The notes under the pieces are model-generated. The model ran no database searches. It saw nothing but the letters and a program-made list of their open reading frames with translations, and was not told the origin of the DNA. Source: Niameybacter massiliensis (GTDB lineage Bacteria; Bacillota; Clostridia; Lachnospirales; Cellulosilyticaceae). From it: DNA of 64,000 nt. Below, piece after piece: positions 1 through 64,000 of this stretch; position 1 is the stretch's first letter; each line of letters opens with the position of its first letter. A program made the position numbers and the translations under genes. The DNA lies in NCBI RefSeq assembly GCF_001282685.1, contig NZ_LN875035.1, forward strand, positions 2,218,001 through 2,282,000. Direction: 5' to 3'.

Positions 1-335
1 GTTAATGTCCCTGCCCAGTTAATGCCTTCTACTATTTTTCTAGAGGAAAGCAGAAGGCCTGCAATGACAATTTCTTTAACCGCATTTGCATTAGCACCTG
101 GTGTGTTAAAGACAACGATTCCTTTTTCTGCACAACTTTCAACGGGAATGTTATTCACACCAGCACCGGCTCTTGCAATAGCTTTAACATGGACTGGTAG
201 TTCCATATCATGCATCTTGGCACTTCTTACTAAAATTGCATCTGCCTCTTCTAATGAATCTTGAACAAGATAATTTTCTCCAAATAACTTTATCCCCTTA
301 GAAGAAATTTTATTTAAAGTATAGATTTTATTCAT
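1..335 (-). CDS. serA: D-3-phosphoglycerate dehydrogenase, N-terminal part (cut by window edge)
   Basis: The visible 111 residues start MNKIYTLNKI and contain the substrate-domain segment AIARAGAGVNNIP followed by GIVVFNTPGANANAV, which is typical of SerA. The enzyme oxidises 3-phosphoglycerate to phosphohydroxypyruvate, the first step of serine synthesis. The NAD domain and C-terminus lie beyond position 1, so I cannot tell whether an ACT regulatory domain is present. The ATG at 335 overlaps the serC stop in an ATGA arrangement, and its ribosome site GGAGG lies inside the end of serC, which indicates translational coupling in a serC-serA operon. Identity is firm; completeness is unknown. Confidence 0.93.
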   Translation of the reverse strand, partial: MNKIYTLNKISSKGIKLFGENYLVQDSLEEADAILVRSAKMHDMELPVHVKAIARAGAGVNNIPVESCAEKGIVVFNTPGANANAVKEIVIAGLLLSSRKIVEGINWAGTL

Positions 336-1423
336 TTCATCGCCTCCTTATGCTCAATCTCAAATGCTTTCATAAAGTCGACTAATGCTTTTACACCTTC
401 TATAGGCATTGCATTATAAATGCTTGCACGCATACCACCTACACTCCTATGTCCCTTCAAGTTGACAAGTCCACAAGCTGTAGCGGATTTAACAAAGGCT
501 GCGTCAAGTACTTCATCTCCTGTTACAAATGGTACATTCATTAAGGAACGATCTTCTATTGCTGCTGTTCCTTTAAAAAGTTCAGATTGGTCTAAGAAGT
601 CGTAAAGAAGTGCTGCTTTTTCTTTGTTACGTGCTTCAATAGCAGCAACACCTCCTTGTGCTTCTACCCATTCAAATACAAGTTTAAGCATATAAATAGC
701 ATAAGTTGGTGGTGTATTAAACATAGAATCATTATCTACATGTGTTTGGTAGTTCAACATAGTTGGTATAATCTCATCTGCTTTTCCTACCAAATCCTCA
801 CGTATAATGACAACTGTAACACCTGCTGGCCCTAAATTCTTTTGAGCACCTGCAAAGATTACACCATATTTTGTGACATCGATAACTTCAGACATGATGC
901 AAGAAGATAGATCCGCTACTAATGGTACATCACCCGTTTCAGGTAATGTTTTAAATTTCGTACCATAAATGGTATTATTTTCACAAATGTAAACATAGTC
1001 AGCATCTTTGTCAAATTGACTCTTCTTATAAGTTGGTATATGGCTATAAGTATCAGATTTGGAGGATGCAATCACATTAACCTTCCCAAATTTTTTAGCT
1101 TCTTTAATGGCTTTTGATGACCAAACACCACTATCAATAAAATCTGCTTTTTTTGAACCCACCATCAAATTCATAGGTACCATTGCAAATTGAAGTGAAG
1201 CACCACCTTGTAAAAAAAGCACTTTATAATGATCCGGTATATTCATCAGACTACGAAGCTTTGCCTCTGCTTCTTCAATAATCTTCATATACGCTTTGGA
1301 CCTATGGCTCATCTCCATTACACTCATTCCTGCATCTTCAAAGCATACAAGTTCTCTTTGTGCTTTTTCTAATACTTCAAGTGGTAATACAGCAGGTCCT
1401 GCTGAAAAGTTATATACTCTCAT
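332..1423 (-). CDS. serC: Phosphoserine aminotransferase
   Basis: 363 residues, the usual SerC length. It begins MRVYNFSAGPAVLP, the family signature, and has the PLP-binding lysine at about residue 195 in AGAQKNLGPAG. It is a class V aminotransferase that converts 3-phosphohydroxypyruvate and glutamate into phosphoserine and 2-oxoglutarate; the same fold can act in pyridoxine synthesis. The ribosome site AGGAGG precedes the ATG. It is the first gene of a two-gene unit with serA downstream, driven by the promoter at 1476-1504. Confidence 0.96.
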   Translation of the reverse strand: MRVYNFSAGPAVLPLEVLEKAQRELVCFEDAGMSVMEMSHRSKAYMKIIEEAEAKLRSLMNIPDHYKVLFLQGGASLQFAMVPMNLMVGSKKADFIDSGVWSSKAIKEAKKFGKVNVIASSKSDTYSHIPTYKKSQFDKDADYVYICENNTIYGTKFKTLPETGDVPLVADLSSCIMSEVIDVTKYGVIFAGAQKNLGPAGVTVVIIREDLVGKADEIIPTMLNYQTHVDNDSMFNTPPTYAIYMLKLVFEWVEAQGGVAAIEARNKEKAALLYDFLDQSELFKGTAAIEDRSLMNVPFVTGDEVLDAAFVKSATACGLVNLKGHRSVGGMRASIYNAMPIEGVKALVDFMKAFEIEHKEAMK

Positions 1424-1475
1424 CTTGACATCCTCCTCTTAGATTCTTTTACACTTTAGTGTAGTATAATGTTAA

Positions 1476-1504
1476 ATTATAGATAATTTCTATTAATTAG
1501 TCAA
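1476..1504 (-). promoter_or_regulatory. SigA-type promoter of serC-serA
   Basis: On the minus strand TTGACT (1499-1504) and TATAAT (1476-1481) are separated by exactly 17 bases. An interrupted palindrome TACACT-TT-AGTGTA (1450-1463) follows just past the expected start point and could be an operator or a leader hairpin; its role is inferred only from position. Confidence 0.8.
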
Positions 1505-1557
1505 TAATTTTCTGAAACTTTTAGAATAATGATGCCAAGTTTTATTATTTTTTCATT

Positions 1558-2493
1558 TTAGCTTAATGTCGCTACCATAACAGCTTTTATAGTATGCATA
1601 CGATTTTCAGCTTCATCAAATACAACAGAATACTTAGATTCAAATACTTCCTCTGTTACTTCATTTTCTTTAACTGCAGGCAAGCAGTGCATAAAAATCA
1701 CATTTTCATTTTCAGTCTTAGTAATAAGATCCATATTAATTTGGTAAGGCTTTAACATTTTAATACGTTCTGACGCTTTTTCTTCTTCACCCATTGAGCA
1801 CCATACATCTGTATAAAGTACATCTGCCCCTTTTACACTATTAAGATCTTCTGTTATAGTTAAACTCCCCCCACTCTTCTTAGCATATGCTGTACAAGTT
1901 GTAACTAGACCTGACTCAGGCCATAAACTTTCTGGTGCAATAATAACCATATGCATACCCATTTTACAACACCCAATCATAAGACTATTGGCCATGTTAT
2001 TACGTCCATCTCCAATATAGATAAATTTCTTTCTTTTTAAGCTCCCTAAGTGCTCCTTGACAGTAAGGAGGTCTGCTAAAATCTGTGTAGGATGATACAT
2101 ATCTGTCAATCCATTGTAAACAGGTACACCACTATACTCTGCTAACTCTTCTACTGTTTTTTGAGAAAAACCTCGGAATTCAATAGCATCAAACATACGG
2201 CCAAGTACACGCGCTGTGTCTTTAACACTTTCTTTATAACCTAGTTGGATATCATTTTTACCTAAATACTCTGGATGTGCACCTTCATCCGTACATGCTA
2301 TTGTAAAAGCACAACGTGTACGTGTGGAAGGTTTTTCAAAAATAAGAGCTACATTTTTTCCGTTTAAAGTCTCTCCTTTAATTCCCATCTTTTTCTTTGC
2401 TTTAAGTACTGCTGCTAGTTCTAGTAACTCTCCTATTTGCTCACTTGAAAAATCATGTAAAGTTAAAAATGATTTACCTTTTAATCCAAACAT
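1558..2493 (-). CDS. argF: Ornithine carbamoyltransferase
   Basis: 311 residues. The carbamoyl-phosphate motif STRTR is at 56-60, HPTQ at 134-137 and the ornithine-loop motif HCLP at 269-272, so the enzyme should be active. It makes citrulline from ornithine and carbamoyl phosphate. Sequence alone does not separate the anabolic ArgF from the catabolic ArcB. No arginine deiminase or carbamate kinase gene is adjacent, so a biosynthetic role is more likely. It forms a single-gene unit with its own promoter and a candidate operator. The ribosome site AGGAGTGAT precedes the ATG. No clear terminator is seen downstream. Confidence 0.95.
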
Positions 2494-2536
2494 ATCATCA
2501 CTCCTAATTTATATTTATTTAATAATTTGTATTTTT

Positions 2537-2570
2537 ATAAATATTATACTTCAATATTTATTTAAATCAA
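2537..2570 (-). promoter_or_regulatory. argF promoter overlapped by an inverted repeat
   Basis: Minus-strand TTGATT (2565-2570) and TATAAT (2543-2548) are 16 bases apart. A perfect 9-base inverted repeat, ATAAATATT and AATATTTAT with a 7-base centre (2537-2561), covers the -10 element and most of the spacer. This is where a repressor such as ArgR would bind, although the arms do not match the known ARG box well. Confidence 0.7.
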
Positions 2571-2578
2571 TAGTTTTA

Positions 2579-2612
2579 TAAAAAAATCCCATGCAAATTT
2601 TATGCATAGGAT
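2579..2612 (-). terminator. Intrinsic terminator of the HAD-phosphatase unit
   Basis: On the minus strand an 11-base stem (AATCCTATGCA with TGCATGGGATT, one G-U pair) is followed by seven T. The stop codon of the HAD gene lies in the loop and stem, so the gene ends inside its terminator. It separates this unit from the argF promoter. Confidence 0.85.
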
Positions 2613-3280
2613 TTTTTATGTTCTGATTCATAATACTCTATAATTTGTTTGTAGTCTTCAACAAAATAATCTGCTTCCTGCCTAAGAACTTCTTCCATTT
2701 CCGCTACTTGACGGTCACGAATTGCACAGATAGTCATCCCTGCTCTTTTTGCCGCAAGTACGCCATTAGGTACGTCTTCAAAAGCTAGACAGCGTGTAGG
2801 TTCAACGTCTAAATCCTTTGCAACTTGCTGATATACATAGGGATAAGGTTTTCCTTTTTCTACTTCACAAGAGGTACGAATACTTGCAAACTTTTGACGC
2901 ATACCATGTGCCTCAAGTACAATCTCCACTAATTCATGAGAATTACTTGTTGCAATGCCCATCTTAATATCTTGTGATTCTAGATATTCCAAGAACTCAC
3001 GCACATGTTTTTTTAGTGGCACTTGTGCTCTATAGAAGTCAGATGCCATCTGATTCCAATCTGCTTTAATCTTTTCTACACTATCTTCAAGCTGAAAACG
3101 GTTTTTAACATATTCAGCCGTCTCTGTAAAACTCATACCTTCAAGTTCTGATTCAAGCATCTCATCTACTTCTATACCATAACGACCTAAATAATCTTCA
3201 TCAATTTTAGACCATACCCACATAGAATCTACTAATGTTCCATCTAAATCAAAAATCACTGCATCAAATGTACGTTTCAT
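2600..3280 (-). CDS. HAD-superfamily hydrolase, beta-phosphoglucomutase/phosphatase type
   Basis: 226 residues from the ATG at 3280. A TTG five codons upstream is in frame, but the site AGGGGG sits 6-7 bases before this ATG, so ATG is preferred. HAD motifs are in order: nucleophile FDLDGTLVDS near the N-terminus, ATSNS (motif II), KGKPYP (motif III lysine) and AFEDVPNGVLAAKRAGM (motif IV). The helical cap of about 70 residues between motifs I and II is that of subclass IA. Members dephosphorylate sugar phosphates or isomerise glucose 1-phosphate. The exact substrate cannot be read from the sequence. Confidence 0.85.
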   Translation of the reverse strand: MKRTFDAVIFDLDGTLVDSMWVWSKIDEDYLGRYGIEVDEMLESELEGMSFTETAEYVKNRFQLEDSVEKIKADWNQMASDFYRAQVPLKKHVREFLEYLESQDIKMGIATSNSHELVEIVLEAHGMRQKFASIRTSCEVEKGKPYPYVYQQVAKDLDVEPTRCLAFEDVPNGVLAAKRAGMTICAIRDRQVAEMEEVLRQEADYFVEDYKQIIEYYESEHKKSYA

Positions 3281-3310
3281 ACCATTCCCCCTCAAGCTAA
3301 TATTTTTTAT

Positions 3311-4042
3311 CTAGTTATTCATTGTTAACTGACCAAGTTCTTCATCTGTTAATTGACGATATTCACCAATTGCTAATGCCTCTGGTAATTTAAAATCCCC
3401 CATACTTACACGTTTTAAATAGGTTACTTCCTTACCTACAGCTTTCATCATACGCTTCACTTGATGGAACTTACCTTCTCTAATTGTAATATAAACCTTA
3501 GAAGTTTCTTCATTTGCCTCTATAATTTCAAGTCCTGCTGGCATACAAGGTTTTGCTTCACCAATCTCTACACCTGACTCAAAAGCTTCAATATCAGCTT
3601 CTACTACCTTACCATTTACCTCAGCATAGTAACATTTATCTACATGCTTCTTAGGTGATAAAAGACTATGTGCCATTTTTCCATCATTGGTTAAGAGAAG
3701 TAATCCTTCTGTATCTTTATCTAACCTTCCAACAGGTGCTAAACTTCTCCCTTTTGTTACAGGGTCTAAAAGATCCATCACCGTTTCTTGTCTTGGATCT
3801 TCGGTTGCAGTAATATAGCCTGCTGGTTTATTTAAAATATAGTAATAAAAAGGCTTATAGTCTACTACTTCCTCACCTAGTGTAACAACTGCTTCACTAG
3901 GGCTAATACTACATTCTGGACGTTTTTCAACTTCCCCATTCACTTTGACCTTTTTCTTTTTTATAAGTTGTTGGACTTCTGAGCGAGAACCATATCCTGT
4001 ATGCACTAAATATTTATCAAGTCGCATTTTCTTTTCTATCAT
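3311..4042 (-). CDS. 16S rRNA/23S rRNA pseudouridine synthase, RsuA/RluB family
   Basis: An N-terminal S4 RNA-binding domain (MRLDKYLVHTGYGSR) is followed by the catalytic domain with GRLDKDTEGLLLLTNDG, which carries the active-site aspartate. It converts uridine to pseudouridine in rRNA. The start is uncertain. ATG at 4042 is given here; ATG at 4027 gives the classical MRLDKYL start; and an in-frame TTG at 4108 would overlap the upstream methyltransferase gene. None has a strong ribosome site, which suggests coupling to the upstream gene. RsuA (16S U516) and RluB/E/F-type targets cannot be separated here. Confidence 0.88.
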   Translation of the reverse strand: MIEKKMRLDKYLVHTGYGSRSEVQQLIKKKKVKVNGEVEKRPECSISPSEAVVTLGEEVVDYKPFYYYILNKPAGYITATEDPRQETVMDLLDPVTKGRSLAPVGRLDKDTEGLLLLTNDGKMAHSLLSPKKHVDKCYYAEVNGKVVEADIEAFESGVEIGEAKPCMPAGLEIIEANEETSKVYITIREGKFHQVKRMMKAVGKEVTYLKRVSMGDFKLPEALAIGEYRQLTDEELGQLTMNN

Positions 4043-4092
4043 TTTATATCTACCATCATTTCTTATTATATTTGTCTCATGTAAAGCATCTA

Positions 4093-5457
4093 TCACATCA
4101 TACGCCAATTCGTAGCATATAAGTTTTTAAGTGTTCCATTTTGACTTTTTACCCATCCTAAAGGATGTCCCATTACGCCTATTACATTAAAACCTTTTGG
4201 TGCTTCTATAAGTAGAGTCTCACCTTTTAAGTATTTTATCACATTTGCATCTTCTATTTGTAAGTCGATATAATTTTTAAACATTTCTTTTGGATAGGCT
4301 AAAGCTAATACTTGTGAAGGATCAAAACGTTTATTTTTAACCTCACCTAAATACATCCCACTGCGTATCACACGAAGCCCTTCTAAATCCGGTGCATCTT
4401 CTGTTTGTAAGTAAATTTTATTTTTAAGTTCAATAATCGGTGTATTAATATCTAGATGTGTATTTGTTTCAATAAACTCTTTTAAAATAGGAATATCTTT
4501 AATACGCTTTTTAATAGATAGACGCTTAGTTTCGTCAAAAGCCTCACCTAATTTTTGAATAAGACATACAAAATGCCCTTCACCCTTTAAATGATGTGGC
4601 CACAATCTTAACGCTCCACTTAGAGTATCTTTTTTAGAATCACTCCATTCTGGTCTGCCTTGTTTAATGCCACCAACACCTGTTAAAGGTATAATCTGAC
4701 AATCAGGATGTTTTTCTAAAAATGCTTCTATCATTCCTTCATTTTCTTCTGGTGAAAAGGTACAGGTTGAATACAGCATCATCCCATCAGTTTTAAGCAT
4801 TGTGTAAGCATCTTCTAATATGATACGTTGAAGGTTGCAGCAATGTTCAATACCATGAGTCTCCCAACTCTTTACTGCATTTTCATTTTTTCTAAACATT
4901 CCTTCACCTGAACAGGGCGCATCTATTAAAATTTTATTAAAATAACCTTTGAACTTGGTTGCTAAACGTTCAGAGGTTTCTGCTGTAATCATGCTATTAC
5001 GTATACCAAAGTTCTCAATATTTTTCATCAAAGCCATAGCACGCGTCGCACTAATATCATTACTTACAAGTAGTCCTGTTTGACCTAACCTAGCACCTAC
5101 TTGTGTAGATTTACCTCCAGGAGCAGCACAAAGGTCTAGTACTTTATCTCCTTCTTCAATTGGAATATAAGCACCTGGTGCCATCGCACTTGGTTCTTGC
5201 ATATAATAAAGCCCTGCATGATAGTATGGATGCTTCCCTGGTCTATCCCCTTCTTGATAATAGTAACCTTCCTTACACCAAGATACAGCTTCTAGCCCTT
5301 CAAAAGGACAAATGTTATCCCATGCTTCTTTCCCTAACTTTAATGTGTTTATGCGAATGCCTTGATATTCTGGGAAGCTATAACTGTCTAAATACGCTTC
5401 AAACTCATCTTGTAGAAGTCCTTGTATCTTTTCTTTAAACTTAACTGGTAATTCCAT
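4093..5457 (-). CDS. RsmB/RsmF-type RNA cytosine-C5 methyltransferase
   Basis: 454 residues. The SAM-binding motif DLCAAPGGKSTQ, catalytic motif IV DAPCSGEGMFRK and motif VI YSTCTFSPEENE are present; the two cysteines are the catalytic and release residues of the NOL1/NOP2/sun family. The C-terminal roughly 150 residues match the extension of RsmF (YebU), an extra domain plus a PUA-like RNA-binding end. It methylates a cytosine in rRNA using SAM. It is followed at once by the pseudouridine synthase, forming an rRNA-modification pair, and preceded by a phosphoesterase gene 17 bases away. Confidence 0.92.
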   Translation of the reverse strand: MELPVKFKEKIQGLLQDEFEAYLDSYSFPEYQGIRINTLKLGKEAWDNICPFEGLEAVSWCKEGYYYQEGDRPGKHPYYHAGLYYMQEPSAMAPGAYIPIEEGDKVLDLCAAPGGKSTQVGARLGQTGLLVSNDISATRAMALMKNIENFGIRNSMITAETSERLATKFKGYFNKILIDAPCSGEGMFRKNENAVKSWETHGIEHCCNLQRIILEDAYTMLKTDGMMLYSTCTFSPEENEGMIEAFLEKHPDCQIIPLTGVGGIKQGRPEWSDSKKDTLSGALRLWPHHLKGEGHFVCLIQKLGEAFDETKRLSIKKRIKDIPILKEFIETNTHLDINTPIIELKNKIYLQTEDAPDLEGLRVIRSGMYLGEVKNKRFDPSQVLALAYPKEMFKNYIDLQIEDANVIKYLKGETLLIEAPKGFNVIGVMGHPLGWVKSQNGTLKNLYATNWRMM

Positions 5458-5474
5458 TTTATGTCCTCTTTATC

Positions 5475-6170
5475 TTATTCTGTAATTTCTAATATTAATT
5501 TAGGGCAAAACTCCAAGTAATCTGCAGCAACTAAGTGGTACATTCGTTCATTGTAGCTTCCTTTTAAGGCTTTTTCCCATCCTGTTTCATCATGAAGATG
5601 ACCATACATTACTTGTCGCACTGGATACTGCTCAATAAGCGCAGTAAAGGGTGAATCTTCTCTTTTGTCATTGGTAGGAGGATAATGAAGTGCCACTATT
5701 ATTTCTTCTGCACCTTTTTTAATTCCATCTTGAAATGAAAGTTTTAAGCGTTCTTGCTCTCTTAAATAAATCTTTTTATCTTCCTGCGAAGCATCATCAA
5801 AGTGCATCCATCCTCTTGTACCACATATAGCATATCTACCTACTTTATAGGCGGTATTTTGAATAAAATAGATGGAATCATAGAGTGTATTTAAAACACC
5901 TATTTTCTCCCACCAATAATCATGATTACCTTTGATACATACCTTTTTGCCTGGTAACTGATCAATAAAATCCAGGTCTACCTTTGCCTCATTTAGTTTC
6001 ATAGCCCAAGACAGATCTCCACAAAGAATAACAATGTCTTTATCCGTTACGAGCTGTTTCCAGCACGCCGTTAACCTAGTCACATGATTTTCCCATTTAG
6101 GTCCAAAGACTTCCATAGGCTTATCTGTACTCAATGCTAAATGCAAATCTCCGATTGCATAGATTTTCAT
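5475..6170 (-). CDS. Calcineurin-like metallophosphoesterase
   Basis: 231 residues. The two-metal motifs appear in order: DLHL (D-x-H) near residue 8, LCGDLSWA (GD), KGNHDYWW (GNHD), ALHYPP and GHLH near the C-terminus. Cytosolic, with no signal peptide. Homologues are annotated only as predicted phosphohydrolases, so the substrate is unknown. It is the first gene of a unit with the RsmF-type methyltransferase and the pseudouridine synthase, which may hint at a role with RNA or nucleotides. Confidence 0.88.
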   Translation of the reverse strand: MKIYAIGDLHLALSTDKPMEVFGPKWENHVTRLTACWKQLVTDKDIVILCGDLSWAMKLNEAKVDLDFIDQLPGKKVCIKGNHDYWWEKIGVLNTLYDSIYFIQNTAYKVGRYAICGTRGWMHFDDASQEDKKIYLREQERLKLSFQDGIKKGAEEIIVALHYPPTNDKREDSPFTALIEQYPVRQVMYGHLHDETGWEKALKGSYNERMYHLVAADYLEFCPKLILEITE

Positions 6171-6267
6171 TTTTTTACTCCTTTATATGATCGCCTTCTT
6201 AAAAAGTATCTTGAGCTATTATAACATAAGTCTTTATCTATTCCAATGTCCCTCACAATCCATCCCT

Positions 6268-7323
6268 CTAGGATTTTTGTTCTAAATATTGCAAAATACT
6301 ATAAGGATTAATCCAAAATTCTACATTATCAGGTGTCTTCACTGCAATCCCTATATGAAGATGAACTGGAAATTGGCCAGTAGTTCCTTCTTCACCATAG
6401 CCACTATCTCCCATAAGACCAATTACTTCTCCTGCTTGTACCCGGTCACCTTGCTTTAAATTCTTCGCATAGGAATGAAGATGTGCATAGTAAAAATAGG
6501 CACCACTTTCACTCCGAATACCTACCCTGTATCCTCCTGTCTGATTCCATCCTATATTTTCAACAGTACCATCCGTCATACTTCTTATTTTAATTTGTCC
6601 AGATTCATTGGCTTTAGACATAATATCAATACCATAATGTAACCTATTTCCATTATAAGTTCTAGAGTCTTTCCATCCATTTTCATAGGTATACACATTT
6701 TTCTCCCTAATTGGAAAAGATTTAATATCATAGATAAATTGCTTGTACACATCTGTAGCATTGTCATACATTCCAAATTCATCTAAGAAATTCGTTGTAT
6801 CTTTTTCTTTGATAGATTGTTCTATTTCAGCTAAAGGTGTCTCCTTATAAGACTCTACTGCCCATACAGCAAGTGTATGGGCATAGTCCTTTTTGTATTG
6901 AATAGAAAGTTCCATCAATCGCTTTAACGTGTCTCCACCTATTTCGAAATCTTGAATATGTTCAGTATAAGCTGATGTTACTTGTATAGTCGCTGGCGTT
7001 TTACTATCTACTTCTGCCTTTTTACTCCCCCCCCCAAAGCTTCCTGCACATTTCGTTAGGATTAATAGGATTCCTACTGCAATCAATAAAATACCTATAA
7101 ACTTCTTTAAGCTCTCTGTTCCCTCTATCACTGCAAACTGCGTTCTACTTTGTCTAGTATTTGTTGTTGACTTAGATGCCGATCTCATCATAGATGGTCT
7201 ATTAACTTTTGTAGCAGATCTCACTGGTGTCCCATAAGATCTTTCACGTCTATTCTTAGAAACTTGCCTTTTTCTCCCCATATCATAAGTCATTTGCCCT
7301 ATAACCCGTTCAAATTTATTCAT
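6268..7323 (-). CDS. Membrane-anchored M23 (LytM) peptidoglycan peptidase
   Basis: 351 residues from the ATG at 7323, which has the ribosome site GGGGA; an upstream in-frame start at 7365 has none. Residues 1-74 are very basic and cytoplasmic, one membrane segment spans about 75-90, and the outer part ends in an M23 domain with zinc and active-site residues H229-x3-D233, H281 and H321-x-H323, so it should be active against cell-wall peptides. A run of nine G (7027-7035) codes Gly-Gly-Gly just after the membrane segment and may be prone to slippage. The arrangement resembles sporulation and division LytM proteins such as SpoIIQ, but I cannot assign one. Confidence 0.88.
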   Translation of the reverse strand: MNKFERVIGQMTYDMGRKRQVSKNRRERSYGTPVRSATKVNRPSMMRSASKSTTNTRQSRTQFAVIEGTESLKKFIGILLIAVGILLILTKCAGSFGGGSKKAEVDSKTPATIQVTSAYTEHIQDFEIGGDTLKRLMELSIQYKKDYAHTLAVWAVESYKETPLAEIEQSIKEKDTTNFLDEFGMYDNATDVYKQFIYDIKSFPIREKNVYTYENGWKDSRTYNGNRLHYGIDIMSKANESGQIKIRSMTDGTVENIGWNQTGGYRVGIRSESGAYFYYAHLHSYAKNLKQGDRVQAGEVIGLMGDSGYGEEGTTGQFPVHLHIGIAVKTPDNVEFWINPYSILQYLEQKS

Positions 7324-7344
7324 ATAATCTCCCCTCTCTCTATT

Positions 7345-7380
7345 TATAAAAAAATAAAGAAGCATAAATACTATGCTTCT
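7345..7380 (-). terminator. Intrinsic terminator after the radical-SAM gene
   Basis: Minus strand: stem AGAAGCATA/TATGCTTCT (9 pairs, 5-base loop, 7358-7380) followed by TTTATTTTTTT. The stop codon of the radical-SAM gene (7371-7373) lies at the loop edge. Confidence 0.85.
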
Positions 7381-8327
7381 TCTTTAGTCATAAAACGTTG
7401 CAAAGCCCTTCCATTTTGATAATGGCATAAGTCTCCTTGCACAAAGCCTTCCTCACCCATCTTGGCGATAATTTCATCATGAATTTTCCACCAACTTGTA
7501 TTCCAGTTAGCAAATAAAGTATATTCTTCTGGTGCTCTACCAATAATACGTTGCACTACAACCTTATCTGATAAATAACGTAAGAAAGTTATAACACGCT
7601 CTTCATATTCTTCTTTTGAAATCATTTCAAATTCACCTGCTTCATACTGGCGTCCCATCTTCGTATTCTTGGTAATGTATAAAGCATGTAACTTAATATA
7701 ATCTATCCCTAAAACACTCATAAGCTTTGCATTTTCAATAACATCATCCATATTATCCCACGGCAAGTTTAAAATGAGATGGGTACAGATTTCAAATCCA
7801 TAACGTTTAATACGTAAAACAGCATCTAGGTACTCACTTAAACCATGTCCTCTATTAATCTGCTTTAATGTATGATAATTCATTGTTTGCAAACCTAATT
7901 CAATACATACATCATAGCCTGTTTCATCTTGCCATTCTTTGATTGCCACTAGGTAATCTTCATGGATACAATCTGGTCTTGTTGAAATACTAATTCCAAC
8001 TAACCCATCATATTTAATTTGGTCGAGTACCCCTTTAAATTGCTCGAGAGGCATATAAGTATTACTAAAATTTTGTAAATAAGCAATAAACTTATGTGCT
8101 TTATAACGCTTCCCTATATAGTCAATATTTTGCTTGAGTTGGTCCTGTATGTGTATCTTTGTATCAAGAAGTTCATAACCTATCCCTACTTCACTACAAA
8201 ATGTACACCCTCCTGTGCCACAGTTACCATCACGATTCGGACACGTTACAGGTAAGTTTACAGGTATTTTATATACCTTTTCACCATATTTTTCTTTTAA
8301 TGTATCTGCATAACGTCTATAAGCCAT
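7371..8327 (-). CDS. TIGR01212-family radical SAM protein (YtqA/YhcC type)
   Basis: 318 residues. The N-terminus has a cysteine cluster CPNRDGNCGTGGCTFC that supplies the 4Fe-4S ligands of the radical SAM centre, preceded by KIPVNLPVT, which is diagnostic of this family. Later blocks such as GLQTMNYHTLKQINRGH resemble the Elp3/MiaB-like radical SAM fold. B. subtilis YtqA and E. coli YhcC belong here; the reaction is not established, though RNA modification is suspected. It is transcribed away from the plus-strand DUF378 gene. Confidence 0.88.
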   Translation of the reverse strand: MAYRRYADTLKEKYGEKVYKIPVNLPVTCPNRDGNCGTGGCTFCSEVGIGYELLDTKIHIQDQLKQNIDYIGKRYKAHKFIAYLQNFSNTYMPLEQFKGVLDQIKYDGLVGISISTRPDCIHEDYLVAIKEWQDETGYDVCIELGLQTMNYHTLKQINRGHGLSEYLDAVLRIKRYGFEICTHLILNLPWDNMDDVIENAKLMSVLGIDYIKLHALYITKNTKMGRQYEAGEFEMISKEEYEERVITFLRYLSDKVVVQRIIGRAPEEYTLFANWNTSWWKIHDEIIAKMGEEGFVQGDLCHYQNGRALQRFMTKEEA

Positions 8328-8444
8328 AACATTCTAGCTCCTTCGTTTTTCCTTTTATGGTAAAACGACTGACCTTGTTTGTCAAACAAGCCTTACATTA
8401 TATATATATATACAAATTGGTTATATATTCCATGTTAGCTTATT

Positions 8445-8474
8445 TTGTATAAAAAAAAAATTTTTATCTATACT
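8445..8474 (+). promoter_or_regulatory. Probable promoter of the DUF378 gene
   Basis: TTGTAT (8445-8450) and TATACT (8469-8474) are 18 bases apart, and the spacer is a run of ten A followed by five T. The region before it (8397-8430) is alternating TA-rich. It lies in the 190-base gap between divergent genes; nothing else is evident there. Confidence 0.5.
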
Positions 8475-8517
8475 ATTAAACATAGATTTTATCAATTCTC
8501 TAAAAGAGGTGGAAGTC

Positions 8518-8736
8518 ATGGATACAAAAGCTTTAGATTATATTGCACTTACTTTAGTTATTATCGGTGCTATTAACTGGGGTCTTATTGGATTTTTCCA
8601 ATTTGATTTAGTTGCTATGTTGTTTGGCGGAATGGCATCATGGATTAGTCGTGTGATTTATGCAGCAGTGGGTATTGCTGGTCTTTACGCACTCACTATG
8701 TTTGGAAAAATATCTAATAGTCGTATGAATAGTTAA
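8518..8736 (+). CDS. DUF378 small membrane protein (YuzA-like)
   Basis: 72 residues from the ATG at 8518, preceded by AGAGGTGG; the GTG at 8509 is part of the ribosome site. Two membrane segments are clear: about residues 6-28, containing GAINWGLIGFFQFDLV, and about 40-62. The motif INWGL followed by FDLVA is the DUF378 signature. The function is unknown; B. subtilis YuzA belongs to this family. Single-gene unit with its own terminator. Confidence 0.9.
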   Translation: MDTKALDYIALTLVIIGAINWGLIGFFQFDLVAMLFGGMASWISRVIYAAVGIAGLYALTMFGKISNSRMNS

Positions 8737-8744
8737 TTTTTAGA

Positions 8745-8777
8745 TAACTAGATAGAATATCTATCTAGTTATTTTTA
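8745..8777 (+). terminator. Intrinsic terminator after DUF378
   Basis: AACTAGATAGA pairs with TCTATCTAGTT (11 pairs, 3-base loop), followed by ATTTTTAT. Confidence 0.85.
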
Positions 8778-8883
8778 TACCAATTTTTATTGAAATTTTT
8801 ATAAAACTTTTTTTAAATTTAAAGGATATTTTAGGCAATATGTTGAATATGTATATTAATAAATCATATTAGGGGTGATAACC

Positions 8884-9294
8884 ATGATACAGATTATTAC
8901 AGGTCAAACAGGTGAAGGTAAAACAAAACAAATGATTGATTTAGCAAACGAAAGATGTCGATCATTAGATGGTCATATTGTTTATATTGATAGTACAACC
9001 CAGCATCGTTTCGCACTTTCTCATCACATTCGTCTTATCGAAACAACGTCTTTTCCTATTAATGCCCATGATTTCTTCGGTTTTCTATGTGGTATCTTAT
9101 CTAGTAATCATGATATTGAACTTGTCTTTATTGATGAACTTATTCAAATCACCCAATTCGGTATCGATGAATTAGCATGTTTCATTGAAAAACTTAATAA
9201 GTTATCTGATAAATATGATGTTAATTTCGTCGTTGGTGCTTCTTGCTCAAGCAAAGAAATTCCTGCTGCACTTTCACCATATCTAGTAGCTTAA
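8884..9294 (+). CDS. Minimal P-loop NTPase of unknown function
   Basis: 136 residues from the ATG at 8884, with ribosome site AGGGGTGAT; the GTG at 8875 lies inside that site. Walker A is GQTGEGKT (7-14) and a Walker B-like LVFIDE is at 80-85, so ATP binding is likely. It ends at residue 136, far shorter than PilT, RecA or AAA proteins, and has no arginine finger or second domain that I can see. The fold start TGQTGEGKTKQMIDLA resembles thymidine kinase or adenosylcobinamide kinase/CobU-like small P-loops, but their other motifs are absent. Single gene with a shared terminator. Function unassigned. Confidence 0.75.
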   Translation: MIQIITGQTGEGKTKQMIDLANERCRSLDGHIVYIDSTTQHRFALSHHIRLIETTSFPINAHDFFGFLCGILSSNHDIELVFIDELIQITQFGIDELACFIEKLNKLSDKYDVNFVVGASCSSKEIPAALSPYLVA

Positions 9295-9309
9295 TACGCT
9301 CATTATAAA

Positions 9310-9357
9310 AATAGTAGGGTCGTCATTATAATACTTTATAATGACGACCCTACTATT
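9310..9357. terminator. Bidirectional terminator between convergent genes
   Basis: A perfect 21-base stem (9310-9330 with 9337-9357) and a 6-base loop, flanked by A-rich and T-rich ends, so it can stop transcription from both sides. The stop codon of glgX (9353-9355) lies in the right arm. Confidence 0.92.
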
Positions 9358-11308
9358 TTGTACAACATCTAAAAACACATATTGTAAATGGATTCATACA
9401 ATATCTTGTTTCTTGAACTTTAAGGTGACATCCTATAAAACTTTGGGATTGTGATGTATCAATAATCAGTTGCCAACCTTGTTCTTGTTTTGGTAAATCA
9501 AATACAAGAGGCTCAATATAATTATTCATCATAATATACAGTTTTTCTGAACCTACTTCTATTTGCTCAGCTAAGCTACAAGAATAATACGACCAATCTG
9601 GTTCGTTATAATTGACCCCATGAAAAGTAATTTTTAGTTGTTCTTTATTTATTGCTTTAAAACAATTACTTTCTTTCCTAAATTTAATCATTGATTTTAC
9701 AAATTCTAGAATTTCTTTATTTTTCTCCGTTAAGCTCCAATCTACCCATGTGACTTCATTATCTTGACAAAAAGCATTATTATTACCTTTTTGCGATCTT
9801 CCCAACTCATCTCCCATCAAAAGCATAGGTATTCCTTGTGAGAGTAACAATAAAGCAAAATAATTTTTTATACGTTTTTTTCTTATCGAGATAATTTTCT
9901 CATTCTGTGTTTCGCCCTCTTCTCCACAATTGTAGCTATAGTTATTATTATTGCCATCTCTGTTTCCTTCACCGTTTAACCTATTTTGTTTATATTGATA
10001 AGAAACAAGATCCCACATTGTAAAGCCATCATGTGCAGTAATAAATTGTATCGTATGCGTCTTATTTTTCCTAGTATCTTGAAATTGTATTTCACTCCCT
10101 GTTAAACACTTTGCAACTGCATTAGTCATACCTTGGTCGCCTCTTACAAATCGACGCATAGTATCTCTATAACAATCACTCCATTCTGCTATAGGGTATG
10201 GCATACGCCCTACATCATAGGCACCTTTTGCATCCCAACATTCAGCAATAAGCTTTACATGTGATAAGATAGGATCATTGGCAATATCCTCCATAATCGA
10301 ACCAGCATACCAATTACCAACTTCATTTTGCATTAAAATAGATGCCAGATCAAATCTAAAGCCATCAATCCCCATACACACAACCCAATAGCGCAGACTA
10401 TCTAGAATAAGTTGCTTTGTCACAATATGCTTATTATTGAGTGTATTACCTGTACCAGCATCATTACGATGATAGCTCCCATTCCATTTATAATATACTT
10501 CTGGAGCTAATGCCTTAAAATTAAAGACTTTCCCGTCTTGTCCCCCTTCACCTGTATGGTTATATACTACATCTAAAATAACTTCCATACCATTTTGATG
10601 AATAGCCTCTACAAATTTCCTAAATTCTTTAACTTCTCCAAGGGCCCCTCTATCCATTGCATAGACTTCTTGAAGGGCAAAAAAGGAAATACTATTATAC
10701 CCCCATTCATCTTGTAAAGTTTCTTGAGTAATAGGATGTTTATTAGAAAGTGTATGCTTATTCCATTTAAAAATTGGCATTAATTCTAAACTAGTAACAC
10801 CCAACTCTTTTAAATAGGGTAATTTTTTTAATAAGCCTTCAAAAGTTCCTCTTTCCCTATTTTCAATTTGACTTGTAGGACTTTTTGTAAAAGCACCTAC
10901 ATGCATCTCATAAATGATTGTTTCTTCCCATGGAATAAAAGGACGTTCTCCTTTATATACTTTATCATTGACAACGATATTCTTATAATGATTACTCCCT
11001 TTAGGAAAAGCTGACAAACTTCTAGCATAGGGATCAATAAGAGGTATACTCATCTCTCCTTTTTCTGTAACTGTCTGCCAGGTGTAAGCAAATCCCTCTT
11101 CTACACCTTTGATACTTATACAAAAAACATCCCCCATGCAAGAAGTCTCACGATCAAGAATTACTTCTACTAGTGGTACTTCTTCGTAAACAAATCTATA
11201 AATTTTAAGGATCATACAACGTGCAGTTGTTGCGTAGATTCCAAAATTGCACCGATCTCTAATTAGCTTACACCCCAACAAGGGAAAACCCTTCTCTATT
11301 TCAAACAT
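9353..11308 (-). CDS. glgX: Glycogen-debranching enzyme / isoamylase-type GH13
   Basis: 651 residues from the ATG at 11308, which has the strong ribosome site AGGGAGGGAGC. An in-frame TTG at 11404 would add 32 residues but has no such site and falls on the tyrS promoter. An N-terminal CBM48-like domain is followed by the GH13 barrel with DVVYNHT, GFRFDLAS (nucleophile Asp), LIAECWD (acid/base Glu) and TAHDGF (Asp), all intact. It hydrolyses alpha-1,6 branches of glycogen or limit dextrins. No other glycogen genes are adjacent. A type I pullulanase is the alternative; the length and lack of extra domains favour GlgX. Confidence 0.88.
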   Translation of the reverse strand: MFEIEKGFPLLGCKLIRDRCNFGIYATTARCMILKIYRFVYEEVPLVEVILDRETSCMGDVFCISIKGVEEGFAYTWQTVTEKGEMSIPLIDPYARSLSAFPKGSNHYKNIVVNDKVYKGERPFIPWEETIIYEMHVGAFTKSPTSQIENRERGTFEGLLKKLPYLKELGVTSLELMPIFKWNKHTLSNKHPITQETLQDEWGYNSISFFALQEVYAMDRGALGEVKEFRKFVEAIHQNGMEVILDVVYNHTGEGGQDGKVFNFKALAPEVYYKWNGSYHRNDAGTGNTLNNKHIVTKQLILDSLRYWVVCMGIDGFRFDLASILMQNEVGNWYAGSIMEDIANDPILSHVKLIAECWDAKGAYDVGRMPYPIAEWSDCYRDTMRRFVRGDQGMTNAVAKCLTGSEIQFQDTRKNKTHTIQFITAHDGFTMWDLVSYQYKQNRLNGEGNRDGNNNNYSYNCGEEGETQNEKIISIRKKRIKNYFALLLLSQGIPMLLMGDELGRSQKGNNNAFCQDNEVTWVDWSLTEKNKEILEFVKSMIKFRKESNCFKAINKEQLKITFHGVNYNEPDWSYYSCSLAEQIEVGSEKLYIMMNNYIEPLVFDLPKQEQGWQLIIDTSQSQSFIGCHLKVQETRYCMNPFTICVFRCCTK

Positions 11309-11398
11309 AAGCTCCCTCCCTACTTGTGTGTTTAGAAAATATAAATCATTATATAGTCTACCATATTCTGGTAATTTTATACAGATAAAATTCAAGTC

Positions 11399-11426
11399 TT
11401 GCAAATTTCTTTCGCTATGTTATAAT
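11399..11426 (+). promoter_or_regulatory. Promoter of the tyrS leader
   Basis: TTGCAA (11399-11404), a 16-base spacer and TATAAT (11421-11426). The expected start near 11433 puts the whole T-box leader downstream. Confidence 0.75.
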
Positions 11427-11459
11427 AATAACCAATTATATAGTCTAAAAATGTTGATA

Positions 11460-11664
11460 AAGATTGAGTAGTAATAGACTTGCCTTTTCAGAGAGCATAC
11501 GGTTGGTGCAAGTATGCAGGAATCTATTATGAATTACACCTTTTGAATTGCACATATGTGCCGGTTACATACCGTTATCATGTTAGAGGCAATGTATTTT
11601 GCGAACAAAGGTGGTACCACGGGTGATCTCGTCCTTTTTATAAGGCGAGGCACCCTTTTTTTAT
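11460..11664 (+). ncRNA. T-box riboswitch (tyrosine) in the tyrS leader
   Basis: Stem I has the AGAGAG motif (11490-11495) and an apical hairpin GCATAC-loop-GTATGC with GGTTGGTGC in the loop. The specifier region GAATTACACC holds the tyrosine codon TAC at 11535-11537. The T-box sequence AAGGTGGTACCACGG (about 11608-11622) overlaps the 5' arm of a terminator (GGGTG...CTCGTCCTT with AAGGCGAGGCACCC, then a T-run, 11620-11662). Uncharged tRNA-Tyr would stabilise the antiterminator and turn on tyrS. Confidence 0.93.
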
Positions 11665-11710
11665 TAACTTTTTTAATTACTCTAGACAACTTATTAGGAG
11701 GATTTTAAGA

Positions 11711-12937
11711 ATGAACGTATTTGATACCTTAATGGAACGTGGATTTATCCAACAAACAACACATGAAAAAGAAATTAGAGAACTGTTAGAAAAAGAAAAG
11801 GTAACTTTCTATATTGGTTTTGACCCTACTGCTGATAGTTTACACGTAGGTCATTTCGTAACAGTTATGGCTATGGCTCACATGCAACAAGCCGGACATC
11901 GTCCAATCGCCCTTTTAGGTGGCGGTACAGGTATGGTTGGTGACCCAACTGGTAAGACAGATATGCGTAAAATGCTTACTCCTGAAATTATTAAACATAA
12001 CGTAGCTTGTTTTAAAAAACAACTTTCTCGTTTTATTTCTTTTGATAATGAACAAGCAATGATTGTTGACAATGGAGATTGGCTTCTTAATTTAAACTAT
12101 ATCGAATTCCTTCGCGAAGTTGGTGTACATTTCTCTGTAAACCGTATGCTTACAGCTGAATGTTTCAAACAACGTCTTGAAAAAGGTCTTTCTTTCTTAG
12201 AATTTAACTACATGCTTATGCAATCTTATGACTTCCTAGAGCTTTACAGAAAATATAACTGTAAATTAGAACTTGGCGGTAACGACCAATGGTCAAATAT
12301 CCTTGGTGGTGTTGAACTTGTAAGACGTCTTCATGGCGATACTGCATTTGGTATGACTTTCTCTCTTCTCACAAACAGTGAAGGTAAGAAAATGGGTAAA
12401 ACAGAAAATGGTGCTGTATGGCTAGATGCTGAAAAAACATCTCCTTACGACTTCTACCAGTATTGGAGAAACGTAGCTGATGCTGACGTTAGAAAATGTC
12501 TATGCCTTCTTACCTTCCTTCCAATGGATGAAATCGATGCACTTTGCAGCGTAGAAGGTGCCGAAATTAATAAAGCAAAAGCTAAACTTGCTTTTGAAAT
12601 TACAAAAATTGTTCATGGTGAAGAAGAGGCTGCAAAAGCACAAGAAGCTGCTCAAGCTGCTTTTGCTGGTAAAGGAGCAAGTGGTTCCCTACCAACTACA
12701 AATTTAAATGCTGACCTTTTTGCTGAAGGTCTAGATATCATTAGCCTTCTTGTAGACCATACAGGAATTGTTGCAACACGTTCTGAAGCACGTCGTCTCC
12801 TTACACAAAACGGTATTAAAATTGAAGGAAAACCTGTTGAAGCCATTGACTTCAAAGTAACTACTGATTTATTCAACGATGGTGCTTTAATGATTCAAAA
12901 AGGTAAAAAAGTATTCCATCAAGTAAATCTTGTTTAA
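11711..12937 (+). CDS. tyrS: Tyrosyl-tRNA synthetase
   Basis: 408 residues. The class I HIGH-type motif is HVGH, in [17 protein letters not shown]; the KMSKS-type motif is KMGKT; the tyrosine-binding YMLMQSYDF and GGNDQWSN blocks are present. The C-terminal about 65 residues form the S4 RNA-binding domain ([20 protein letters not shown]). It charges tRNA-Tyr. The ribosome site AGGAGG precedes the ATG. Single-gene unit controlled by the tyrosine T-box and closed by its own terminator. Confidence 0.97.
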
Positions 12938-12956
12938 TCTTAATCTATAGATAATA

Positions 12957-12991
12957 AGAGGGCTACCCAACTGGTGGCCCTACTTTATTTT
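12957..12991 (+). terminator. Intrinsic terminator after tyrS
   Basis: AGGGCTACC pairs with GGTGGCCCT (9 pairs including one G-U), 5-base loop, then TACTTTATTTT. The T-run is interrupted, so this is somewhat weaker than its neighbours. Confidence 0.75.
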
Positions 12992-13058
12992 ATTCAATAA
13001 CTTTATTCTAGGAAGCTTCTTCAAATGAGTTATTTTATATCTCTATTTAAAGAATGAG

Positions 13059-13673
13059 GTGATAATTATATTTAATGATGTAGATTTAAAAATAAAAAAA
13101 CATAATAAAATACTTTTTACACGAGATAGTGACTGTTTACAAGAACTTCGAAAACTTATCTGCCTCCAAAAACATACCACGCTCATCATGTGGATATTTG
13201 ACTGTCTACAAATCCCTCTAGATGAAATAAAGACAGCCTATCCAAACGAATCTGAGTCACAAGCGGCTTTTATGCTATCCGATTTATGGGCAAGAGGTGA
13301 AGTCAAAATGCCTGTTGCTAAAAGAGCTATCTTAGATTGTCATGCTGTTGCAAAATCTATAGATAATGATTACTTTATTGCACTCTACCATGCTGTTGGT
13401 CAAGGATGTGCAACTGTCCATGTAGAAACCCATGCCTTAGGTCTTGTTTTTTATGAGCTCACTGCTATTGTCATCAAAAATAACTATCAGAACTATCAAT
13501 ATGAGGTTACTAAAAAAATACAGTACTATATGAATCGCTTACTATGGTGGCAAGAAAACATTGAGGTATTTGAGCACCAGAGAAGTTGGGCAAACTTCTT
13601 AGTTAAACCTAATAAACCAAATAAAGAAGCTTTATTATATGTTAAGGATACTCATGCTAAAGGTAAGCTTTAA
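13059..13673 (+). CDS. Imm5-like putative immunity protein
   Basis: About 204 residues. The central and C-terminal part has MWIFDCL near residue 44, a WARGE segment, and CHAVAKSID...HAVGQGCATVHVETHALGLVFYE, which I recognise as the Imm5-like family (GHAVATAHVADHA pattern), helical proteins tied to polymorphic-toxin loci by annotation. No toxin gene is adjacent. The start is odd: the only standard codon is GTG at 13059, inside GAGGTGATAA, which looks like the ribosome site itself; the codon at the proper spacing is ATA at 13068, where an ATG would be expected. Function is therefore uncertain, and the gene may be poorly translated. Confidence 0.65.
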   Translation: MIIIFNDVDLKIKKHNKILFTRDSDCLQELRKLICLQKHTTLIMWIFDCLQIPLDEIKTAYPNESESQAAFMLSDLWARGEVKMPVAKRAILDCHAVAKSIDNDYFIALYHAVGQGCATVHVETHALGLVFYELTAIVIKNNYQNYQYEVTKKIQYYMNRLLWWQENIEVFEHQRSWANFLVKPNKPNKEALLYVKDTHAKGKL

Positions 13674-13676
13674 AAT

Positions 13677-13726
13677 AGCAAAAAAGGATCGATTACACTT
13701 TCACAAGTGATCGATCCTTTTTTGCT
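13677..13726. terminator. Bidirectional terminator between convergent genes
   Basis: AGCAAAAAAGGATCGAT pairs with ATCGATCCTTTTTTGCT, with further partial pairing (ACACTT/AAGT) towards the loop. A- and T-runs are built into the stem, so it works on both strands. Confidence 0.9.
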
Positions 13727-13735
13727 TAGTATCTT

Positions 13736-14890
13736 TTAGCACTCTTCTCCATTAAATAGATCCCCCATATATCGCATAATCAATAACCTGATAAATGCCA
13801 CCGTTGGGACACCTAATAGAATACCAACCAAACCAAAAAGTTTCCCCCCTATAACAATTGCTAAAAGGACTGCTATAGGATGAAGCTTGACAGTTTTACC
13901 CATTACCTTCGGCACAATGAACCAGCCATCTATTTGCTGCAAGATCATTACTGCAATTACCGCATAGACACCTCTAATAGGATGTGGACCTATAAAACCA
14001 ATAAGACCTGCTAAAATAAAGCCTACAACTGGTCCAAAGTATGGAATAAGATTAAATATTCCTGAGATAACACCGATGATAATCGCAAAATCTATGCCTA
14101 TTACCATTAATGTCACACTAATCAACGTCGCCATAATAACTGCATCAATTAATTGCCCTCTAATATATCCAGAAAAAACATAGTCTATATCACGTCCTAT
14201 ATCTCTTACTTCACTTTCCATTTTATCTGGCACAATTAAACTTAAAAAGCGATTATATATACGAAGCAATTTAGTTTTATCTTTAAGGGTATAGAAGGCA
14301 ATGACAAAGCCAAGGCCAAGGTTAAGCAAGTTGCCCCCTAAATTTGTAAGGGTATCTACCCCCTTGCTACTAAGCCAATTTACAAAACTATTAATACCTT
14401 CATAAACACGTCCAATCAAGTCTCCCCCATTTTGTAAGAATGGTAACTTTGATGTTGCAAAATCCATATTTTGAATCATACTTGTAAAATACTGTGCATA
14501 TCCAGTCAAACTATCTTGTAAATTCTGAATTGCCCCTCCCCCTATAACCTTTCTTACATTCATCACAATGACTAAAGTAAATAGTAAAACAATAAGGATA
14601 AAAGTAAGTAAAGTAAATAGCGTTGGCCAGCTACGATTCACAGACTCTTTGTGAAAAATTCTTTTAATCCATCTTTCAAAGAAATGTGTAAGTGGATCTA
14701 AAAGATAGGCTATAATTATACCAAATATAAGCGGTTTAAATAAGTCAAACAACCACTTTACAAAAGTCGCTATATATCCCCCCATGAGTTTGAAATTAAT
14801 AAGCAAGAAGGCACCTAAGATGGTGACAAGTATACTTACAACAATATAAACACTAATTGTAAAATACTTATTATTTTTTTCAAATTTCAT
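13736..14890 (-). CDS. AI-2E-family transporter / permease
   Basis: 384 residues with about eight hydrophobic segments: pairs near the N-terminus (VSILVTILGAFLLI, LFKPLIFGIIIAYLLDP), a long soluble stretch at about 130-220 and four or more segments in the C-terminal half, including FNLIPYFGPVVGFILAG, the most conserved block of PF01594. Members include YtvI and the autoinducer-2 exporter TqsA, and some are Na+/H+ antiporters. The substrate here is unknown. It lies 14 bases downstream of pepD and may share its transcript. Confidence 0.88.
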   Translation of the reverse strand: MKFEKNNKYFTISVYIVVSILVTILGAFLLINFKLMGGYIATFVKWLFDLFKPLIFGIIIAYLLDPLTHFFERWIKRIFHKESVNRSWPTLFTLLTFILIVLLFTLVIVMNVRKVIGGGAIQNLQDSLTGYAQYFTSMIQNMDFATSKLPFLQNGGDLIGRVYEGINSFVNWLSSKGVDTLTNLGGNLLNLGLGFVIAFYTLKDKTKLLRIYNRFLSLIVPDKMESEVRDIGRDIDYVFSGYIRGQLIDAVIMATLISVTLMVIGIDFAIIIGVISGIFNLIPYFGPVVGFILAGLIGFIGPHPIRGVYAVIAVMILQQIDGWFIVPKVMGKTVKLHPIAVLLAIVIGGKLFGLVGILLGVPTVAFIRLLIMRYMGDLFNGEEC

Positions 14891-14904
14891 CGGGTTACTC
14901 CTTC

Positions 14905-16365
14905 TTAGTAATTTTTCATTTCTTTAAGAAGGTCTAAAAGGAATTCAAAAACACGTTCCATAGAACTAATACTTGCACGTTCTTCTGGTGAGTGAATATC
15001 ATAAGCATTTGGTCCAAAAGCAATCATATCTACACCTGGCATCTTCTCAAGTAAGAAACCACATTCAAGCCCTGCATGAATCGCTTTAATTTCAGGTTTT
15101 TTATCATATTTTTGTTCAAATACTTGTGTTGCTAATTCACGGATTCTAGAATTTGGTGCATATACCCATGCAGGATAATCGCCTGCTACCGTACATTTTG
15201 CCCCAATGTTTGCTGATACACGTTCAATCTTACGAATAATATTTTCTTTCTTAGTTGGTACTGAACTTCTTACAGCTAATACAATATGCATTGCATCTTG
15301 TTCTAATTGTACTACACCAATGTTTAATGAACTTTCTACAAGCCCTGGAATCTGCATACTATAAGCCATAATCCCATGTGGAAGTGTCATTAATAAATCA
15401 ATAATTTGTTGAGTTTGTCCTTCTGTAATACATGCTTTTGCTTCAGTTTCTACATGAGTAAACATTTTAAGCTCTGGATCTTGCTTTTCATATTCTGTCT
15501 TAAAAGCTTGCTCCATTGTTTGAAGGATGCTTTCTACTTCTGATTTTTTATCCACTGGTACATAGAAAGAAGCTTCTGCTTCACGTGTTATAACATTATC
15601 CTTGCTACCACCCACAAATGTTGCAAGACGTATAGGCATTGTTTGACGCACACGGTCTAATACACGTCCTACAAGTACGTTTGCATTGGCACGTTCTTGG
15701 TGAATATCTGCCCCTGAATGCCCACCTGTTAACCCTTTAATATTCACATTGAAAAGTGCAAACTCTGCTGATGTAGCTTCATAAGATACTGGTAAATCTA
15801 CATGTGCTTTTGCCCCCCCTGCACAGCTTACAAGAAATTCTCCTTCAATGTCTGTATCAAGGTTTAATAAGACTGTACCTTCTAAGTATTCTGGATGAAG
15901 ATTTGCAACACCATCCATACCTGTTTCTTCTGCTGTTGTCATAAGTGCTTCAATAGCTGGATGTTCGATTGTATCATCTGCAAGTACTGCCATTTGATAA
16001 GCAATAGCAATACCATTATCAGCTCCTAATGTTGTACCATCTGCACGAATAAAGTCACCATCTACAACAAGTTTAATGCCTTCAGTTAAAAAGTCATGGT
16101 TCGTATCTTTGTTTTTTTCACATACCATATCTAAATGTCCTTGTAAAATAACAGTTGGTGCATTTTCATAACCTTTTGTTGCTGGTTTCTTAATATAAAT
16201 ATTATTCGCTTCATCTTGCTTAACATCTAAATTAAGGCTTTTTGCAAATGCCACCATATAATCACTAATTGCTTTTTCATTACCAGAACCTCGTGGAATA
16301 CGGCTAATTTCTTCAAAATAATACATTACCTTTTCTGGCTTTAGGTTTTCTAATACTCTAGTCAT
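14905..16365 (-). CDS. pepD: Aminoacyl-histidine dipeptidase (PepD, M20C)
   Basis: 486 residues, normal for PepD. Metal-site motifs are present: GHLDMVCEKN, LGADNGIA, TTAEETGMDGV (general-base Glu pair), GLTGGHSGADIHQERAN and the C-terminal IHAGLECGFL. This cytosolic zinc enzyme splits Xaa-His and other dipeptides (beta-Ala-His dipeptidase/peptidase D). The ribosome site GGAGGG precedes the ATG. In the 200-base gap upstream I see a possible -10 TACAAT but no convincing -35, and the terminator of the preceding gene. Confidence 0.94.
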   Translation of the reverse strand: MTRVLENLKPEKVMYYFEEISRIPRGSGNEKAISDYMVAFAKSLNLDVKQDEANNIYIKKPATKGYENAPTVILQGHLDMVCEKNKDTNHDFLTEGIKLVVDGDFIRADGTTLGADNGIAIAYQMAVLADDTIEHPAIEALMTTAEETGMDGVANLHPEYLEGTVLLNLDTDIEGEFLVSCAGGAKAHVDLPVSYEATSAEFALFNVNIKGLTGGHSGADIHQERANANVLVGRVLDRVRQTMPIRLATFVGGSKDNVITREAEASFYVPVDKKSEVESILQTMEQAFKTEYEKQDPELKMFTHVETEAKACITEGQTQQIIDLLMTLPHGIMAYSMQIPGLVESSLNIGVVQLEQDAMHIVLAVRSSVPTKKENIIRKIERVSANIGAKCTVAGDYPAWVYAPNSRIRELATQVFEQKYDKKPEIKAIHAGLECGFLLEKMPGVDMIAFGPNAYDIHSPEERASISSMERVFEFLLDLLKEMKNY

Positions 16366-16519
16366 GTTAAAACCCTCCTTAGTCTTCTTTATTTATTATT
16401 GTACTTAATTATTCTAAATTTATCCATTCTCTTTTACTACTTTTTTAAGTAAATGTAAGAAAATAGATAAATCACGTTCCTATTGTTCTCATTATTGCAG
16501 AAATCAGAATGGTGTTAGT

Positions 16520-16558
16520 CTATAAAATTGGGGGCAAATTTTATATTTTGCCCCCAAT
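16520..16558 (-). terminator. Intrinsic terminator after UPF0210
   Basis: Minus strand: ATTGGGGGCAAA pairs with TTTGCCCCCAAT (12 pairs, 6-8 base loop, 16527-16558), followed by TTTATAG. The T-run is short. Confidence 0.8.
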
Positions 16559-16566
16559 AAATTCCT

Positions 16567-17925
16567 TTAGTTTTTAAAGCTATGGATAGGTGCTGGCACT
16601 CTACCCCCTCTTGCAATAAAGCGTTCACAACTATAGCGATTCACTGGCATAATGGGTGCACGACCTAATAGTCCACCGAATTCTACACTTTCACCTACAT
16701 CTTTACCACATACAGGAATAATACGTACAGCTGTTGTCTTAGCATTGATCATACCAATAGCCATTTCATCTGCCAAAATACCACTCAATGTAGCTGCACT
16801 TGTACTTCCTGGTACAGCTACCATATCAAGTCCTACCGAGCATACACATGTCATTGCTTCTAATTTTTCAAGTGTTAACGCACCTACTTCTGCTGCTTTA
16901 ATCATGGCATGGTCTTCACTTACAGGAATAAAAGCACCACTTAACCCACCTACATAAGAAGAAGCCATAACACCACCTTTTTTAACACAGTCATTTAAAA
17001 TGGCAAGGGCTGCTGTTGTTCCTGGAGCACCTGCCATTTCAAGTCCCATCTCTTCAAATATTTCACCTATACTATCTCCAATTGCTGGTGTAGGCGCTAA
17101 AGATAAGTCGATAATACCAAATGGTACACCTAGTGTATCAGCAGCTTCTTTGGCTACCATCTGGCCTGCACGTGTAATTTTGAACGCTGTACGTTTAATC
17201 GTTTCACACATTGTTTCAAAATCTGCTTGTCTTACATGCTCTAAAGCTTTCTTTACAACACCTGGTCCACTTACGCCCACATTGATAACTGTATCATGTT
17301 CTCCAACACCATGAAATGCACCTGCCATAAATGGATTATCTTCTGGTGCATTACAGAAGATTACAAGCTTCGCACAACCAATACTTTCTCTCTCTGCTGT
17401 ATACTCTGCCGATAGTTTAATAATCTCACCCATACGTTTAACTGCATCCATATTAATCCCTGACTTGGTACAACCTACATTAACAGATGCACACACATGT
17501 TCTGTTACACTTAAAGCCTCTGGAATGGATTCAATAAGTACTTTATCTGATGGTGACATCCCCTTTTGTACAAGTGCAGAAAAACCACCAATAAAGTTTA
17601 CACCAACAGCTTTTGCTGCACGATCTAACGCTTTGGCAATAGGTACATAAGAATCTGCTTTTGTTGCACCACCAATAAGAGCAATAGGTGTTACTGAAAT
17701 ACGTTTATTAACAATTGGAATACCATATTTCTTAGAAATTTGTTCGCCTGTTTCTACTAAATCTTTGGCACAAGTTGTAATTTTGTTATAAATATTTTCA
17801 CAAAGTTTATCCATATCATCTGAGATACAGTCTAAAAGACTAATCCCCATTGTAATCGTACGAATGTCTAAATTGGCCTCTTGAATCATCTTATTCGTTT
17901 CTAATACTTCTAATCTTGAAATCAT
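16567..17925 (-). CDS. UPF0210 (DUF711) family protein
   Basis: 452 residues, the standard length of UPF0210. It starts [23 protein letters not shown] and has glycine-rich blocks ([27 protein letters not shown]) with several conserved cysteines. The fold is related to the pyruvate formate-lyase/glycyl-radical barrel, but no glycyl-radical motif is evident and the function is unknown. It is almost always next to an ACT-domain gene (UPF0237), as here with 20 bases between them, suggesting a complex or ligand-controlled enzyme. Confidence 0.93.
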
Positions 17926-17945
17926 TGTTTTTCCCCTTCCTGAGC

Positions 17946-18215
17946 TTAAATACGGTGCATAGAGTCAAAAATATCTTCATGTTGTAAACGAATATCAACT
18001 TCTATGGCTTTACCAAGTTCAGTAAGCGCATCTACAACTTCATTAAACGAAACAGTACAATTTGTAAGGTCTACAATCATCATCATATTAAAATAACCAT
18101 GTAAAATAGTTTGTGAAATATCTAAGATATTCACTTGTTTTTCACTCAAAAGTGTACAAACTTTGCCTATAATCCCTACTTTATCTTTTCCTACTACTGT
18201 AATAATCCCTTTCAT
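17946..18215 (-). CDS. ACT-domain protein, UPF0237
   Basis: 89 residues from the ATG at 18215, 6 bases after AAGGAGG; a longer in-frame start at 18239 would overlap the upstream gene and lacks a site. A single ACT domain: [24 protein letters not shown], then [11 protein letters not shown] domains bind amino acids and regulate partner enzymes. The partner is most likely the UPF0210 protein downstream. Its neighbour 11 bases upstream is the FtsA-like gene, so the three may share a transcript. Confidence 0.93.
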
Positions 18216-18226
18216 TGTGAGCCTCC

Positions 18227-20230
18227 TTATTTTTTCCAATAAATTTCTATTTTATCGTTTTCTTTAATTGGGTCGGTCACTGCAGCCTTCATACCGTTAA
18301 GTATCAGTTGAATCGTACCTTTAGGCTGACTGAGGTCAAAATCTATATAATCAAATATGTTAACAAATACATACCCTGCTTCTTTATAAGGTAATTCTAT
18401 AAGTTCTCCATTAACATATAAGCGTATAGCTGAATCATTTTGCTGTTGTAAGAGTTGTTCAAGTAATTCCATATGATTATTTTTTTGTTCTTCTACTTTA
18501 TTTGAAATATCTATATGGTCAAAGGGTTGTAAAAGGTATTCACCATTTACTTCATTTCCATTTACTACTATCAATTTTTCTTCTATTTTCATCTGTAACA
18601 GTTGACACAATTCTAAAAGGGTATGAATCGTTTTAACTTCTATTTCATCTCCATCTTGAATGATTTCTTCTTGTGAACGCATATCTCCATTAACGAGTAT
18701 CATAGGAAGATATATTGGTTCTCCATTGACATAAAGGGTTATTGGCTCTTTAAGTAAATGGATATAATCTTTCACGTAGCCTGTGCCATCTACTCCTGGC
18801 TTAGCAAAAATCATATGAATACGATCACCTTCACTAATGGCATCTTCTAGGCTAGCTATTTGATCATTTAAGAAAATAACAGCAGCTTCTCCACTTCCAC
18901 CCTTTATCCTTATTCGTTCTCCATTACATTTAAACATTAAAGTTCTACCTTTAGTGGGAAAAATCTCAGTATGTGCAATACCAGCATGCATGAGTACATC
19001 CAAGATAGTCATTTTTTTTGTATTCATTAGTGTAATTTTCTCACCATTGAAGTTCACATTTAAAAATTGTTGCTGCATACTCTTAGCTGCTGTCATTGCA
19101 ATCCCTAATGGGGTAATCATTTCTGGTCCTTTTGTCATCTCACACTCATATACAACATCAGGAATTTGATCTGCAAGGCGTACTGCCACACGTGCTTCTG
19201 GAAGTTTGAGCTCACTTGAAAGATTTTCAATAAGCCCTGGCATCTGGCTCCCACCACCTATACAAAACACTGCATTCGTTGACTTCTTGCCATTAAGTTC
19301 TAAAATCTTCTTACCTATTTGCTTAGCTAGTTGCCCCATAATAGGTTCTATACATGCTTTTAATTCAGCACTACTGATCTCATTTTTAAATCCTATAATA
19401 TCTTCATAGGTAATGATCTCCTGATAATTCATTGCCTGCTTCATTTTTTCTGCAGTATTAAAATCGACTAAATACTTGTGTACAATTGCCTCAGTTACTT
19501 CATCACCTGCCATAGGAATCATGCCATAAGCTACAACACTACCTTCTCTTGTAATAGCAATATCTGAAGTCCCAGCACCAATGTCTACAAGTGCTAAGTT
19601 AAGAAGACGTAAATTTTCAGGGATCACCGCATTAATAGCTGCGATAGGCTCTAGAGTCAAATGAGAAACATGTAAATCAACTCTATTGGTTACTGCATAT
19701 AAACTATCTACTACACTTTTAGGCAAAAATGTTGCTAAAATTTTAGCACTTAATACTTCACCTTTATGGCCCTCTGGATTGGATATGACATAGTCATCTA
19801 CAAAATAGTTAATTACCGTATGGCCTACACAAAAATATTCCGTCGCCTTTATTTTACGTTCACGTTCTAACATTTCTTTAGCAAGATCAATCCCCTCTAC
19901 CTGGAGATTTTGCATATCTAACGGCCCTATTTCATGTACTTCATCAAAGCTTTTAGTTACATAAGCCATTTGCGTATTGAGAACACGACCAGCAGCTGCA
20001 ATATTTACTTCTTTTAATGCATAACCAACTTCTTCTTCTAATTTTTCTTTAATACACCTTACAATATTGGCAACCTTTTCAATATCATGCACTTGCCCAT
20101 CTAACATGGCACGTTCTTCGTGCTCCATACATATATGATGCTTAACATGCCACTTCTTCTCTTTGATATAGCCTAGCGTTCCTATTACAGTACGCGTACC
20201 AATATCTAGTCCAAATATTAAATCACTCAT
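18227..20230 (-). CDS. FtsA/PilM-like actin-fold ATPase with a long beta-grasp-like C-terminal extension
   Basis: 667 residues. The first about 390 are an FtsA-type actin fold: phosphate-1 loop FGLDIGTRTVIGTL, an SHS2-like insert (VNIAAAGRVLNTQMAY and following), phosphate-2 LVDIGAGTSDIAI and adenosine motif FCIGGGSQMPGL. FtsA proper ends with a membrane-binding helix; here about 270 residues follow instead, holding three or four units each with an L-x-V/C-NGE strand and ending in GDRIHMIFA, GDEIEVKTI, FDHIDIS or NDKIEIYW, which suggests tandem ubiquitin-like (beta-grasp) domains. It is not next to ftsZ, so it is probably a paralogue with another scaffold role. Function inferred only. Confidence 0.8.
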   Translation of the reverse strand: MSDLIFGLDIGTRTVIGTLGYIKEKKWHVKHHICMEHEERAMLDGQVHDIEKVANIVRCIKEKLEEEVGYALKEVNIAAAGRVLNTQMAYVTKSFDEVHEIGPLDMQNLQVEGIDLAKEMLERERKIKATEYFCVGHTVINYFVDDYVISNPEGHKGEVLSAKILATFLPKSVVDSLYAVTNRVDLHVSHLTLEPIAAINAVIPENLRLLNLALVDIGAGTSDIAITREGSVVAYGMIPMAGDEVTEAIVHKYLVDFNTAEKMKQAMNYQEIITYEDIIGFKNEISSAELKACIEPIMGQLAKQIGKKILELNGKKSTNAVFCIGGGSQMPGLIENLSSELKLPEARVAVRLADQIPDVVYECEMTKGPEMITPLGIAMTAAKSMQQQFLNVNFNGEKITLMNTKKMTILDVLMHAGIAHTEIFPTKGRTLMFKCNGERIRIKGGSGEAAVIFLNDQIASLEDAISEGDRIHMIFAKPGVDGTGYVKDYIHLLKEPITLYVNGEPIYLPMILVNGDMRSQEEIIQDGDEIEVKTIHTLLELCQLLQMKIEEKLIVVNGNEVNGEYLLQPFDHIDISNKVEEQKNNHMELLEQLLQQQNDSAIRLYVNGELIELPYKEAGYVFVNIFDYIDFDLSQPKGTIQLILNGMKAAVTDPIKENDKIEIYWKK

Positions 20231-20235
20231 TCTGC

Positions 20236-21153
20236 CTATAGTCCCCCTTTTAAGTCTAATAAATACTTTTTCATTATATCTTTTTGTGTTTTGGGATTGA
20301 CCACATTAATTGTACATCCAGTTGCCAGTTCAAATCCTGCAAACTGACCTGTCCTTGGCAAAATCTTGATGAAGAAATGATAATGCTCATCCTGCTCATA
20401 TCTACCATTCATAAAACACATATTATAACTTATTTCTCCTAACATCTGCCTATTCATCTTTATGGCTTGCTCTGTGATATAAGCCAAAGCTTCCAAATCT
20501 GCTTCGTCCATTTGTCCAATATTGGAAATATGCTTCTTAGGAATAATCCACGTTTCATATGGTACACTAGCACCTTCTGGTACACATAGTTGCCATCCAT
20601 CTTGTTCCAATACACTTAAATCTTTATCTTCTATTTCTTTACATATTCTACATTTATCCGTTTGTCTGAAGTATGCTTCCATTTTTTTATAATGTTCTTC
20701 TATTGTACAAGGCACCTCTTCTAATGCAATAATCTGAGAATGTGGATGCCCTATACTTGCCCCAGCCCGTTCACCTTCATTTTTAAAAACTTGGACAAAG
20801 TGAATTCTGGGCATTTTAGATAATGTTATCCACCTATCTCTTATCACTTGCAATAAAACTTTCCAATGTACTTTCGTAAAGTGTTCGGGCTTTTTATGGT
20901 GATCTTGTGTTTCGATAATCACATCATGTATTCCATAAACTATCCCTTCTTCAGAACAAGCTGGATATTTATTATTTACTATTTGAATCTTATCCCCTTC
21001 TTCTGTCACTATTGCATTTCTTACAATTTCTATCTCTGATGCATTTTCCAGACAGAAAGGACATAATGAGGCCCCTAAAAATTGATTAGGTCTAGTTCTT
21101 CTATTTTCTGACAAAATGCTACTTATACCTAGTACTTCATCATTATACATCAT
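20236..21153 (-). CDS. galT: Galactose-1-phosphate uridylyltransferase family protein
   Basis: 305 residues. The nucleophile motif GHPHSQ is present at about the middle (ASIGHPHSQIIALEEVP), with zinc-type cysteine pairs CPFC and CRIC and C-terminal HYHFFIKILPR. The family swaps UMP between UDP-glucose and galactose 1-phosphate. No galK or galE lies nearby, so a different nucleotidyltransferase role (ADP-glucose or UTP-hexose phosphate type) is possible. Start: ATG at 21153 follows GAGGTG; a GTG at 21165 lies inside that site. It is 5 bases from the FtsA-like gene. Confidence 0.83.
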   Translation of the reverse strand: MMYNDEVLGISSILSENRRTRPNQFLGASLCPFCLENASEIEIVRNAIVTEEGDKIQIVNNKYPACSEEGIVYGIHDVIIETQDHHKKPEHFTKVHWKVLLQVIRDRWITLSKMPRIHFVQVFKNEGERAGASIGHPHSQIIALEEVPCTIEEHYKKMEAYFRQTDKCRICKEIEDKDLSVLEQDGWQLCVPEGASVPYETWIIPKKHISNIGQMDEADLEALAYITEQAIKMNRQMLGEISYNMCFMNGRYEQDEHYHFFIKILPRTGQFAGFELATGCTINVVNPKTQKDIMKKYLLDLKGGL

Positions 21154-21229
21154 CCCATCATTCACCTCGTATTCATCTTAGGTTTTATTGTACTATATCC
21201 TTTTCTAAAATTAAAGAGACATCTAGACA

Positions 21230-21260
21230 ATAAAAAAAGACTAGTTCTTAAGAACTAGTC
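21230..21260 (-). terminator. Intrinsic terminator after the peptide-binding lipoprotein
   Basis: A perfect 22-base palindrome GACTAGTTCTTAAGAACTAGTC (21239-21260) followed on the minus strand by seven T. The stop codon of the lipoprotein gene lies in the stem. Confidence 0.88.
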
Positions 21261-22865
21261 CACAATTTGCCATTCTTCTACATTTGAATAAATATTAATA
21301 GGACTTGGTTGTATATTTCCTCCAACCTTTTTCTTCGTAATTAATGCCCCATTTTTAAAATATAAACTGATATAAGGGTTTTGTTCCGCAATATATTGTT
21401 GTAACTTACTATATGCCTCTACAATTTTATCAGGATGACTACTAAAGGCTGCTTGAATATATTGATCCATTGTTGGATTATTATAACTTACAAAATTATC
21501 TCCACCTGTAATTTGACTAGAATGAAGTGCAAACGTTACATCTGGAACGTAAGATAACTTCCATCCACCTAAGAAAGCTTCAAATTGTTTATTATAGATA
21601 CGCTCTTTAAAAGTAGTTGCATCTGTCTTCTCAATAGTTACCTCAATCCCTACTTCTTGATACATCTTTTTGATACTTTCTGCTACACGTACACGTTCAT
21701 TATTTTCTTCATTTACAAGTAATGTAAAGCTTAATGGAATATTATTCTTCATAAAAAGCTTTGTTTTTTCATCGTAAGTATAACCTTCTCCTACTAGAAG
21801 TAATTTTGCTTTTTCAACATCATATCCTTTAATTTGTAGCGTTGGATCAAATAAATAAGAATGAGGTGCTATAAGTGTATCTGTAATAACAGAATGTCCT
21901 AAATAATAAATTTCTGACATCTTTTGTCTATCAATAGCATACACAAGAGCATTACGAATATTTGCATTTTGAAAAATAGGTTTGTTATGGTTAATACCCA
22001 TAAATTCATAACAATTAGTACCTAGTTCGTAAATATTAGCAGACTTATCTTTAGCATATTTACCCCAGTCCATTACATCTGTATAAATCACATCAATCAG
22101 GCCTTGTTCAAATGCATAAAGTAAACTTTCTTCATCTGGAATAATCATAACTTTAATTTCTTTGATGCTTGGGGCACCCATAAAGTAAGATTCATTGGCA
22201 ACTAAAGTTGCCTCCTTATGAGAAATACTTTCAGCATATTTAAAAGCTCCAGAACCTACCGGTAAAATAGCTTTTTGCTCTGTCTCAGTTCCTGTATAAA
22301 TATGTTTTGGAACAACAGGGAAAAATAAGGTTTGATAAACACCACTAAATGCTTGTCTATAATAAATCTTTAAAGTATAGCGGTCTACAACTTGTATATT
22401 GGCTATATTTTTAGTTGTAAGTTTATAAGGTGACTCACTAGCCTTTTGTATAAGTTCTAAAGTATAAGCCACATCATCTGCTGTTAAGTTTGTACCATCA
22501 TGCCACTTCACATCTTGTCTTAAGTCAATACGCATGCATTTTTCTGCTTCACTATAAACATAATTTTGAGCTAAATTGGAGCTTACACTTCCATCTTCAT
22601 TAAGATTTACAAGTGTATCAAACATAAGATAAAGATTTTGTTGTACACTTTTGTCCATATTGTAAATAGGATGGAGTGTAGTAGGGTTTTGCATTCCTAT
22701 AGTAAGAACAGATGAAACATCTGTGTTTTGGTCAGTTGTTACCTCTTCTTTTGTAGGCGGCTTTTCTCCTTGCTCACTCTCATTTGAACCCGTTACCGTA
22801 CCGCAACCTACTAGTAAAACGATACACATCATGAGTGCAAGTATTTTACCGAACTTATGAATCAT
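21255..22865 (-). CDS. Oligopeptide/nickel-type ABC substrate-binding lipoprotein (family 5)
   Basis: 536 residues. A lipoprotein signal peptide ends in LLVGC (lipobox, Cys about 21). The mature part is a family-5 solute-binding protein with LRQDVKWHDGTNLTADDVAYT, NIRNALVYAIDRQKM and RVRVAESIKKMYQEVGIEV. It should capture peptides or other solutes outside the cell. No ABC permease or ATPase genes are next to it, so it is an orphan that borrows a transporter encoded elsewhere. It follows the lytic transglycosylase gene by 11 bases, so uptake of cell-wall peptides is an attractive but untested idea. Confidence 0.9.
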   Translation of the reverse strand: MIHKFGKILALMMCIVLLVGCGTVTGSNESEQGEKPPTKEEVTTDQNTDVSSVLTIGMQNPTTLHPIYNMDKSVQQNLYLMFDTLVNLNEDGSVSSNLAQNYVYSEAEKCMRIDLRQDVKWHDGTNLTADDVAYTLELIQKASESPYKLTTKNIANIQVVDRYTLKIYYRQAFSGVYQTLFFPVVPKHIYTGTETEQKAILPVGSGAFKYAESISHKEATLVANESYFMGAPSIKEIKVMIIPDEESLLYAFEQGLIDVIYTDVMDWGKYAKDKSANIYELGTNCYEFMGINHNKPIFQNANIRNALVYAIDRQKMSEIYYLGHSVITDTLIAPHSYLFDPTLQIKGYDVEKAKLLLVGEGYTYDEKTKLFMKNNIPLSFTLLVNEENNERVRVAESIKKMYQEVGIEVTIEKTDATTFKERIYNKQFEAFLGGWKLSYVPDVTFALHSSQITGGDNFVSYNNPTMDQYIQAAFSSHPDKIVEAYSKLQQYIAEQNPYISLYFKNGALITKKKVGGNIQPSPINIYSNVEEWQIVD

Positions 22866-22876
22866 TCTTTTCCTCC

Positions 22877-23422
22877 TTAGTGATTGTAAAGCAACTTATA
22901 AATGGCATAATGAAAACTTACCTTTTTAACATAGCGATCTGTTTCCTTGAAGGGAATAGTATGTAGTACTCTACCATCTTTGCTATAAAGGGTATTTTCA
23001 CGCCACTTTGCTACATTGCCTGAACCAGCATTGTAAGCTGCTAATACTAAGTTTTGATCCCCCTCATATTGATTCATTAGCTTTGCCAAATACCAACACC
23101 CGATTTGGATATTAATCTCTGGATCAAATAATTTATCATTAGAATAATAGGGGATCTCGCACTCTGTAGCGCCCCAACTGCCTGTCTTATTCATAATTTG
23201 CATAAGTCCCTTTGCACCACTTCTTGAAAGTGCTTTGGGTTCAAACCCACTCTCTGCCTTCATGACAGAATAAACAAAGAGTGGATCCACACCATATCGT
23301 GTACTATAAGTATCTACAACCTCTTTATAAGGTCTACGATACAGCACAAAAGGACTTATACATAATATACAAACCATTAATAACCCACATATTAATATCT
23401 TTAAATATCTTTTTACCTTCAC
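22877..23422 (-). CDS. Lytic transglycosylase (SLT domain, membrane-anchored)
   Basis: 181 residues. An N-terminal membrane segment (about 7-27) is followed by a family 1 SLT domain: catalytic glutamate in YSVMKAESGFEPKAL, then GAKGLMQIM and LVLAAYNAGSGNVAKW. It cuts the glycan strands of peptidoglycan, giving anhydro-muropeptides. It sits 12 bases after coaE, in the coaE-slt order found in many Clostridia, and 11 bases before the orphan binding protein. Confidence 0.92.
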   Translation of the reverse strand: MKVKRYLKILICGLLMVCILCISPFVLYRRPYKEVVDTYSTRYGVDPLFVYSVMKAESGFEPKALSRSGAKGLMQIMNKTGSWGATECEIPYYSNDKLFDPEINIQIGCWYLAKLMNQYEGDQNLVLAAYNAGSGNVAKWRENTLYSKDGRVLHTIPFKETDRYVKKVSFHYAIYKLLYNH

Positions 23423-23434
23423 GCCAATACCCCT

Positions 23435-24028
23435 TTATAATTGTTCTAGCATTTTGACCATTTGTTCTTTTGTATGTTGACGTGTATAACGGTTATCAAT
23501 GACAAAGTCAGCGACTTTTTCTAATTCTTCCCATTTTTTTTGCTTATTAATCCGTTCTAACACTTGTTCTTTAGTAAATTCATCACGTTTCATCAATCTT
23601 TCTACACGTGTTTTTTCATCTGCATAAACAGCTATGACGTAATCGGTAAGTTCAATTAATCCAATTTCTATTAAAAGTGCTGCATCAATAATGACAATAT
23701 CCCACTTCTTCTGTTCTTTACATTGTTCTAGCAATGTTTTAATCTCATTAAAGATAATAGGATGTGTAATTGCATTAAGGGCTTTAAGCTTCTCTTGATC
23801 GCCAAAAACAATTGCACCTAACTTTCTACGTACAATGTTGCCTTCTTCATCTAAGATTTCTCTTCCAAAGGTTTCTATCACTTTATCATAAGCTAAGTCG
23901 CCCTTTAAAAGAATTCTATGTCCCATCTCATCTGCTCCAATAACGAAGCACTTTTTCAACTCTGTTAGCAAAGAAACAACTGTGCTTTTCCCTGCCCCAA
24001 TTCCACCTACAATTCCTATTGTTCGCAT
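23435..24028 (-). CDS. coaE: Dephospho-CoA kinase
   Basis: 197 residues. The P-loop GGIGAGKST begins within ten residues of the start; ADEMGHRIL, THPIIFNEI and DAALLIEIGL are family blocks. It phosphorylates dephospho-CoA, the last step of CoA synthesis. ATG at 24028 is used because AGGAG lies 6 bases before it; a GTG one codon upstream is in frame. It follows polA by 9 bases. Confidence 0.95.
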   Translation of the reverse strand: MRTIGIVGGIGAGKSTVVSLLTELKKCFVIGADEMGHRILLKGDLAYDKVIETFGREILDEEGNIVRRKLGAIVFGDQEKLKALNAITHPIIFNEIKTLLEQCKEQKKWDIVIIDAALLIEIGLIELTDYVIAVYADEKTRVERLMKRDEFTKEQVLERINKQKKWEELEKVADFVIDNRYTRQHTKEQMVKMLEQL

Positions 24029-24037
24029 CACTTTCTC

Positions 24038-26665
24038 CTATTTTGCAGCTAACCAGTTAGAGCCGCTGTGTACATCTACAGATAGCGTAACTTTTAAGTC
24101 CACTGCTTGTTCCATTTTTTCTTTAAGTAGTTTGGCTACTTGTTCTTGTTCTGGTTTATATACTTCTAATAAAAGTTCATCATGTACAGTTAATATAACT
24201 TTTGAACGTAAACCTTCTTCTTGTAGCGCACGGTGCACATTAACCATTGCAAGTTTAATAATATCTGCTGCTGTTCCTTGAATTGGTGTATTCATCGCTT
24301 TACGCTTACCAAACTCCCTCAAATTAAAGTTCTTTGCGTTAATTTCTGGAATATCACGTTTACGATTAAAGATGGTTTGAACATAACCATGATCACGTGC
24401 AAAAGACACACATCCATCTAGGTAATCTTTAATTTTTGGATATTTTTCAAAATACCCTTCAATGTAAGCTGCTGCTTCTTTTTGTGTAATCTTTAAGTCT
24501 TCTGAAAGTGAAAATGCCCCAATACCATAAACAATCCCAAAGTTAACAGCCTTTGCATTACTTCTTTCAAGTGGCGTAACCTCTTCAAATGGTACATGGA
24601 ATACTTCTGAAGCAGTTAATGTATGAATATCAATATTTTGATTAAATGCATTGATTAACTTTTCATCATCTGCTAATGAAGCAAGAACACGCAACTCAAT
24701 TTGTGAGTAATCGGCATCTAAGAAGATATAATCTTCGGATGATGGTATGAATAACTCACGAATACGTTTACCCATCTCAAGTTTGATTGGAATATTTTGT
24801 AGATTGGGTTCTGTTGAACTAATACGCCCTGTCGCTGTAATCGTTTGATTAAAGCTAGAATGAATTTTATGTTCATCCGTCATAACTGAAAGTAATCCAT
24901 CTACATAAGTAGATTTTAATTTAGTATATTGTCTATACGCTAAAATATCTTCTACGATTGGATAACCATCTTTAAGTTTTTCAAGGACTTCTGCAGCTGT
25001 TGAATAGCCTGTCTTAGTCTTTTTAACAGCTGGAATATCCATTTTCTCAAATAGAATCACACCTAATTGCTTTGGTGAATTAATATTAAATGCTTCTCCT
25101 GCTGCTGCATATACTTTCTCTGCAACATTTTCAATCAACGCATCTAATTCTTTACCATAGGCTTTAAGCTTTTCTACGTCAACCTTAATGCCTTCTACTT
25201 CCATATCGAAAAGCACCTTTACAAGTGGCATTTCAATATTGTAAAACAGTTCTTCCATATGGTTGTCTTCAATTTCTTTTTTGAGTACAGCATAAGCTGC
25301 ATCTAAAACATGAGCACGTTCAGTTAAAAACTTTATACGTACTTCATCTTCAAGGGTAAGCCATGCTTTCATGCTCTTGCCTTTTCCTAGAAGTCCTTCA
25401 GTACTTTCTACATTTTGTACCCCTAAGAAACGATCTGCTATTTCACTTATTTCATAAGTTTCATTAGTAGGCTCGATTAAATACGCAGCAATAAATGTAT
25501 CAAATACCTGTCCTTTTATCTCTATGTGATAAGGATAAAGAATATGTCTAAGCTGTTTGCTATCATGAATAACCTTAAGCCCTTCTTCATTACCAAAGAA
25601 GTTTTGTAAGGTTTGTACCTCTTCTGTATTTGTTAAGTTAAAGCTTAAACGACCTACTTTACTATCAAAAGCCAGTCCAAGCTCTAATGTATCTGCTTCA
25701 TAGGCATAAGTCATGGCACAAACTTGTCCGCCTGTTACTTCTTCTAAGCCGTTAAATGTATGCACTTCTACTTGCTCTACTGGCTTATTGGCTGAAGCTC
25801 TTGGAAGCCTTGCAATAATCTTCTTAAATTCTAAGTTTTTCATAAGTTCTTCTGCTTCTTCTGTAAGTGTAAGATCTAAGTTAAACTCATCCCATGTATA
25901 CTCAAGTGGTACATCACATACAATGGTTGCAAGCATTTTACTTTCTAGTGCTTGATCTTTATAAGTTACAAGATTCTCTTTTAATTTCTTTTGAGTAATC
26001 TCATCAATATGCTCATATAGATTTTCAATAGAACCATAAGTTTTAATAAGCTTAACAGCAGTCTTTTCACCTACTCCAGGTACACCTTTAATATTATCTG
26101 AAGCATCTCCCATAAGACCTTTGACATCAATAAACTCTAATGGCGTCACTTCATACTTAGCTTCTACATCTTTGGCATAGTAACTTTCTATTTCAGTTCC
26201 TTGTTGTTTAGTCTTTGGAATTTTAAGTTCAATCGTCTCACTTGTAATTTGAAGCAAATCGCGGTCTCCTGATACAACAACCATGCGATAACCATCTCGT
26301 TCTCCACTCTTAGCTAATGTTCCAAGTAGATCATCTGCTTCAAACCCTTCTTTCTCCATCATATGAATATTCATAGCACGTAACACCGTTTTGAGTAGTG
26401 GAATTTGCTCACGTAACTCCTGTGGCATACCTTTTCTTGTGCCTTTGTAATCTTCACACTGAATATGTCTAAAAGTAGGCGCACTGACATCAAATGCAAC
26501 ACCTACTAAATCTGGTTTTTCCTTTTCAATAATGCTTAACATTATATTTAAGAATCCATAAACCGCATTGGTATAGCGACCTTCTTTATTAGTTAGTAGT
26601 GGTATACCATAAAAGGCTCTATTAGCAATACTTAAACCGTCGAATAACAGTATCTTTTTATTCAT
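24038..26665 (-). CDS. polA: DNA polymerase I
   Basis: 875 residues: 5'-3' exonuclease (1 to about 290, with GVAFDVSAPTFRH and GDRDLLQI), a 3'-5' exonuclease-like middle domain and a family A polymerase domain. Polymerase motifs A (LDADYSQIELRV), B (RSNAKAVNFGIVYG) and C (VHDELLLE) are intact. The middle domain lacks the acidic D-x-E of the E. coli proofreading site (MTYAYEAD occurs at that place) and the Tyr/Asp pair near its end, so it is probably non-proofreading, as in Bacillus and Thermus enzymes. It fills gaps in repair and removes RNA primers. It leads a unit with coaE, slt and the binding protein. Confidence 0.97.
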   Translation of the reverse strand: MNKKILLFDGLSIANRAFYGIPLLTNKEGRYTNAVYGFLNIMLSIIEKEKPDLVGVAFDVSAPTFRHIQCEDYKGTRKGMPQELREQIPLLKTVLRAMNIHMMEKEGFEADDLLGTLAKSGERDGYRMVVVSGDRDLLQITSETIELKIPKTKQQGTEIESYYAKDVEAKYEVTPLEFIDVKGLMGDASDNIKGVPGVGEKTAVKLIKTYGSIENLYEHIDEITQKKLKENLVTYKDQALESKMLATIVCDVPLEYTWDEFNLDLTLTEEAEELMKNLEFKKIIARLPRASANKPVEQVEVHTFNGLEEVTGGQVCAMTYAYEADTLELGLAFDSKVGRLSFNLTNTEEVQTLQNFFGNEEGLKVIHDSKQLRHILYPYHIEIKGQVFDTFIAAYLIEPTNETYEISEIADRFLGVQNVESTEGLLGKGKSMKAWLTLEDEVRIKFLTERAHVLDAAYAVLKKEIEDNHMEELFYNIEMPLVKVLFDMEVEGIKVDVEKLKAYGKELDALIENVAEKVYAAAGEAFNINSPKQLGVILFEKMDIPAVKKTKTGYSTAAEVLEKLKDGYPIVEDILAYRQYTKLKSTYVDGLLSVMTDEHKIHSSFNQTITATGRISSTEPNLQNIPIKLEMGKRIRELFIPSSEDYIFLDADYSQIELRVLASLADDEKLINAFNQNIDIHTLTASEVFHVPFEEVTPLERSNAKAVNFGIVYGIGAFSLSEDLKITQKEAAAYIEGYFEKYPKIKDYLDGCVSFARDHGYVQTIFNRKRDIPEINAKNFNLREFGKRKAMNTPIQGTAADIIKLAMVNVHRALQEEGLRSKVILTVHDELLLEVYKPEQEQVAKLLKEKMEQAVDLKVTLSVDVHSGSNWLAAK

Positions 26666-26709
26666 TCTACACCTCCTAGTTTTAAGGATACCCTAAAATA
26701 TTCCTATTT

Positions 26710-26718
26710 ATTATAGCA
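26710..26718 (-). promoter_or_regulatory. Extended -10 of a probable polA promoter
   Basis: Minus strand TGCTATAAT, an extended -10 element, 45 bases before the polA ATG. No good -35 at the right distance, which extended -10 promoters can tolerate. Confidence 0.5.
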
Positions 26719-26740
26719 TAGTTTGTTTTATAAGCGAAGA

Positions 26741-26779
26741 AAGAGCTTAGAAAATCTAAGATAAATTTTCTAAGCTCTT
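26741..26779 (-). terminator. Hairpin at the end of recO
   Basis: A perfect 15-base stem (26741-26755 with 26765-26779) whose loop contains the recO stop codon. On the minus strand it is followed by only a mixed TCTTTCTTCG tract, so it may be a weak terminator. Confidence 0.65.
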
Positions 26780-27517
26780 AATAAACTCAAGGGTTTTAAA
26801 AGGTTTCTCTATGTAATAAGCAACCAGTGCATCACAGACTAAACCTATTTCTTTTAATACGTAAGGTTTAATTTCAAAGTGATAAAGTACCTTTATTGGA
26901 CTTCCTAGTATATAATGCAAAACATACCAACTCGTATAACTTAAGGTTATACCAAATCCTACACCTTTACACTTATCACAAACAATACCACCTTCTCTTA
27001 TTACAAAGGTATAACGTTTGTTAGGATCTTGTACAATTTCTGTTGTGCAATTCACACAATGGTCAAGTTCTGGCATAAATCCAAGTACACCTAAGGCACG
27101 CATTTCAAACGTTCGTCTAATACGCTCACATGCCTCACTTCCCATTTTCTCTAAACTATGTAAAGTATATAGCATTAGCGTCAAAAGGTGTTCATTACCA
27201 CTACCTTCCACTGCTACTTCACTTATAAATTCAGCAATATAGGAAGCATAGCTTAAGGTAAATAAATCTTCTCTTAAATGATGAAAAGTGAAGATAGGCT
27301 CTACACCAACAAGCTTATAGGTATGTTTATAACATGTCATTGTAAATTCACCATATACAAACATCTCTGTTCCTGAAGCTAAACCTTTATCAAACTTTTT
27401 AGCTCGTGGTGCACCTACTTGAATCTTACCTAATTCTTTTGTAAAGAGAGTGATAAATTTATCACTCTCTCCAACTACATACTCTTTAAGAATAATTCCT
27501 GTTGCTTTAATTATCAT
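26756..27517 (-). CDS. recO: DNA repair protein RecO
   Basis: 253 residues. An N-terminal OB-fold (ATGIILKEYVVGESDKFITLFT) is followed by the helical domain with a zinc site: CVNC (about 153-156) and CDKC. It loads RecA on single strands together with RecR in recombinational repair. Located after era and the tiny yqzL gene, exactly as in B. subtilis. Starts 6 bases after the yqzL stop, so translation is probably coupled; its own ribosome site is weak. Confidence 0.95.
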   Translation of the reverse strand: MIIKATGIILKEYVVGESDKFITLFTKELGKIQVGAPRAKKFDKGLASGTEMFVYGEFTMTCYKHTYKLVGVEPIFTFHHLREDLFTLSYASYIAEFISEVAVEGSGNEHLLTLMLYTLHSLEKMGSEACERIRRTFEMRALGVLGFMPELDHCVNCTTEIVQDPNKRYTFVIREGGIVCDKCKGVGFGITLSYTSWYVLHYILGSPIKVLYHFEIKPYVLKEIGLVCDALVAYYIEKPFKTLEFIKSLENLS

Positions 27518-27523
27518 AATTTT

Positions 27524-27643
27524 CTATGTCTCATCCACTCTCTTCTCTAATAAGCTTGATCTGGTTTTTTCATACTCCTTAAACTCTAGATAGGTTGCAA
27601 TATCTCCTGTAGTCTCAAAACATTTCCATAAATGATTTAACAT
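27524..27643 (-). CDS. yqzL: YqzL-family small protein
   Basis: A 39-residue gene: starts MLNHLWKCFETTGDIATYL and ends KRVDET. The pattern W-K-x-F-x-x-TG-x-I-x-x-YL matches the YqzL family (about 45-50 residues), encoded between era and recO in Bacillus and many Clostridia, the same place as here. The ribosome site AAGGGGG lies 6-7 bases before the ATG. Function unknown. The 94 bases between era and this gene show no clear terminator. Confidence 0.85.
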   Translation of the reverse strand: MLNHLWKCFETTGDIATYLEFKEYEKTRSSLLEKRVDET

Positions 27644-27737
27644 ATGAATGCCCCCTTTAAGCTTAATACTATTAGCATATACAAGTTTAGATTTACAATA
27701 CTACAAAAAAACTTCCACCTCTTAAACCCTTGACTTA

Positions 27738-28643
27738 TTAATATTCGTCGTTATTAAATCCGAAGTTTTTAAGTAAAAATTGGCTATCTCTCCAGTTTTT
27801 CTTAACTTTCACCCAAAGTGTTAGATAAACTTTGGAGCCTAAAAGTCTTTCCATATCATAACGTGATTTACTACCAATGTCTTTAATCATTGTACCATTT
27901 TTACCAATGATAATACATTTATGTGAATCGCGTTCACATACAATCGTTGCTTCTATGTCCACTACATTACCTTTTGGACGTGCTTTCATTGTATCAATTT
28001 CAACTGCAATACCATGAGGAATTTCTTTATCTAAAAGATGAAGGGCTTTCTCACGAATCATTTCTGCAACAATTTGTCTTTCTGGTTGATCTGTTAACAT
28101 ATCACCTGGGAAGAACTGTGGTCCTTCTGGTAAATATTTCTCAATACATTTTAAAAGAGCATCAACATTGTTACCTTCGTAGGCTGAGATTGGAATAATC
28201 TCTGCAAACTCTACCTCTTTTTTAAACTTATCGATTGTTTCAGCTACCTCTTCTTTAGATACACTATCAATTTTATTAATACAAAGGAAAATTGGTGTTT
28301 TTACTGTTTTAAGCTTTTCAAGAATGATGGCATCATTTTTCCCAATTACTGGATGTGGCTCAATTAGATAGAAAATAATATCTACTTCATTAAGTGTTGT
28401 ATTGGCAGTTTTAACCATCATTTCACCTAATTTATTTTGAGGGGTATGAATACCTGGTGTATCGATAAAAATCGCTTGGAAATCATCTGTTGTTAAAACA
28501 GTTTTAATACGATTACGTGTTGTTTGAGGTTTGTTAGACATAATCGCAATCTTTTCTCCGATTAAACGATTCATAAGTGTAGATTTCCCTACATTGGTTC
28601 TTCCAATAATTGAAACGAACCCTGATTTAAATGTATCTTTCAT
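27738..28643 (-). CDS. era: GTPase Era
   Basis: 301 residues. G1 GRTNVGKST, G3 DTPGIHTPQ, G4 NKID, then the C-terminal KH domain (IIIGKNGTMIKDIGSKSR). It binds the 3' end of 16S rRNA and checkpoints 30S ribosome assembly. The ribosome site AAGGAG precedes the ATG. Within the conserved cdd-era-yqzL-recO string. Confidence 0.97.
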   Translation of the reverse strand: MKDTFKSGFVSIIGRTNVGKSTLMNRLIGEKIAIMSNKPQTTRNRIKTVLTTDDFQAIFIDTPGIHTPQNKLGEMMVKTANTTLNEVDIIFYLIEPHPVIGKNDAIILEKLKTVKTPIFLCINKIDSVSKEEVAETIDKFKKEVEFAEIIPISAYEGNNVDALLKCIEKYLPEGPQFFPGDMLTDQPERQIVAEMIREKALHLLDKEIPHGIAVEIDTMKARPKGNVVDIEATIVCERDSHKCIIIGKNGTMIKDIGSKSRYDMERLLGSKVYLTLWVKVKKNWRDSQFLLKNFGFNNDEY

Positions 28644-28653
28644 AATAATCTCC

Positions 28654-29052
28654 TTATTTGTTCAATTCTTCTTGTCCAAAGTGGTGAGGTAATAAATCAT
28701 TAAAAGCATAAACTTTTATTTCACCTTCAGCATTTTCAAGGATAATTTCACCTTGCTTCATAAATTCACCAATAACTTGGCGGCAAATTCCACATGGATA
28801 CGTAAAATCTGTGCTACTGCTTACAATTGCAATTGCTTTAAAACGTGTTACACCTTCAGAAACTGCTTTGAAAATAGCTGTACGCTCTGCACAGTTTGTT
28901 GCTCCAAAAGAAGCATTTTCCACATTACATCCTGTATAAATTTTATCGTCTTCAGTAAGTAAGGCTGCACCTACCTTAAATTTTGAGTAAGGTACATAGG
29001 CATATTCCATTGCTTCTCTCGCTTTTGCCACTAACTCTTTGTACTTTTCCAT
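28654..29052 (-). CDS. cdd: Cytidine deaminase
   Basis: 132 residues, the homotetrameric short form. Zinc and catalytic motifs are NASFGATNCAERTAIF (Cys and proton-shuttling Glu) and PCGICRQVIGEF (two Cys). It deaminates cytidine and deoxycytidine to uridine forms in pyrimidine salvage. In B. subtilis dgkA sits between ybeY and cdd; here only 11 bases separate them and dgkA is absent. Confidence 0.96.
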   Translation of the reverse strand: MEKYKELVAKAREAMEYAYVPYSKFKVGAALLTEDDKIYTGCNVENASFGATNCAERTAIFKAVSEGVTRFKAIAIVSSSTDFTYPCGICRQVIGEFMKQGEIILENAEGEIKVYAFNDLLPHHFGQEELNK

Positions 29053-29063
29053 AAAGACATCTC

Positions 29064-29564
29064 CTATCTTCCTATATTTAAAGCAGTTAGAACTTCTTCT
29101 TGCTTTGAAATCATAAGTTTCTCATCACTATCATTCATATGATCATAACCCAATAAATGGAACATACTATGTGCTACTAAAAAGCAAACTTCTCTTTTTA
29201 ATGTATGTCCATATTCTTCAGCTTGTTCTTTCGCTACTTCATAGCATAATACTATATCTCCAAGTAGAATGTCTTTAGTATCATAATTCATGATTGACGC
29301 TTCGTCAAGATTCTTCCAATCAATGACACCATTTGAAATCGGGTCAATTTGTGGGAAAGATAAAACATCTGTCGGCTTATCTATATCTCTATGTTCACGG
29401 TTAATCTCTTGTATTTCTTCTTTATCAACAACAGTTAAACTGATTTCTGCTTCATAAGGCACCTTCTCAATTTCTAAGCATTGATTAATAACAGCCTTTA
29501 CTGTTTCTAATAAGCCCTCTTGTTGTTCAAAAAAATCATAGTCATCTTCTAAGTATAAATTCAT
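29064..29564 (-). CDS. ybeY: Endoribonuclease / rRNA maturation factor YbeY
   Basis: 166 residues from the ATG at 29564, one base after the pgpH stop; a start at 29603 would overlap pgpH by 38 bases and lacks a site. The metal motif H-x3-H-x5-H appears as HSMFHLLGYDH near the C-terminus, with the preceding TDVLSFP block. YbeY is needed for 3'-end maturation of 16S rRNA and ribosome quality control. Its neighbour Era acts at the same rRNA end. Confidence 0.95.
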   Translation of the reverse strand: MNLYLEDDYDFFEQQEGLLETVKAVINQCLEIEKVPYEAEISLTVVDKEEIQEINREHRDIDKPTDVLSFPQIDPISNGVIDWKNLDEASIMNYDTKDILLGDIVLCYEVAKEQAEEYGHTLKREVCFLVAHSMFHLLGYDHMNDSDEKLMISKQEEVLTALNIGR

Positions 29565-29565
29565 G

Positions 29566-31587
29566 TCATTTAACCTTTCTATCTGGGTATTCAATACGTT
29601 CATGATACATCCCTTTTAGCATGCGTGTAAAGGACTCAATAATTTTTTCAAGATCTGATATATACAAAGGACATTCATCTAACTGGCCTTCATCAAACTT
29701 TTGCCTTACCATTTTTCTTACGATATCTTCTACGCTTAACTCTTTTCCTATCTTGTTTTGCATAGAGCGTACAGTGGCTTCTACCACATCTGCTAGCATA
29801 ATAAGTGCTGCTTCACGACTTTGTGGTTTTGGACCTTTATAAGAGTAGTCCATAGGATCTACTTCATCACCTTCTATATTTTTTGCTTTTACGTAAAAAT
29901 ATCCAGCCATGCTTGTCCCATGATGTTCCACAATCATATCTTTTACACACTTGGGAAGCTTATAGGCTTCTGCAAGTTCAAGCCCTGATGTTACATGTGA
30001 TAAAATAATATCTGCACTAGACTTTGGATCAAGATAATCATGTGGGTTATCTAATACTTGATTTTCTTTAAAATAATTACTACACGTTAGTTTACCTATA
30101 TCATGATAGTATCCACCTACCCTCGCCATTAAAGCATTGGCTCCAATCTCATCTGCTGCCGTCTCAGCAAGATTAGCTACAAGTAAACTATGATAATATG
30201 TACCTGTCGCTTCTATTAAAAGACGTTTTAAAACAGGTTGATCTGGATTGGTCAACTCTAAAAGTTGAATAGGTGTAATAAATCCAAACGCAGCTTCCCA
30301 TAGTGGCAAACTTCCCACAACTAAAATAACAATTATAAGTCCAACCAAGAATGCTTCTGCCCCCTTAAATAGTAGCTTACTAGATATATTCATACCAACA
30401 AGTAAGTTGAGACTTACAAATAGTGCCGCTTGGATCCCACCAATAAAAAGTGCATTGCGCATGGTCTGCTTACGTTCTTGCATGGATGTAATAATAGAAA
30501 TACTTAACAATCCACTAAGCAGATGATAGATCATAAACACTAAATCCGCTTTGTGCGAAACGCCTGCCACAACAAGTAAAATAAGATGCATTACAATAGC
30601 AATATCTTTACTAATTAAGATCGATATGAGTAATGGTGCTACAGCAAGGGGTATATAAATATAATCTCCTGTTATCATCACTCTTATCAATCCTAAAGAA
30701 ATCACATATAAAATAAAGATCAAACTGGCTTGTCCTCTTGTTAAAGCCATAATACTCTTATCTATGCGAATTGTACGATATAAAAATAGCAAGATTAGAA
30801 ATATAAGTACGAATAAGCCTATAAATTGGCTATAATTTTGAGAGTCATCTGTATTTAAATAACCGATTGTATTTAAAATAGCATAGGCTTCTTCTGTTAC
30901 CCGTGTTCCCTGCTCCAATACACGTTCACCTTGCAAAATATATATAGGCTCTACATGGTTTCTCGCTTCTTCTTTGGCTAGTGCTGTTGCCTCTTTATCT
31001 ATTACGAAATTTGCCTTAATTTGAGTATAAATTATTTCATAGGCAATTTTTTGCTGGAGTGTGCTTAAATCTGTACGTTCTAATTTAGTCCGTATATCTA
31101 AAGATTTATTTTCATTTTCCTTTACGCCTGCATCCATAATATTAGTTAATAAATTAATACAAATTTGTTCTAAACTATCTAACTCATTTAAACTTGTACC
31201 TAGTAAATTTTTATATTCATCTTCATACAGAGGAATAGGTGATTTACTTTGTAAAATTTGTACAGGTGAGGTCCCAAACTCTTCTGGTATTCCTGATGTT
31301 TTTAATGCCTCAACATAGTTAAAAAGAAGTTCAATATTAGCAATACCCTTTTGTAGTACTTTATCGTCCATTTTATAGACATCAGGTGTTGTATTTTCAG
31401 CTAATATCCTTTTACGTTCTGTTGCCAGTTCATTTTCCACTTGAAAAGGTGCTTCAATTGTCTGTTGAGCTATTTGACCTACTTCTATTTTAATTTTTTT
31501 ACTAAAGCAATCGCCCGAAGTAACCACTAAGCAGGTTAGTATAATTGCAATGATACAGTATAGTACTTCCCACCGAAATTTTTTCAT
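29566..31587 (-). CDS. pgpH: Cyclic-di-AMP phosphodiesterase PgpH (7TMR-HD)
   Basis: 673 residues: an N-terminal membrane segment, an extracellular 7TMR-HDED domain (about 30-260), seven membrane segments (about 265-455) and a cytoplasmic HD domain with GGYYHDIGKL and VEHHGTSM, intact metal ligands. PgpH degrades c-di-AMP and so affects potassium, osmolyte and wall control. B. subtilis yqfF is the same gene at the same place. 35 bases separate it from phoH. Confidence 0.94.
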   Translation of the reverse strand: MKKFRWEVLYCIIAIILTCLVVTSGDCFSKKIKIEVGQIAQQTIEAPFQVENELATERKRILAENTTPDVYKMDDKVLQKGIANIELLFNYVEALKTSGIPEEFGTSPVQILQSKSPIPLYEDEYKNLLGTSLNELDSLEQICINLLTNIMDAGVKENENKSLDIRTKLERTDLSTLQQKIAYEIIYTQIKANFVIDKEATALAKEEARNHVEPIYILQGERVLEQGTRVTEEAYAILNTIGYLNTDDSQNYSQFIGLFVLIFLILLFLYRTIRIDKSIMALTRGQASLIFILYVISLGLIRVMITGDYIYIPLAVAPLLISILISKDIAIVMHLILLVVAGVSHKADLVFMIYHLLSGLLSISIITSMQERKQTMRNALFIGGIQAALFVSLNLLVGMNISSKLLFKGAEAFLVGLIIVILVVGSLPLWEAAFGFITPIQLLELTNPDQPVLKRLLIEATGTYYHSLLVANLAETAADEIGANALMARVGGYYHDIGKLTCSNYFKENQVLDNPHDYLDPKSSADIILSHVTSGLELAEAYKLPKCVKDMIVEHHGTSMAGYFYVKAKNIEGDEVDPMDYSYKGPKPQSREAALIMLADVVEATVRSMQNKIGKELSVEDIVRKMVRQKFDEGQLDECPLYISDLEKIIESFTRMLKGMYHERIEYPDRKVK

Positions 31588-31622
31588 CCCCTACCTCCAT
31601 CTTTCAAAAAATGCCGCTAGAA

Positions 31623-32606
31623 TTAGCGGTCATTTTTTGAATGCTTTTGTATTTTTTTTTCATAATCATCGTAAGCATCTACAATCTTTTGAACTAATGG
31701 ATGACGCACAACATCATTACGATCTAAATAACTAAATGCAATGCCATCTACATTAGCAAGTACTTTACCTGCTTCTTTTAAGCCACTCTTTTGATCTGCT
31801 TGTAGGTCAATTTGTGTTAAGTCACCTGTAATGATTGCTTTACAGTTAAAACCAAGTCTTGTTAAGAACATTTTCATTTGAGGTGGTGTTGTATTTTGTG
31901 CCTCATCTAATACGACAAAAGCATTATTCAAAGTACGCCCTCTCATATATGCAAGTGGTGCGACTTCAATAAGTCCTTTTTCCATATTTTTTTCAAATTG
32001 TTCTGGTCCCATAATCTCAAAGAGTGCATCATAAAGTGGACGTAGGTATGGGTCTACTTTACTTTGAAGATCGCCCGGTAAAAATCCTAACTTCTCTCCC
32101 GCTTCAATAGCAGGGCGTGTTAAAATAATCTTGCTGACTTCATTTTTTCTGAATGCATTGACAGCCATTGCCATAGCCAGGTATGTTTTCCCTGTACCTG
32201 CTGGTCCCACACCAAAGACAATCATATTTTTTCTAATATTTTCAATATATTTTTTTTGTCCCATTGTCTTTGCTTTAATTGGCTTACCTGCTTGAGTCAT
32301 AGTAATTAAATCTTGGCTTGCAAGTGAGAATTCTTTTTCTTGATTTTTCTTGATGAGATCTACGGTATATTCTACCATCTGTGTATCAATAACTTCACCT
32401 TTTTCAGCAATACTCAAAAGCTCTTTGAAAGTTTTTACCGCTAGATCTATTTGAGCTGGTTCACCTGAAATTTTAATATCTTCATTTCTAAGTACAACTT
32501 TAATATTAAAGAGTTTTTCCAGTAATTTAATATGCTCATCAAATTTACCGAAGATCCCTGCTATATAACATGTTGGTATTTGAATTTTCTTTTCATCTAA
32601 ACCCAT
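31623..32606 (-). CDS. phoH: PhoH-family ATPase
   Basis: 327 residues. Walker A is GPAGTGKT (in FGVGPAGTGKTYLAMA), Walker B FVVLDEAQN, followed by TPPQMKMFLTRLG. The N-terminal about 100 residues form the KH-like part of the long PhoH form. Possible RNA helicase; the exact role is not settled. The start ATG overlaps the yqfD stop (TAATG), so translation is coupled. Followed by a small inverted repeat before pgpH (AATTAGCGGTCATTTTTTGA region) of uncertain meaning. Confidence 0.94.
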   Translation of the reverse strand: MGLDEKKIQIPTCYIAGIFGKFDEHIKLLEKLFNIKVVLRNEDIKISGEPAQIDLAVKTFKELLSIAEKGEVIDTQMVEYTVDLIKKNQEKEFSLASQDLITMTQAGKPIKAKTMGQKKYIENIRKNMIVFGVGPAGTGKTYLAMAMAVNAFRKNEVSKIILTRPAIEAGEKLGFLPGDLQSKVDPYLRPLYDALFEIMGPEQFEKNMEKGLIEVAPLAYMRGRTLNNAFVVLDEAQNTTPPQMKMFLTRLGFNCKAIITGDLTQIDLQADQKSGLKEAGKVLANVDGIAFSYLDRNDVVRHPLVQKIVDAYDDYEKKIQKHSKNDR

Positions 32607-33847
32607 TATTCATTTTCTCCTTCTACTTTATTCTGGGGCATTATTTCTTCTAAAGACAAGCCTACATGCTCGCTTACATCCTCTTCGACTATTGCCTGTA
32701 AAGTTGCTACAAGCTTTCCTTCTTCTTGTTTATAGCTTACCTCATGATAAAGTACATTGGATCCTTCACCTAATTTTTCTAAAAGAGCGTCATAAAGCGC
32801 ACCATATAACTTTTCTTTTGCAGTCTCTTCCTCTACCACTTGTTGCTTCGGAACATACTCTACCTTTTGTGTACATTCATAATAAAATGGAAGTGGAAAC
32901 TTATCTGTTAACTTAAATTGCTTAACGGTTACAATTTCATCAAAATGATTATAGACATCTTTTGAATGACTTTTCCAAATAGGCATTTTGAAATTAAATA
33001 ATCTTAAGTTATAGCGTGAACTCACGCGTTCTGTATAATCCTTTTTTACACTTTCAAGAGGCATACTTGCTGTAAGTGCATAACCTGTCTTTGCCAAAAT
33101 CTGCGCTTTTGAATGTGCGAGATAGAATGCACCAGACTCATCATTATAGGGAATACTACCGGAAACTAAAAGGTCTCCTTTTTTAACAGTATCTCCTTTT
33201 TTAACTTGTGGCATTCCTTTATCTGTTGCGATATAAGTAATCAGTGCATCTCTTTTTGCAACTAAATTACATGGTTCTGTTTCTTCTACTAACTTTGGCT
33301 TTGGTACAGATTCACTAATTTGTACCACCAGCTTTGTCCCTTCGTACTTCACACCTGTCCAAATAATTTCTGGATAAGCATCAATTAAGACTTGCTCAGC
33401 CTTTCTTAAATCAAGACGTCCTTTAAACCTACCTACTTCATATCCATTCTGCTCTAATGTTTCAATGACTTCTGTCTCATTAAGGCGTTTGCAGCCATCA
33501 ACTTCAACTAGCCAAACAAAAGAACATAATAGATACATAAGACCTATAAAGATTAAACTCCCATATGCTAACATCCATCTTTTGCGATAGCGAAATTGGA
33601 GGAATGGTAATCCTCTTTTTTCTACAATACGTATATGACATTTTGACTTTTTTGCATAAGGTTTAAGCTTTTTAAAACCTTTTGTAGTTGTATACAAATA
33701 CATTTTATTATTCTTACGTGTAATATTCCAAAAATATTGACTGTCTTTTAGGGCTAAATTCATAAATTTTTCAAGTGCATATCCACTTACTTCTACTATA
33801 ACATAACCTCTCAAATAATTCCATATCGTTAAAAACAAATCACTCAC
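32606..33847 (-). CDS. yqfD: Sporulation protein YqfD
   Basis: 413 residues. One membrane segment at about 92-112 (MLAYGSLIFIGLMYLLCSFVW) separates a basic N-terminal cytoplasmic part from an extracytoplasmic part with a POTRA-like block (VDGCKRLNETEVIETLEQNGY) and VKKGDLLVSGSIP. YqfD is in the SigE regulon of Bacillus and Clostridia; loss impairs sporulation. Overlaps yqfC by 4 bases (ATGA). Confidence 0.93.
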   Translation of the reverse strand: MSDLFLTIWNYLRGYVIVEVSGYALEKFMNLALKDSQYFWNITRKNNKMYLYTTTKGFKKLKPYAKKSKCHIRIVEKRGLPFLQFRYRKRWMLAYGSLIFIGLMYLLCSFVWLVEVDGCKRLNETEVIETLEQNGYEVGRFKGRLDLRKAEQVLIDAYPEIIWTGVKYEGTKLVVQISESVPKPKLVEETEPCNLVAKRDALITYIATDKGMPQVKKGDTVKKGDLLVSGSIPYNDESGAFYLAHSKAQILAKTGYALTASMPLESVKKDYTERVSSRYNLRLFNFKMPIWKSHSKDVYNHFDEIVTVKQFKLTDKFPLPFYYECTQKVEYVPKQQVVEEETAKEKLYGALYDALLEKLGEGSNVLYHEVSYKQEEGKLVATLQAIVEEDVSEHVGLSLEEIMPQNKVEGENE

Positions 33848-34140
33848 CCTTTCTGTCCATAGCTCACAGATTGGATTTTACCTTTAATATGTATTTGTTC
33901 ACTATCCATACTCTTTGCTTCTAAGTTCTTCCCTTCAATAGCAAGTTCTCCACACGTTGTGTTCAGTCTGATAATATCTTCTTCATACTGGACAATACTA
34001 ATAAAGTTTTCTATTGCTATTTCACGATTACCAATGAATGAAATAATTGGAATATCTAATACCGTTTCTTGAGGTACCTCCAAGCTACTCATTACACCTA
34101 GTACCCACTCTTTCTTTTTATCTTTCATATCTTTTTTCAT
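33844..34140 (-). CDS. yqfC: Sporulation protein YqfC
   Basis: 98 residues from the ATG at 34140, which has the strong ribosome site GGAGGGG; an upstream in-frame start at 34176 lacks one. The core reads SLEVPQETVLDIPIISFIGNREIAIENF, the YabP/YqfC domain. It is coupled to yqfD by an ATGA overlap. Presence of the pair is the main sign that this organism makes spores. Confidence 0.93.
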   Translation of the reverse strand: MKKDMKDKKKEWVLGVMSSLEVPQETVLDIPIISFIGNREIAIENFISIVQYEEDIIRLNTTCGELAIEGKNLEAKSMDSEQIHIKGKIQSVSYGQKG

Positions 34141-34222
34141 GGTGTTCCCCTCCTTATCATTATTATATTTATGCACGAATAAGGACAGGTATAACTTGTA
34201 TCAAAAAGAAAGATGAGAATAA

Positions 34223-34259
34223 CAAAAAATCCTAGAAATGCATAGCATTTCTAGGATTT
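34223..34259 (-). terminator. Terminator between rpsU and yqfC
   Basis: Minus strand: a perfect 15-base stem (34228-34242 region with 34245-34259; AAATCCTAGAAATGC with GCATTTCTAGGATTT) followed by TTTTTTGTT. It closes the rpsU unit and may also act on a short leader that starts at the -10-like box at 34285. Confidence 0.88.
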
Positions 34260-34284
34260 ATATCTTTGCTCAAGGTAGCCCTTG

Positions 34285-34293
34285 ATTATAGCA
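34285..34293 (-). promoter_or_regulatory. Extended -10 box in the rpsU-yqfC gap
   Basis: Minus strand TGCTATAAT, just after a small hairpin (AGATCTCT/AGAGGTCT). RNA started here would carry a CAAGG-GCTA-CCTTG hairpin and then meet the strong terminator at 34223-34259. It could be the yqfC promoter with an attenuator, or yield a short RNA of about 60 bases. No good -35. Confidence 0.35.
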
Positions 34294-34348
34294 CAGCTTA
34301 GTCGCCTCCTAGACCTCTAAAGAGATCTCAGGCAGACATCACTAGTTA

Positions 34349-34528
34349 TTAGTATTGTCTATTTTTTTTGCGTGCTGCTTCTGATTTCTTTTTACGTTTC
34401 ACACTTGGTTTTTCGTAATGTTCTCTTTTACGAATTTCTTGCATGATACCTGCTTTAGCACAATTTCTTTTAAAACGACGAAGAGCGCTATCTAAAGATT
34501 CATTTTCGCGAACAGTAACCTCTGACAT
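34349..34528 (-). CDS. rpsU: 30S ribosomal protein bS21
   Basis: 59 residues from the ATG at 34528, preceded by GGAGGGA; an upstream in-frame start at 34570 is not needed. Sequence [20 protein letters not shown] with the basic tail [14 protein letters not shown] is classic S21. It binds the 30S platform and helps start translation. It sits between alaS and the yqf cluster with its own promoter and terminator. Confidence 0.97.
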
Positions 34529-34603
34529 TTCTTTCCCTCCCTCCGGGCTGCAGTATCGTGCTTTATGCATTTGTACGGAGAAAAGATTAAAGCACTACCA
34601 TAA

Positions 34604-34632
34604 ATTATAATTGACTTCTAGGATTACGTCAA
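34604..34632 (-). promoter_or_regulatory. SigA-type promoter of rpsU
   Basis: Minus strand TTGACG (34627-34632), 17-base spacer, TATAAT (34604-34609). Starts 75 bases before the rpsU ATG; the leader contains an interrupted repeat GTGCTTTA/TAAAGCAC. Confidence 0.8.
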
Positions 34633-34649
34633 TAGGTTGTCGATAACTT

Positions 34650-37295
34650 TTACTTATTTAATTGTTGATTTATGATTTCTTTTGCTGTTTCAAGTGCTTC
34701 TTTTACCTTTGTTACATCTTTTCCACCAGCTTGAGCCATATTAGGGCGGCCACCACCGCCACCGCCTACAACTGCTACTGAAGTTTTGATAATATTTCCA
34801 CAATGGATACCAGCATTTACCGCTCCATTTGTAGCCATACCTACTAAGCTAACCTTTTCATCCATACAACTTGCAAGAACAACAACACCTTCACCTAATT
34901 TATCTTTAAAAGTGTCACCCATATTACGTAAGCCATTCATATCCATAGCAGGAAGTTCAGCTACTAATACTTTAAACCCTGCCACTTCCCCTATTTCATC
35001 TAAAATGTTTTCAGCTTCTGCTTTAGCCATTTCAGCTTTAATACGTTCGTTTTCTCTTTGAATTTCTTTACTTTCAGCTAAGATATGTTCTACTTTTTTA
35101 GCAACAGCATCTTTTTTAGTTTTTGTAAGTTTTGCAACTTCATTCAATTCTTTTTCAATTGCTTGATAATAATGAATTGCACCGCGTCCTGTAACAGCCT
35201 CAATACGTCTAACACCTGACGCTACACCTGTTTCAGAAACAATTTTAAAAGTACCAATTTGAGCTGTATTTACAAGGTGAGTACCACCACAAAGTTCGAT
35301 TGAGTAACGTCCCATATCTACAACACGTACAACTTCGCCGTATTTTTCACCAAAGAGTGCCATTGCACCAAGCTTCCTTGCTTCATCAATAGAAGTTTCC
35401 ATTGTTGTAATATCAAGTGCTTCTAAAACTTTTTCGTTAACAATTGCTTCTACACGTTCAATTTGCTCAGCTGTTAAGGCTTCAAAGTGTGTGTAGTCGA
35501 ATCTTAAGCGTTCATTTGTTACATTAGAACCAGCCTGCTCTACGTGTCCACCAACTACTTCACGAAGTGCTTTTTGAAGAAGGTGTGTTGCACTATGGTT
35601 ACGTGCTGAGTCAAGACGTACTGTACTATTTACTTTAAATGTTGCAGTTTCACCTTGCTTTACAGTACCTGCTACAACTTTACCATGGTGAGCAAATTTA
35701 CCACCTACTACTTTTGTTGTATTCGTTACTTCTACTGTACCATTTGCTGTTGTAATTGTACCACTATCACCCATTTGTCCGCCACTTTCAGCGTAGAATG
35801 GTGTTACTTTAGATATAATATTTACAGCCATACCTTCTGTAGCTTCGCTAACGATTGCCTCATCTGTTGTTAAAGCATCGATTGTACTTTCAACTTCAAG
35901 CTCTTTGTAACCTACAAATTCTGTTGTAAGTGTGTTTGGAAGTTCATCGTATACATTTTTGTCACGGCCTGAATAATTTGTCTCACCACGTGCTTCACGT
36001 GCACGTTTTCTTTGCGCTTCCATTTCTGCTTTGAAACCTTCTTCATCAATACCTAAGCCTTTTTCTTCTAATATTTCACTTGTTAAGTCAATAGGGAAGC
36101 CATAAGTATCATAAAGTTTAAAGCTTGCTTCGCCGCCAAGTACTTTTTCACCTTTTGCTTCAAGTTCTTCAATGTAACCATTTAAGATGCTAAGGCCTTG
36201 TTCAATTGTTTTATTAAAGTTTTCTTCTTCTACTGTAAGAAGTTTTACAATGTAATCAAACTTATCTTCAAGCTCAGTATATTCATGTTTTGAATTATCG
36301 ACTACTGTTTTCACAAGTTCTTTTAAGAATAACCCTTCAATCCCTAAAAGTTTACCATGTCTTACAGCACGACGAATCAATCTTCTCATAACATAGCCAC
36401 GGCCTTCGTTTGATGGAAGTACCCCATCAGATGCCATAAATGTTGCTGAACGGATATGATCTGTGATAACACGGATAGACATATCAGTTTTATCACTTTC
36501 ACCGTATTTTACATTTGCAAGTGCACAAACATGGTTACGGATTGCTTTAAATGTATCTACATCAAATACAGAACTTACACCTTGCATCATTGCTGCAAGT
36601 CTTTCAAGTCCCATACCTGTATCAATATTCGGATTTGGAAGTGGTAAGTAAGTGCCATCTTCTTGTCTATCAAATTGAGTAAATACTAAATTCCAGAATT
36701 CCATATAACGATCACAGTCACAACCTACGCTACAAGTTGGCGAATCACAACCATATTCTGGTCCTCTATCAAAATAGATCTCTGAACATGGACCACATGG
36801 ACCTGTTACCCCTACTTCCCAGAAGTTATCTTCTTTACCCATAAATACGATATGATCTTCTGGTACGCCCATTTTATCATGCCATATTTTTGCTGTTGGT
36901 TGATCTTCTTCGTATACAGATACAAAAAGACGATCTTCTGGAAGTTCAAGTACTTTTGTTACAAACTCCCATGCCCAGCTAATGGCTTCTTCTTTGAAAT
37001 AGTCACCAAATGAGAAGTTCCCAAGCATTTCGAAACATGTTAAGTGACGTGCTGTTTTACCAATGTTTTCGATATCACCAGTACGAATACATTTTTGACA
37101 TGTTGTCATACGTTTGCTTGGTGGTACTTCTTGACCTGTAAAGTAAGGTTTAAGTGGTGCCATACCTGCATTGATTAAAAGTAAACTGTTATCATTTTGT
37201 GGTACAACTGGAAAGCTTTTTTTACGTAAATGTCCTTTTGACTCGAAGAAGCTTAAGTACATTTCTCTTAATTCATTTAAACTAAATTGTTTCAT
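34650..37295 (-). CDS. alaS: Alanyl-tRNA synthetase
   Basis: 881 residues: class II catalytic domain with TTCQKCIRTGDIENIGKTARH, recognition domain, editing domain with HSATHLLQKALREVVG and CGGTHLVNTAQIG (zinc/editing residues intact), and C-Ala domain ending in GGGGGGRPNMAQAGG. It charges tRNA-Ala and edits Ser and Gly errors. Second gene after the alanine T-box, 27 bases after the VanY-like gene; ribosome site AAGGAGG. Confidence 0.97.
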   Translation of the reverse strand: MKQFSLNELREMYLSFFESKGHLRKKSFPVVPQNDNSLLLINAGMAPLKPYFTGQEVPPSKRMTTCQKCIRTGDIENIGKTARHLTCFEMLGNFSFGDYFKEEAISWAWEFVTKVLELPEDRLFVSVYEEDQPTAKIWHDKMGVPEDHIVFMGKEDNFWEVGVTGPCGPCSEIYFDRGPEYGCDSPTCSVGCDCDRYMEFWNLVFTQFDRQEDGTYLPLPNPNIDTGMGLERLAAMMQGVSSVFDVDTFKAIRNHVCALANVKYGESDKTDMSIRVITDHIRSATFMASDGVLPSNEGRGYVMRRLIRRAVRHGKLLGIEGLFLKELVKTVVDNSKHEYTELEDKFDYIVKLLTVEEENFNKTIEQGLSILNGYIEELEAKGEKVLGGEASFKLYDTYGFPIDLTSEILEEKGLGIDEEGFKAEMEAQRKRAREARGETNYSGRDKNVYDELPNTLTTEFVGYKELEVESTIDALTTDEAIVSEATEGMAVNIISKVTPFYAESGGQMGDSGTITTANGTVEVTNTTKVVGGKFAHHGKVVAGTVKQGETATFKVNSTVRLDSARNHSATHLLQKALREVVGGHVEQAGSNVTNERLRFDYTHFEALTAEQIERVEAIVNEKVLEALDITTMETSIDEARKLGAMALFGEKYGEVVRVVDMGRYSIELCGGTHLVNTAQIGTFKIVSETGVASGVRRIEAVTGRGAIHYYQAIEKELNEVAKLTKTKKDAVAKKVEHILAESKEIQRENERIKAEMAKAEAENILDEIGEVAGFKVLVAELPAMDMNGLRNMGDTFKDKLGEGVVVLASCMDEKVSLVGMATNGAVNAGIHCGNIIKTSVAVVGGGGGGRPNMAQAGGKDVTKVKEALETAKEIINQQLNK

Positions 37296-37322
37296 GAGTA
37301 TTCCTCCTTATATTGTTCATCT

Positions 37323-37904
37323 TTAATGTGAATAAAAGGCTTCATAGTATTCATCTAGACAAAGATTAAGTTTCTCCATTTTCTTAGCATGCCCAATGCC
37401 CACATACCTATAATGCCAAGGTTTATATAACATCCCTGTAACTTCTTCTTTTTCTTTTGGATACCTCAATATAAAGCCATATTCCTTAGCATATTTGTTA
37501 AGCCATAAAAACTGATTTGTTGCTTCAAACTTTAACGGATCATTAGGCATTTCTTGCTTATATAAAGTAAAATCCATAGAAAGTCCTAACTGATGTTCAC
37601 TACAACCAGGTGGCGCAATATGCGTTTTAGCTTTTTCATAAGCATTGATACTCTTTTCCCCAAGCCTTATAAGACGTTGAACTTCATTTTGATAAAGTTT
37701 CTTCTGATAAGCAAAACACTGATAACCTCTAGCCCCTAATACTGGTGAGAGTCCACTATCTTGCATATCACGACTTAATCTATAAAACGCTTCATACGCC
37801 TCTTTCACAAGCCAAATATGCATAATTGGCTCACATACTAAAGGTGTAGGAATATAAAGAGCATCTAATGGTTTTTGTTCACTCACTATACTAAGTTTAT
37901 GCAT
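37323..37904 (-). CDS. VanY-type D,D-carboxypeptidase homologue (active-site Glu missing)
   Basis: 193 residues from the ATG at 37904, which follows GAGGTGATT; a longer in-frame start at 37982 runs into the T-box terminator. M15B fold: zinc ligands H104 and D111 in SEHQLGLSMDF and H164 in PWHYRYVG. The catalytic base, normally Glu in E-P-W-H, is Lys161 here (YKPWHYRYV). No signal peptide or membrane segment is seen, so it may be cytoplasmic. VanY enzymes remove the terminal D-Ala of wall peptides. Here the fold is kept but activity is doubtful. It lies between the alanine T-box and alaS. Confidence 0.8.
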   Translation of the reverse strand: MHKLSIVSEQKPLDALYIPTPLVCEPIMHIWLVKEAYEAFYRLSRDMQDSGLSPVLGARGYQCFAYQKKLYQNEVQRLIRLGEKSINAYEKAKTHIAPPGCSEHQLGLSMDFTLYKQEMPNDPLKFEATNQFLWLNKYAKEYGFILRYPKEKEEVTGMLYKPWHYRYVGIGHAKKMEKLNLCLDEYYEAFYSH

Positions 37905-37933
37905 CGAATCACCTCGGCCCATTTTTTGGACAA

Positions 37934-38150
37934 ATAAAAAAACCTCGTTCCCAAATAGGGACGAGGTTGCTCGCGGTACCACCCTAGTTATACCTAAAAA
38001 TAGGTATCACTCACAACTTCTAACGCAGTCACCCGTACATCCCTACTCAGGTTCAAGATGTATGCTCAAAGGCTGCTTCAACAAACAGGTATTAGGAAAC
38101 TCTCAGCAATGTTTCCCTCTCTGAAAACCCTTATCTATTTACTACTCCTT
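37934..38150 (-). ncRNA. T-box riboswitch (alanine) upstream of vanY-like gene and alaS
   Basis: Minus strand: base of stem I AGTAGT (38141-38146), CAGAGAGG with the apical hairpin GGAAAC-loop-GTTTCC, specifier region GAAGCAGCC with the alanine codon GCA at 38074-38076 (the next triplet, GCC, is also alanine), T-box sequence CTAGGGTGGTACCGCGA (37971-37987), and terminator AACCTCGT/ACGAGGTT (37941-37968) followed by seven T. It would switch on both downstream genes when tRNA-Ala is uncharged. Confidence 0.92.
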
Positions 38151-38217
38151 ATCATCGCATGTTACTTATTCTATTTATATACCTAGTATAGCTTTTAATA
38201 TGCTTATTATGATAATG

Positions 38218-38246
38218 ATTATATGAAATTCGGATAAATTTGTCAA
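38218..38246 (-). promoter_or_regulatory. SigA-type promoter of the alanine T-box operon
   Basis: Minus strand TTGACA (38241-38246), 17-base spacer, TATAAT (38218-38223): both elements at consensus. Confidence 0.88.
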
Positions 38247-38262
38247 TGGATAAGCCTATTTG

Positions 38263-39516
38263 TCAAAAACAATGTACAAAAAGCCCACTCCTAAGCTTAG
38301 GTTCAAACCAGGTAGACTTGGGTGGCATAAGTTCATTTGCATCTGCAACAGCTAATAATTCCTCTATGGACGTAGGATATAAGGTAAATGCAATATCCCA
38401 TTCTTCCTCTGTCAACGTATTTAATACATCTAAACCTTTAATGCCTCCAACAAACGCTATCCGCTTATCTATTCTTGGATCTTGTATATGAAAAATAGGT
38501 TCTAAAACAAGCTTTTGCAAAAGTGAAGTGTCTAATGCACCTACAACATCCTTTTTATAATGTGCTAGAACCTCATCTCTTATACTTAAAGCATACCAAC
38601 ACTTTTTATAACCCATCCCAAATACATGTGGTGTTTCTGGTTTAAAATAGGCTTCATCTATTTTAGTGATCTTAAAATTCACCTCTAACCTTTTTATAAG
38701 CTCTTCCTTATTCAAGCCACTCTCATCTTTTAAAATGCGATTATAATCTAAAATACTAAGTTCAGACTTTGGAAATACAACACCTAAGAAATAGGCGTAT
38801 TCCTCTTGTGCTTGATTACCATTACGTCCACTTTGTTCCTCTTCTTTTCTGCGTGATATGGCATAGGTAGAAGCAGCTTGTAAACGATGGTGTCCATCTG
38901 CTACATAAAGTGCTTCTAGATTTGCAAATAGCCCCTTTAGTACCTCTATATCTTTCTTATCTGAAATATTATAAGCTACTTGTCTAATTCCATATTCATC
39001 TTCGAATTTATAAAGCACTTGATGCGTTTTACAATACGCCTTTATCCAACCTTGAAGTGCTTCTTCTTCCTTACAAGTAAGAAAAATAGGTCCTGTATGT
39101 GCCATACAACTTGCCACATGCCTTATTCTGTCTGCTTCTTTATCTGCTCGAGTCTTCTCATGCTTTTTTATTTTCCCCTCAACATATTCTTGGCACGAAA
39201 AACATCCTACAATACCATATTGCTTTCCCCACTGAGATTCTAATCCATAGATGTACAAACTTTCACATTCCTCTTGAATCAAGATATGCTTATCCATTAG
39301 CTCCTGCAAAGCACAGTCTGCTGCATCTGCAATATCTTCCTTATTCCTCTCTTCACACCATGCCTCTGGTTTATCTACTTTCAAAAAAGAGTATGGATGC
39401 TTTTTCAGTCTCTCCTTAACCTCTTCATTCGTTACAACATCATAAGGTAAATCTGCTACTTCACTTACAAGTTTTTCATCTGGCCTCCACGCCCTAAAGG
39501 GCTTAATTGTAATCAT
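38263..39516 (-). CDS. DUF1015 family protein
   Basis: 417 residues from the ATG at 39516, with AAAGGGGAT before it; the in-frame start at 39561 has no site. Begins ITIKPFRAWRPDEKLV and contains YVADGHHRLQAAST, the most conserved DUF1015 block. Biochemically unassigned; the family is often encoded beside serA/serC, which lie about 37 kb away here, so a link to serine metabolism is only suggested by other genomes. No clear terminator after it. Confidence 0.9.
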   Translation of the reverse strand: MITIKPFRAWRPDEKLVSEVADLPYDVVTNEEVKERLKKHPYSFLKVDKPEAWCEERNKEDIADAADCALQELMDKHILIQEECESLYIYGLESQWGKQYGIVGCFSCQEYVEGKIKKHEKTRADKEADRIRHVASCMAHTGPIFLTCKEEEALQGWIKAYCKTHQVLYKFEDEYGIRQVAYNISDKKDIEVLKGLFANLEALYVADGHHRLQAASTYAISRRKEEEQSGRNGNQAQEEYAYFLGVVFPKSELSILDYNRILKDESGLNKEELIKRLEVNFKITKIDEAYFKPETPHVFGMGYKKCWYALSIRDEVLAHYKKDVVGALDTSLLQKLVLEPIFHIQDPRIDKRIAFVGGIKGLDVLNTLTEEEWDIAFTLYPTSIEELLAVADANELMPPKSTWFEPKLRSGLFVHCF

Positions 39517-39645
39517 AAAATTGATCCCCTTTCTAAGTGAACTTCCTCTTTCATAAAACATATTCGCATATCGCCAATGTCACCATTCATTCTATCTGAT
39601 TATATACCTATTCCTTAACATCAAAATATATATCTTACCGCTTCT

Positions 39646-39676
39646 AAAAATAAAAGGGAGCTATATAATAGCCCCC
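39646..39676 (-). terminator. Intrinsic terminator of the hydrogenase operon
   Basis: Minus strand: GGGGGCTAT pairs with ATAGCTCCC (9 pairs, one G-U, 3-base loop), then TTTTATTTTT. It lies 12 bases after the hydA stop. Confidence 0.88.
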
Positions 39677-39688
39677 TAGTCATTGGTA

Positions 39689-41443
39689 TTAAATTCTATC
39701 TTTCTTTGCATAGTGTGTATGCAATAACTCATGTGCTTTATGACTCATTGGATGTCCAAAATAATCTTCATACATTTGAAGTACTGCTTGATTTTCATGT
39801 GATTTACGTACTGGTTTACCTGCATCTTCTGCAAAGAGTGCATCACGGCGTTTTTGAACGACTTCGATATTGCCACCATGATAGGGTTGACCACCACCGC
39901 CTACGCAACCACCTGGGCATGCCATAACTTCGATTGCATGGAAGTTATTTGGATTTCCTGCCTTAATTTCTTCCATTAACTTTCTGGCATTGCCAAGTCC
40001 ATGTGCAATACCAATATTAAGTTCAAGATCCCCTACTTTAACTGTTGCCTTTCTCACTCCATCAAAACCTCTTAATGATTCAAATTCCACCTTTTCAAGG
40101 TTTTCTCCTGTAATTTTTTCATAAGCAGTACGTACTGCTGCTTCAATTACACCACCTGTTGTTCCAAAGATAACAGCTGCACCAGTAGATTCTCCTAATG
40201 GATTATCAAAATCTTCTTCTGGTAAACTATTAAAATCAATGTTTGCCTGTTTAATAAGTGCAGCAAGCTCACGTGTTGAAAGTGCAATATCTACATCCTT
40301 TTCAAATTCTGGCCTGTCTGCTTCATACTTTTTAGCAAGACATGGCATAATAGATACAACCGTCATTTTTTCACGTGGAACTTCAATTTTTTCTGCAAAA
40401 TAAGATTTTGCAATAGCACCAAATATTTGTTGTGGTGATTTTGCTGTTGAAGGATAATCTAGCATATCACCAAATTGTGTTTCATAGAAGTTTACCCATG
40501 CTGGACAACAACTTGTAAGAAGTGGTAACTTCACAGATTCGTCTCCACTCATTACTTTTGTAATACGGTCAATAAGTTCTGAACCTTCTTCCATAATGGT
40601 GACATCAGCAGCAAAGTCTGTATCAAATACATAATTAAACCCTAATCTTCTAAGGGCTGCAGCCATTTTACCTGTCACCAAAGTACCTGGCTCCATACCA
40701 AACGCTTCACCAAGTGCTGCACGTACTGCTGGTGCTACTTGAACAATCACTGTTTTATTTGGATTTGCAAGCTGTGCTAAAACTTCATTAATTTGCTCAT
40801 TTTCTACTAATGCACCTGTTGGACAAACAGCTACACATTGACCACATTGTGTACAAACGGTTTCTTCAAGTGGTGCACCAAATGCAGTTCCCACGAATGA
40901 AGGAAATCCACGATGTACACCAGAAAGTGCTCCTACAGTTTGAACTTTAGAGCACATCGTTTCACATCTACGGCACATGATACATTTATCCATATCACGG
41001 ATAATGGATACACCTGCTTGCTTTGGATAAGTAGATTGTGCATAATTGACATCAAATCTAGCTTCTCTTATTCCAAACTTAACAGCCATATCTTGAAGCC
41101 CACAATGCCCTGCTTTTTCACAACTTAAGCAATCTTTTGGATGATCTGAAAGTAAAAGTTCAAGTACCATACGACGTGATTGCATAACACGTGGTGTACT
41201 TGTTCTTACAACCATTCCATTTGTAACAGGTGTGGCACAAGCTGGTGCTAAATTTTTTCGTCCATCTACTTCCACTACACATACACGACAAGAAGCTGTT
41301 TTATTTTCCATATCTGTACCATGAAGGTTTAGGTAGCAAAGTGTAGGAATATCTATCCCTACTTGTCTGGCTGCATCTAAGATTGTTGCGCCTTGGTTTA
41401 CAACGGTTTCTTTTCCATCTATCGTAATTTTAAGTTCTGACAT
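39689..41443 (-). CDS. hydA: [FeFe]-hydrogenase catalytic subunit
   Basis: 584 residues from the ATG at 41443; a TTG two codons earlier is also possible. Domains: plant-type 2Fe-2S (1-80), His-ligated 4Fe-4S (HPKDCLSCEKAGHC), two 4Fe-4S clusters (CIMCRRCETMC, CTQCGQCVAVCP), then the H-cluster domain with TSCCPAW, MPCLAKKYEA and MACPGGCVGGGGQP, all intact. Group A, CpI-like layout. With the HydB and HydC subunits it probably forms an NADH/ferredoxin-linked (electron-bifurcating or NADH-dependent) enzyme; which of these cannot be decided from sequence. Confidence 0.95.
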   Translation of the reverse strand: MSELKITIDGKETVVNQGATILDAARQVGIDIPTLCYLNLHGTDMENKTASCRVCVVEVDGRKNLAPACATPVTNGMVVRTSTPRVMQSRRMVLELLLSDHPKDCLSCEKAGHCGLQDMAVKFGIREARFDVNYAQSTYPKQAGVSIIRDMDKCIMCRRCETMCSKVQTVGALSGVHRGFPSFVGTAFGAPLEETVCTQCGQCVAVCPTGALVENEQINEVLAQLANPNKTVIVQVAPAVRAALGEAFGMEPGTLVTGKMAAALRRLGFNYVFDTDFAADVTIMEEGSELIDRITKVMSGDESVKLPLLTSCCPAWVNFYETQFGDMLDYPSTAKSPQQIFGAIAKSYFAEKIEVPREKMTVVSIMPCLAKKYEADRPEFEKDVDIALSTRELAALIKQANIDFNSLPEEDFDNPLGESTGAAVIFGTTGGVIEAAVRTAYEKITGENLEKVEFESLRGFDGVRKATVKVGDLELNIGIAHGLGNARKLMEEIKAGNPNNFHAIEVMACPGGCVGGGGQPYHGGNIEVVQKRRDALFAEDAGKPVRKSHENQAVLQMYEDYFGHPMSHKAHELLHTHYAKKDRI

Positions 41444-41456
41444 CTTCAATATCCCC

Positions 41457-43244
41457 CTACTCTTTTACAATAGCGCCAAAACGACATTTAGTCATACATG
41501 CACCACATTTAATACACTTAGCATGATCAATTTCATGTTTTTGTTTTGGACTACCTGAAATAGCGCTTACTGGACAAATTCTAGAACATGCAGTACATCC
41601 AATACATTTATCTGTAATGTTGTATTCGAGTAAGGCACTGCATTTACCTGCTGGACATTTATGGTCACGAACATGAGCAAGATACTCATCTTCAAACGCT
41701 TCTAATGTAGATAATACTGGATTAGGTGCTGTTTGACCTAATCCACAAAGTGCTGTATCTTTAATTGCTGCACTAAGTTCTTTTAAGGTATCTAAATCTT
41801 CCATAGTACCTTTGCCCTCTACAATCTTTGTAAGGATTTCGCAAAGACGTTTTGTTCCCACACGGCAAGGTGTGCATTTACCACAAGATTCTTCTTCGGT
41901 AAATTCAAGATAGAATTTTGCTACAGCAGGCATACAGTCTGTTTCATCCATAACAATCATACCACCTGAACCCATCATAGAACCTTTTGCAATTAAGTTA
42001 TCAAAATCAATAGGTGTATCAAGATCTTTTTCTGTTAAGCATCCACCAGATGGACCACCAGTTTGAACGGCTTTAAATTTCTTACCATCTTTAATACCAC
42101 CACCAATATCATAGATTACCTCTCTTAATGTAATCCCCATTGGTACTTCTATAAGACCAACATTATTGATTTTACCTGCAAGAGCAAATACTTTTGTTCC
42201 TTTTGATTTTTCTGTACCAATCTTACTGAACCAATCTGCACCTTTTAAAAAGATAACTGGAACGTTCGCAAAGGTTTCAACGTTATTTACGTTTGTTGGT
42301 TTATTCCAATAACCACTTTCAGCTGGAAATGGAGGTTTTGTTGTAGGTTCACCACGCATACCTTCCATTGAGTGAATAAGTGCTGTCTCTTCACCACATA
42401 CAAAAGCACCCGCTCCAAACTTAATTTCAATATCAAAACTAAACGCTGTTCCTAAGATATTTTCACCTAATAATCCATAATTACGTGCCTGATCAATAGC
42501 AATCTCAAGACGTTTAACAGCTAAAGGATACTCTGCACGAATATATACAAGCCCTTTATTTGCACCAATTGCATAACCACAAATAGCCATCGCTTCTACA
42601 ATTGAGTTTGGATCCCCTTCAAGAATTGAACGATCCATAAAGGCACCTGGATCCCCTTCGTCTGCATTACATACAACGTATTTTTGATCACTTTGATTTT
42701 TGTAAGCAAACTCCCACTTTAGACCTGTAGGGAAACCACCACCCCCACGTCCACGAAGTCCTGCTTTTTTCACTTCATCAATCACTTCTTGTTGTGTCAT
42801 TGTAAGCACTGTACCAAGTGCTGCATAACCATCTCTCGCTATGTATTCATCAATATTTTCTGGATCAATAAATCCACAGTTACGAAGTGCTACACGCATT
42901 TGTTTTTTATAGAATTCCATATGTTTTGAGTCTGATACACAATCTGTTGTCGCTGGATCTACATAAAGTAGTCTTTCAACTTTTCGCCCTTTAACTACAT
43001 GCTCTGCAACAATTTCTTTTGCATCTTCTGGTTTTACTTGAACATAAAACGTATTGTCTGGAAGAATTTTTACGATTGGCCCTTTCTCACAGAAACCGAA
43101 ACATCCTGTTGTAAGAACTTGAACAGTATCGCTCATCCCAGCTTCCTTGATATGTAACTTAAGATTTTCTACGATTTCATGAGATCTAGATGAAATACAC
43201 CCTGTACCTCCACAAACTAAAATATGCATTGTATATTGAGACAT
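41457..43244 (-). CDS. hydB: Hydrogenase NuoF-like flavoprotein subunit
   Basis: 595 residues: N-terminal thioredoxin-like 2Fe-2S domain (CGGTGCISS and CFGFCEKGP), NADH/FMN domain with GLRGRGGGGFPTGLKW and NADEGDPGAFMDR, 4Fe-4S motif SCGKCTPCRVG, and a C-terminal double ferredoxin (CIGCTACSRICP, CIKCGACMTKC). This matches HydB of trimeric hydrogenases. It takes or gives electrons at NAD(H) and passes them to HydA. 13 bases before hydA in the same operon. Confidence 0.95.
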   Translation of the reverse strand: MSQYTMHILVCGGTGCISSRSHEIVENLKLHIKEAGMSDTVQVLTTGCFGFCEKGPIVKILPDNTFYVQVKPEDAKEIVAEHVVKGRKVERLLYVDPATTDCVSDSKHMEFYKKQMRVALRNCGFIDPENIDEYIARDGYAALGTVLTMTQQEVIDEVKKAGLRGRGGGGFPTGLKWEFAYKNQSDQKYVVCNADEGDPGAFMDRSILEGDPNSIVEAMAICGYAIGANKGLVYIRAEYPLAVKRLEIAIDQARNYGLLGENILGTAFSFDIEIKFGAGAFVCGEETALIHSMEGMRGEPTTKPPFPAESGYWNKPTNVNNVETFANVPVIFLKGADWFSKIGTEKSKGTKVFALAGKINNVGLIEVPMGITLREVIYDIGGGIKDGKKFKAVQTGGPSGGCLTEKDLDTPIDFDNLIAKGSMMGSGGMIVMDETDCMPAVAKFYLEFTEEESCGKCTPCRVGTKRLCEILTKIVEGKGTMEDLDTLKELSAAIKDTALCGLGQTAPNPVLSTLEAFEDEYLAHVRDHKCPAGKCSALLEYNITDKCIGCTACSRICPVSAISGSPKQKHEIDHAKCIKCGACMTKCRFGAIVKE

Positions 43245-43262
43245 TTTAGCACCTTCTTTCCA

Positions 43263-43661
43263 TTACTCATCAAGGGATTTATGGATAGTTGGTATAATGC
43301 CATCTACCATTTCGCCACCAAGAATATGTTTTTCTAATATTTCCTTAGCTTTTGCTTTGTCAACGTTTCCATACACAACAGGTTCTTTACCTGGTAATGT
43401 GAGTTCAATAGTAGGTTCTGCATAACAGTATCCCATACAGCCACTTTGTGTAATGACAACATTATCTACTTTTTCATCTCTTACAAGCTCTGCAAAGTAA
43501 TTCATCACTTCTCTTGCCCCAGAAGCTATCCCACAGGTTGCCATTGCTACACGAACTACTACCATATTATCTACATTTTCACCTTTTACACGAAGATCTA
43601 CTTTATTTTTCACATTATCTCTTAATGTTTTAAGTTGATCGAGTGACATGATTTTCGTCAT
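43263..43661 (-). CDS. Thioredoxin-like 2Fe-2S ferredoxin of the hydrogenase operon
   Basis: 132 residues. A 2Fe-2S thioredoxin-like fold with four probable cysteine ligands: ATCGIASGAR, and GCMGYC followed by AEPTIEL. It resembles the N-terminal domain of HydB as a free protein. Such a gene sits between hydC and hydB in many Clostridia hydrogenase operons and probably relays electrons or is a fourth subunit. Confidence 0.88.
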   Translation of the reverse strand: MTKIMSLDQLKTLRDNVKNKVDLRVKGENVDNMVVVRVAMATCGIASGAREVMNYFAELVRDEKVDNVVITQSGCMGYCYAEPTIELTLPGKEPVVYGNVDKAKAKEILEKHILGGEMVDGIIPTIHKSLDE

Positions 43662-43690
43662 AGCTTTTACCCTCCTTATTTATCAGAAAT

Positions 43691-44185
43691 CTATTCTTGG
43701 TACTCTGCAATAATTTCTTTAACTTGCTCAGCTGTATTAATACGTCCGTATACTTTATCCCCAATCATTACAACAGGAGCAAGCCCACACGCTCCAACAC
43801 ATCTTAATGCATCTAATGAAAACTTACCATCAGATGTTGTTTGACCTACTTCAATGCCTAACTCATTTTTGAAAGCATCTAAAACCCTATCTGCTCCCCT
43901 TACATAACAAGCTGTTCCTAAACATACTGAAATAGGATATTTCCCTTTAGGTTCCATTGTAAAAAATGAATAGAAACTTACAACACCATAAACTTGAGCA
44001 GTTGGTATATTAAGTTTTTGACCTACGTATTCTTGTACTTCTTTTGGTAAATATCCAAAAATAGCTTGCGCTCTATGAAGCACTGAAATTAATGCACCTC
44101 GTTTTTCTGGTAATGCATCGATAAAAGCTCCTAATTCTGCATACATTTCTGTTGCAAGTGGATTGTTACATTTCTCACATGACAT
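43691..44185 (-). CDS. hydC: Hydrogenase NuoE-like 2Fe-2S subunit
   Basis: 164 residues. NuoE/HydC fold: helical N-terminus with LISVLHRAQAIFGYLPKEV, then 2Fe-2S ligands in VCLGTACYVRGAD and RCVGACGLAPVV. It transfers electrons within the HydABC complex. First gene of the operon; ribosome site AGGAGG; promoter and a Rex-like operator upstream. Confidence 0.93.
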   Translation of the reverse strand: MSCEKCNNPLATEMYAELGAFIDALPEKRGALISVLHRAQAIFGYLPKEVQEYVGQKLNIPTAQVYGVVSFYSFFTMEPKGKYPISVCLGTACYVRGADRVLDAFKNELGIEVGQTTSDGKFSLDALRCVGACGLAPVVMIGDKVYGRINTAEQVKEIIAEYQE

Positions 44186-44245
44186 CGCTCTTCCTCCTTA
44201 CGCTTTTGTTACATTTAGCAATAGATGTTTTATTATTTCAAGGTT

Positions 44246-44263
44246 TCGTTAAAAACTTCACAA
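44246..44263 (-). promoter_or_regulatory. Candidate Rex operator in the hyd leader
   Basis: Minus strand TTGTGAA-GTTT-TTAACGA. The Rex consensus is TTGTTAA-N4-TTAACAA; 12 of 14 half-site bases match with the correct 4-base spacer. It lies about 25-40 bases past the expected transcription start, where a bound repressor would block elongation. Rex senses NADH/NAD+, which fits an NADH-linked hydrogenase. No rex gene is in the window. Confidence 0.6.
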
Positions 44264-44293
44264 GTAGTCTGAAATTTTTTAATTATATTTATG

Positions 44294-44322
44294 AAAATAC
44301 CACAATTTTTTAGTATTGTCAA
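44294..44322 (-). promoter_or_regulatory. SigA-type promoter of the hyd operon
   Basis: Minus strand TTGACA (44317-44322), 17-base spacer, TATTTT (44294-44299). It gives the hydrogenase operon a start separate from the sensory operon that ends at 44368. Confidence 0.8.
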
Positions 44323-44367
44323 CTTATTATGATTTTTATCAACTATTTATTTAATTTTATACAATTT

Positions 44368-45072
44368 TTATACAATTTTTAACCATTCAAACACACTTTT
44401 TTTATCTATTTTTTCCACTTCTAAAAAACTTTCTCCTTCACACAATTGTTCTAAGTAATGCGCATCCGAACTCTTCACACACCTCATACCTGGATATATT
44501 CCTTTGTAAAGTTCGTCTTTAGCATTCTTTGAAACTTCAAAAGCATCAAAATATAAATCATCTGGAATAGCACCCAAATTTGATAAGATACTATAAGCAT
44601 TACGATCTATGTGTGCAGGATAAATACATCCACTCAATCCTTTGACTAATGGCACCAGCTCATAGACGGATAGCTGTGTTGCTGTTAAAAGCATACGTTC
44701 TATCTCACCTATGACTTCATCTTCTGTATTCATAATCCACTGATTTCCAAAAATAGAAGCTCTATTTTTGATTTTAGGCATACAGGCTTGTATTTGTTTC
44801 TCAGCCTCATAAGCATTTTCAAGATTTGGAAATAGAGCAATGAGATGAAATTCCTCCATACACTCTATTTCCATTCCGGGTATTACTAAAATATCTTTTT
44901 CTTTTCCTAACGCCATAATAGGTGCACAGTTACAGCAAGTATTGTGATCTGTAATAGCAATAATCTTTTTCTCCAAAAGCTCACAAAGATTAATAATATT
45001 ATTAGGAGTCATCAGCTCATCTCCACAAGGCGATGCTGCTGTATGAATATGAAAGTCATAACTGACAATCAT
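44368..45072 (-). CDS. PHP-domain phosphoesterase
   Basis: 234 residues. Metal-binding PHP motifs: FHIHTAAS (residues 6-13), AITDHNTC, PGMEIE, and C-terminal SSDAHY. PHP proteins hydrolyse phosphoesters (histidinol-phosphatase and nucleotide-phosphatase types). Its start overlaps the DRTGG gene stop (ATGA). Position at the end of a sensory-hydrogenase operon suggests that it removes a phosphoryl signal or a nucleotide in that pathway; this is inference. Confidence 0.88.
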   Translation of the reverse strand: MIVSYDFHIHTAASPCGDELMTPNNIINLCELLEKKIIAITDHNTCCNCAPIMALGKEKDILVIPGMEIECMEEFHLIALFPNLENAYEAEKQIQACMPKIKNRASIFGNQWIMNTEDEVIGEIERMLLTATQLSVYELVPLVKGLSGCIYPAHIDRNAYSILSNLGAIPDDLYFDAFEVSKNAKDELYKGIYPGMRCVKSSDAHYLEQLCEGESFLEVEKIDKKSVFEWLKIV

Positions 45073-45413
45073 CCAACCCCTCCTAACACACCATCTTGAC
45101 CTAACCTATAAGCTAATTGAAAGCTTGTAAGCGGTGTATTTAGTACTGGGATACCATTTTCTTTTGCTTTTTCTAACATTTCTTCCGTTGGCATGCTCTT
45201 TTCTGTTAGAATAATGGCCGATAGACCAATAAGACTTGCTACAGCTACTGTATTAATATGTCCTTGTATGGTTAGCCAAATCATTTCTTCCTTGGCATGA
45301 GCCATCACAAAGCTAAGTAGGTCACCTACATAACCTCCTTTGATGTTTTGCTCTATACCTTCATCACATAATACATTTAAATTGTACTGATTTGCCAGCT
45401 CTTTGACCGTCAT
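45069..45413 (-). CDS. DRTGG-domain protein (second copy)
   Basis: 114 residues from the ATG at 45413, after AGGGGGGAT; a start at 45464 would overlap the hydrogenase-like gene. The whole protein is one DRTGG domain: VKELANQYNLNVLC, then GGYVGDLLSFVMAHAKE and AIILTEKSMPTEEMLEKAKE. DRTGG domains occur in phosphotransacetylases and HPr kinase-like proteins and probably sense a ligand. It is paralogous to the protein at 47160-47510 (shared CDLMSDVLAFAKEK / GDLLSFVMAHAKEE block). Confidence 0.87.
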   Translation of the reverse strand: MTVKELANQYNLNVLCDEGIEQNIKGGYVGDLLSFVMAHAKEEMIWLTIQGHINTVAVASLIGLSAIILTEKSMPTEEMLEKAKENGIPVLNTPLTSFQLAYRLGQDGVLGGVG

Positions 45414-45423
45414 CAAATCCCCC

Positions 45424-46737
45424 CTAGTCTTTTGTTGTTGGCAATATTTTTTGTGTGAGCTCAAACATGGCTTCAGATAACTCTTTAATACGCTTTCTCA
45501 ACATAAAGATGCAATCCTCCACATGTGCATGCCCCTTGACTACGTCCTCAGCAAAACATCTACAAGTAGGTGCACCACATGAACCACAGTCTATTTGCGG
45601 CAACTTACTATATAGCTGTTCTATTTCTTCCATCATTTCCAAAGCTGTTCCAATATCTTCATCTAGCGAAAAAACAGGTTTAGGTACAATAGATACATTA
45701 TATTTATATGGAAGAGCTTCTAATAAATGGTTGGCTTTAGTAACCTTTTCTCTCTTTGCTTCTTGTTCTTCATGTTCTATTAATTTTTTGAGTGTATGAC
45801 GGCTCACAAAAGGATTTTCTATAGTAAGTGCACCACCTAAGCACCCACCTGTACAAGCTAATGCTTCTATATAATGAATTTTTGATAATGTACCATCCTC
45901 TACTTTTTCCAAAATATCAATAACACGTTCAATACCATCTACTGCAATATGGTTATCGATACCTATATTACTAATACCTCCATTCCTAGTTGCCCAACTC
46001 ATCCCCCCCGGGGTTGGTTTACGCTTAATAGGGTGTGGGTGATTTTTAATTTCATGAATTACTTTTAGGTAAATCTCTTGCATTGAAAATGCCCCATCTA
46101 CATAAGACTTTTCAAGTCCCTTTGGCTTATGGATATCCGTAGCTTTAGCTGGACATGGTGATATAAAGAAAACACCTACCTCTTCTTGTTTAATACCATG
46201 GCTCATATAGGCTGACTTAACATATCTAGCTGCAAGTTCCATAGGAGACATAATAGGCAAAATATGATCTATAAGAGCTGGAAAACGTCGCTGGATTAAG
46301 CGTACGATGACAGGGCAAGCCGATGAAATAACAGGAAATACCTTAACTTCTTTCATATACTGATTTGTGTACTCTGCAATATATTCTGCAGCTTCACTGA
46401 CTTCGAAAACATCAGTAAATCCTATGGCATACAAGCTTCCAAGAATCTCCTCTACACTTTCACCTTTTGCAAATTGTGCATAAAAACTAGGTGCAGGCAA
46501 TGCAACACGATAAGAATAACTATAAATCATATTAAAATTATCCATTACAGCACGCTTAGCACCATTTCTACAAACTGCAATACAGTTTCCACAGTCAATG
46601 CATCTCTCAGTAATAATCTTTGCTTTAGAATCTCTTACTCGAATAGCTTCTGTCGGACATCTTTTAATACAATCCGTACATCCTATACACTTCTCGCTCT
46701 CTAGTGTTACAGAATGGCTGTACATAATAGGCTTCAC
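45424..46737 (-). CDS. Sensory-type [FeFe]-hydrogenase homologue (group D-like)
   Basis: 437 residues: two N-terminal 4Fe-4S clusters (C17/20/23/27 and C46/49/52/56), an H-cluster domain, and a C-terminal 4Fe-4S motif (C384, C387, C392, C409). H-cluster ligands are kept: C141 (ISSACPVI), C195 (SPCPAKATD), C295 and C299 (LACTGGCLGG). The proton-relay Cys of TSCCP is Ala140, and the loop-3 GGGGQP is GGALTI. These changes are typical of putative H2-sensing hydrogenases, not bulk catalysts. It lies within a signalling operon beside hydABC, so it probably reports H2 or redox state. Confidence 0.88.
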   Translation of the reverse strand: MKPIMYSHSVTLESEKCIGCTDCIKRCPTEAIRVRDSKAKIITERCIDCGNCIAVCRNGAKRAVMDNFNMIYSYSYRVALPAPSFYAQFAKGESVEEILGSLYAIGFTDVFEVSEAAEYIAEYTNQYMKEVKVFPVISSACPVIVRLIQRRFPALIDHILPIMSPMELAARYVKSAYMSHGIKQEEVGVFFISPCPAKATDIHKPKGLEKSYVDGAFSMQEIYLKVIHEIKNHPHPIKRKPTPGGMSWATRNGGISNIGIDNHIAVDGIERVIDILEKVEDGTLSKIHYIEALACTGGCLGGALTIENPFVSRHTLKKLIEHEEQEAKREKVTKANHLLEALPYKYNVSIVPKPVFSLDEDIGTALEMMEEIEQLYSKLPQIDCGSCGAPTCRCFAEDVVKGHAHVEDCIFMLRKRIKELSEAMFELTQKILPTTKD

Positions 46738-46744
46738 CTACTTC

Positions 46745-47158
46745 CTATTTTAAAAATACGGTTAGCTGTACTTTTGTTCCTTCTCCTACAATCGATGTAA
46801 TTTTAAGTTCATCACTATACTTTTTCATATTGGGTAGCCCCATACCTGCTCCAAACCCTAACTCTCGAATTTCATGTGTCGCAGTTGAGTACCCTTCCTG
46901 CATTGCTAAATCTATATCTGGAATACCTGGTCCCTTATCTTCTAATATAACTTCTATTTTTTCCGGTAAAACATCTACCTGTATAGTACCACCATGAGCA
47001 TGAATAACCATGTTCATTTCTGCTTCATACATAGCAACCGCAATTTTTCTAATTTTTGTACTATCTATGCCTAACTTTTTAAGAATATTCTTGACTTTCC
47101 CAGAAGCTTCACCTGCTAGCAAAAAATCATCTCCGTCAACTTTATAGAATAGATTCAT
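46745..47158 (-). CDS. RsbT/RsbW-like HATPase serine-kinase-type protein
   Basis: 137 residues from the ATG at 47158, one base after the preceding stop. GHKL ATPase boxes: N box AMYEAEMNMVIHAHGG (43-57), G1 EDKGPGIPDIDLAM (73-86), G2 GFGAGMGLPNMKK (101-113), and GEGTKVQL. The spacing and GIPDIDLAMQEGYST closely match RsbT, the switch kinase of stressosomes. No histidine-kinase dimer domain is present. It probably phosphorylates or binds a partner in response to the neighbouring sensory hydrogenase; no STAS or sigma gene is in the window. Confidence 0.87.
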   Translation of the reverse strand: MNLFYKVDGDDFLLAGEASGKVKNILKKLGIDSTKIRKIAVAMYEAEMNMVIHAHGGTIQVDVLPEKIEVILEDKGPGIPDIDLAMQEGYSTATHEIRELGFGAGMGLPNMKKYSDELKITSIVGEGTKVQLTVFLK

Positions 47159-47159
47159 G

Positions 47160-47510
47160 CTATACTTCGCCTCCACCACCTAGTCCTTTTTCATAAAGCT
47201 TCCCACAAGCCGTATAAAGGGGATAATGAGTAGATAAAAGCACAATATTTTTTTCTTTTGCAAGTTCTATCATATCTTCTGTTGGAGATTTACCTCTTAC
47301 AAATACAATAGCTTTAATATCTAACATTTCAGCTGTACGAATGACTTGTGGATTAATAAGCCCAGTTAAAAGTAGTACTTTTTCTTTGGCAAAAGCTAGA
47401 ACATCACTCATTAAATCACAACCGCAAGCTGCATATACATTTGAATTTAATTGTTCTTCCCCTACACATACCTTTGCTTCTAGTATTCCCTTAACTTCTT
47501 TAATCTCCAT
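47160..47510 (-). CDS. DRTGG-domain protein (first copy)
   Basis: 116 residues, a single DRTGG domain: VYAACGCDLMSDVLAFAKEK, then AIVFVRGKSPTEDMIELAKEKNI and a glycine-rich end GLGGGGEV. Ribosome site GGGAGG. It is in the same operon as, and paralogous to, the copy at 45069-45413. Two DRTGG proteins flanking the kinase and the hydrogenase homologue suggest ligand-sensing or phosphate-relay parts of one complex. Confidence 0.87.
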   Translation of the reverse strand: MEIKEVKGILEAKVCVGEEQLNSNVYAACGCDLMSDVLAFAKEKVLLLTGLINPQVIRTAEMLDIKAIVFVRGKSPTEDMIELAKEKNIVLLSTHYPLYTACGKLYEKGLGGGGEV

Positions 47511-47538
47511 TGAGGATCCTCCCTATAAATACATATAA

Positions 47539-48657
47539 TTATTGGTAATAGGCTGTTCCTGGTAATTGTACTTGGAATAGGCCTTCTTCTAAATTCATTT
47601 CAAAGTTTTTCACATGCTGTCCACAAAATGCCTCTTGTACCTTTCCTAATCCAATTCCTACATGCAATGCTTCTTTAGGCTGCATGAGTAAAAGTCTAGA
47701 GTAGAGCCAAGGATTTGTAGGTACTTTCATATTTTCATCAAAAGCATATTGATACTGCCTAGGATTTACAACACGAATTTGTTCTTCTCCTATTTCTACT
47801 CTTGTATATAAATAGACATTCCAATAATCTCTATGAATAATCGCATTTGCTAATACTTCACGTAATGCTTCAAAAGGATAATGAACTGGTAATAAAGGGC
47901 GTATTTTATCTTCAAAAAGCTTAAGCATATCTGATATATTCCCTGTAATGCCTATTGTCCCCTCCTTGCAACTTACTTCAAGCAACGCCTGTGGAATAAA
48001 GATTTGTGGCATCTTTCCAAATAAAAGTAAGCCTCCATATGTAGGATATAGTTGTTTTTCATCTTCTAAACTACTTATAATCCCTAATGCTTTAAGCATA
48101 TGAACCTGTTGTATTGAGTGATCTTCAAAATTTTTAAGTGCATAACCAATCTGGCTAAAATCTAAATCTTCTAATGTAGCTTGACGGCATGGTACCTGTT
48201 CAAAACTAAGTATACCTTGTGCTTGAAACATTTGTGCAATCTCATGTCTCGTTGCAATATCGGTTGTTGAGCCTCTTCTTAAATAAAAAGCACCATTTTG
48301 CCTCATTTGATGTGGTGCCTGCCTACTCTTATAAATGGTTAGAATACCTACTACCTTTTGCTTATACTCTAGTGTCTCAAACTTTACCGGTACAGGTGGT
48401 ACACTTCTATAAGTAATAACTTGTTGAATACGTTCCTCTATATCTTTAGGTAAATCCTGAAGACCAACAATACGTTTCGTCTTATCTTCTATTCCGAATA
48501 TAATGTAACCTCTTCCACCTTCTGTATTCGCCATTGCAATAACGTCTTTTACGAATTCCTTTTTATCTGAATCTACTTCTAAGGATAGCTTATATTTAAA
48601 ATCCAATTTAAAGCCTTCTTCTTCCTTCAACAAGTTTGCGAGTTTAGTCTTATTCAT
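47539..48657 (-). CDS. AlbA_2 (Schlafen-like) DNA-binding domain ATPase
   Basis: 372 residues from the ATG at 48657, after TTTAGGTGA. The N-terminal AlbA_2 domain (about 10-130) contains EGFKLDFKYKL, GRGYIIFGIED and GAFYLRRGSTT; a C-terminal HATPase_c_4 part has EALREVLANAIIHRDYW (N box-like) and HVGIGLGKVQEAF. Such proteins are annotated as transcriptional regulators or ATP-dependent helicase-like. It is 28 bases upstream of the sensory operon and is a candidate regulator for it; an independent role is equally possible. Confidence 0.83.
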   Translation of the reverse strand: MNKTKLANLLKEEEGFKLDFKYKLSLEVDSDKKEFVKDVIAMANTEGGRGYIIFGIEDKTKRIVGLQDLPKDIEERIQQVITYRSVPPVPVKFETLEYKQKVVGILTIYKSRQAPHQMRQNGAFYLRRGSTTDIATRHEIAQMFQAQGILSFEQVPCRQATLEDLDFSQIGYALKNFEDHSIQQVHMLKALGIISSLEDEKQLYPTYGGLLLFGKMPQIFIPQALLEVSCKEGTIGITGNISDMLKLFEDKIRPLLPVHYPFEALREVLANAIIHRDYWNVYLYTRVEIGEEQIRVVNPRQYQYAFDENMKVPTNPWLYSRLLLMQPKEALHVGIGLGKVQEAFCGQHVKNFEMNLEEGLFQVQLPGTAYYQ

Positions 48658-48894
48658 ACTATTCACCTAAAATTCAATCTTATTTGTCTTCATTTTAGCA
48701 TATCCCATTCACAAAAAACAGATAATTCAGCCATATAATATTCAATTTTATAAATTATATTATATATATTACAGAAAATTTAATCTTTTATATTTATTAT
48801 CATAATCACTTCCTTTCTTTTACCCATTACAAGTTATGCTTTTATCTACTCCTTCATATACATAGTAATAAGATTTTTTACGTGAGGTACTTAT

Positions 48895-49572
48895 ATGGCA
48901 AATTCTAAAAATAACGCAGTCTGCTATTTTCGTTTATTCAATGCAAGGCCTACTAAAGATGCCTTCGACCTTTATTTAGATGATAAGCAAGTCTATAGCT
49001 ATTTACTTTATGAAGACTTCACCAAATACTATCCTCTTCCTTCTGGTAAACATATTCTTAAAATTACTTATCATCACCAGATTGAGCCTTTATATGAAAA
49101 GAAAATAAATTTACAACGCCATCAAATCTATACAGGTGTTTTAGCGCACAAATACAAAGAACCTGAGAATTTTCATATTTTTTGTTTGGAAGAACCCAAC
49201 AAAAAGTTAGAAGGACTTCATTTAGGAATACGTCTCTTACACTTTTCACAGCATGAAGGTACGCTGTGTTTATCTACACCTGAAGCTCCTCTTCCTATTC
49301 GTCGTATTCGCTACGGTCAGGCATCTTCATATCTTGTACGGGAAGCCAATGCCTATACTTTAAATATAGAACAAAGCCCAGAGGAGCTTACGTCAGATAC
49401 AGAAACATCCGGCCCCTTGGCAATCTTAAGAAATCAAAAATTCAAACCAGGAAGGCTCTATTCTATCTTCTTTATTGGTGAGGGCACAGCTCAATTTCCC
49501 TATAAAGCAATATTAAGTATAGATGGCTATTCGTACCTTAAAATTGACTTCGAATCAAAAAGCACCTCCTAG
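48895..49572 (+). CDS. DUF4397-like protein with two repeats
   Basis: 225 residues, no signal peptide seen. Starts ANSKNNAVCYFRLFNARPTKD, the DUF4397 pattern (R-x-FNA-P-x-x-DAFDLYLDD, then LPSGKHILKI). A second, weaker copy begins near residue 105 (GIRLLHFSQHEGTLCL). DUF4397 is a beta-sandwich domain of unknown function, often surface-linked; the lack of a signal here may mean a spore or cytosolic place. In the 228-base gap upstream I see only AT-rich sequence and a CATATACAT box near 48855 that might be part of a sporulation promoter. Confidence 0.72.
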   Translation: MANSKNNAVCYFRLFNARPTKDAFDLYLDDKQVYSYLLYEDFTKYYPLPSGKHILKITYHHQIEPLYEKKINLQRHQIYTGVLAHKYKEPENFHIFCLEEPNKKLEGLHLGIRLLHFSQHEGTLCLSTPEAPLPIRRIRYGQASSYLVREANAYTLNIEQSPEELTSDTETSGPLAILRNQKFKPGRLYSIFFIGEGTAQFPYKAILSIDGYSYLKIDFESKSTS

Positions 49573-49602
49573 GAATTATTTTTTCCTAGAAGGTGCTTTT
49601 TT
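49557..49602. terminator. Bidirectional terminator between convergent genes
   Basis: An 18-base stem (AAAAGCACCTCCTAGGAA with TTCCTAGAAGGTGCTTTT, one G-U pair) with A- and T-runs at the ends. Both flanking stop codons lie in it. Confidence 0.9.
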
Positions 49603-50316
49603 GCGTACTGGTTTATTTGTTTTGTCTTTATGAAATTTATCTTTATAAGACTTTGGCTTATTCTCTTTTGAAGCCATTCCTTGTGATTTACTCTTTGTAC
49701 GAAGCTGTAATTGATCCTCTTGCTTTGGAATTAACTTTGATACTTCCTTAGCTTTTTTAGACTTCATAACTGAATATCCAAAAGTACCCAATGTATCACC
49801 TAAAGTTAAATACGTTCCATGAGAATACGCAACTAAATCTGTATCATTTAAATGAAACTTTCCTTTTTCATCCATAAAAGCATCATCCACATAAACTTCT
49901 AATACATCTGCAATAAATAAGTCATGTGAACCTAGAGGTTTAATTTCACGGACTTTACACACAATATTGACTGGACTTTCCTCAACCATAGGTACTTTAC
50001 CCTCATTATCATAATTGGGGGTAAGTTTCATTTCTTTAAACTTATCTACATCACGTCCTGACCTAACACCACAAAAGTCTGTTGCATAAGTTAAGTCACG
50101 TGTCGTCAAATTAATGACAAAATAACCACTCTCTGCAATGAGATCATAAGAATAGCGTGAAGGTCTAAGTGAAATATACGTCATCGGTGGATTAGTACAA
50201 ATTGTACCTGTCCATGCTACCGTTACAATATTGGGTTTTTCTTCTGTTCCACAACTAATCATAACAACTGGTAGTGGATAAACCATATTCCCTGCTTTCC
50301 ATTTTTGCTTTGCCAT
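49576..50316 (-). CDS. Flavin-reductase-like FMN-binding protein with lysine-rich tail
   Basis: 246 residues. Residues 1 to about 185 form the FMN-binding split barrel of the flavin reductase family (PLPVVMISCGTEEKPNIVTVAW, ISLRPSRYSYDLI, FVINLTT, GRDVDKFKEMKLT). Members reduce flavin or act as oxygen/redox-stress flavoproteins. The last about 60 residues are Lys/Ser/Gln-rich and disordered-looking (KENKPKSYKDKFHKDK), which most relatives lack; they may bind nucleic acid or the membrane. Single gene; ribosome site AAGGAGG. Confidence 0.87.
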   Translation of the reverse strand: MAKQKWKAGNMVYPLPVVMISCGTEEKPNIVTVAWTGTICTNPPMTYISLRPSRYSYDLIAESGYFVINLTTRDLTYATDFCGVRSGRDVDKFKEMKLTPNYDNEGKVPMVEESPVNIVCKVREIKPLGSHDLFIADVLEVYVDDAFMDEKGKFHLNDTDLVAYSHGTYLTLGDTLGTFGYSVMKSKKAKEVSKLIPKQEDQLQLRTKSKSQGMASKENKPKSYKDKFHKDKTNKPVRKKAPSRKK

Positions 50317-50385
50317 TCGTGCACCTCCTTGTAAGTTAGTATTGGCTATACAAATCTCATTTAATCATAAAGGCTACACTTCTAG

Positions 50386-50452
50386 TTTGCAAGACTTAAA
50401 TGTTCCTATTTTCTGCATAAATTATAATTTCATTTTTCTAACGTCTTGCAAA
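50386..50452. repeat. Separated 10-base inverted repeat
   Basis: TTTGCAAGAC (50386-50395) and GTCTTGCAAA (50443-50452) flank 47 AT-rich bases in the 172-base gap between a GNAT gene and the flavin-reductase gene. There is no T-run, so it is not a normal terminator. Confidence 0.4.
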
Positions 50453-50488
50453 ATGCTCCTATTCAACCTAAGCATAGCACCTTCAATT

Positions 50489-51010
50489 CTAATTATTTTC
50501 ACGCTTAATCGAAAATACAAGATGTGGCATATCCATTCCATAATAATGCTTAGTAAATTGGTTACATATGCTCATTCCATTACGCTTAGCAACATTTTGT
50601 GAAGCTATATTATTATCACGGATAATGGAGAATACTTCATTAGCACATAACTTTTCAAATGCATACTGCTTACATGCTCTAGCCGCCTCTGTTGCATAAC
50701 CTTGATGCCAAAATGCCTTTTGAAAAAGATATCCAATTTCCATTATCTCTTTCCCATTACACATTTGTAAAGTAAGGCCACACTGACCAATCATTTCATC
50801 TGTTTCTTTTAATATAACCGCCCATAACCCAAATCCATAATCCTTATACCTCTTAATCTGTCTATCTAACCACTCCTGCACTTCCCCATCATCAAATGCA
50901 TGCTCATAGGCATACATAACTTCTTTATCTTGCAAGATTTTACATAATGCTGTAAAATCTGTTTGCTGCATTTGCCTTAAATATAATCTTTCGCTTTCTA
51001 AAATTCTCAT
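50489..51010 (-). CDS. GNAT acetyltransferase, RimJ/RimL-like
   Basis: 173 residues from the ATG at 51010, after AAGGAG. Acetyl-CoA fold: ESERLYLRQM start, MIGQCGLTL, IGYLFQKAFWHQGYATEAARA (pyrophosphate loop), RDNNIASQNVAKRNGM. RimJ/RimL relatives acetylate protein N-termini or small molecules. The substrate is unknown. Confidence 0.88.
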   Translation of the reverse strand: MRILESERLYLRQMQQTDFTALCKILQDKEVMYAYEHAFDDGEVQEWLDRQIKRYKDYGFGLWAVILKETDEMIGQCGLTLQMCNGKEIMEIGYLFQKAFWHQGYATEAARACKQYAFEKLCANEVFSIIRDNNIASQNVAKRNGMSICNQFTKHYYGMDMPHLVFSIKRENN

Positions 51011-51061
51011 CAAGTCTTTCTCCTTAAACTTCAATCTCTGTTCTAAGTAACTATGTAGTAG

Positions 51062-51535
51062 TTAAACTTTCGTATTAATTATATCCAGTATTTGATTTAA
51101 AATTTTTGTTTTTTCCTCCTCTTCCTCAAAGGTATAAACTTTTCTATTACCATCTGTGTAATCTGTCAACACTCCATGCTTTGTGATACTTATACGATAA
51201 ATTTCTTCTTCATCTCCTAATGTATAAGCTAAATCAATAGTATAATATTCACCTTCTGAAGTTGTATACGCTTCATTTCCATAAAATCGTACATACTCGC
51301 TTTCTGCAAGCACGCTCATTAGCTTCTTCGCTTCTTCCGATGTAAGTTTACCCTCTTTGGTGGTTACGTTATTTTTCCCCCATTGTGTAAGAATTAACTT
51401 ACAATCTGTAATTGCCTCGTTCTTTGAAATCCTCAATATTTGATGTAAACTTAATGGCCTATACCAAATCGAAGCGCCTGTCAAAAAGATAATAAGTGCA
51501 AATATCGGCCAATATGGCATGTATTTCTTCATCAT
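51062..51535 (-). CDS. Membrane-anchored protein of unknown function
   Basis: 157 residues. One N-terminal membrane segment (about 9-24, YWPIFALIIFLTGASIWY) without a lipobox, then a soluble domain outside the membrane of mixed strands and helices, ending in an acidic run EEEEEKT. I recognise no family. It overlaps the peptidase E-like gene by 4 bases (ATGA), so the two are translated together. Confidence 0.75.
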   Translation of the reverse strand: MMKKYMPYWPIFALIIFLTGASIWYRPLSLHQILRISKNEAITDCKLILTQWGKNNVTTKEGKLTSEEAKKLMSVLAESEYVRFYGNEAYTTSEGEYYTIDLAYTLGDEEEIYRISITKHGVLTDYTDGNRKVYTFEEEEEKTKILNQILDIINTKV

Positions 51536-52281
51536 AACTCCCCTTCCGTTATGCCAAGTTCCTCTATACTTTTAAATTGATCAACCTGTTGTATCTCTTC
51601 TTGTATGCATTCTCCATCTTGCAAATAAATTTTATAAGCCTTTTTATTTTCTTGAGAAGTTATAATACGATACTTTCCATCTCCAATCACTATTGCACAA
51701 TTATTTTCTAAAGTAATTCCTACTCTATTGCTTACTTTTATCATCTTACTAAACTCCACACTCCGTCTGCCTTCTTCAAAGTGGGGACAGTGAAAAGCAT
51801 TTAGTATTCCAAGTCCTTCAAGTTCAATATATTTGTAACCATCTTCAGAGTCTTCATACTCTACTTCACTTTGTCCATAACTAAACCAACAAATAGACCC
51901 CGCACTTAATCCACAAAGCAATACGCCTCTTTTATAGGCTTCTTTAAGGAAATAATCTACATGCTTTTCCTTCCATACTTTCAACATATGGTTGGTATCT
52001 CCTCCACCTACATAGATAATATCTGCCCACTTAATTTTTTCTTCAATCTCATAAATTGATAATTGGTTATCTAAAAGATAGAGCACCTCTACTACTGCGC
52101 CTAATTGGTTTTGATAGAGCTCTTTAAAACGCTCACAATATCCTTCAGGTTCATAACTTGCCGTAGGCACAAATAAAGTTTTTGGCTTATCTTGGTTTGC
52201 AAATTCAATGATAAATTGATCTATCTTATAGGTCTCCCCTTTTGACAGTTCACCGCCACCAATTGCTACAATTTTCCCCAT
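51532..52281 (-). CDS. Peptidase E-like serine peptidase (S51)
   Basis: 249 residues. The nucleophile elbow GLSAGSICWF with the serine in SAGS, YVGGGDTNHML before it and FHCPHFEE after it match the alpha-aspartyl dipeptidase/peptidase E family, class I glutamine-amidotransferase-like fold. It may cut Asp-Xaa dipeptides, though many relatives are only predicted. Forms a unit with the GNAT gene before it (11 bases) and the membrane protein after it. Confidence 0.87.
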   Translation of the reverse strand: MGKIVAIGGGELSKGETYKIDQFIIEFANQDKPKTLFVPTASYEPEGYCERFKELYQNQLGAVVEVLYLLDNQLSIYEIEEKIKWADIIYVGGGDTNHMLKVWKEKHVDYFLKEAYKRGVLLCGLSAGSICWFSYGQSEVEYEDSEDGYKYIELEGLGILNAFHCPHFEEGRRSVEFSKMIKVSNRVGITLENNCAIVIGDGKYRIITSQENKKAYKIYLQDGECIQEEIQQVDQFKSIEELGITEGEL

Positions 52282-52292
52282 ATTTTCACCCT

Positions 52293-52814
52293 TTACACTT
52301 CCCGCTGCATAGATATGAGCGTATAGATTTTCCCATCCGTTTCTCTATTTGATCTTCTTATTTCTTTAAACCCCATCTTATTCCAGAATGTAATACCCCT
52401 CTCATTACACTCATAACAAGCTAGTTCCATATATTGAAAACCTTCTACTTTGATAACACTAAGTAAATTCTCTAAGATTTTTTTACCTATTCCATGCCTA
52501 TGTAATGTTTCATCTAACATAAGTAGCCCTAAATATCCTGTCTGCTTATTTGGATAGCCTTCAATAAAATCTACCAACGCTATACATTTATTCTCTTCAT
52601 AAAATGCTATATAAGTTTTCTTAGAATAATCTATTCCAGGTGGTACCGCTTTGATATCTGTAATACATTCTTCCCTAGTGACATCATGTTGTTGAATTTT
52701 TGAATAGTAATAGCCATTGCTCCTCATCACTTTAAAGACATCTTCTATGATATCCTCAGTAATTTCTTTTATGTTATACTGAGGTATTTTCTTTTGTAAG
52801 TCCTCTAAAATCAT
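52293..52814 (-). CDS. GNAT acetyltransferase
   Basis: 173 residues from the ATG at 52814, after GAGGTG; an in-frame TTG at 52829 lies inside that site. GNAT core: KTYIAFYEENKCIALVDFIEGYP, YLGLLMLDETLHRHGIGKKILENLL (CoA loop), and ACYECNERGITFWNKMGFKEI. Substrate unknown. First gene of a three-gene unit. Confidence 0.87.
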   Translation of the reverse strand: MILEDLQKKIPQYNIKEITEDIIEDVFKVMRSNGYYYSKIQQHDVTREECITDIKAVPPGIDYSKKTYIAFYEENKCIALVDFIEGYPNKQTGYLGLLMLDETLHRHGIGKKILENLLSVIKVEGFQYMELACYECNERGITFWNKMGFKEIRRSNRETDGKIYTLISMQREV

Positions 52815-52937
52815 TCTATAACACCTCAATTCATTTTGATAATTGTGACTTATATTAACTTTTCTGTTATAATAACATTATACTTCATTTAAGTCTATTC
52901 TTAATATTCATCATTATAAGGTGGTGTTATCTATATA

Positions 52938-53081
52938 ATGGAGCTTCTGCCCCTTGTTGAAGACCTCATACTCATCGGCCTTCTTACAATTACACTTAAA
53001 ATTATTGGTATTATTGCTGTTATACTTCTTATTCTTCTTGTGATTAGATTTATTCAAAGACATGACCATTATAAAGATTAA
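52938..53081 (+). CDS. 47-residue single-pass membrane protein
   Basis: Reads MELLPLVEDLILIGLLTITL, continuing through a long hydrophobic segment (about residues 10-37) to a basic end RFIQRHDHYKD. The charge pattern puts the C-terminus inside. The ribosome site AAGGTGG is about 14 bases before the ATG, longer than usual. The stop falls in the stem of the following terminator. I recognise no family; toxin-like and regulatory micropeptides look alike at this size. Confidence 0.6.
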   Translation: MELLPLVEDLILIGLLTITLKIIGIIAVILLILLVIRFIQRHDHYKD

Positions 53082-53115
53082 AGCCTAGCTAAATACCCTT
53101 TTAGCTAGGCTTTAA
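53078..53115. terminator. Bidirectional terminator between convergent genes
   Basis: A perfect 16-base stem (TTAAAGCCTAGCTAAA with TTTAGCTAGGCTTTAA) and a short loop, with A- and T-rich flanks. Confidence 0.9.
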
Positions 53116-53117
53116 TC

Positions 53118-54035
53118 TTAAAAAATACTTAAATCTAATACATCTGAAAGATAGGATAAAATTTCTATCCCACCTATGGAATTACCTTTATCATCAAGAG
53201 CTGGTCCATATACACCTATACCTATTTTATTCGGCACTGCTGCAAGAATACCACCGCCCACACCTGATTTCGCTGGAATACCTACATTGACTGCAAACTC
53301 ACCAGATGCATCGTAAAGACCACAAGTCGTCATAATTGCCATAACCGTTCTACAAATAGATTTAGGAATAATCTCTTTACCTGTTTTTAAGCAAATACCA
53401 TTATTACTATATAATGTACCTATTCTTGCAAGGTCTTGGCAATTCATTTCTATTGAACATTGTTTAAAATAGACTTGAATCAAACTTTCTACATCTTCTT
53501 CAATAACACCTGTACTCTTCATAAAATAAGCTAATGAGCGATTTCTATCTCCCGTTTGAACTTCTGAATGGTACACATCTTCATTAATTGAAATATGGGG
53601 ATTATCTGATACAAGCTTTGCAAAATCTAAAATTCTTTCAATCTGTTCATTTCCACCCTTGCCTAATATAAGAGAAGTTGTGGCAATAGCCCCTGCATTA
53701 ATCATAGGATTAAGAGGCTTTTGAAGATGTTTAAGCTCTAATCTCACAATTGAGTTAAAAGGATCACCAGTAGCCTCTACCCCTACTTTTCCAAATACTT
53801 TATCAAATCCATTATCCATAAGGGCTAATGTTAAGACAAGCACTTTTGATATACTTTGAATAGTAAATTTCTGTTGGTAGGAACCTACACCATATTCCTT
53901 TCCATCTAATGTTCTAATATAAACGCCTAAATCTGACGAATTAACTTTTTGTAATTCTGGTATATAACTCGCCGGATTCCCATTGTGGGTATACTTTTGT
54001 CCATGTAAAATAGCTTCTTGCAATATTTTTTCCAT
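53118..54035 (-). CDS. glsA: Glutaminase
   Basis: 305 residues, standard for GlsA/YbgJ. Beta-lactamase-like fold with catalytic S-x-x-K in QSISKVLVLTLA, NPMINAGAIATTSL, and GVGGGILAAVPNKIGIGVYGPALDD. It converts glutamine to glutamate and ammonia, and in some bacteria supports acid resistance. Single-gene unit; the ribosome site AGGAGG precedes the ATG. The 137 bases upstream are AT-rich with no convincing promoter. Confidence 0.95.
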   Translation of the reverse strand: MEKILQEAILHGQKYTHNGNPASYIPELQKVNSSDLGVYIRTLDGKEYGVGSYQQKFTIQSISKVLVLTLALMDNGFDKVFGKVGVEATGDPFNSIVRLELKHLQKPLNPMINAGAIATTSLILGKGGNEQIERILDFAKLVSDNPHISINEDVYHSEVQTGDRNRSLAYFMKSTGVIEEDVESLIQVYFKQCSIEMNCQDLARIGTLYSNNGICLKTGKEIIPKSICRTVMAIMTTCGLYDASGEFAVNVGIPAKSGVGGGILAAVPNKIGIGVYGPALDDKGNSIGGIEILSYLSDVLDLSIF

Positions 54036-54172
54036 GTTTCCTCCTAGATGTCCGTTAAAATATATTATTTTTAATCTTCCCTGTATCTTATATTCTAAAC
54101 TTATTTAATTCATCTTCTTCTCCAATTTATCAGTTCTTCATAAGACTTGATTTTTTAATCTTTTATCTTTCT

Positions 54173-54790
54173 TCAATCAAATAAAGTTTCAAAATGACAA
54201 TTTAGATGAGCTTTAAAGCACATTTCCACCTGCTCTTTTGTATTACGGGTTATAGATAAATCAGGCAAATGGTTCTGTTCAAAAAATCTACTTTCTTCTG
54301 TTTCAATATTTCTTTCAAACTTACCATTTACAAATTCACACAATACAAATATGGTATAAATACTTTGCATGGAAATAGGCTTATTATAGCGATTTCGATC
54401 TAATATGGCAATGATTTTTTTCGGGATAATACTAACCCCTGCTTCCTCTTTTGCTTCTTTTATTATATTTTCAGATACAGATAGGTTAACATCTGCCCAT
54501 CCACCAGGCATACTCCATAAACCATCCTGACTTTCTTTAACAAGTAAAATCCGATTGTCTTTGATGATCGCCCCTCGTACATCCACTTTAGGCGTTAAAT
54601 AGCCTGTTTCTTGTGCGAGTAATTCTTCTACTTTTCTAACACCTATCTGGGTATACTCACTTATAATTTCAGCAGCTAGTTTTTCTAACTGATTAAATCT
54701 ATCCAAATCATACTTATCTTTTGAATAGGTAAGTCCCGCTCTTGCAATAGATTGTATTTCTCTAGCCCATATTAACCATTTAGGTTCCAT
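54173..54790 (-). CDS. Nudix hydrolase with Nudix_N2-type N-terminus
   Basis: 205 residues from the ATG at 54790, after GGAGGTATC. The N-terminal about 60 residues (EPKWLIWAREIQSIARAGLTYSK) are the helical part found in ADP-ribose/nucleoside-diphosphate-linked Nudix enzymes. The Nudix box is GGWADVNLSVSENIIKEAKEEAGV: the KEAKEE metal core is intact, while the first Glu of the consensus is Leu. It should hydrolyse a nucleoside diphosphate compound; the substrate is not determined. Confidence 0.87.
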   Translation of the reverse strand: MEPKWLIWAREIQSIARAGLTYSKDKYDLDRFNQLEKLAAEIISEYTQIGVRKVEELLAQETGYLTPKVDVRGAIIKDNRILLVKESQDGLWSMPGGWADVNLSVSENIIKEAKEEAGVSIIPKKIIAILDRNRYNKPISMQSIYTIFVLCEFVNGKFERNIETEESRFFEQNHLPDLSITRNTKEQVEMCFKAHLNCHFETLFD

Positions 54791-54851
54791 CAGATACCTC
54801 CAATAATGATTATCATGTTCTATTTTATGCATCCTTTTTTCATTTAATAAG

Positions 54852-54888
54852 AAAAAGCACCTTATCCTACAAGATAAAATGCTTTTTT
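54852..54888 (-). terminator. Intrinsic terminator of the GNAT gene at 54894
   Basis: Minus strand: AAAAAGCATTTTATC pairs with GATAAGGTGCTTTTT (15 pairs, two G-U), followed by CTTATTAA. The T-run is in the stem arm itself. Confidence 0.75.
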
Positions 54889-54893
54889 TATCA

Positions 54894-55445
54894 TTATAAT
54901 TGTTTTACAAGAACGTATCTTCTAAGCCCGCCATATTTAAGCTTATCAACCTTAATTTCATAACCTAGTTTCAAGAAATTGTTCACACTAAACGTATTGT
55001 CAGGTGATGCTGTTGCACATATAATAGGTGTACCTTGCTCTTTCGCCACTTCTTCTAGCAATTCACACATAATATATTGAAGTTTATTCCCTCTATAATC
55101 TGCTTGAACAAGTACTGTATCTACTTGTCCAACTTTCAATAAATCATCTCCTTCTAATCCTAAATCATAGCCATAGTTATGCAAATCATAACCTCTCTTA
55201 AGGTAAATAGCTACTGCTACTAGTTCATCTTCTGGTGTCATATAACCTAAGTGTATGCCACCCATTGTCATATTACGCTCTATTTCCTCTCTATCAGATG
55301 GAACATAAAGATGTTTATCTTCTAGCATCTCTAGTACCTCATTTTGTAAAGCCAAAATTTTATCTATATCATCAAGTACTAAAGTTTTCAAAGTAAGCTC
55401 TACTGCTACTCCGTCTTTTCTTATCGCTTTTAGTGTTCTATTCAT
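54894..55445 (-). CDS. GNAT acetyltransferase
   Basis: 183 residues. GNAT fold: VAIYLKRG, VDTVLVQADYRGNKLQYIMCELLEEVAKE (CoA loop region), and IICATASPDNTFSVNNFLKLGYEI. Probably N-acetyltransferase of unknown substrate. Single gene with its own terminator; transcribed away from the Cys-rich gene. Confidence 0.85.
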   Translation of the reverse strand: MNRTLKAIRKDGVAVELTLKTLVLDDIDKILALQNEVLEMLEDKHLYVPSDREEIERNMTMGGIHLGYMTPEDELVAVAIYLKRGYDLHNYGYDLGLEGDDLLKVGQVDTVLVQADYRGNKLQYIMCELLEEVAKEQGTPIICATASPDNTFSVNNFLKLGYEIKVDKLKYGGLRRYVLVKQL

Positions 55446-55545
55446 CCTATTTCTCTCCTGTTTCTTTTCTTATCACTTATTATAGAGGGTAGTTAACAAA
55501 AATAGCAAATATAAAATAAAGTACATGTAATTTCTCAACCTTGTC

Positions 55546-55572
55546 ACACTTTTCCCAGCTCAACATAATATA
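55546..55572 (+). promoter_or_regulatory. Candidate SigK-type promoter of the Cys-rich gene
   Basis: AC (55546-55547), 16 bases, then CATAATATA (55564-55572), matching the sporulation sigma K pattern AC-N16-CATANNNTA. A TATAAT at 55576-55581 has no matching -35. In AT-rich DNA this match could be chance, so it is a lead, not proof. Confidence 0.45.
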
Positions 55573-55604
55573 GAATTATAATAATCTTTTAAGGAGGTTT
55601 TACT

Positions 55605-55889
55605 ATGGCATGTAACTGCTGTAATAACTGCCGTCATCACTGTTGTCATCATTGTCCTTCTCGACCAACTACTCCTTCTTGTGCAACATTAGCTAAAGAC
55701 GTAACCAAACTTATTAACAAAATTAATACTAAAGTTGATGAATTAGAGGATGCCTTTGATGCACTTGAAGACAATGGTTGCATTAAATCTGCCAATACAG
55801 GCTGCAATGGTTGTGGTTGTAATCACTGTGGTTGCAATAATTGTGGATGCAATAGAAATTCTGACTTTCATTACGGTATCTGTAGATAA
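55605..55889 (+). CDS. Cysteine/histidine-rich small protein
   Basis: 94 residues with 17 Cys and 6 His. Three parts: an N-terminal cluster (CNCCNNC, HHCC, HHC; residues 3-17), a middle amphipathic helix (27-57, AKDVTKLINKINTKVDELE), and a C-terminal run of GC-N-x-C units (67-82) ending in ICR. No signal peptide. Such design fits a metal-binding or disulphide-linked coat/exosporium protein; the SigK-like promoter supports the latter. I recognise no family. Strong ribosome site AAGGAGG and its own terminator show that it is a real gene. Confidence 0.8.
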   Translation: MACNCCNNCRHHCCHHCPSRPTTPSCATLAKDVTKLINKINTKVDELEDAFDALEDNGCIKSANTGCNGCGCNHCGCNNCGCNRNSDFHYGICR

Positions 55890-55906
55890 TTAATTAGTAG
55901 AATATA

Positions 55907-55947
55907 AAAAAGCTCCTTAGTAACATCTACCTACTAAGGAGCTTTAT
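55907..55947 (+). terminator. Intrinsic terminator after the Cys-rich gene
   Basis: AAAGCTCCTTAGTA pairs with TACTAAGGAGCTTT (14 pairs, 9-base loop), flanked by A5 and TTTATAT. Confidence 0.85.
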
Positions 55948-56033
55948 ATATCCATGTACAAAAGCTTACTCTACCTTGGTTTATTTAATAAAACCTCTAA
56001 AATACCTATTTCATTCATTTACACCCTATAACA

Positions 56034-57365
56034 CTACCCTACTACAGAGTTATCTAATAATACTACATCCTTCTTTCTATAAATATTTAAGAATAATCCC
56101 ATTAAAACAAAGTTCATAACCATACCTGTTCCTCCATAGGAAACAAATGGAAGTGATATACCAATAAGTGGTAAGTATCCTAAGTTCATCCCTATATTAT
56201 AAAAGAACTGTATCGTAAATAAGCTTACTATCCCTATACAAAGTAACTTGCCATAACTATCTTGTATTTTCCATGCTACCTTGTACATACGAATAATCAT
56301 CATTGCAACCATAATAATGAGTATAGCTGCTATAAACCAGCCAAAGCACCCAATAATAACAGTAAGCATATAATCACCAAAAGGATCTGGGACATTAGCT
56401 GATACAACTTGGAATCCACTATCTCCTAATAAACTTGCCTGTTCTCTTACATTTTTAAGTTGCATAGGAATGTAACCCATACCTACAGGATCTTGTTCTG
56501 GACTCAAAAATACATCTATGCGCGCTTTTCTATAAGGTGCTTGCAAGTACCAAAAAGCTCCGAATATACCAACGCCTCCTGTTAGGCTATATAAAATTGT
56601 TAGAAATTGCTTTCTATTCCCATCAAAATCTTTACTTAAGATATGACTTGTTACTATAAGTAAAAAGATTATACCTAAAAGAAAAGCTGATCTAAACTGT
56701 TCATCCATGATCAATATAATAGGAAGAATACCTACTATACCTAATACAAAATAATCTTTTGACCTTTCTTTTGCAAAACATTTTATAAGTCCTATATAGC
56801 CAACGATCAGTGTAGGTACAACCATAGTATAAACACCTATGGAAAGGCTCCCTATTCTAATCCAACTTCTACTACCATTTACATCTATTCCAAAGAACTT
56901 ATTATAAACCAATAGTAAAAGTGCTATGCCATAAATCCATACTGACCACTTTTTTAAATATCTATAATCAAAGAAGTATGCACTTATAAAACCTAAAATA
57001 CCCAATCCAATAAATACAACTTGCCTACCAAAGTAGTAAGCTATCTCACCTTGTGTTGTCTGTATGTTCCAATATACAAAAGCACCAACACCTATTGTGA
57101 CAATACCAATAAGAAGTGCAAGTACAGACCATTCCATATGATATGCATGTGCTTTATTTAAATCCTTGCCTACTTCAGCGGCACACCCCATTTGTTCTAC
57201 TGCTTTTTTGTATGCAAGTGTTTCATCCATTCCTTCTTCTATGTAGGATTCTTTGATACATTCAATATGATCTATCAATTCTTCTTCAAGGGCACTATGA
57301 ATTTTTTTACATTTTACTTTACTTAAAACATTCTTTAGATAGTTAGCAACTGCCAAGTTCACCAT
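56034..57365 (-). CDS. SEDS-family (FtsW/RodA/SpoVE) protein with N-terminal HAAS domain
   Basis: 443 residues from the ATG at 57365, which follows AGGAGGAGG; this overlaps the padR end by 23 bases. Residues 1 to about 75 form a HAAS/permease-prefix domain (ALEEELIDHIECIKESYIEEG, then VEQMGCAAEVGKDLNKAH). About ten membrane segments follow with SEDS blocks: DVNGSRSWIRIG, GDYMLTVIIGCFGW (Asp of the proposed glycosyltransferase site) and ISLPFVSYGGTGM. SEDS proteins polymerise peptidoglycan with a partner penicillin-binding protein, which is not next to it. It is paired with PadR. Confidence 0.85.
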   Translation of the reverse strand: MVNLAVANYLKNVLSKVKCKKIHSALEEELIDHIECIKESYIEEGMDETLAYKKAVEQMGCAAEVGKDLNKAHAYHMEWSVLALLIGIVTIGVGAFVYWNIQTTQGEIAYYFGRQVVFIGLGILGFISAYFFDYRYLKKWSVWIYGIALLLLVYNKFFGIDVNGSRSWIRIGSLSIGVYTMVVPTLIVGYIGLIKCFAKERSKDYFVLGIVGILPIILIMDEQFRSAFLLGIIFLLIVTSHILSKDFDGNRKQFLTILYSLTGGVGIFGAFWYLQAPYRKARIDVFLSPEQDPVGMGYIPMQLKNVREQASLLGDSGFQVVSANVPDPFGDYMLTVIIGCFGWFIAAILIIMVAMMIIRMYKVAWKIQDSYGKLLCIGIVSLFTIQFFYNIGMNLGYLPLIGISLPFVSYGGTGMVMNFVLMGLFLNIYRKKDVVLLDNSVVG

Positions 57366-57696
57366 ATGCACCTCCTCCTATAATACCTGCAACACCTTTT
57401 GAATAGGCAAGCCATTCTGTCTTCTTATCTACTAAAAGTTTCTTTCCATTTTTAGTAATACGATAGTATTTACGTTTTCTACTTTTTTCTGTTTCCTCCC
57501 AATAAGCCTCAATCATCCTCTCAGCTTCTAAATTGTGAAGAATAGGATACAAAGTCCCTTCTTTTAAAGTAAAAAGAGACTGAGAGCGGTTTTCAAGTTC
57601 CTTTACCATTTGATACCCATATTTATCTCCTTCATCCAATAATTGTAAAATCAATAATGTTGTCGTTCCTTTTAATAACTCTTTATTAATTGCCAA
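57343..57696 (-). CDS. PadR-family transcriptional regulator
   Basis: 117 residues from a TTG at 57696, which has GGGAG eight bases before it and gives the usual NKELLKGTTTLLILQLL start; an ATG at 57714 and a longer GTG form are also open but have short or absent sites. Winged helix: GDKYGYQMVKELENRS, FTLKEGTLYPILHNLEAERMI, and YYRITKNGKKLL. PadR proteins repress their own operon and respond to stress or antibiotics. The partner gene here is the HAAS-SEDS protein. Confidence 0.88.
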   Translation of the reverse strand: MAINKELLKGTTTLLILQLLDEGDKYGYQMVKELENRSQSLFTLKEGTLYPILHNLEAERMIEAYWEETEKSRKRKYYRITKNGKKLLVDKKTEWLAYSKGVAGIIGGGAYGELGSC

Positions 57697-57722
57697 GTTT
57701 CTATCTCCCTTCATATACCTCG

Positions 57723-57747
57723 TAAATCTATGCACTTTAAATCTATG
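57723..57747 (-). repeat. Direct repeat before padR, possible operator
   Basis: Two copies of CATAGATTTA on the minus strand (57723-57732 and 57738-57747), 15 bases apart, directly after the padR -10 box. Confidence 0.5.
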
Positions 57748-57750
57748 TAT

Positions 57751-57779
57751 ATTCTATAAAACTATTTTCTTTACGTCAA
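57751..57779 (-). promoter_or_regulatory. Promoter of padR and the SEDS gene
   Basis: Minus strand TTGACG (57774-57779), 17-base spacer, TAGAAT (57751-57756). Confidence 0.75.
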
Positions 57780-57812
57780 TATCATTTTTCTATCCTTTAA
57801 AACTTCCTATAT

Positions 57813-57840
57813 TTGTCTTATTTTCATTTCATGGTATAAT
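57813..57840 (+). promoter_or_regulatory. Promoter of the plsC-like gene
   Basis: TTGTCT (57813-57818), 16-base spacer, TATAAT (57835-57840). Divergent from the padR promoter. Confidence 0.75.
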
Positions 57841-57889
57841 AAAATTAAAAATTATACATGCTATGCATCATATGCAAACGGAGGTTTAT

Positions 57890-58633
57890 ATGTTTAGAAC
57901 AATTTATTGGTATGGCTATTTTGCCATCAGCCTTCTCTTCACTTTACCTGCTCTTAGAAAAGCAAAAAAATTAGTTGCAAGCGGAGATACGGAGAATGCT
58001 GAAGCTTATATCAACCAAATCACAATGAAATGGGCAATGGCACAAGTAAAAAATAGTGGCGCTAATGTTCAAGTTCATGGACTTGATAATATTCCAAAAG
58101 ATCAAGCTGTTGTCTTTATTAGCAATCACCAAAGCAACTTTGATACAGCTCTTTTTATGAGTTTTATTGACAAACCAAAAGGTTATATTGCCAAAGTTGA
58201 AACAGATAAAATTTATATTGTACGTGACTGGATGCGTCTCATTCACTGTGTCTTTATGGATCGTTCTACACTAAAAGGTGCTGCTTCTGCTATTGTAGAA
58301 GGAGTTAAACTCATTAAAGAAGGCCATTCTCTTGTTATCTTCCCTGAAGGTACACGTAGTAAAGGCGGCCCACTTGGTGAATTCAAATCAGGAAGTTTTA
58401 AACTTGCAACAAAACCAAAAGCACTTATTGTTCCCGTTACAATGGATGGAACTTATAAACTTATGGAAGCTCAAGGTGGCAAAATCAAACCTGCAACAGT
58501 AAATATGTATATTCACCCACCTGTTGAGACTGCTAACCTAACTAAAGAAGAACAAGCAGAACTTCCAGAACGTATCAAAGCAATCATTGCTTCTAAACTC
58601 CCAAACAATGGACAAGGTGAACTTAACGCATAA
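57890..58633 (+). CDS. plsC: 1-acyl-sn-glycerol-3-phosphate acyltransferase (PlsC-like)
   Basis: 247 residues from the ATG at 57890, after ACGGAGG. One N-terminal membrane segment, then acyltransferase motifs NHQSNFD (H-x4-D) and FPEGTRSKGG, and KLATKPKALIVPVTM. It adds the second acyl chain to make phosphatidic acid. Single gene with its own promoter and a strong two-way terminator. Confidence 0.92.
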   Translation: MFRTIYWYGYFAISLLFTLPALRKAKKLVASGDTENAEAYINQITMKWAMAQVKNSGANVQVHGLDNIPKDQAVVFISNHQSNFDTALFMSFIDKPKGYIAKVETDKIYIVRDWMRLIHCVFMDRSTLKGAASAIVEGVKLIKEGHSLVIFPEGTRSKGGPLGEFKSGSFKLATKPKALIVPVTMDGTYKLMEAQGGKIKPATVNMYIHPPVETANLTKEEQAELPERIKAIIASKLPNNGQGELNA

Positions 58634-58645
58634 GTTCCTTATAAT

Positions 58646-58696
58646 AAAAATCCCCTCTCACGTAGGTTTTATTAACCTATGTGAGAGGGGATTTTT
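58646..58696. terminator. Bidirectional terminator between convergent genes
   Basis: A 23-base stem (AAAAATCCCCTCTCACGTAG... with the matching right arm, one mismatch or G-U) and a 5-base loop, with A- and T-runs at both ends. It is among the strongest hairpins in the window. Confidence 0.93.
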
Positions 58697-58709
58697 TAAC
58701 ATCTAAAAT

Positions 58710-60428
58710 TTAACTTACAAGACCTTCAAATTGTGCTTCGTATAAAGTCTTATATAAACCTTCTTTTTCAAGAAGTTTATCATGACTACCTATTTCTTCA
58801 ATACCTTCCTTACCTAATACAACAATCTCATCTGCATTACGAATTGTAGATAGTCTATGAGCAACTACGATTGTTGTACGATTTTTACATACTTCATCGA
58901 TTGCTTGTTTAATCATAAACTCTGTTGCATTATCAAGTGCTGAGGTTGCTTCATCCAAAATAAGGATGGATGGATCTTTAAGAAATACTCTTGCAATAGA
59001 AAGACGTTGTTTTTGTCCACCAGACAGTTTTACACCACGCTCTCCTATGTAAGTATCATAACCATTTGGTAGCCCACTTACAAATTCATGAATGTAAGCT
59101 TTCTTAGCTGCTTCTACTACTTCTTCATCTGTTGCATTTGGATTACCATAAAGAATATTTTCTTTGATTGTTCCTGTAAAGAGGAATACTTCCTGAGATA
59201 CAATTCCAATATGACTTCTAAGACTCTCTAATTGAAGATCATAGATACTTGTACCATCAATAAAGATATCTCCCCCATCAATTTCATAAAATCTTGGAAT
59301 CAAGTTACAGAAGGTTGTCTTACCACCACCAGATGGACCTACTAAAGCTACCATCTTTCCTTTTGGAATAATCAAATCCATTTGATTCAAGATATATTCA
59401 TCTTCATATTTGAAGCTTACATTTTTAAAGCAAATTTCACCTTCTACTTTTTCAAGCGTTTTAGCATCTTGTTTATCTGTTTCTTCTAACTCATCCATTA
59501 ACTCTGTAAAACGTTTATAACCTGTCATACCACTTTGGTACTGTTCCATAAAGTTTACAAGTTTCTTAATGGGTTGGGTAAACATCTTAATATAGAGAAG
59601 GTAAGCCATAAAATCACCAAATGTGATAATCCCTTTAATTGTAAAAAGCCCACCTGCTATCATACATACGTAATCTAGCATATCAATACAAAGTGTAGAA
59701 CCTGAAAAATACTCAGCCATCACTTTATAAGCTTTTTCTCTAGCATTTTTGAAGTCATTATTACCTGCTTGGAATTTTTCTACTTCTTTGTCCTTGCTAC
59801 AGAAACTTTTTGAAACACGCATGCCTGCAATGCTATTTTCTAAAATTGCATTAACCTTACCTGTTTCTACACGGCTTGCAGTAAAAGCTTTACTCATTTT
59901 GTCACGTTTTTTCCAAGTAAACCAGAAAATAAGTGGAATAAAAGCAAAGATAATCAATGTAAGCGGTACATTAATATTCACTAACACAAGGAAAGAACCA
60001 ATAATCATAACACCAGAAATAAATAAATCTTCTGGGCCATGGTGCGCAAGTTCTGAAATATCCATCAAATCATTAATAATACGAGACATTACATCTCCCG
60101 TCTTCGTACGATCAAAAAAGCTACAAGGTAACTTTTGTAGATGCAAGAAAATGTCTCTACGCATATCTGCTTGCATGCGCACCCCTACTACGTGTCCCCA
60201 ATATTGCATAAAATAGCTACATACATATTTAATCGCAAAGATTACGAGAAGGGTTACCGCGAAGACACCTATCATTCTCATCTCTTGATTCGGTATACTT
60301 TCATTAATCAGTTCTCTTGTCATCATCGGATAAACAAGATCACACATTGCAAAAATAAAGGCTACAAATAAATCTAAGAAGAATAATTTCTTGTAAGGTT
60401 TATAGTAGCTCATGAACTTTTTGAACAT
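58710..60428 (-). CDS. ABC exporter, fused membrane and ATPase domains
   Basis: 572 residues from the ATG at 60428, after AAAGGGTGATG; a longer in-frame start at 60482 is not supported. Six-helix type I exporter membrane domain (about 15-310) and ATPase with Walker A GPSGGGKTT, signature LSGGQKQR, Walker B SILILDEATSAL and H-loop VAHRLST. MsbA/LmrA-like half-transporter that works as a homodimer; lipid, peptide or drug substrate is unknown. An AACATATGTT palindrome (60478-60487) lies in its promoter region. Confidence 0.92.
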   Translation of the reverse strand: MFKKFMSYYKPYKKLFFLDLFVAFIFAMCDLVYPMMTRELINESIPNQEMRMIGVFAVTLLVIFAIKYVCSYFMQYWGHVVGVRMQADMRRDIFLHLQKLPCSFFDRTKTGDVMSRIINDLMDISELAHHGPEDLFISGVMIIGSFLVLVNINVPLTLIIFAFIPLIFWFTWKKRDKMSKAFTASRVETGKVNAILENSIAGMRVSKSFCSKDKEVEKFQAGNNDFKNAREKAYKVMAEYFSGSTLCIDMLDYVCMIAGGLFTIKGIITFGDFMAYLLYIKMFTQPIKKLVNFMEQYQSGMTGYKRFTELMDELEETDKQDAKTLEKVEGEICFKNVSFKYEDEYILNQMDLIIPKGKMVALVGPSGGGKTTFCNLIPRFYEIDGGDIFIDGTSIYDLQLESLRSHIGIVSQEVFLFTGTIKENILYGNPNATDEEVVEAAKKAYIHEFVSGLPNGYDTYIGERGVKLSGGQKQRLSIARVFLKDPSILILDEATSALDNATEFMIKQAIDEVCKNRTTIVVAHRLSTIRNADEIVVLGKEGIEEIGSHDKLLEKEGLYKTLYEAQFEGLVS

Positions 60429-60614
60429 ATCATCACCCTTTCTAGTCAAAAATTCATTCTGTTTTATTGTATCACAGAACATATGTTTCGCCCATATAAA
60501 AAAACTTATAAAACTTTTAAAAACCTGGAACCTCTTTTTGTTTATTTACGTCTAAGTTTTATGTATAATTAATAATGCTAATTATTTACTATCAACCTAA
60601 AGGAGGCTCTTCCT

Positions 60615-61511
60615 ATGAGCAAAAAATTATTAATGTTATTAACAGCAATGGGAACATTAAGTGTAACGCTTATTGCTGCACCAATCGTAAAAGATGTTAC
60701 AGCTAAACTTGATCCAACTATTACTTTCAACTTAAATGGTGAACAAGTAATGAAAGACAGCAATGCACTTATGTATAATGATACACTTTATTTACCAGTA
60801 CGTGCCATTGGTACAGAATTAGGTGCTGAAATTAACTACAAAGATAAAGTCGTTTATATCGATACTGAAGAAACTACTATGAATGAAGCACGTACAAAAG
60901 GTAGCGAATCAGTTGAAGCTACAGAAACTACACCAGCTCTTGAAGCAGTACGAATTGAATCCGCTACACTTAAAGATATCGATGCAGATGGTACACAACT
61001 CACTATCCTACCAGCAGGCAAAGAAGATATAGCTGCTAATATGATTATCCTTAACTTAAGTGAAGAAACAACAATTACTGTAGATGGTAAAGAAGCTACA
61101 CTTGCAGACCTTTCTCTTGGTATGGAACTTAGCGTAAGTCACTCACAAATGATGACACGTTCTCTTCCACCACAAACACCAGCCTTCACAGTTGAAGCTA
61201 AAACAACTACTGAAGGTGAAACACTTCCTGAATCTATTACTTTAGAAGATGTTCAAGTTGTAGAAGTAAACAAAACAAATTTTGGTTACCAAGTAACTGT
61301 AGGAAAAAATGAAAATCCAGAGAATCCTGAAAACCAAACTATCTTAAATGTAAATGATGATACACTTATTCATCATGAAAAAAATAAAATGATTTATAAA
61401 GCTGAAGACCTTGAAAAGGGTATGAAAGTGACTGTAAAACATTCACCAATTATGACATTATCTCTTCCAGGTCAAACAACTGCATTCGAAATTACAATCT
61501 TAGCACAATAA
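60615..61511 (+). CDS. Secreted stalk-domain (copper amine oxidase N-terminal-like) protein
   Basis: 298 residues. Signal peptide (MSKKLLMLLTAMGTLSVTLI, cleavage near AAPIV or VTA), then a stalk domain at about 35-85 (ITFNLNGEQVMKDSNALMYN and LYLPVRAIGTELGAEINY), then two beta-rich repeats of about 90 residues each ending in S-x-SLPxQTxAF (SLPPQTPAFTV, SLPGQTTAFEI). Stalk domains sit on many Clostridia surface proteins. No membrane anchor is seen, so it is probably secreted or wall-bound. Ribosome site AAGGAGG. Confidence 0.85.
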   Translation: MSKKLLMLLTAMGTLSVTLIAAPIVKDVTAKLDPTITFNLNGEQVMKDSNALMYNDTLYLPVRAIGTELGAEINYKDKVVYIDTEETTMNEARTKGSESVEATETTPALEAVRIESATLKDIDADGTQLTILPAGKEDIAANMIILNLSEETTITVDGKEATLADLSLGMELSVSHSQMMTRSLPPQTPAFTVEAKTTTEGETLPESITLEDVQVVEVNKTNFGYQVTVGKNENPENPENQTILNVNDDTLIHHEKNKMIYKAEDLEKGMKVTVKHSPIMTLSLPGQTTAFEITILAQ

Positions 61512-61564
61512 TAAAGTAAAAGTGGATCGACTAGATATCTAGTCGATCCACTTTTTTACTTTAT
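61511..61564. terminator. Bidirectional terminator between convergent genes
   Basis: A perfect palindrome of 19 pairs (61518-61536 with 61537-61555, almost no loop) with A- and T-runs at the ends. Confidence 0.9.
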
Positions 61565-61580
61565 ATTTTATTTTTATAAT

Positions 61581-62792
61581 CTAGAAATAATCAGAAAAAT
61601 AAGCTGTCTGTTGCTCAATGGCATCCTCTAACATATCTAGTGTTTCTGTACTACATAAAAGTCGCCCTATTTTATAAAGATAGTCTGGTCGCTTGTATCC
61701 AAGAAGCATGGTCGTCATTGTTTGAATATCTATTTTATCATGATTTTTGCCCGCTATACGCACAATCTTACCCTTACCATCTTTTGATATAGTTAAAGTG
61801 AAAGTTCCTTGATTGCAAGCCATAAGTGGATCATCCATTGTAAAAGTCCATTCCCTTTCAACGGTGTCTGGCTTAAATGGATACTGAGCAATAAACTGTT
61901 CTAAATCTACAATACGTGCCATAAAGTACGGCGAAATACTTTCTTTAATATCTGCATCCTCTAACAAAAAGGCCAGAGGCTCATCTGTATAAGTATTACC
62001 TATGACCTTAGTAATCATGGAAAAATGAGCACTTATAAAATTCCACAAACCACTACGTGCTTCTTCATTGACAAAAATCATATCTTTAATATGAAAAACT
62101 TCATCTCTAATCCAGTATAAGACATAACCATCTGGCTCATTGTGCTCATTATAGTAAACAGCAGCCATTAAATCATCTGAATCCCAAAGTAAATATTCAT
62201 TCCATGCTAAATTATCTCGTAGCAATGCACCATGAGTTTGAATTGCGAATCGATTGTAAGCTTCTCTTACTTCATCACTTTCCACATCGACTCTCTCAAC
62301 CTCTCCTGCAACTTGCTTTCTCTTTGGCAACTGATAATCATTAATTTCATAGGTAATCTTATCCGATATAATCTCCCAGCCTTTTCTACGATAATAAGGA
62401 ATAGAATAAGGATATAAATAAGAAATTGTCTGATTTTTTTCTTTCATATTCTTCAAGGCTTGGTCTAGCAACTTATGCATTAGCCCTTGATTTGCATATT
62501 CTGGATAAGTCCCAACACCAGTTAGTCCTCCCATATCATAGGTTCTATTAAAGATACGTACCTTCATTGGGTATACAGCTACTTGAGAAACTAGCTTATC
62601 TCCATCGAACCAGCCCCATACATCTGCTTGTTGTAATGTAGGCGTCTTTGCCCTAATCATTTCTTTTTCTTCCCAACCAATTTGTTGCAATTCTTGATCG
62701 GTTACTTGAAAAACATATCTTAAAAGTTGATTATATTGCTCAAGATGCTCTACACCAACTCTTTTCATTTTCAATTGTTTTCTTCGTGCCAT
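61581..62792 (-). CDS. Eis-like GNAT acetyltransferase with SCP2-like C-terminus
   Basis: 403 residues: two GNAT-like domains (GLTGVGTYPEYANQGLMHKLL as the CoA loop, then a second half with GYVLYWIRDEVFHIKDMIF) and a C-terminal sterol-carrier-like domain (DPLMACNQGTFTLTISKDGK and TMTTMLLGYKRPDYLYKIG). This three-domain layout is that of Eis/YybD-type enzymes, which acetylate amino groups of various small molecules including aminoglycosides. The natural substrate is unknown. Single gene. Confidence 0.88.
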   Translation of the reverse strand: MARRKQLKMKRVGVEHLEQYNQLLRYVFQVTDQELQQIGWEEKEMIRAKTPTLQQADVWGWFDGDKLVSQVAVYPMKVRIFNRTYDMGGLTGVGTYPEYANQGLMHKLLDQALKNMKEKNQTISYLYPYSIPYYRRKGWEIISDKITYEINDYQLPKRKQVAGEVERVDVESDEVREAYNRFAIQTHGALLRDNLAWNEYLLWDSDDLMAAVYYNEHNEPDGYVLYWIRDEVFHIKDMIFVNEEARSGLWNFISAHFSMITKVIGNTYTDEPLAFLLEDADIKESISPYFMARIVDLEQFIAQYPFKPDTVEREWTFTMDDPLMACNQGTFTLTISKDGKGKIVRIAGKNHDKIDIQTMTTMLLGYKRPDYLYKIGRLLCSTETLDMLEDAIEQQTAYFSDYF

Positions 62793-62935
62793 ATCAATTC
62801 ACTTTTATCCTTTCAAACTTACCATTATTACAATCTATCTTAATATTTAGTATAAGCATTATATATGTAGAAAGATTGTATTTTATTCTGTTTATAGGAT
62901 TTGATTGAGTTTTTCTTTATCTTCTACCAAAATAC

Positions 62936-63436
62936 TTATTCTATCTGAGATAATTCCAAAAGTTTATTTACACTATCTTCAGCTTGTTCTACAGAAATAT
63001 TCTCTATAATTGATAACTCATCAAATAAAAGTTTTTTCGCTTGCCCTAGCATTGTTTTTTCCATACTATTAAGAGGTTTAATATTGTCTATACACATTAA
63101 CTCTCTAACCACTTCACTACATCCTATAAAAGAACCTAAAGAAAGCTTTTCTTGATTTTCTTTACTCCTCTTCTTAATATCTGTAGAATAATTAAGTTCT
63201 ATATCTTTTGTAGATAAAATAGCCTCTACTTTATCTACTTCTTTCCTATCACTTATTTTTCTAAAACGTGAGTTTTCAATTCTGTCAGTAGGAATCATCA
63301 TAACCATGCTTGGATCTTTCATCTGTATGACTACATGTTCTTTTGATTCATTGAGTATAGTTTTTACTTCTATTGCTTCAATAACTCCACTACCTCTTAA
63401 AGGATAAAAAACAACTTCACCAATTTCAAACACCAT
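62936..63436 (-). CDS. CarD-family transcription regulator
   Basis: 166 residues from the ATG at 63436, after AGAGGTGAA. An N-terminal CarD/CdnL/TRCF RNA-polymerase-interacting domain (MVFEIGEVVFYPLRGSGVIEAIE, PTDRIENSRFRKIS) is followed by a helical DNA-binding part (about 70-166, LSLGSFIGCSEVVRELMCI). CarD proteins bind the polymerase beta subunit and stabilise open promoters. It lies 26 bases after the cold-shock terminator; read-through or a weak promoter (TATAAT after the T-run) may serve it. The 143 bases after it show no clear terminator. Confidence 0.87.
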   Translation of the reverse strand: MVFEIGEVVFYPLRGSGVIEAIEVKTILNESKEHVVIQMKDPSMVMMIPTDRIENSRFRKISDRKEVDKVEAILSTKDIELNYSTDIKKRSKENQEKLSLGSFIGCSEVVRELMCIDNIKPLNSMEKTMLGQAKKLLFDELSIIENISVEQAEDSVNKLLELSQIE

Positions 63437-63461
63437 TTCACCTCTATCCATTTGTCTTTAT

Positions 63462-63499
63462 TATAAAAAAACAGATAGAACTAGCGTCCTATCTGTTTT
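63462..63499 (-). terminator. Intrinsic terminator after the cold-shock gene
   Basis: Minus strand: AAAACAGATAG pairs with CTATCTGTTTT (11 pairs, 10-base loop), then further T. Confidence 0.88.
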
Positions 63500-63505
63500 A
63501 CTAAC

Positions 63506-63703
63506 TTATGCTCTTGTTACGTTTTCAGCTTGCTCTCCACGAGCACCTTTTACTACATCAAAGTTTACTTTTTGACCTTCTTCAAGAGTTTTGAATCCAT
63601 CACCTTGAATTGCTGAGAAATGTACGAATACGTCATTTCCGTTTTCTGTTTGAATAAATCCGAAACCTTTTTCTGCGTTAAACCATTTAACTGTACCTGT
63701 CAT
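63506..63703 (-). CDS. Cold-shock protein, CspA family
   Basis: 65 residues, one cold-shock domain: [19 protein letters not shown] (RNP1 KGFGFI) and VFVHFSAI (RNP2). It binds single-stranded RNA/DNA and melts mRNA structure. Ribosome site GGAGG. It has a leader of about 130 bases with a large hairpin, as is usual for cold-inducible genes. Confidence 0.95.
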
Positions 63704-63750
63704 TGTGGTACCTCCTATTATTTATGAATTTTTTGTATATGCATTAAACT

Positions 63751-63809
63751 AAAAAATCCACATGTAATTACAAATTATATAATTTCTATATAATCTCTAA
63801 TTACATGTG
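63751..63809 (-). promoter_or_regulatory. Structured 5' leader of the cold-shock gene
   Basis: Minus strand: a nested hairpin with outer arms CACATGTAATTA/TAATTACATGTG (12 perfect pairs, 63759-63809) and inner arms ATTATATA/TATATAAT, followed by GGATTTTTTAG. It could end transcription early or act as a temperature-dependent structure. Confidence 0.6.
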
Positions 63810-63841
63810 AAATCTATAAATGTTTACTGTATATATTTATT

Positions 63842-63870
63842 ATTATACATGATGTTTCTCTTATTTGCAA
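63842..63870 (-). promoter_or_regulatory. Promoter of the cold-shock gene
   Basis: Minus strand TTGCAA (63865-63870), 17-base spacer, TATAAT (63842-63847). Confidence 0.8.
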
Positions 63871-63920
63871 GAGGTATTTTAATTTTTTTACTTTTTAAAA
63901 GATATCTGGATAACTGGATA

Positions 63921-63948
63921 TAAAAAAGAGGCTGTCTTAAACAGCCTC
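63921..63948 (-). terminator. Intrinsic terminator of the gene entering from the right edge
   Basis: Minus strand: GAGGCTGT pairs with ACAGCCTC (8 pairs, 5-base loop), then six T. Confidence 0.88.
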
Positions 63949-63958
63949 CCCTATATAC

Positions 63959-64000
63959 TTATCTACCTTTTCTTGAAGAGCCACCTTTTCTTTGTGCCAC
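63959..64000 (-). CDS. C-terminal end of a gene that continues past the window
   Basis: Only the last codons are visible. One frame reads AQRKGGSSRKGR then a stop at 63959-63961, a basic Gly/Ser/Arg tail like that of DEAD-box RNA helicases. A second frame stays open further and stops inside the terminator loop at 63937-63939 (ending KVDKYIGEAV). I cannot decide between them. Confidence 0.4.
   Translation of the reverse strand: MAQRKGGSSRKGR

Follow-up and report, generated by a model that had tools for sequence, protein, structure and literature searches.

The [NiFe] H2 sensor HoxBC operates with HoxJ/HoxA, an H2-binding enzyme feeding a true histidine kinase and a response regulator. The locus described here would share the step from an H2-binding enzyme to a kinase, but the hydrogenase type, the kinase type and the response regulator differ. 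In group C, the HydS-PAS proteins (T. maritima HydS, R. albus HydS and HfsB) are presented, in the passages that treat them, as hydrogenase-homologue sensors near hydrogenase genes, with the same kind of C-terminal FeS region as here; a PAS domain is present there, whereas the HydS of this study has none. Passages of three reports place group D HydS beside a histidine-kinase-like protein and a bifurcating hydrogenase, with a proposed regulatory role (PMC8163306, PMC3561251, PMC3608648). The arrangement given for TamHydS and group D resembles the present one, HydS lying upstream of the bifurcating hydrogenase with the kinase-like protein adjoining, but these passages do not mention DRTGG proteins, a PHP enzyme, fusions or a CBS variant. 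One of them names an AraC family regulator as a flanking gene of HydS and states as an open question how group D hydrogenases relay their signal (PMC8163306). In T. wiegelii (locus L049), HydS is flanked not by AraC but by a DRTGG protein and by the GHKL ATPase termed R1 below. A sensory hydrogenase and a kinase beside rnf have been reported for Vallitalea guaymasensis, with H2 control of Rnf proposed (PMC6163223); there the hydrogenase is called group C1, and DRTGG, the second GHKL protein (R2) and recurrence across lineages are absent from the passages concerned. No published description of the DRTGG parts or of the sensor swap reported here was found in the literature.

The window analyzed is a 64,000-nt stretch of Niameybacter massiliensis (GCF_001282685.1, contig NZ_LN875035.1, positions 2,218,001–2,282,000 of the forward strand); the feature studied occupies 44368–48657, and all coordinates count from window position 1. 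The six minus-strand open reading frames proposed in the initial annotation are all present, and their families hold in Pfam and NCBIfam scans. An AlbA_2/Schlafen-type protein whose C-terminal half resembles GHKL proteins (47539–48666; Pfam SLFN_AlbA_2, E 1.8e-22) starts at 48666 or at a later ATG at 48657, the coordinate used in that annotation. After 28 nt comes DRTGG protein 1 (DR1, 47160–47510; Pfam PF07085, 25.9 bits against a cut-off of 25.2), which overlaps by 20 nt the GTG-started R1 (46745–47179), a SpoIIAB/RsbW-like GHKL ATPase (HATPase_c_2) and presumed kinase with intact N, G1 and G2 boxes. Seven nucleotides further, HydS (45424–46737), a group D (M2e) [FeFe]-hydrogenase homologue and presumed H2/redox sensor, contains Fe_hyd_lg_C and a C-terminal FeS region, with no PAS domain in the Pfam scan. 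DRTGG protein 2 (DR2, 45069–45413; PF07085, 29.6 bits against 25.2) begins 10 nt later when its ATG is used, an alternative earlier TTG lying at 45464, and overlaps by 4 nt the PHP phosphoesterase (44368–45072; Pfam), whose expected metal ligands are kept. The gaps are therefore 28 nt or less, as had been claimed, but with the chosen starts two pairs overlap (DR1/R1 and DR2/PHP), not one.

The six genes had also been described as running straight into hydCBA. PHP and hydC are instead separated by 182 nt (44186–44367), and the operon downstream, also on the minus strand, is hydC-hydD-hydB-hydA: a NuoE-like hydC (43691–44185; Pfam, 7.1e-53), a hydD-like gene for a thioredoxin-fold [2Fe-2S] protein (43263–43661; weak Pfam/NCBIfam matches and operon position), a NuoF-like hydB (41457–43244; Pfam and NCBIfam) and hydA, encoding an NADH-dependent [FeFe]-hydrogenase of group A6 (39689–41449; NCBIfam NF040763, 865.8 bits against a cut-off of 765). 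The spacer contains, on the same strand, a promoter-like site of the extended -10 kind (44294–44322; TTGACA and TATTTT spaced by 17 nt, the -10 preceded by TG), similar to a site in most aligned family relatives, and a Rex-operator-like site with two mismatches to TTGTTAAN4TTAACAA (44246–44263), recognized by motif comparison and in same-family relatives. There, the site is perfect in 5 of 12 loci and has one mismatch in 2 of 12, while in 4 of 12 PHP lies 13–90 nt from hydC with no Rex site. The case for the operator is drawn from these relatives, since across the window as a whole the motif shows no enrichment (16 sites against 18.5 expected). The same genome encodes a Rex, so named, and hydABC may be controlled on its own by Rex through this putative operator. 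Rex was rejected as a universal output: its gene occurs in 19 of 112 well-flanked loci, and a hydC site with at most two mismatches is not commoner near it (1/18, against 18/98 elsewhere). In C. bescii, Rex sites are reported to have EMSA support, and the hyd unit was not derepressed when rex was deleted, its transcripts shifting by log2 values of -0.13 to -0.38 (PMC6391272); Rex is therefore perhaps not the main control.

The gene order was compared in 181 loci, the window included, of which 21 were removed as near copies (90% HydS identity), leaving 160 non-redundant HydS loci; 80 named loci were the best 80 of 559, and the other 100 were chosen by hand from HydS matches. Genes were called as longest open reading frames, and in GC-rich contigs the apparent absence of a gene may therefore at times be an artifact of the calling. 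By these comparisons, the conserved core is DR1-R1-HydS-DR2-PHP, shared by many anaerobic bacteria. The strict same-strand order DR-R1-HydS-DR-PHP was found in 100 of 142 non-redundant loci, a count made with distance cut-offs, which undercount neighbors (the others were made by gene order). Since HydS identity among the loci falls as low as 37%, this order exceeds what chance would give. The initial annotation turned on conservation of the gene order, and the order proved to be conserved across Clostridia and beyond, so the loss of order that would count against it was not seen. Its pairing of a group D HydS with a GHKL partner held as well: R1 lies immediately upstream of HydS in 140 of 147 scorable non-redundant loci, and two of the seven exceptions are R1–HydS fusions. 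A DRTGG gene precedes R1 in 116/144 loci and directly follows HydS in 134/158, and PHP is in place in 125/151; the median gaps along the module are -4, 17, -4 and -4 nt. Among 398 genomes, R1 occurs in 155 of the 157 with a strong HydS (E < 1e-80) and in 13 of the other 241 (Fisher 6e-92, shared descent ignored). Five HydS copies have no R1 at the locus (L176, L180, L201, L207 and L210), and spirochaete loci consist of R1-HydS alone.

Gene fusions join the same parts. DRTGG–R1 fusions occur in nine non-redundant loci (Pfam on L163), R1–HydS fusions in two (L122 and L123) and a PHP–R2 fusion in L131; the R1 tree, from which only the CBS labels were read, includes the DRTGG–R1 rows L167, L173 and L190. 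The first two types argue for contact among DR1, R1 and HydS. R1 is fused to CBS domains where HydS is missing (8 loci in 6 genomes), and HydS therefore looks like an exchangeable input module of the switch. CBS–R1 and HydS occur together in L126, L127, L157 and L321 (Pfam on three of the four, with a single CBS in L157; L127 by full-length match).

We tentatively read the core, together with R2 elsewhere in the genome, as a modular redox switch gating a ferredoxin:NAD enzyme, giving this slightly less than even weight. Through direct contact, HydS would signal to R1 the presence of H2 or else the ferredoxin/H2 redox state; R1 would then alter its ATP-dependent action on one or both DRTGG partners, by phosphorylation or by holding them; and PHP would reset the DRTGG state, which R2 would help to pass on. 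That state would set the activity of the adjoining ferredoxin:NAD enzyme, probably through the protein itself and less likely through its promoter, since hydC in this family mostly has promoter-like and Rex-like sites of its own and the widely conserved core includes no DNA-binding gene. This suggests that a test of the idea must measure enzyme activity, not the hyd transcript level alone. It is rather doubtful that the core amounts to a new class of redox signaling, in which a SpoIIAB-type kinase would work with DRTGG in place of STAS, with inputs that can be swapped (a hydrogenase that binds H2, a CBS domain that senses nucleotides, or the two together), a PHP reset and a second GHKL adaptor, for post-translational gating of HydABC/Rnf.

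The nearest characterized relatives of R1 are SpoIIAB and RsbW, serine kinases with which it shares the fold and the ATP site. Its best NCBIfam match is SpoIIAB, but R1 lies below the curated equivalog cut-offs of both (63.3 against 135 and 33.2 against 145 bits) and has a DRTGG partner. In an AF2 model of the fused relative L163, SpoIIAB (1til) and DRTGG (2ioj) structures were matched, with no confident interface between the parts (pTM 0.73, disordered linker). This kinship would also suit partner switching on transcription, with R1 as an anti-sigma-type protein and the DRTGG proteins as antagonists, H2 freeing a sigma factor or else, in this taxonomic order, the AlbA_2 protein, which would serve as a DNA-binding output. 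Members of the AlbA_2 family often carry the label of transcriptional regulator, and the gene is co-oriented just upstream of DR1. However, when the proteins of the first 81 loci were clustered, no non-core family in the 45 largest clusters, spurious overlapping frames aside, reached more than 13 loci, and no conserved extra regulator was found among them. No STAS-like family was seen in these clusters. AlbA_2, which had been counted as part of the unit, is a local lineage extra, present in 3 of the 81 loci (the window, L037 and L039). It adjoins the module in 11 of 12 same-family loci (broken in L227) and in 4 of 8 others of the same taxonomic order; confined to that taxonomic order among the loci seen, it was rejected as a conserved output. 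Its AF2 model is weak (mean pLDDT 69.8; best Foldseek match 3lmm, E 2e-13). Partner switching of this kind seems improbable.

DRTGG folds are found next to a kinase or to CBS in the HPr kinase N domain and the CBS-DRTGG pyrophosphatase, as here, but in the present module they form stand-alone proteins of 110–130 residues paired with a GHKL protein. In the alignment, neither S35 nor T49 of DR1 varies, and the same holds for their S and T counterparts in DR2; the sole other DRTGG protein of the same genome retains the T and replaces the S, and S35 stays a candidate phosphosite from this one comparison. The initial annotation's relay of a phosphoryl group through the DRTGG proteins, with erasure by PHP, is a hypothetical route, and DRTGG might instead bind a ligand or PHP act on a nucleotide. 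A switch in which no protein is phosphorylated, DRTGG binding a nucleotide that PHP destroys and R1/R2 being the responding ATPases, would fit the match of DRTGG to the CBS-DRTGG region of 3l2b/3l31 (E 2.5e-4) and the fusion of CBS domains to R1. It would also fit PHP, in which the metal ligands H8, H10, D42, H43, E68, H154, D203 and H205 are conserved at 0.96–1.00 of 118 sequences, and which matches endonuclease Q, 5'-3' exoribonuclease and 3',5'-nucleoside bisphosphate phosphatase families, all below cut-offs. Yet no ligand site was identified in DRTGG, the ligands of 3l2b/3l31 being reportedly bound on the CBS part, and conservation of the N-box Glu in R1 stands at 0.99 of aligned sequences, as expected of a kinase. 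We regard this explanation as unlikely.

By its motifs and domain content, HydS is assigned to group D (M2e), and it is probably an H2 sensor. The window protein is 48–49% identical to the HydS of L049 (Thermoanaerobacter) and L064 (Acetivibrio). The four H-cluster cysteines (C141, C195, C295 and C299) are conserved at 1.00 in 155 aligned sequences, and two N-terminal [4Fe-4S] motifs (C17–C56) and a C-terminal Cx2Cx4Cx16C (C384/C387/C392/C409) are present. Inspection by eye shows SSACP, SPC and EALAC in HydS where HydA of the window has TSCCP, MPC and EVMAC; the proton-transfer Cys is lost and both active-site Met residues are replaced. The published class rule gives loss of the proton-transfer Cys and M353 to Ser/Thr (PMC8163306). 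Against the proposed switch, the C-terminal cluster of TamHydS is reported to show no response to H2 (PMC13104023). With every cluster ligand present, and with the low but real activity given for TamHydS (PMC6984386), HydS might instead turn over slowly as a hydrogenase, or be an electron valve that serves HydABC/Rnf, and the small proteins would regulate or assemble it. The Cys and Met replacements, and the existence of the cassette without HydS, make this very unlikely.

The partner enzyme is usually hydABC and sometimes rnf, both ferredoxin:NAD enzymes. In 6 of 160 non-redundant loci, and in L236 and L237, the module precedes rnfCDGEAB and hydABC is missing; hydB/hydA are absent from 20 of 112 well-flanked loci, and some loci have neither hyd nor rnf, which counts against the switch as read here, as do the HydS copies that lack R1 and the spirochaete loci. 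R2, absent from the window module, adjoins rnfCDGEAB on its upstream side, just left of the window in the same genome, and precedes rnf in 18 of 18 R2-positive relatives of the same order examined. A strict tie of R2 to rnf in this order was rejected, since G246, of the same order, has R2 within the hyd cluster (L117). The proposed tuning of hydABC was accordingly too narrow. The two-component features of H2 sensors (PAS, a phospho-His histidine kinase and a response regulator) are absent from the window operon, so that the claimed lack of such an output stands in the window; elsewhere it fails, R1-HydS following an HK/OmpR-type pair or CheW in some loci (Pfam names confirmed, L103 and L069), a sign that the output may differ in a small number of lineages. 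The names Rex, RseC, CheW, HK/RR and rnf were assigned by eye, with one example of each confirmed by Pfam except rnfG, rnfE and rnfA; maf, radC and mre were named by eye only. That hydABC is a neighbor with no functional tie, the module serving a general redox response, in places with Rex, has little probability: the module does also stand beside rnf, Rex, CheW and HK/RR, and its parts are split between sites in the window genome, but linkage persists where hyd is divergently transcribed (L079, L094, L108, L111, L116, L117 and L119).

Collectively, the initial annotation is partly supported, and the redox switch remains our preferred reading. The fusions name likely immediate partners in group D hydrogenase signaling, and the CBS variant offers a built-in control, with the same kinase and partners under another sensor. 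If the reading is true, one switch of anaerobes would match H2 or nucleotide state to the enzymes that balance ferredoxin and NADH, which would matter for syntrophy and for how much H2, ethanol and acetate is formed.

The six minus-strand open reading frames that the initial annotation had placed at 44368–48657 are indeed present there, and their family names are backed by domain scans. Apart from AlbA_2, a local extra, they form a core module of DRTGG1, R1 (a SpoIIAB-like GHKL protein and presumed kinase), HydS (a group D [FeFe]-hydrogenase homologue), DRTGG2, and PHP. The core gaps are short, as described, but the module does not run straight into hydCBA, since PHP and hydC are separated by 182 nt. 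HydS (45424–46737) contains two N-terminal [4Fe-4S] motifs, the three H-cluster motifs complete with their four cysteines, and Cx2Cx4Cx16C at the C-terminus; a domain scan of the window protein gave no PAS domain. In comparison with HydA of the window, the proton-transfer Cys is replaced by Ala and two active-site Met residues by Ser and Leu, a pattern of replacement also described for TamHydS of T. mathranii (PMC8163306). R1 (46745–47179), related in sequence to the structurally solved SpoIIAB and RsbW, keeps the GHKL N, G1, and G2 boxes at ≥0.98 across 123 sequences, and PHP keeps its metal ligands. The window also carries two T-box leaders scoring above the Rfam gathering score, at 11445–11639 (plus strand) and 37954–38164 (minus strand). 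The genome encodes six Fe_hyd_lg_C proteins (C11 and C9); at C11:1282532, Fe_hyd_lg_C lies in a 700 aa frame with a GHKL match immediately upstream.

A species-genome scan yielded at least 559 HydS relatives, the best 80 of which were taken and supplemented with 100 more loci. After removal of near copies (HydS identity 90%), 160 of 181 loci, window included, were left, and neighbors were counted in those with sufficient flank. R1 lies immediately upstream of HydS in 140 of 147 loci, two of the seven misses being R1–HydS fusions, and a DRTGG gene lies upstream of R1 in 116 of 144. Downstream, a DRTGG gene immediately follows HydS in 134/158 loci, and PHP is the first or second gene in 125/151. 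Either hydB or hydA is present in 92 of 112 loci, as is R2, a second GHKL protein, in 92 of 112. The core gene order of the window is found in other genomes, with the strict one-strand core in 100 of 142 loci. Successive median gaps of −4, 17, −4, and −4 nt in the strict cores, with 101 nt past PHP, suggest translational coupling of the core genes.

At the phylum level, strong HydS (E < 1e-80) was detected in 157 of 398 genomes, and R1 occurs in 155 of these 157 and in 13 of the other 241. Among the 13, four have HydS loci that are split, short, or contig-cut (G001, G091, G236, and G278), four have an R1 of CBS type (G090, G117, G150, and G321), four have HydS-free R1 loci (L314–L317), and the remaining one is G009. 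HydS is split or shortened in L269 and L274, whose genomes keep the other cassette genes; L176, L180, L207, and L210 combine HydS, DRTGG, and hyd genes without R1 and PHP in the locus; and L066, L077, and L087, on contigs labelled spirochaete, carry R1–HydS alone, without DRTGG or PHP.

The best explanation, held tentatively and at somewhat under an even chance, is that the core is a modular redox switch, in which HydS would provide input to R1, R1 would act on DRTGG, and the output would fall on an Fd:NAD enzyme. As judged from its hydrogenase class, HydS would perceive H2 or a redox change; sensing has been proposed for TamHydS, but no response of its C-terminal cluster to H2 was reported (PMC13104023). 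HydS may then touch R1, as supported by R1–HydS fusions of 601 aa (L122) and 626 aa (L123). An action of R1 on DRTGG, with putative phosphorylation, is supported by adjacency and by DRTGG–R1 fusions in nine non-redundant loci (Pfam check on L163). PHP and R2 may form the path to the enzyme, as suggested by a PHP–R2 fusion in L131 (424 aa) and by the adjacency of R2 to hydD (75 of 92 loci). Natural fusions argue for contact between the fused partners, although none is shown by the L163 fusion as modeled with AF2 (mean pLDDT 91.5, pTM 0.73, disordered linker). Foldseek matched the parts of this fusion to SpoIIAB (1til) and the DRTGG protein AF1212 (2ioj).

The input side appears to be exchangeable. 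HydS-free DRTGG–R1 cassettes with CBS domains on R1 occur at eight loci in six genomes (G090, G117, G150, G304, G321, and G387), assigned by Pfam for L264, L265, L270, L277, and L319 and by full-length match to L277 for L266, L283, and L320. Most also contain a second DRTGG, PHP, and R2, and the order in L319 and L320 is DRTGG, CBS–R1, a hydD-like gene, and rnfCDGEAB. G304 and G387 each carry a separate R1–HydS copy besides the CBS cassette. The HydS-free CBS kinases do not form one group when 136 R1 domains are placed in a tree, which rests on just 138 columns; five changes are found, three of them forced by supported branches. In our reading, one kinase takes either HydS or CBS as its input. 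Both occur together in four loci (L126, L157, and L321 by Pfam, L127 by match), with a single CBS match only in the L157 R1, and neither accompanies DRTGG–R1 in L314–L317. In L314 and L315, RseC-like, Rex, and cytochrome-like genes follow.

To date, M2e HydS proteins encoded upstream of bifurcating hydrogenases, in many cases accompanied by a kinase, have been reported and proposed to be regulatory (PMC3561251, PMC3608648, PMC8163306). The region upstream of the C. thermocellum bifurcating hydrogenases has been said, in general terms, to hold phosphatases, kinases, and PAS sensors (PMC3492117), and a sensory hydrogenase adjoining Rnf is already in print (PMC6163223). A literature search, with most subscription papers outside its reach, returned neither DRTGG with HydABC nor DRTGG with a CBS domain and anti-sigma; DRTGG and hydrogenase were found co-mentioned in one paper, each term a single time. 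An AraC regulator has been named as the neighbor of TamHydS (PMC8163306). Since the gene after HydS in T. wiegelii scores as DRTGG without an AraC match, the TamHydS neighbor is, by analogy, probably a DRTGG protein. A protein in L103 (10401–12314) joins a hydrogenase homologue to a chemoreceptor signaling domain (Fe_hyd_lg_C, FeS, MCPsignal) and directly follows an HK/RR pair and R1–HydS, and CheW-like genes lie upstream of R1–HydS in L069, L166, and L178; from these arrangements, H2 taxis is possible.

The PHP–hydC gap contains a promoter-like site (TTGACA-17-TATTTT, with TG before the −10 element) and, approximately 30 nt beyond it, a Rex-like site with two mismatches to the consensus, so hydABC may have its own Rex-linked promoter, separate from the module. 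A Rex gene is present in the genome. Among 12 same-family loci, the site is perfect in five, has one mismatch in two and three mismatches in L230, and is missing from four with gaps of 13 to 90 nt. Over all loci, a site with at most two mismatches occurs in 19 of 116 hydC upstream regions versus 0.34% of single-base shuffles built from module-upstream regions. In C. bescii, whose HydS is Athe_1292 (PMC3561251), a Rex site is predicted for the Hyd unit that begins at Athe_1295, 39 bp away from the ATG, and EMSA support at hydrogenase promoters is noted in a figure legend (PMC6391272). In the same source, however, rex deletion changed Hyd-unit transcripts by log2 −0.13 to −0.38 only, without derepression, which makes us slightly less confident in the redox switch. 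Our guess is that the HydS output acts on the enzymes themselves.

The commonest cargo pattern, hydC-R2-hydD-hydB-hydA downstream on the same strand, accounts for 32 of 160 loci, and the remaining loci with hyd cargo are divergent or differently ordered. The module, or part of it, precedes rnfCDGEAB without hydABC in L041, L051, L124, L126, L127, L146, L236, and L237; in six rnf-type genomes tested, hydA6 was found elsewhere, above the cut-off in five and partial and below it in G027. R2 is absent from the window's operon and lies instead at −1552 to −971 relative to the window, immediately before rnfCDGEAB. This locus (L245, −6579 to −971) continues with a small membrane protein, maf, radC, and mreB-like genes (rnfC, rnfD, and the R2 GHKL domain assigned by Pfam, the latter three genes by eye). 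Since R2 precedes a similar block in several HydS-free cassette loci, the site before rnf and the maf-type block may be ancestral. R2 was found in 18 of 19 relatives searched, the negative G418 being 73% complete, and rnfC follows R2 in all 18. In G246, of the same order, R2 lies inside the hyd cluster (L117), which counts against a general R2–rnf rule. Thus, in the Niameybacter lineage and its near relatives, the HydS part of the system is located at hyd and R2 at rnf.
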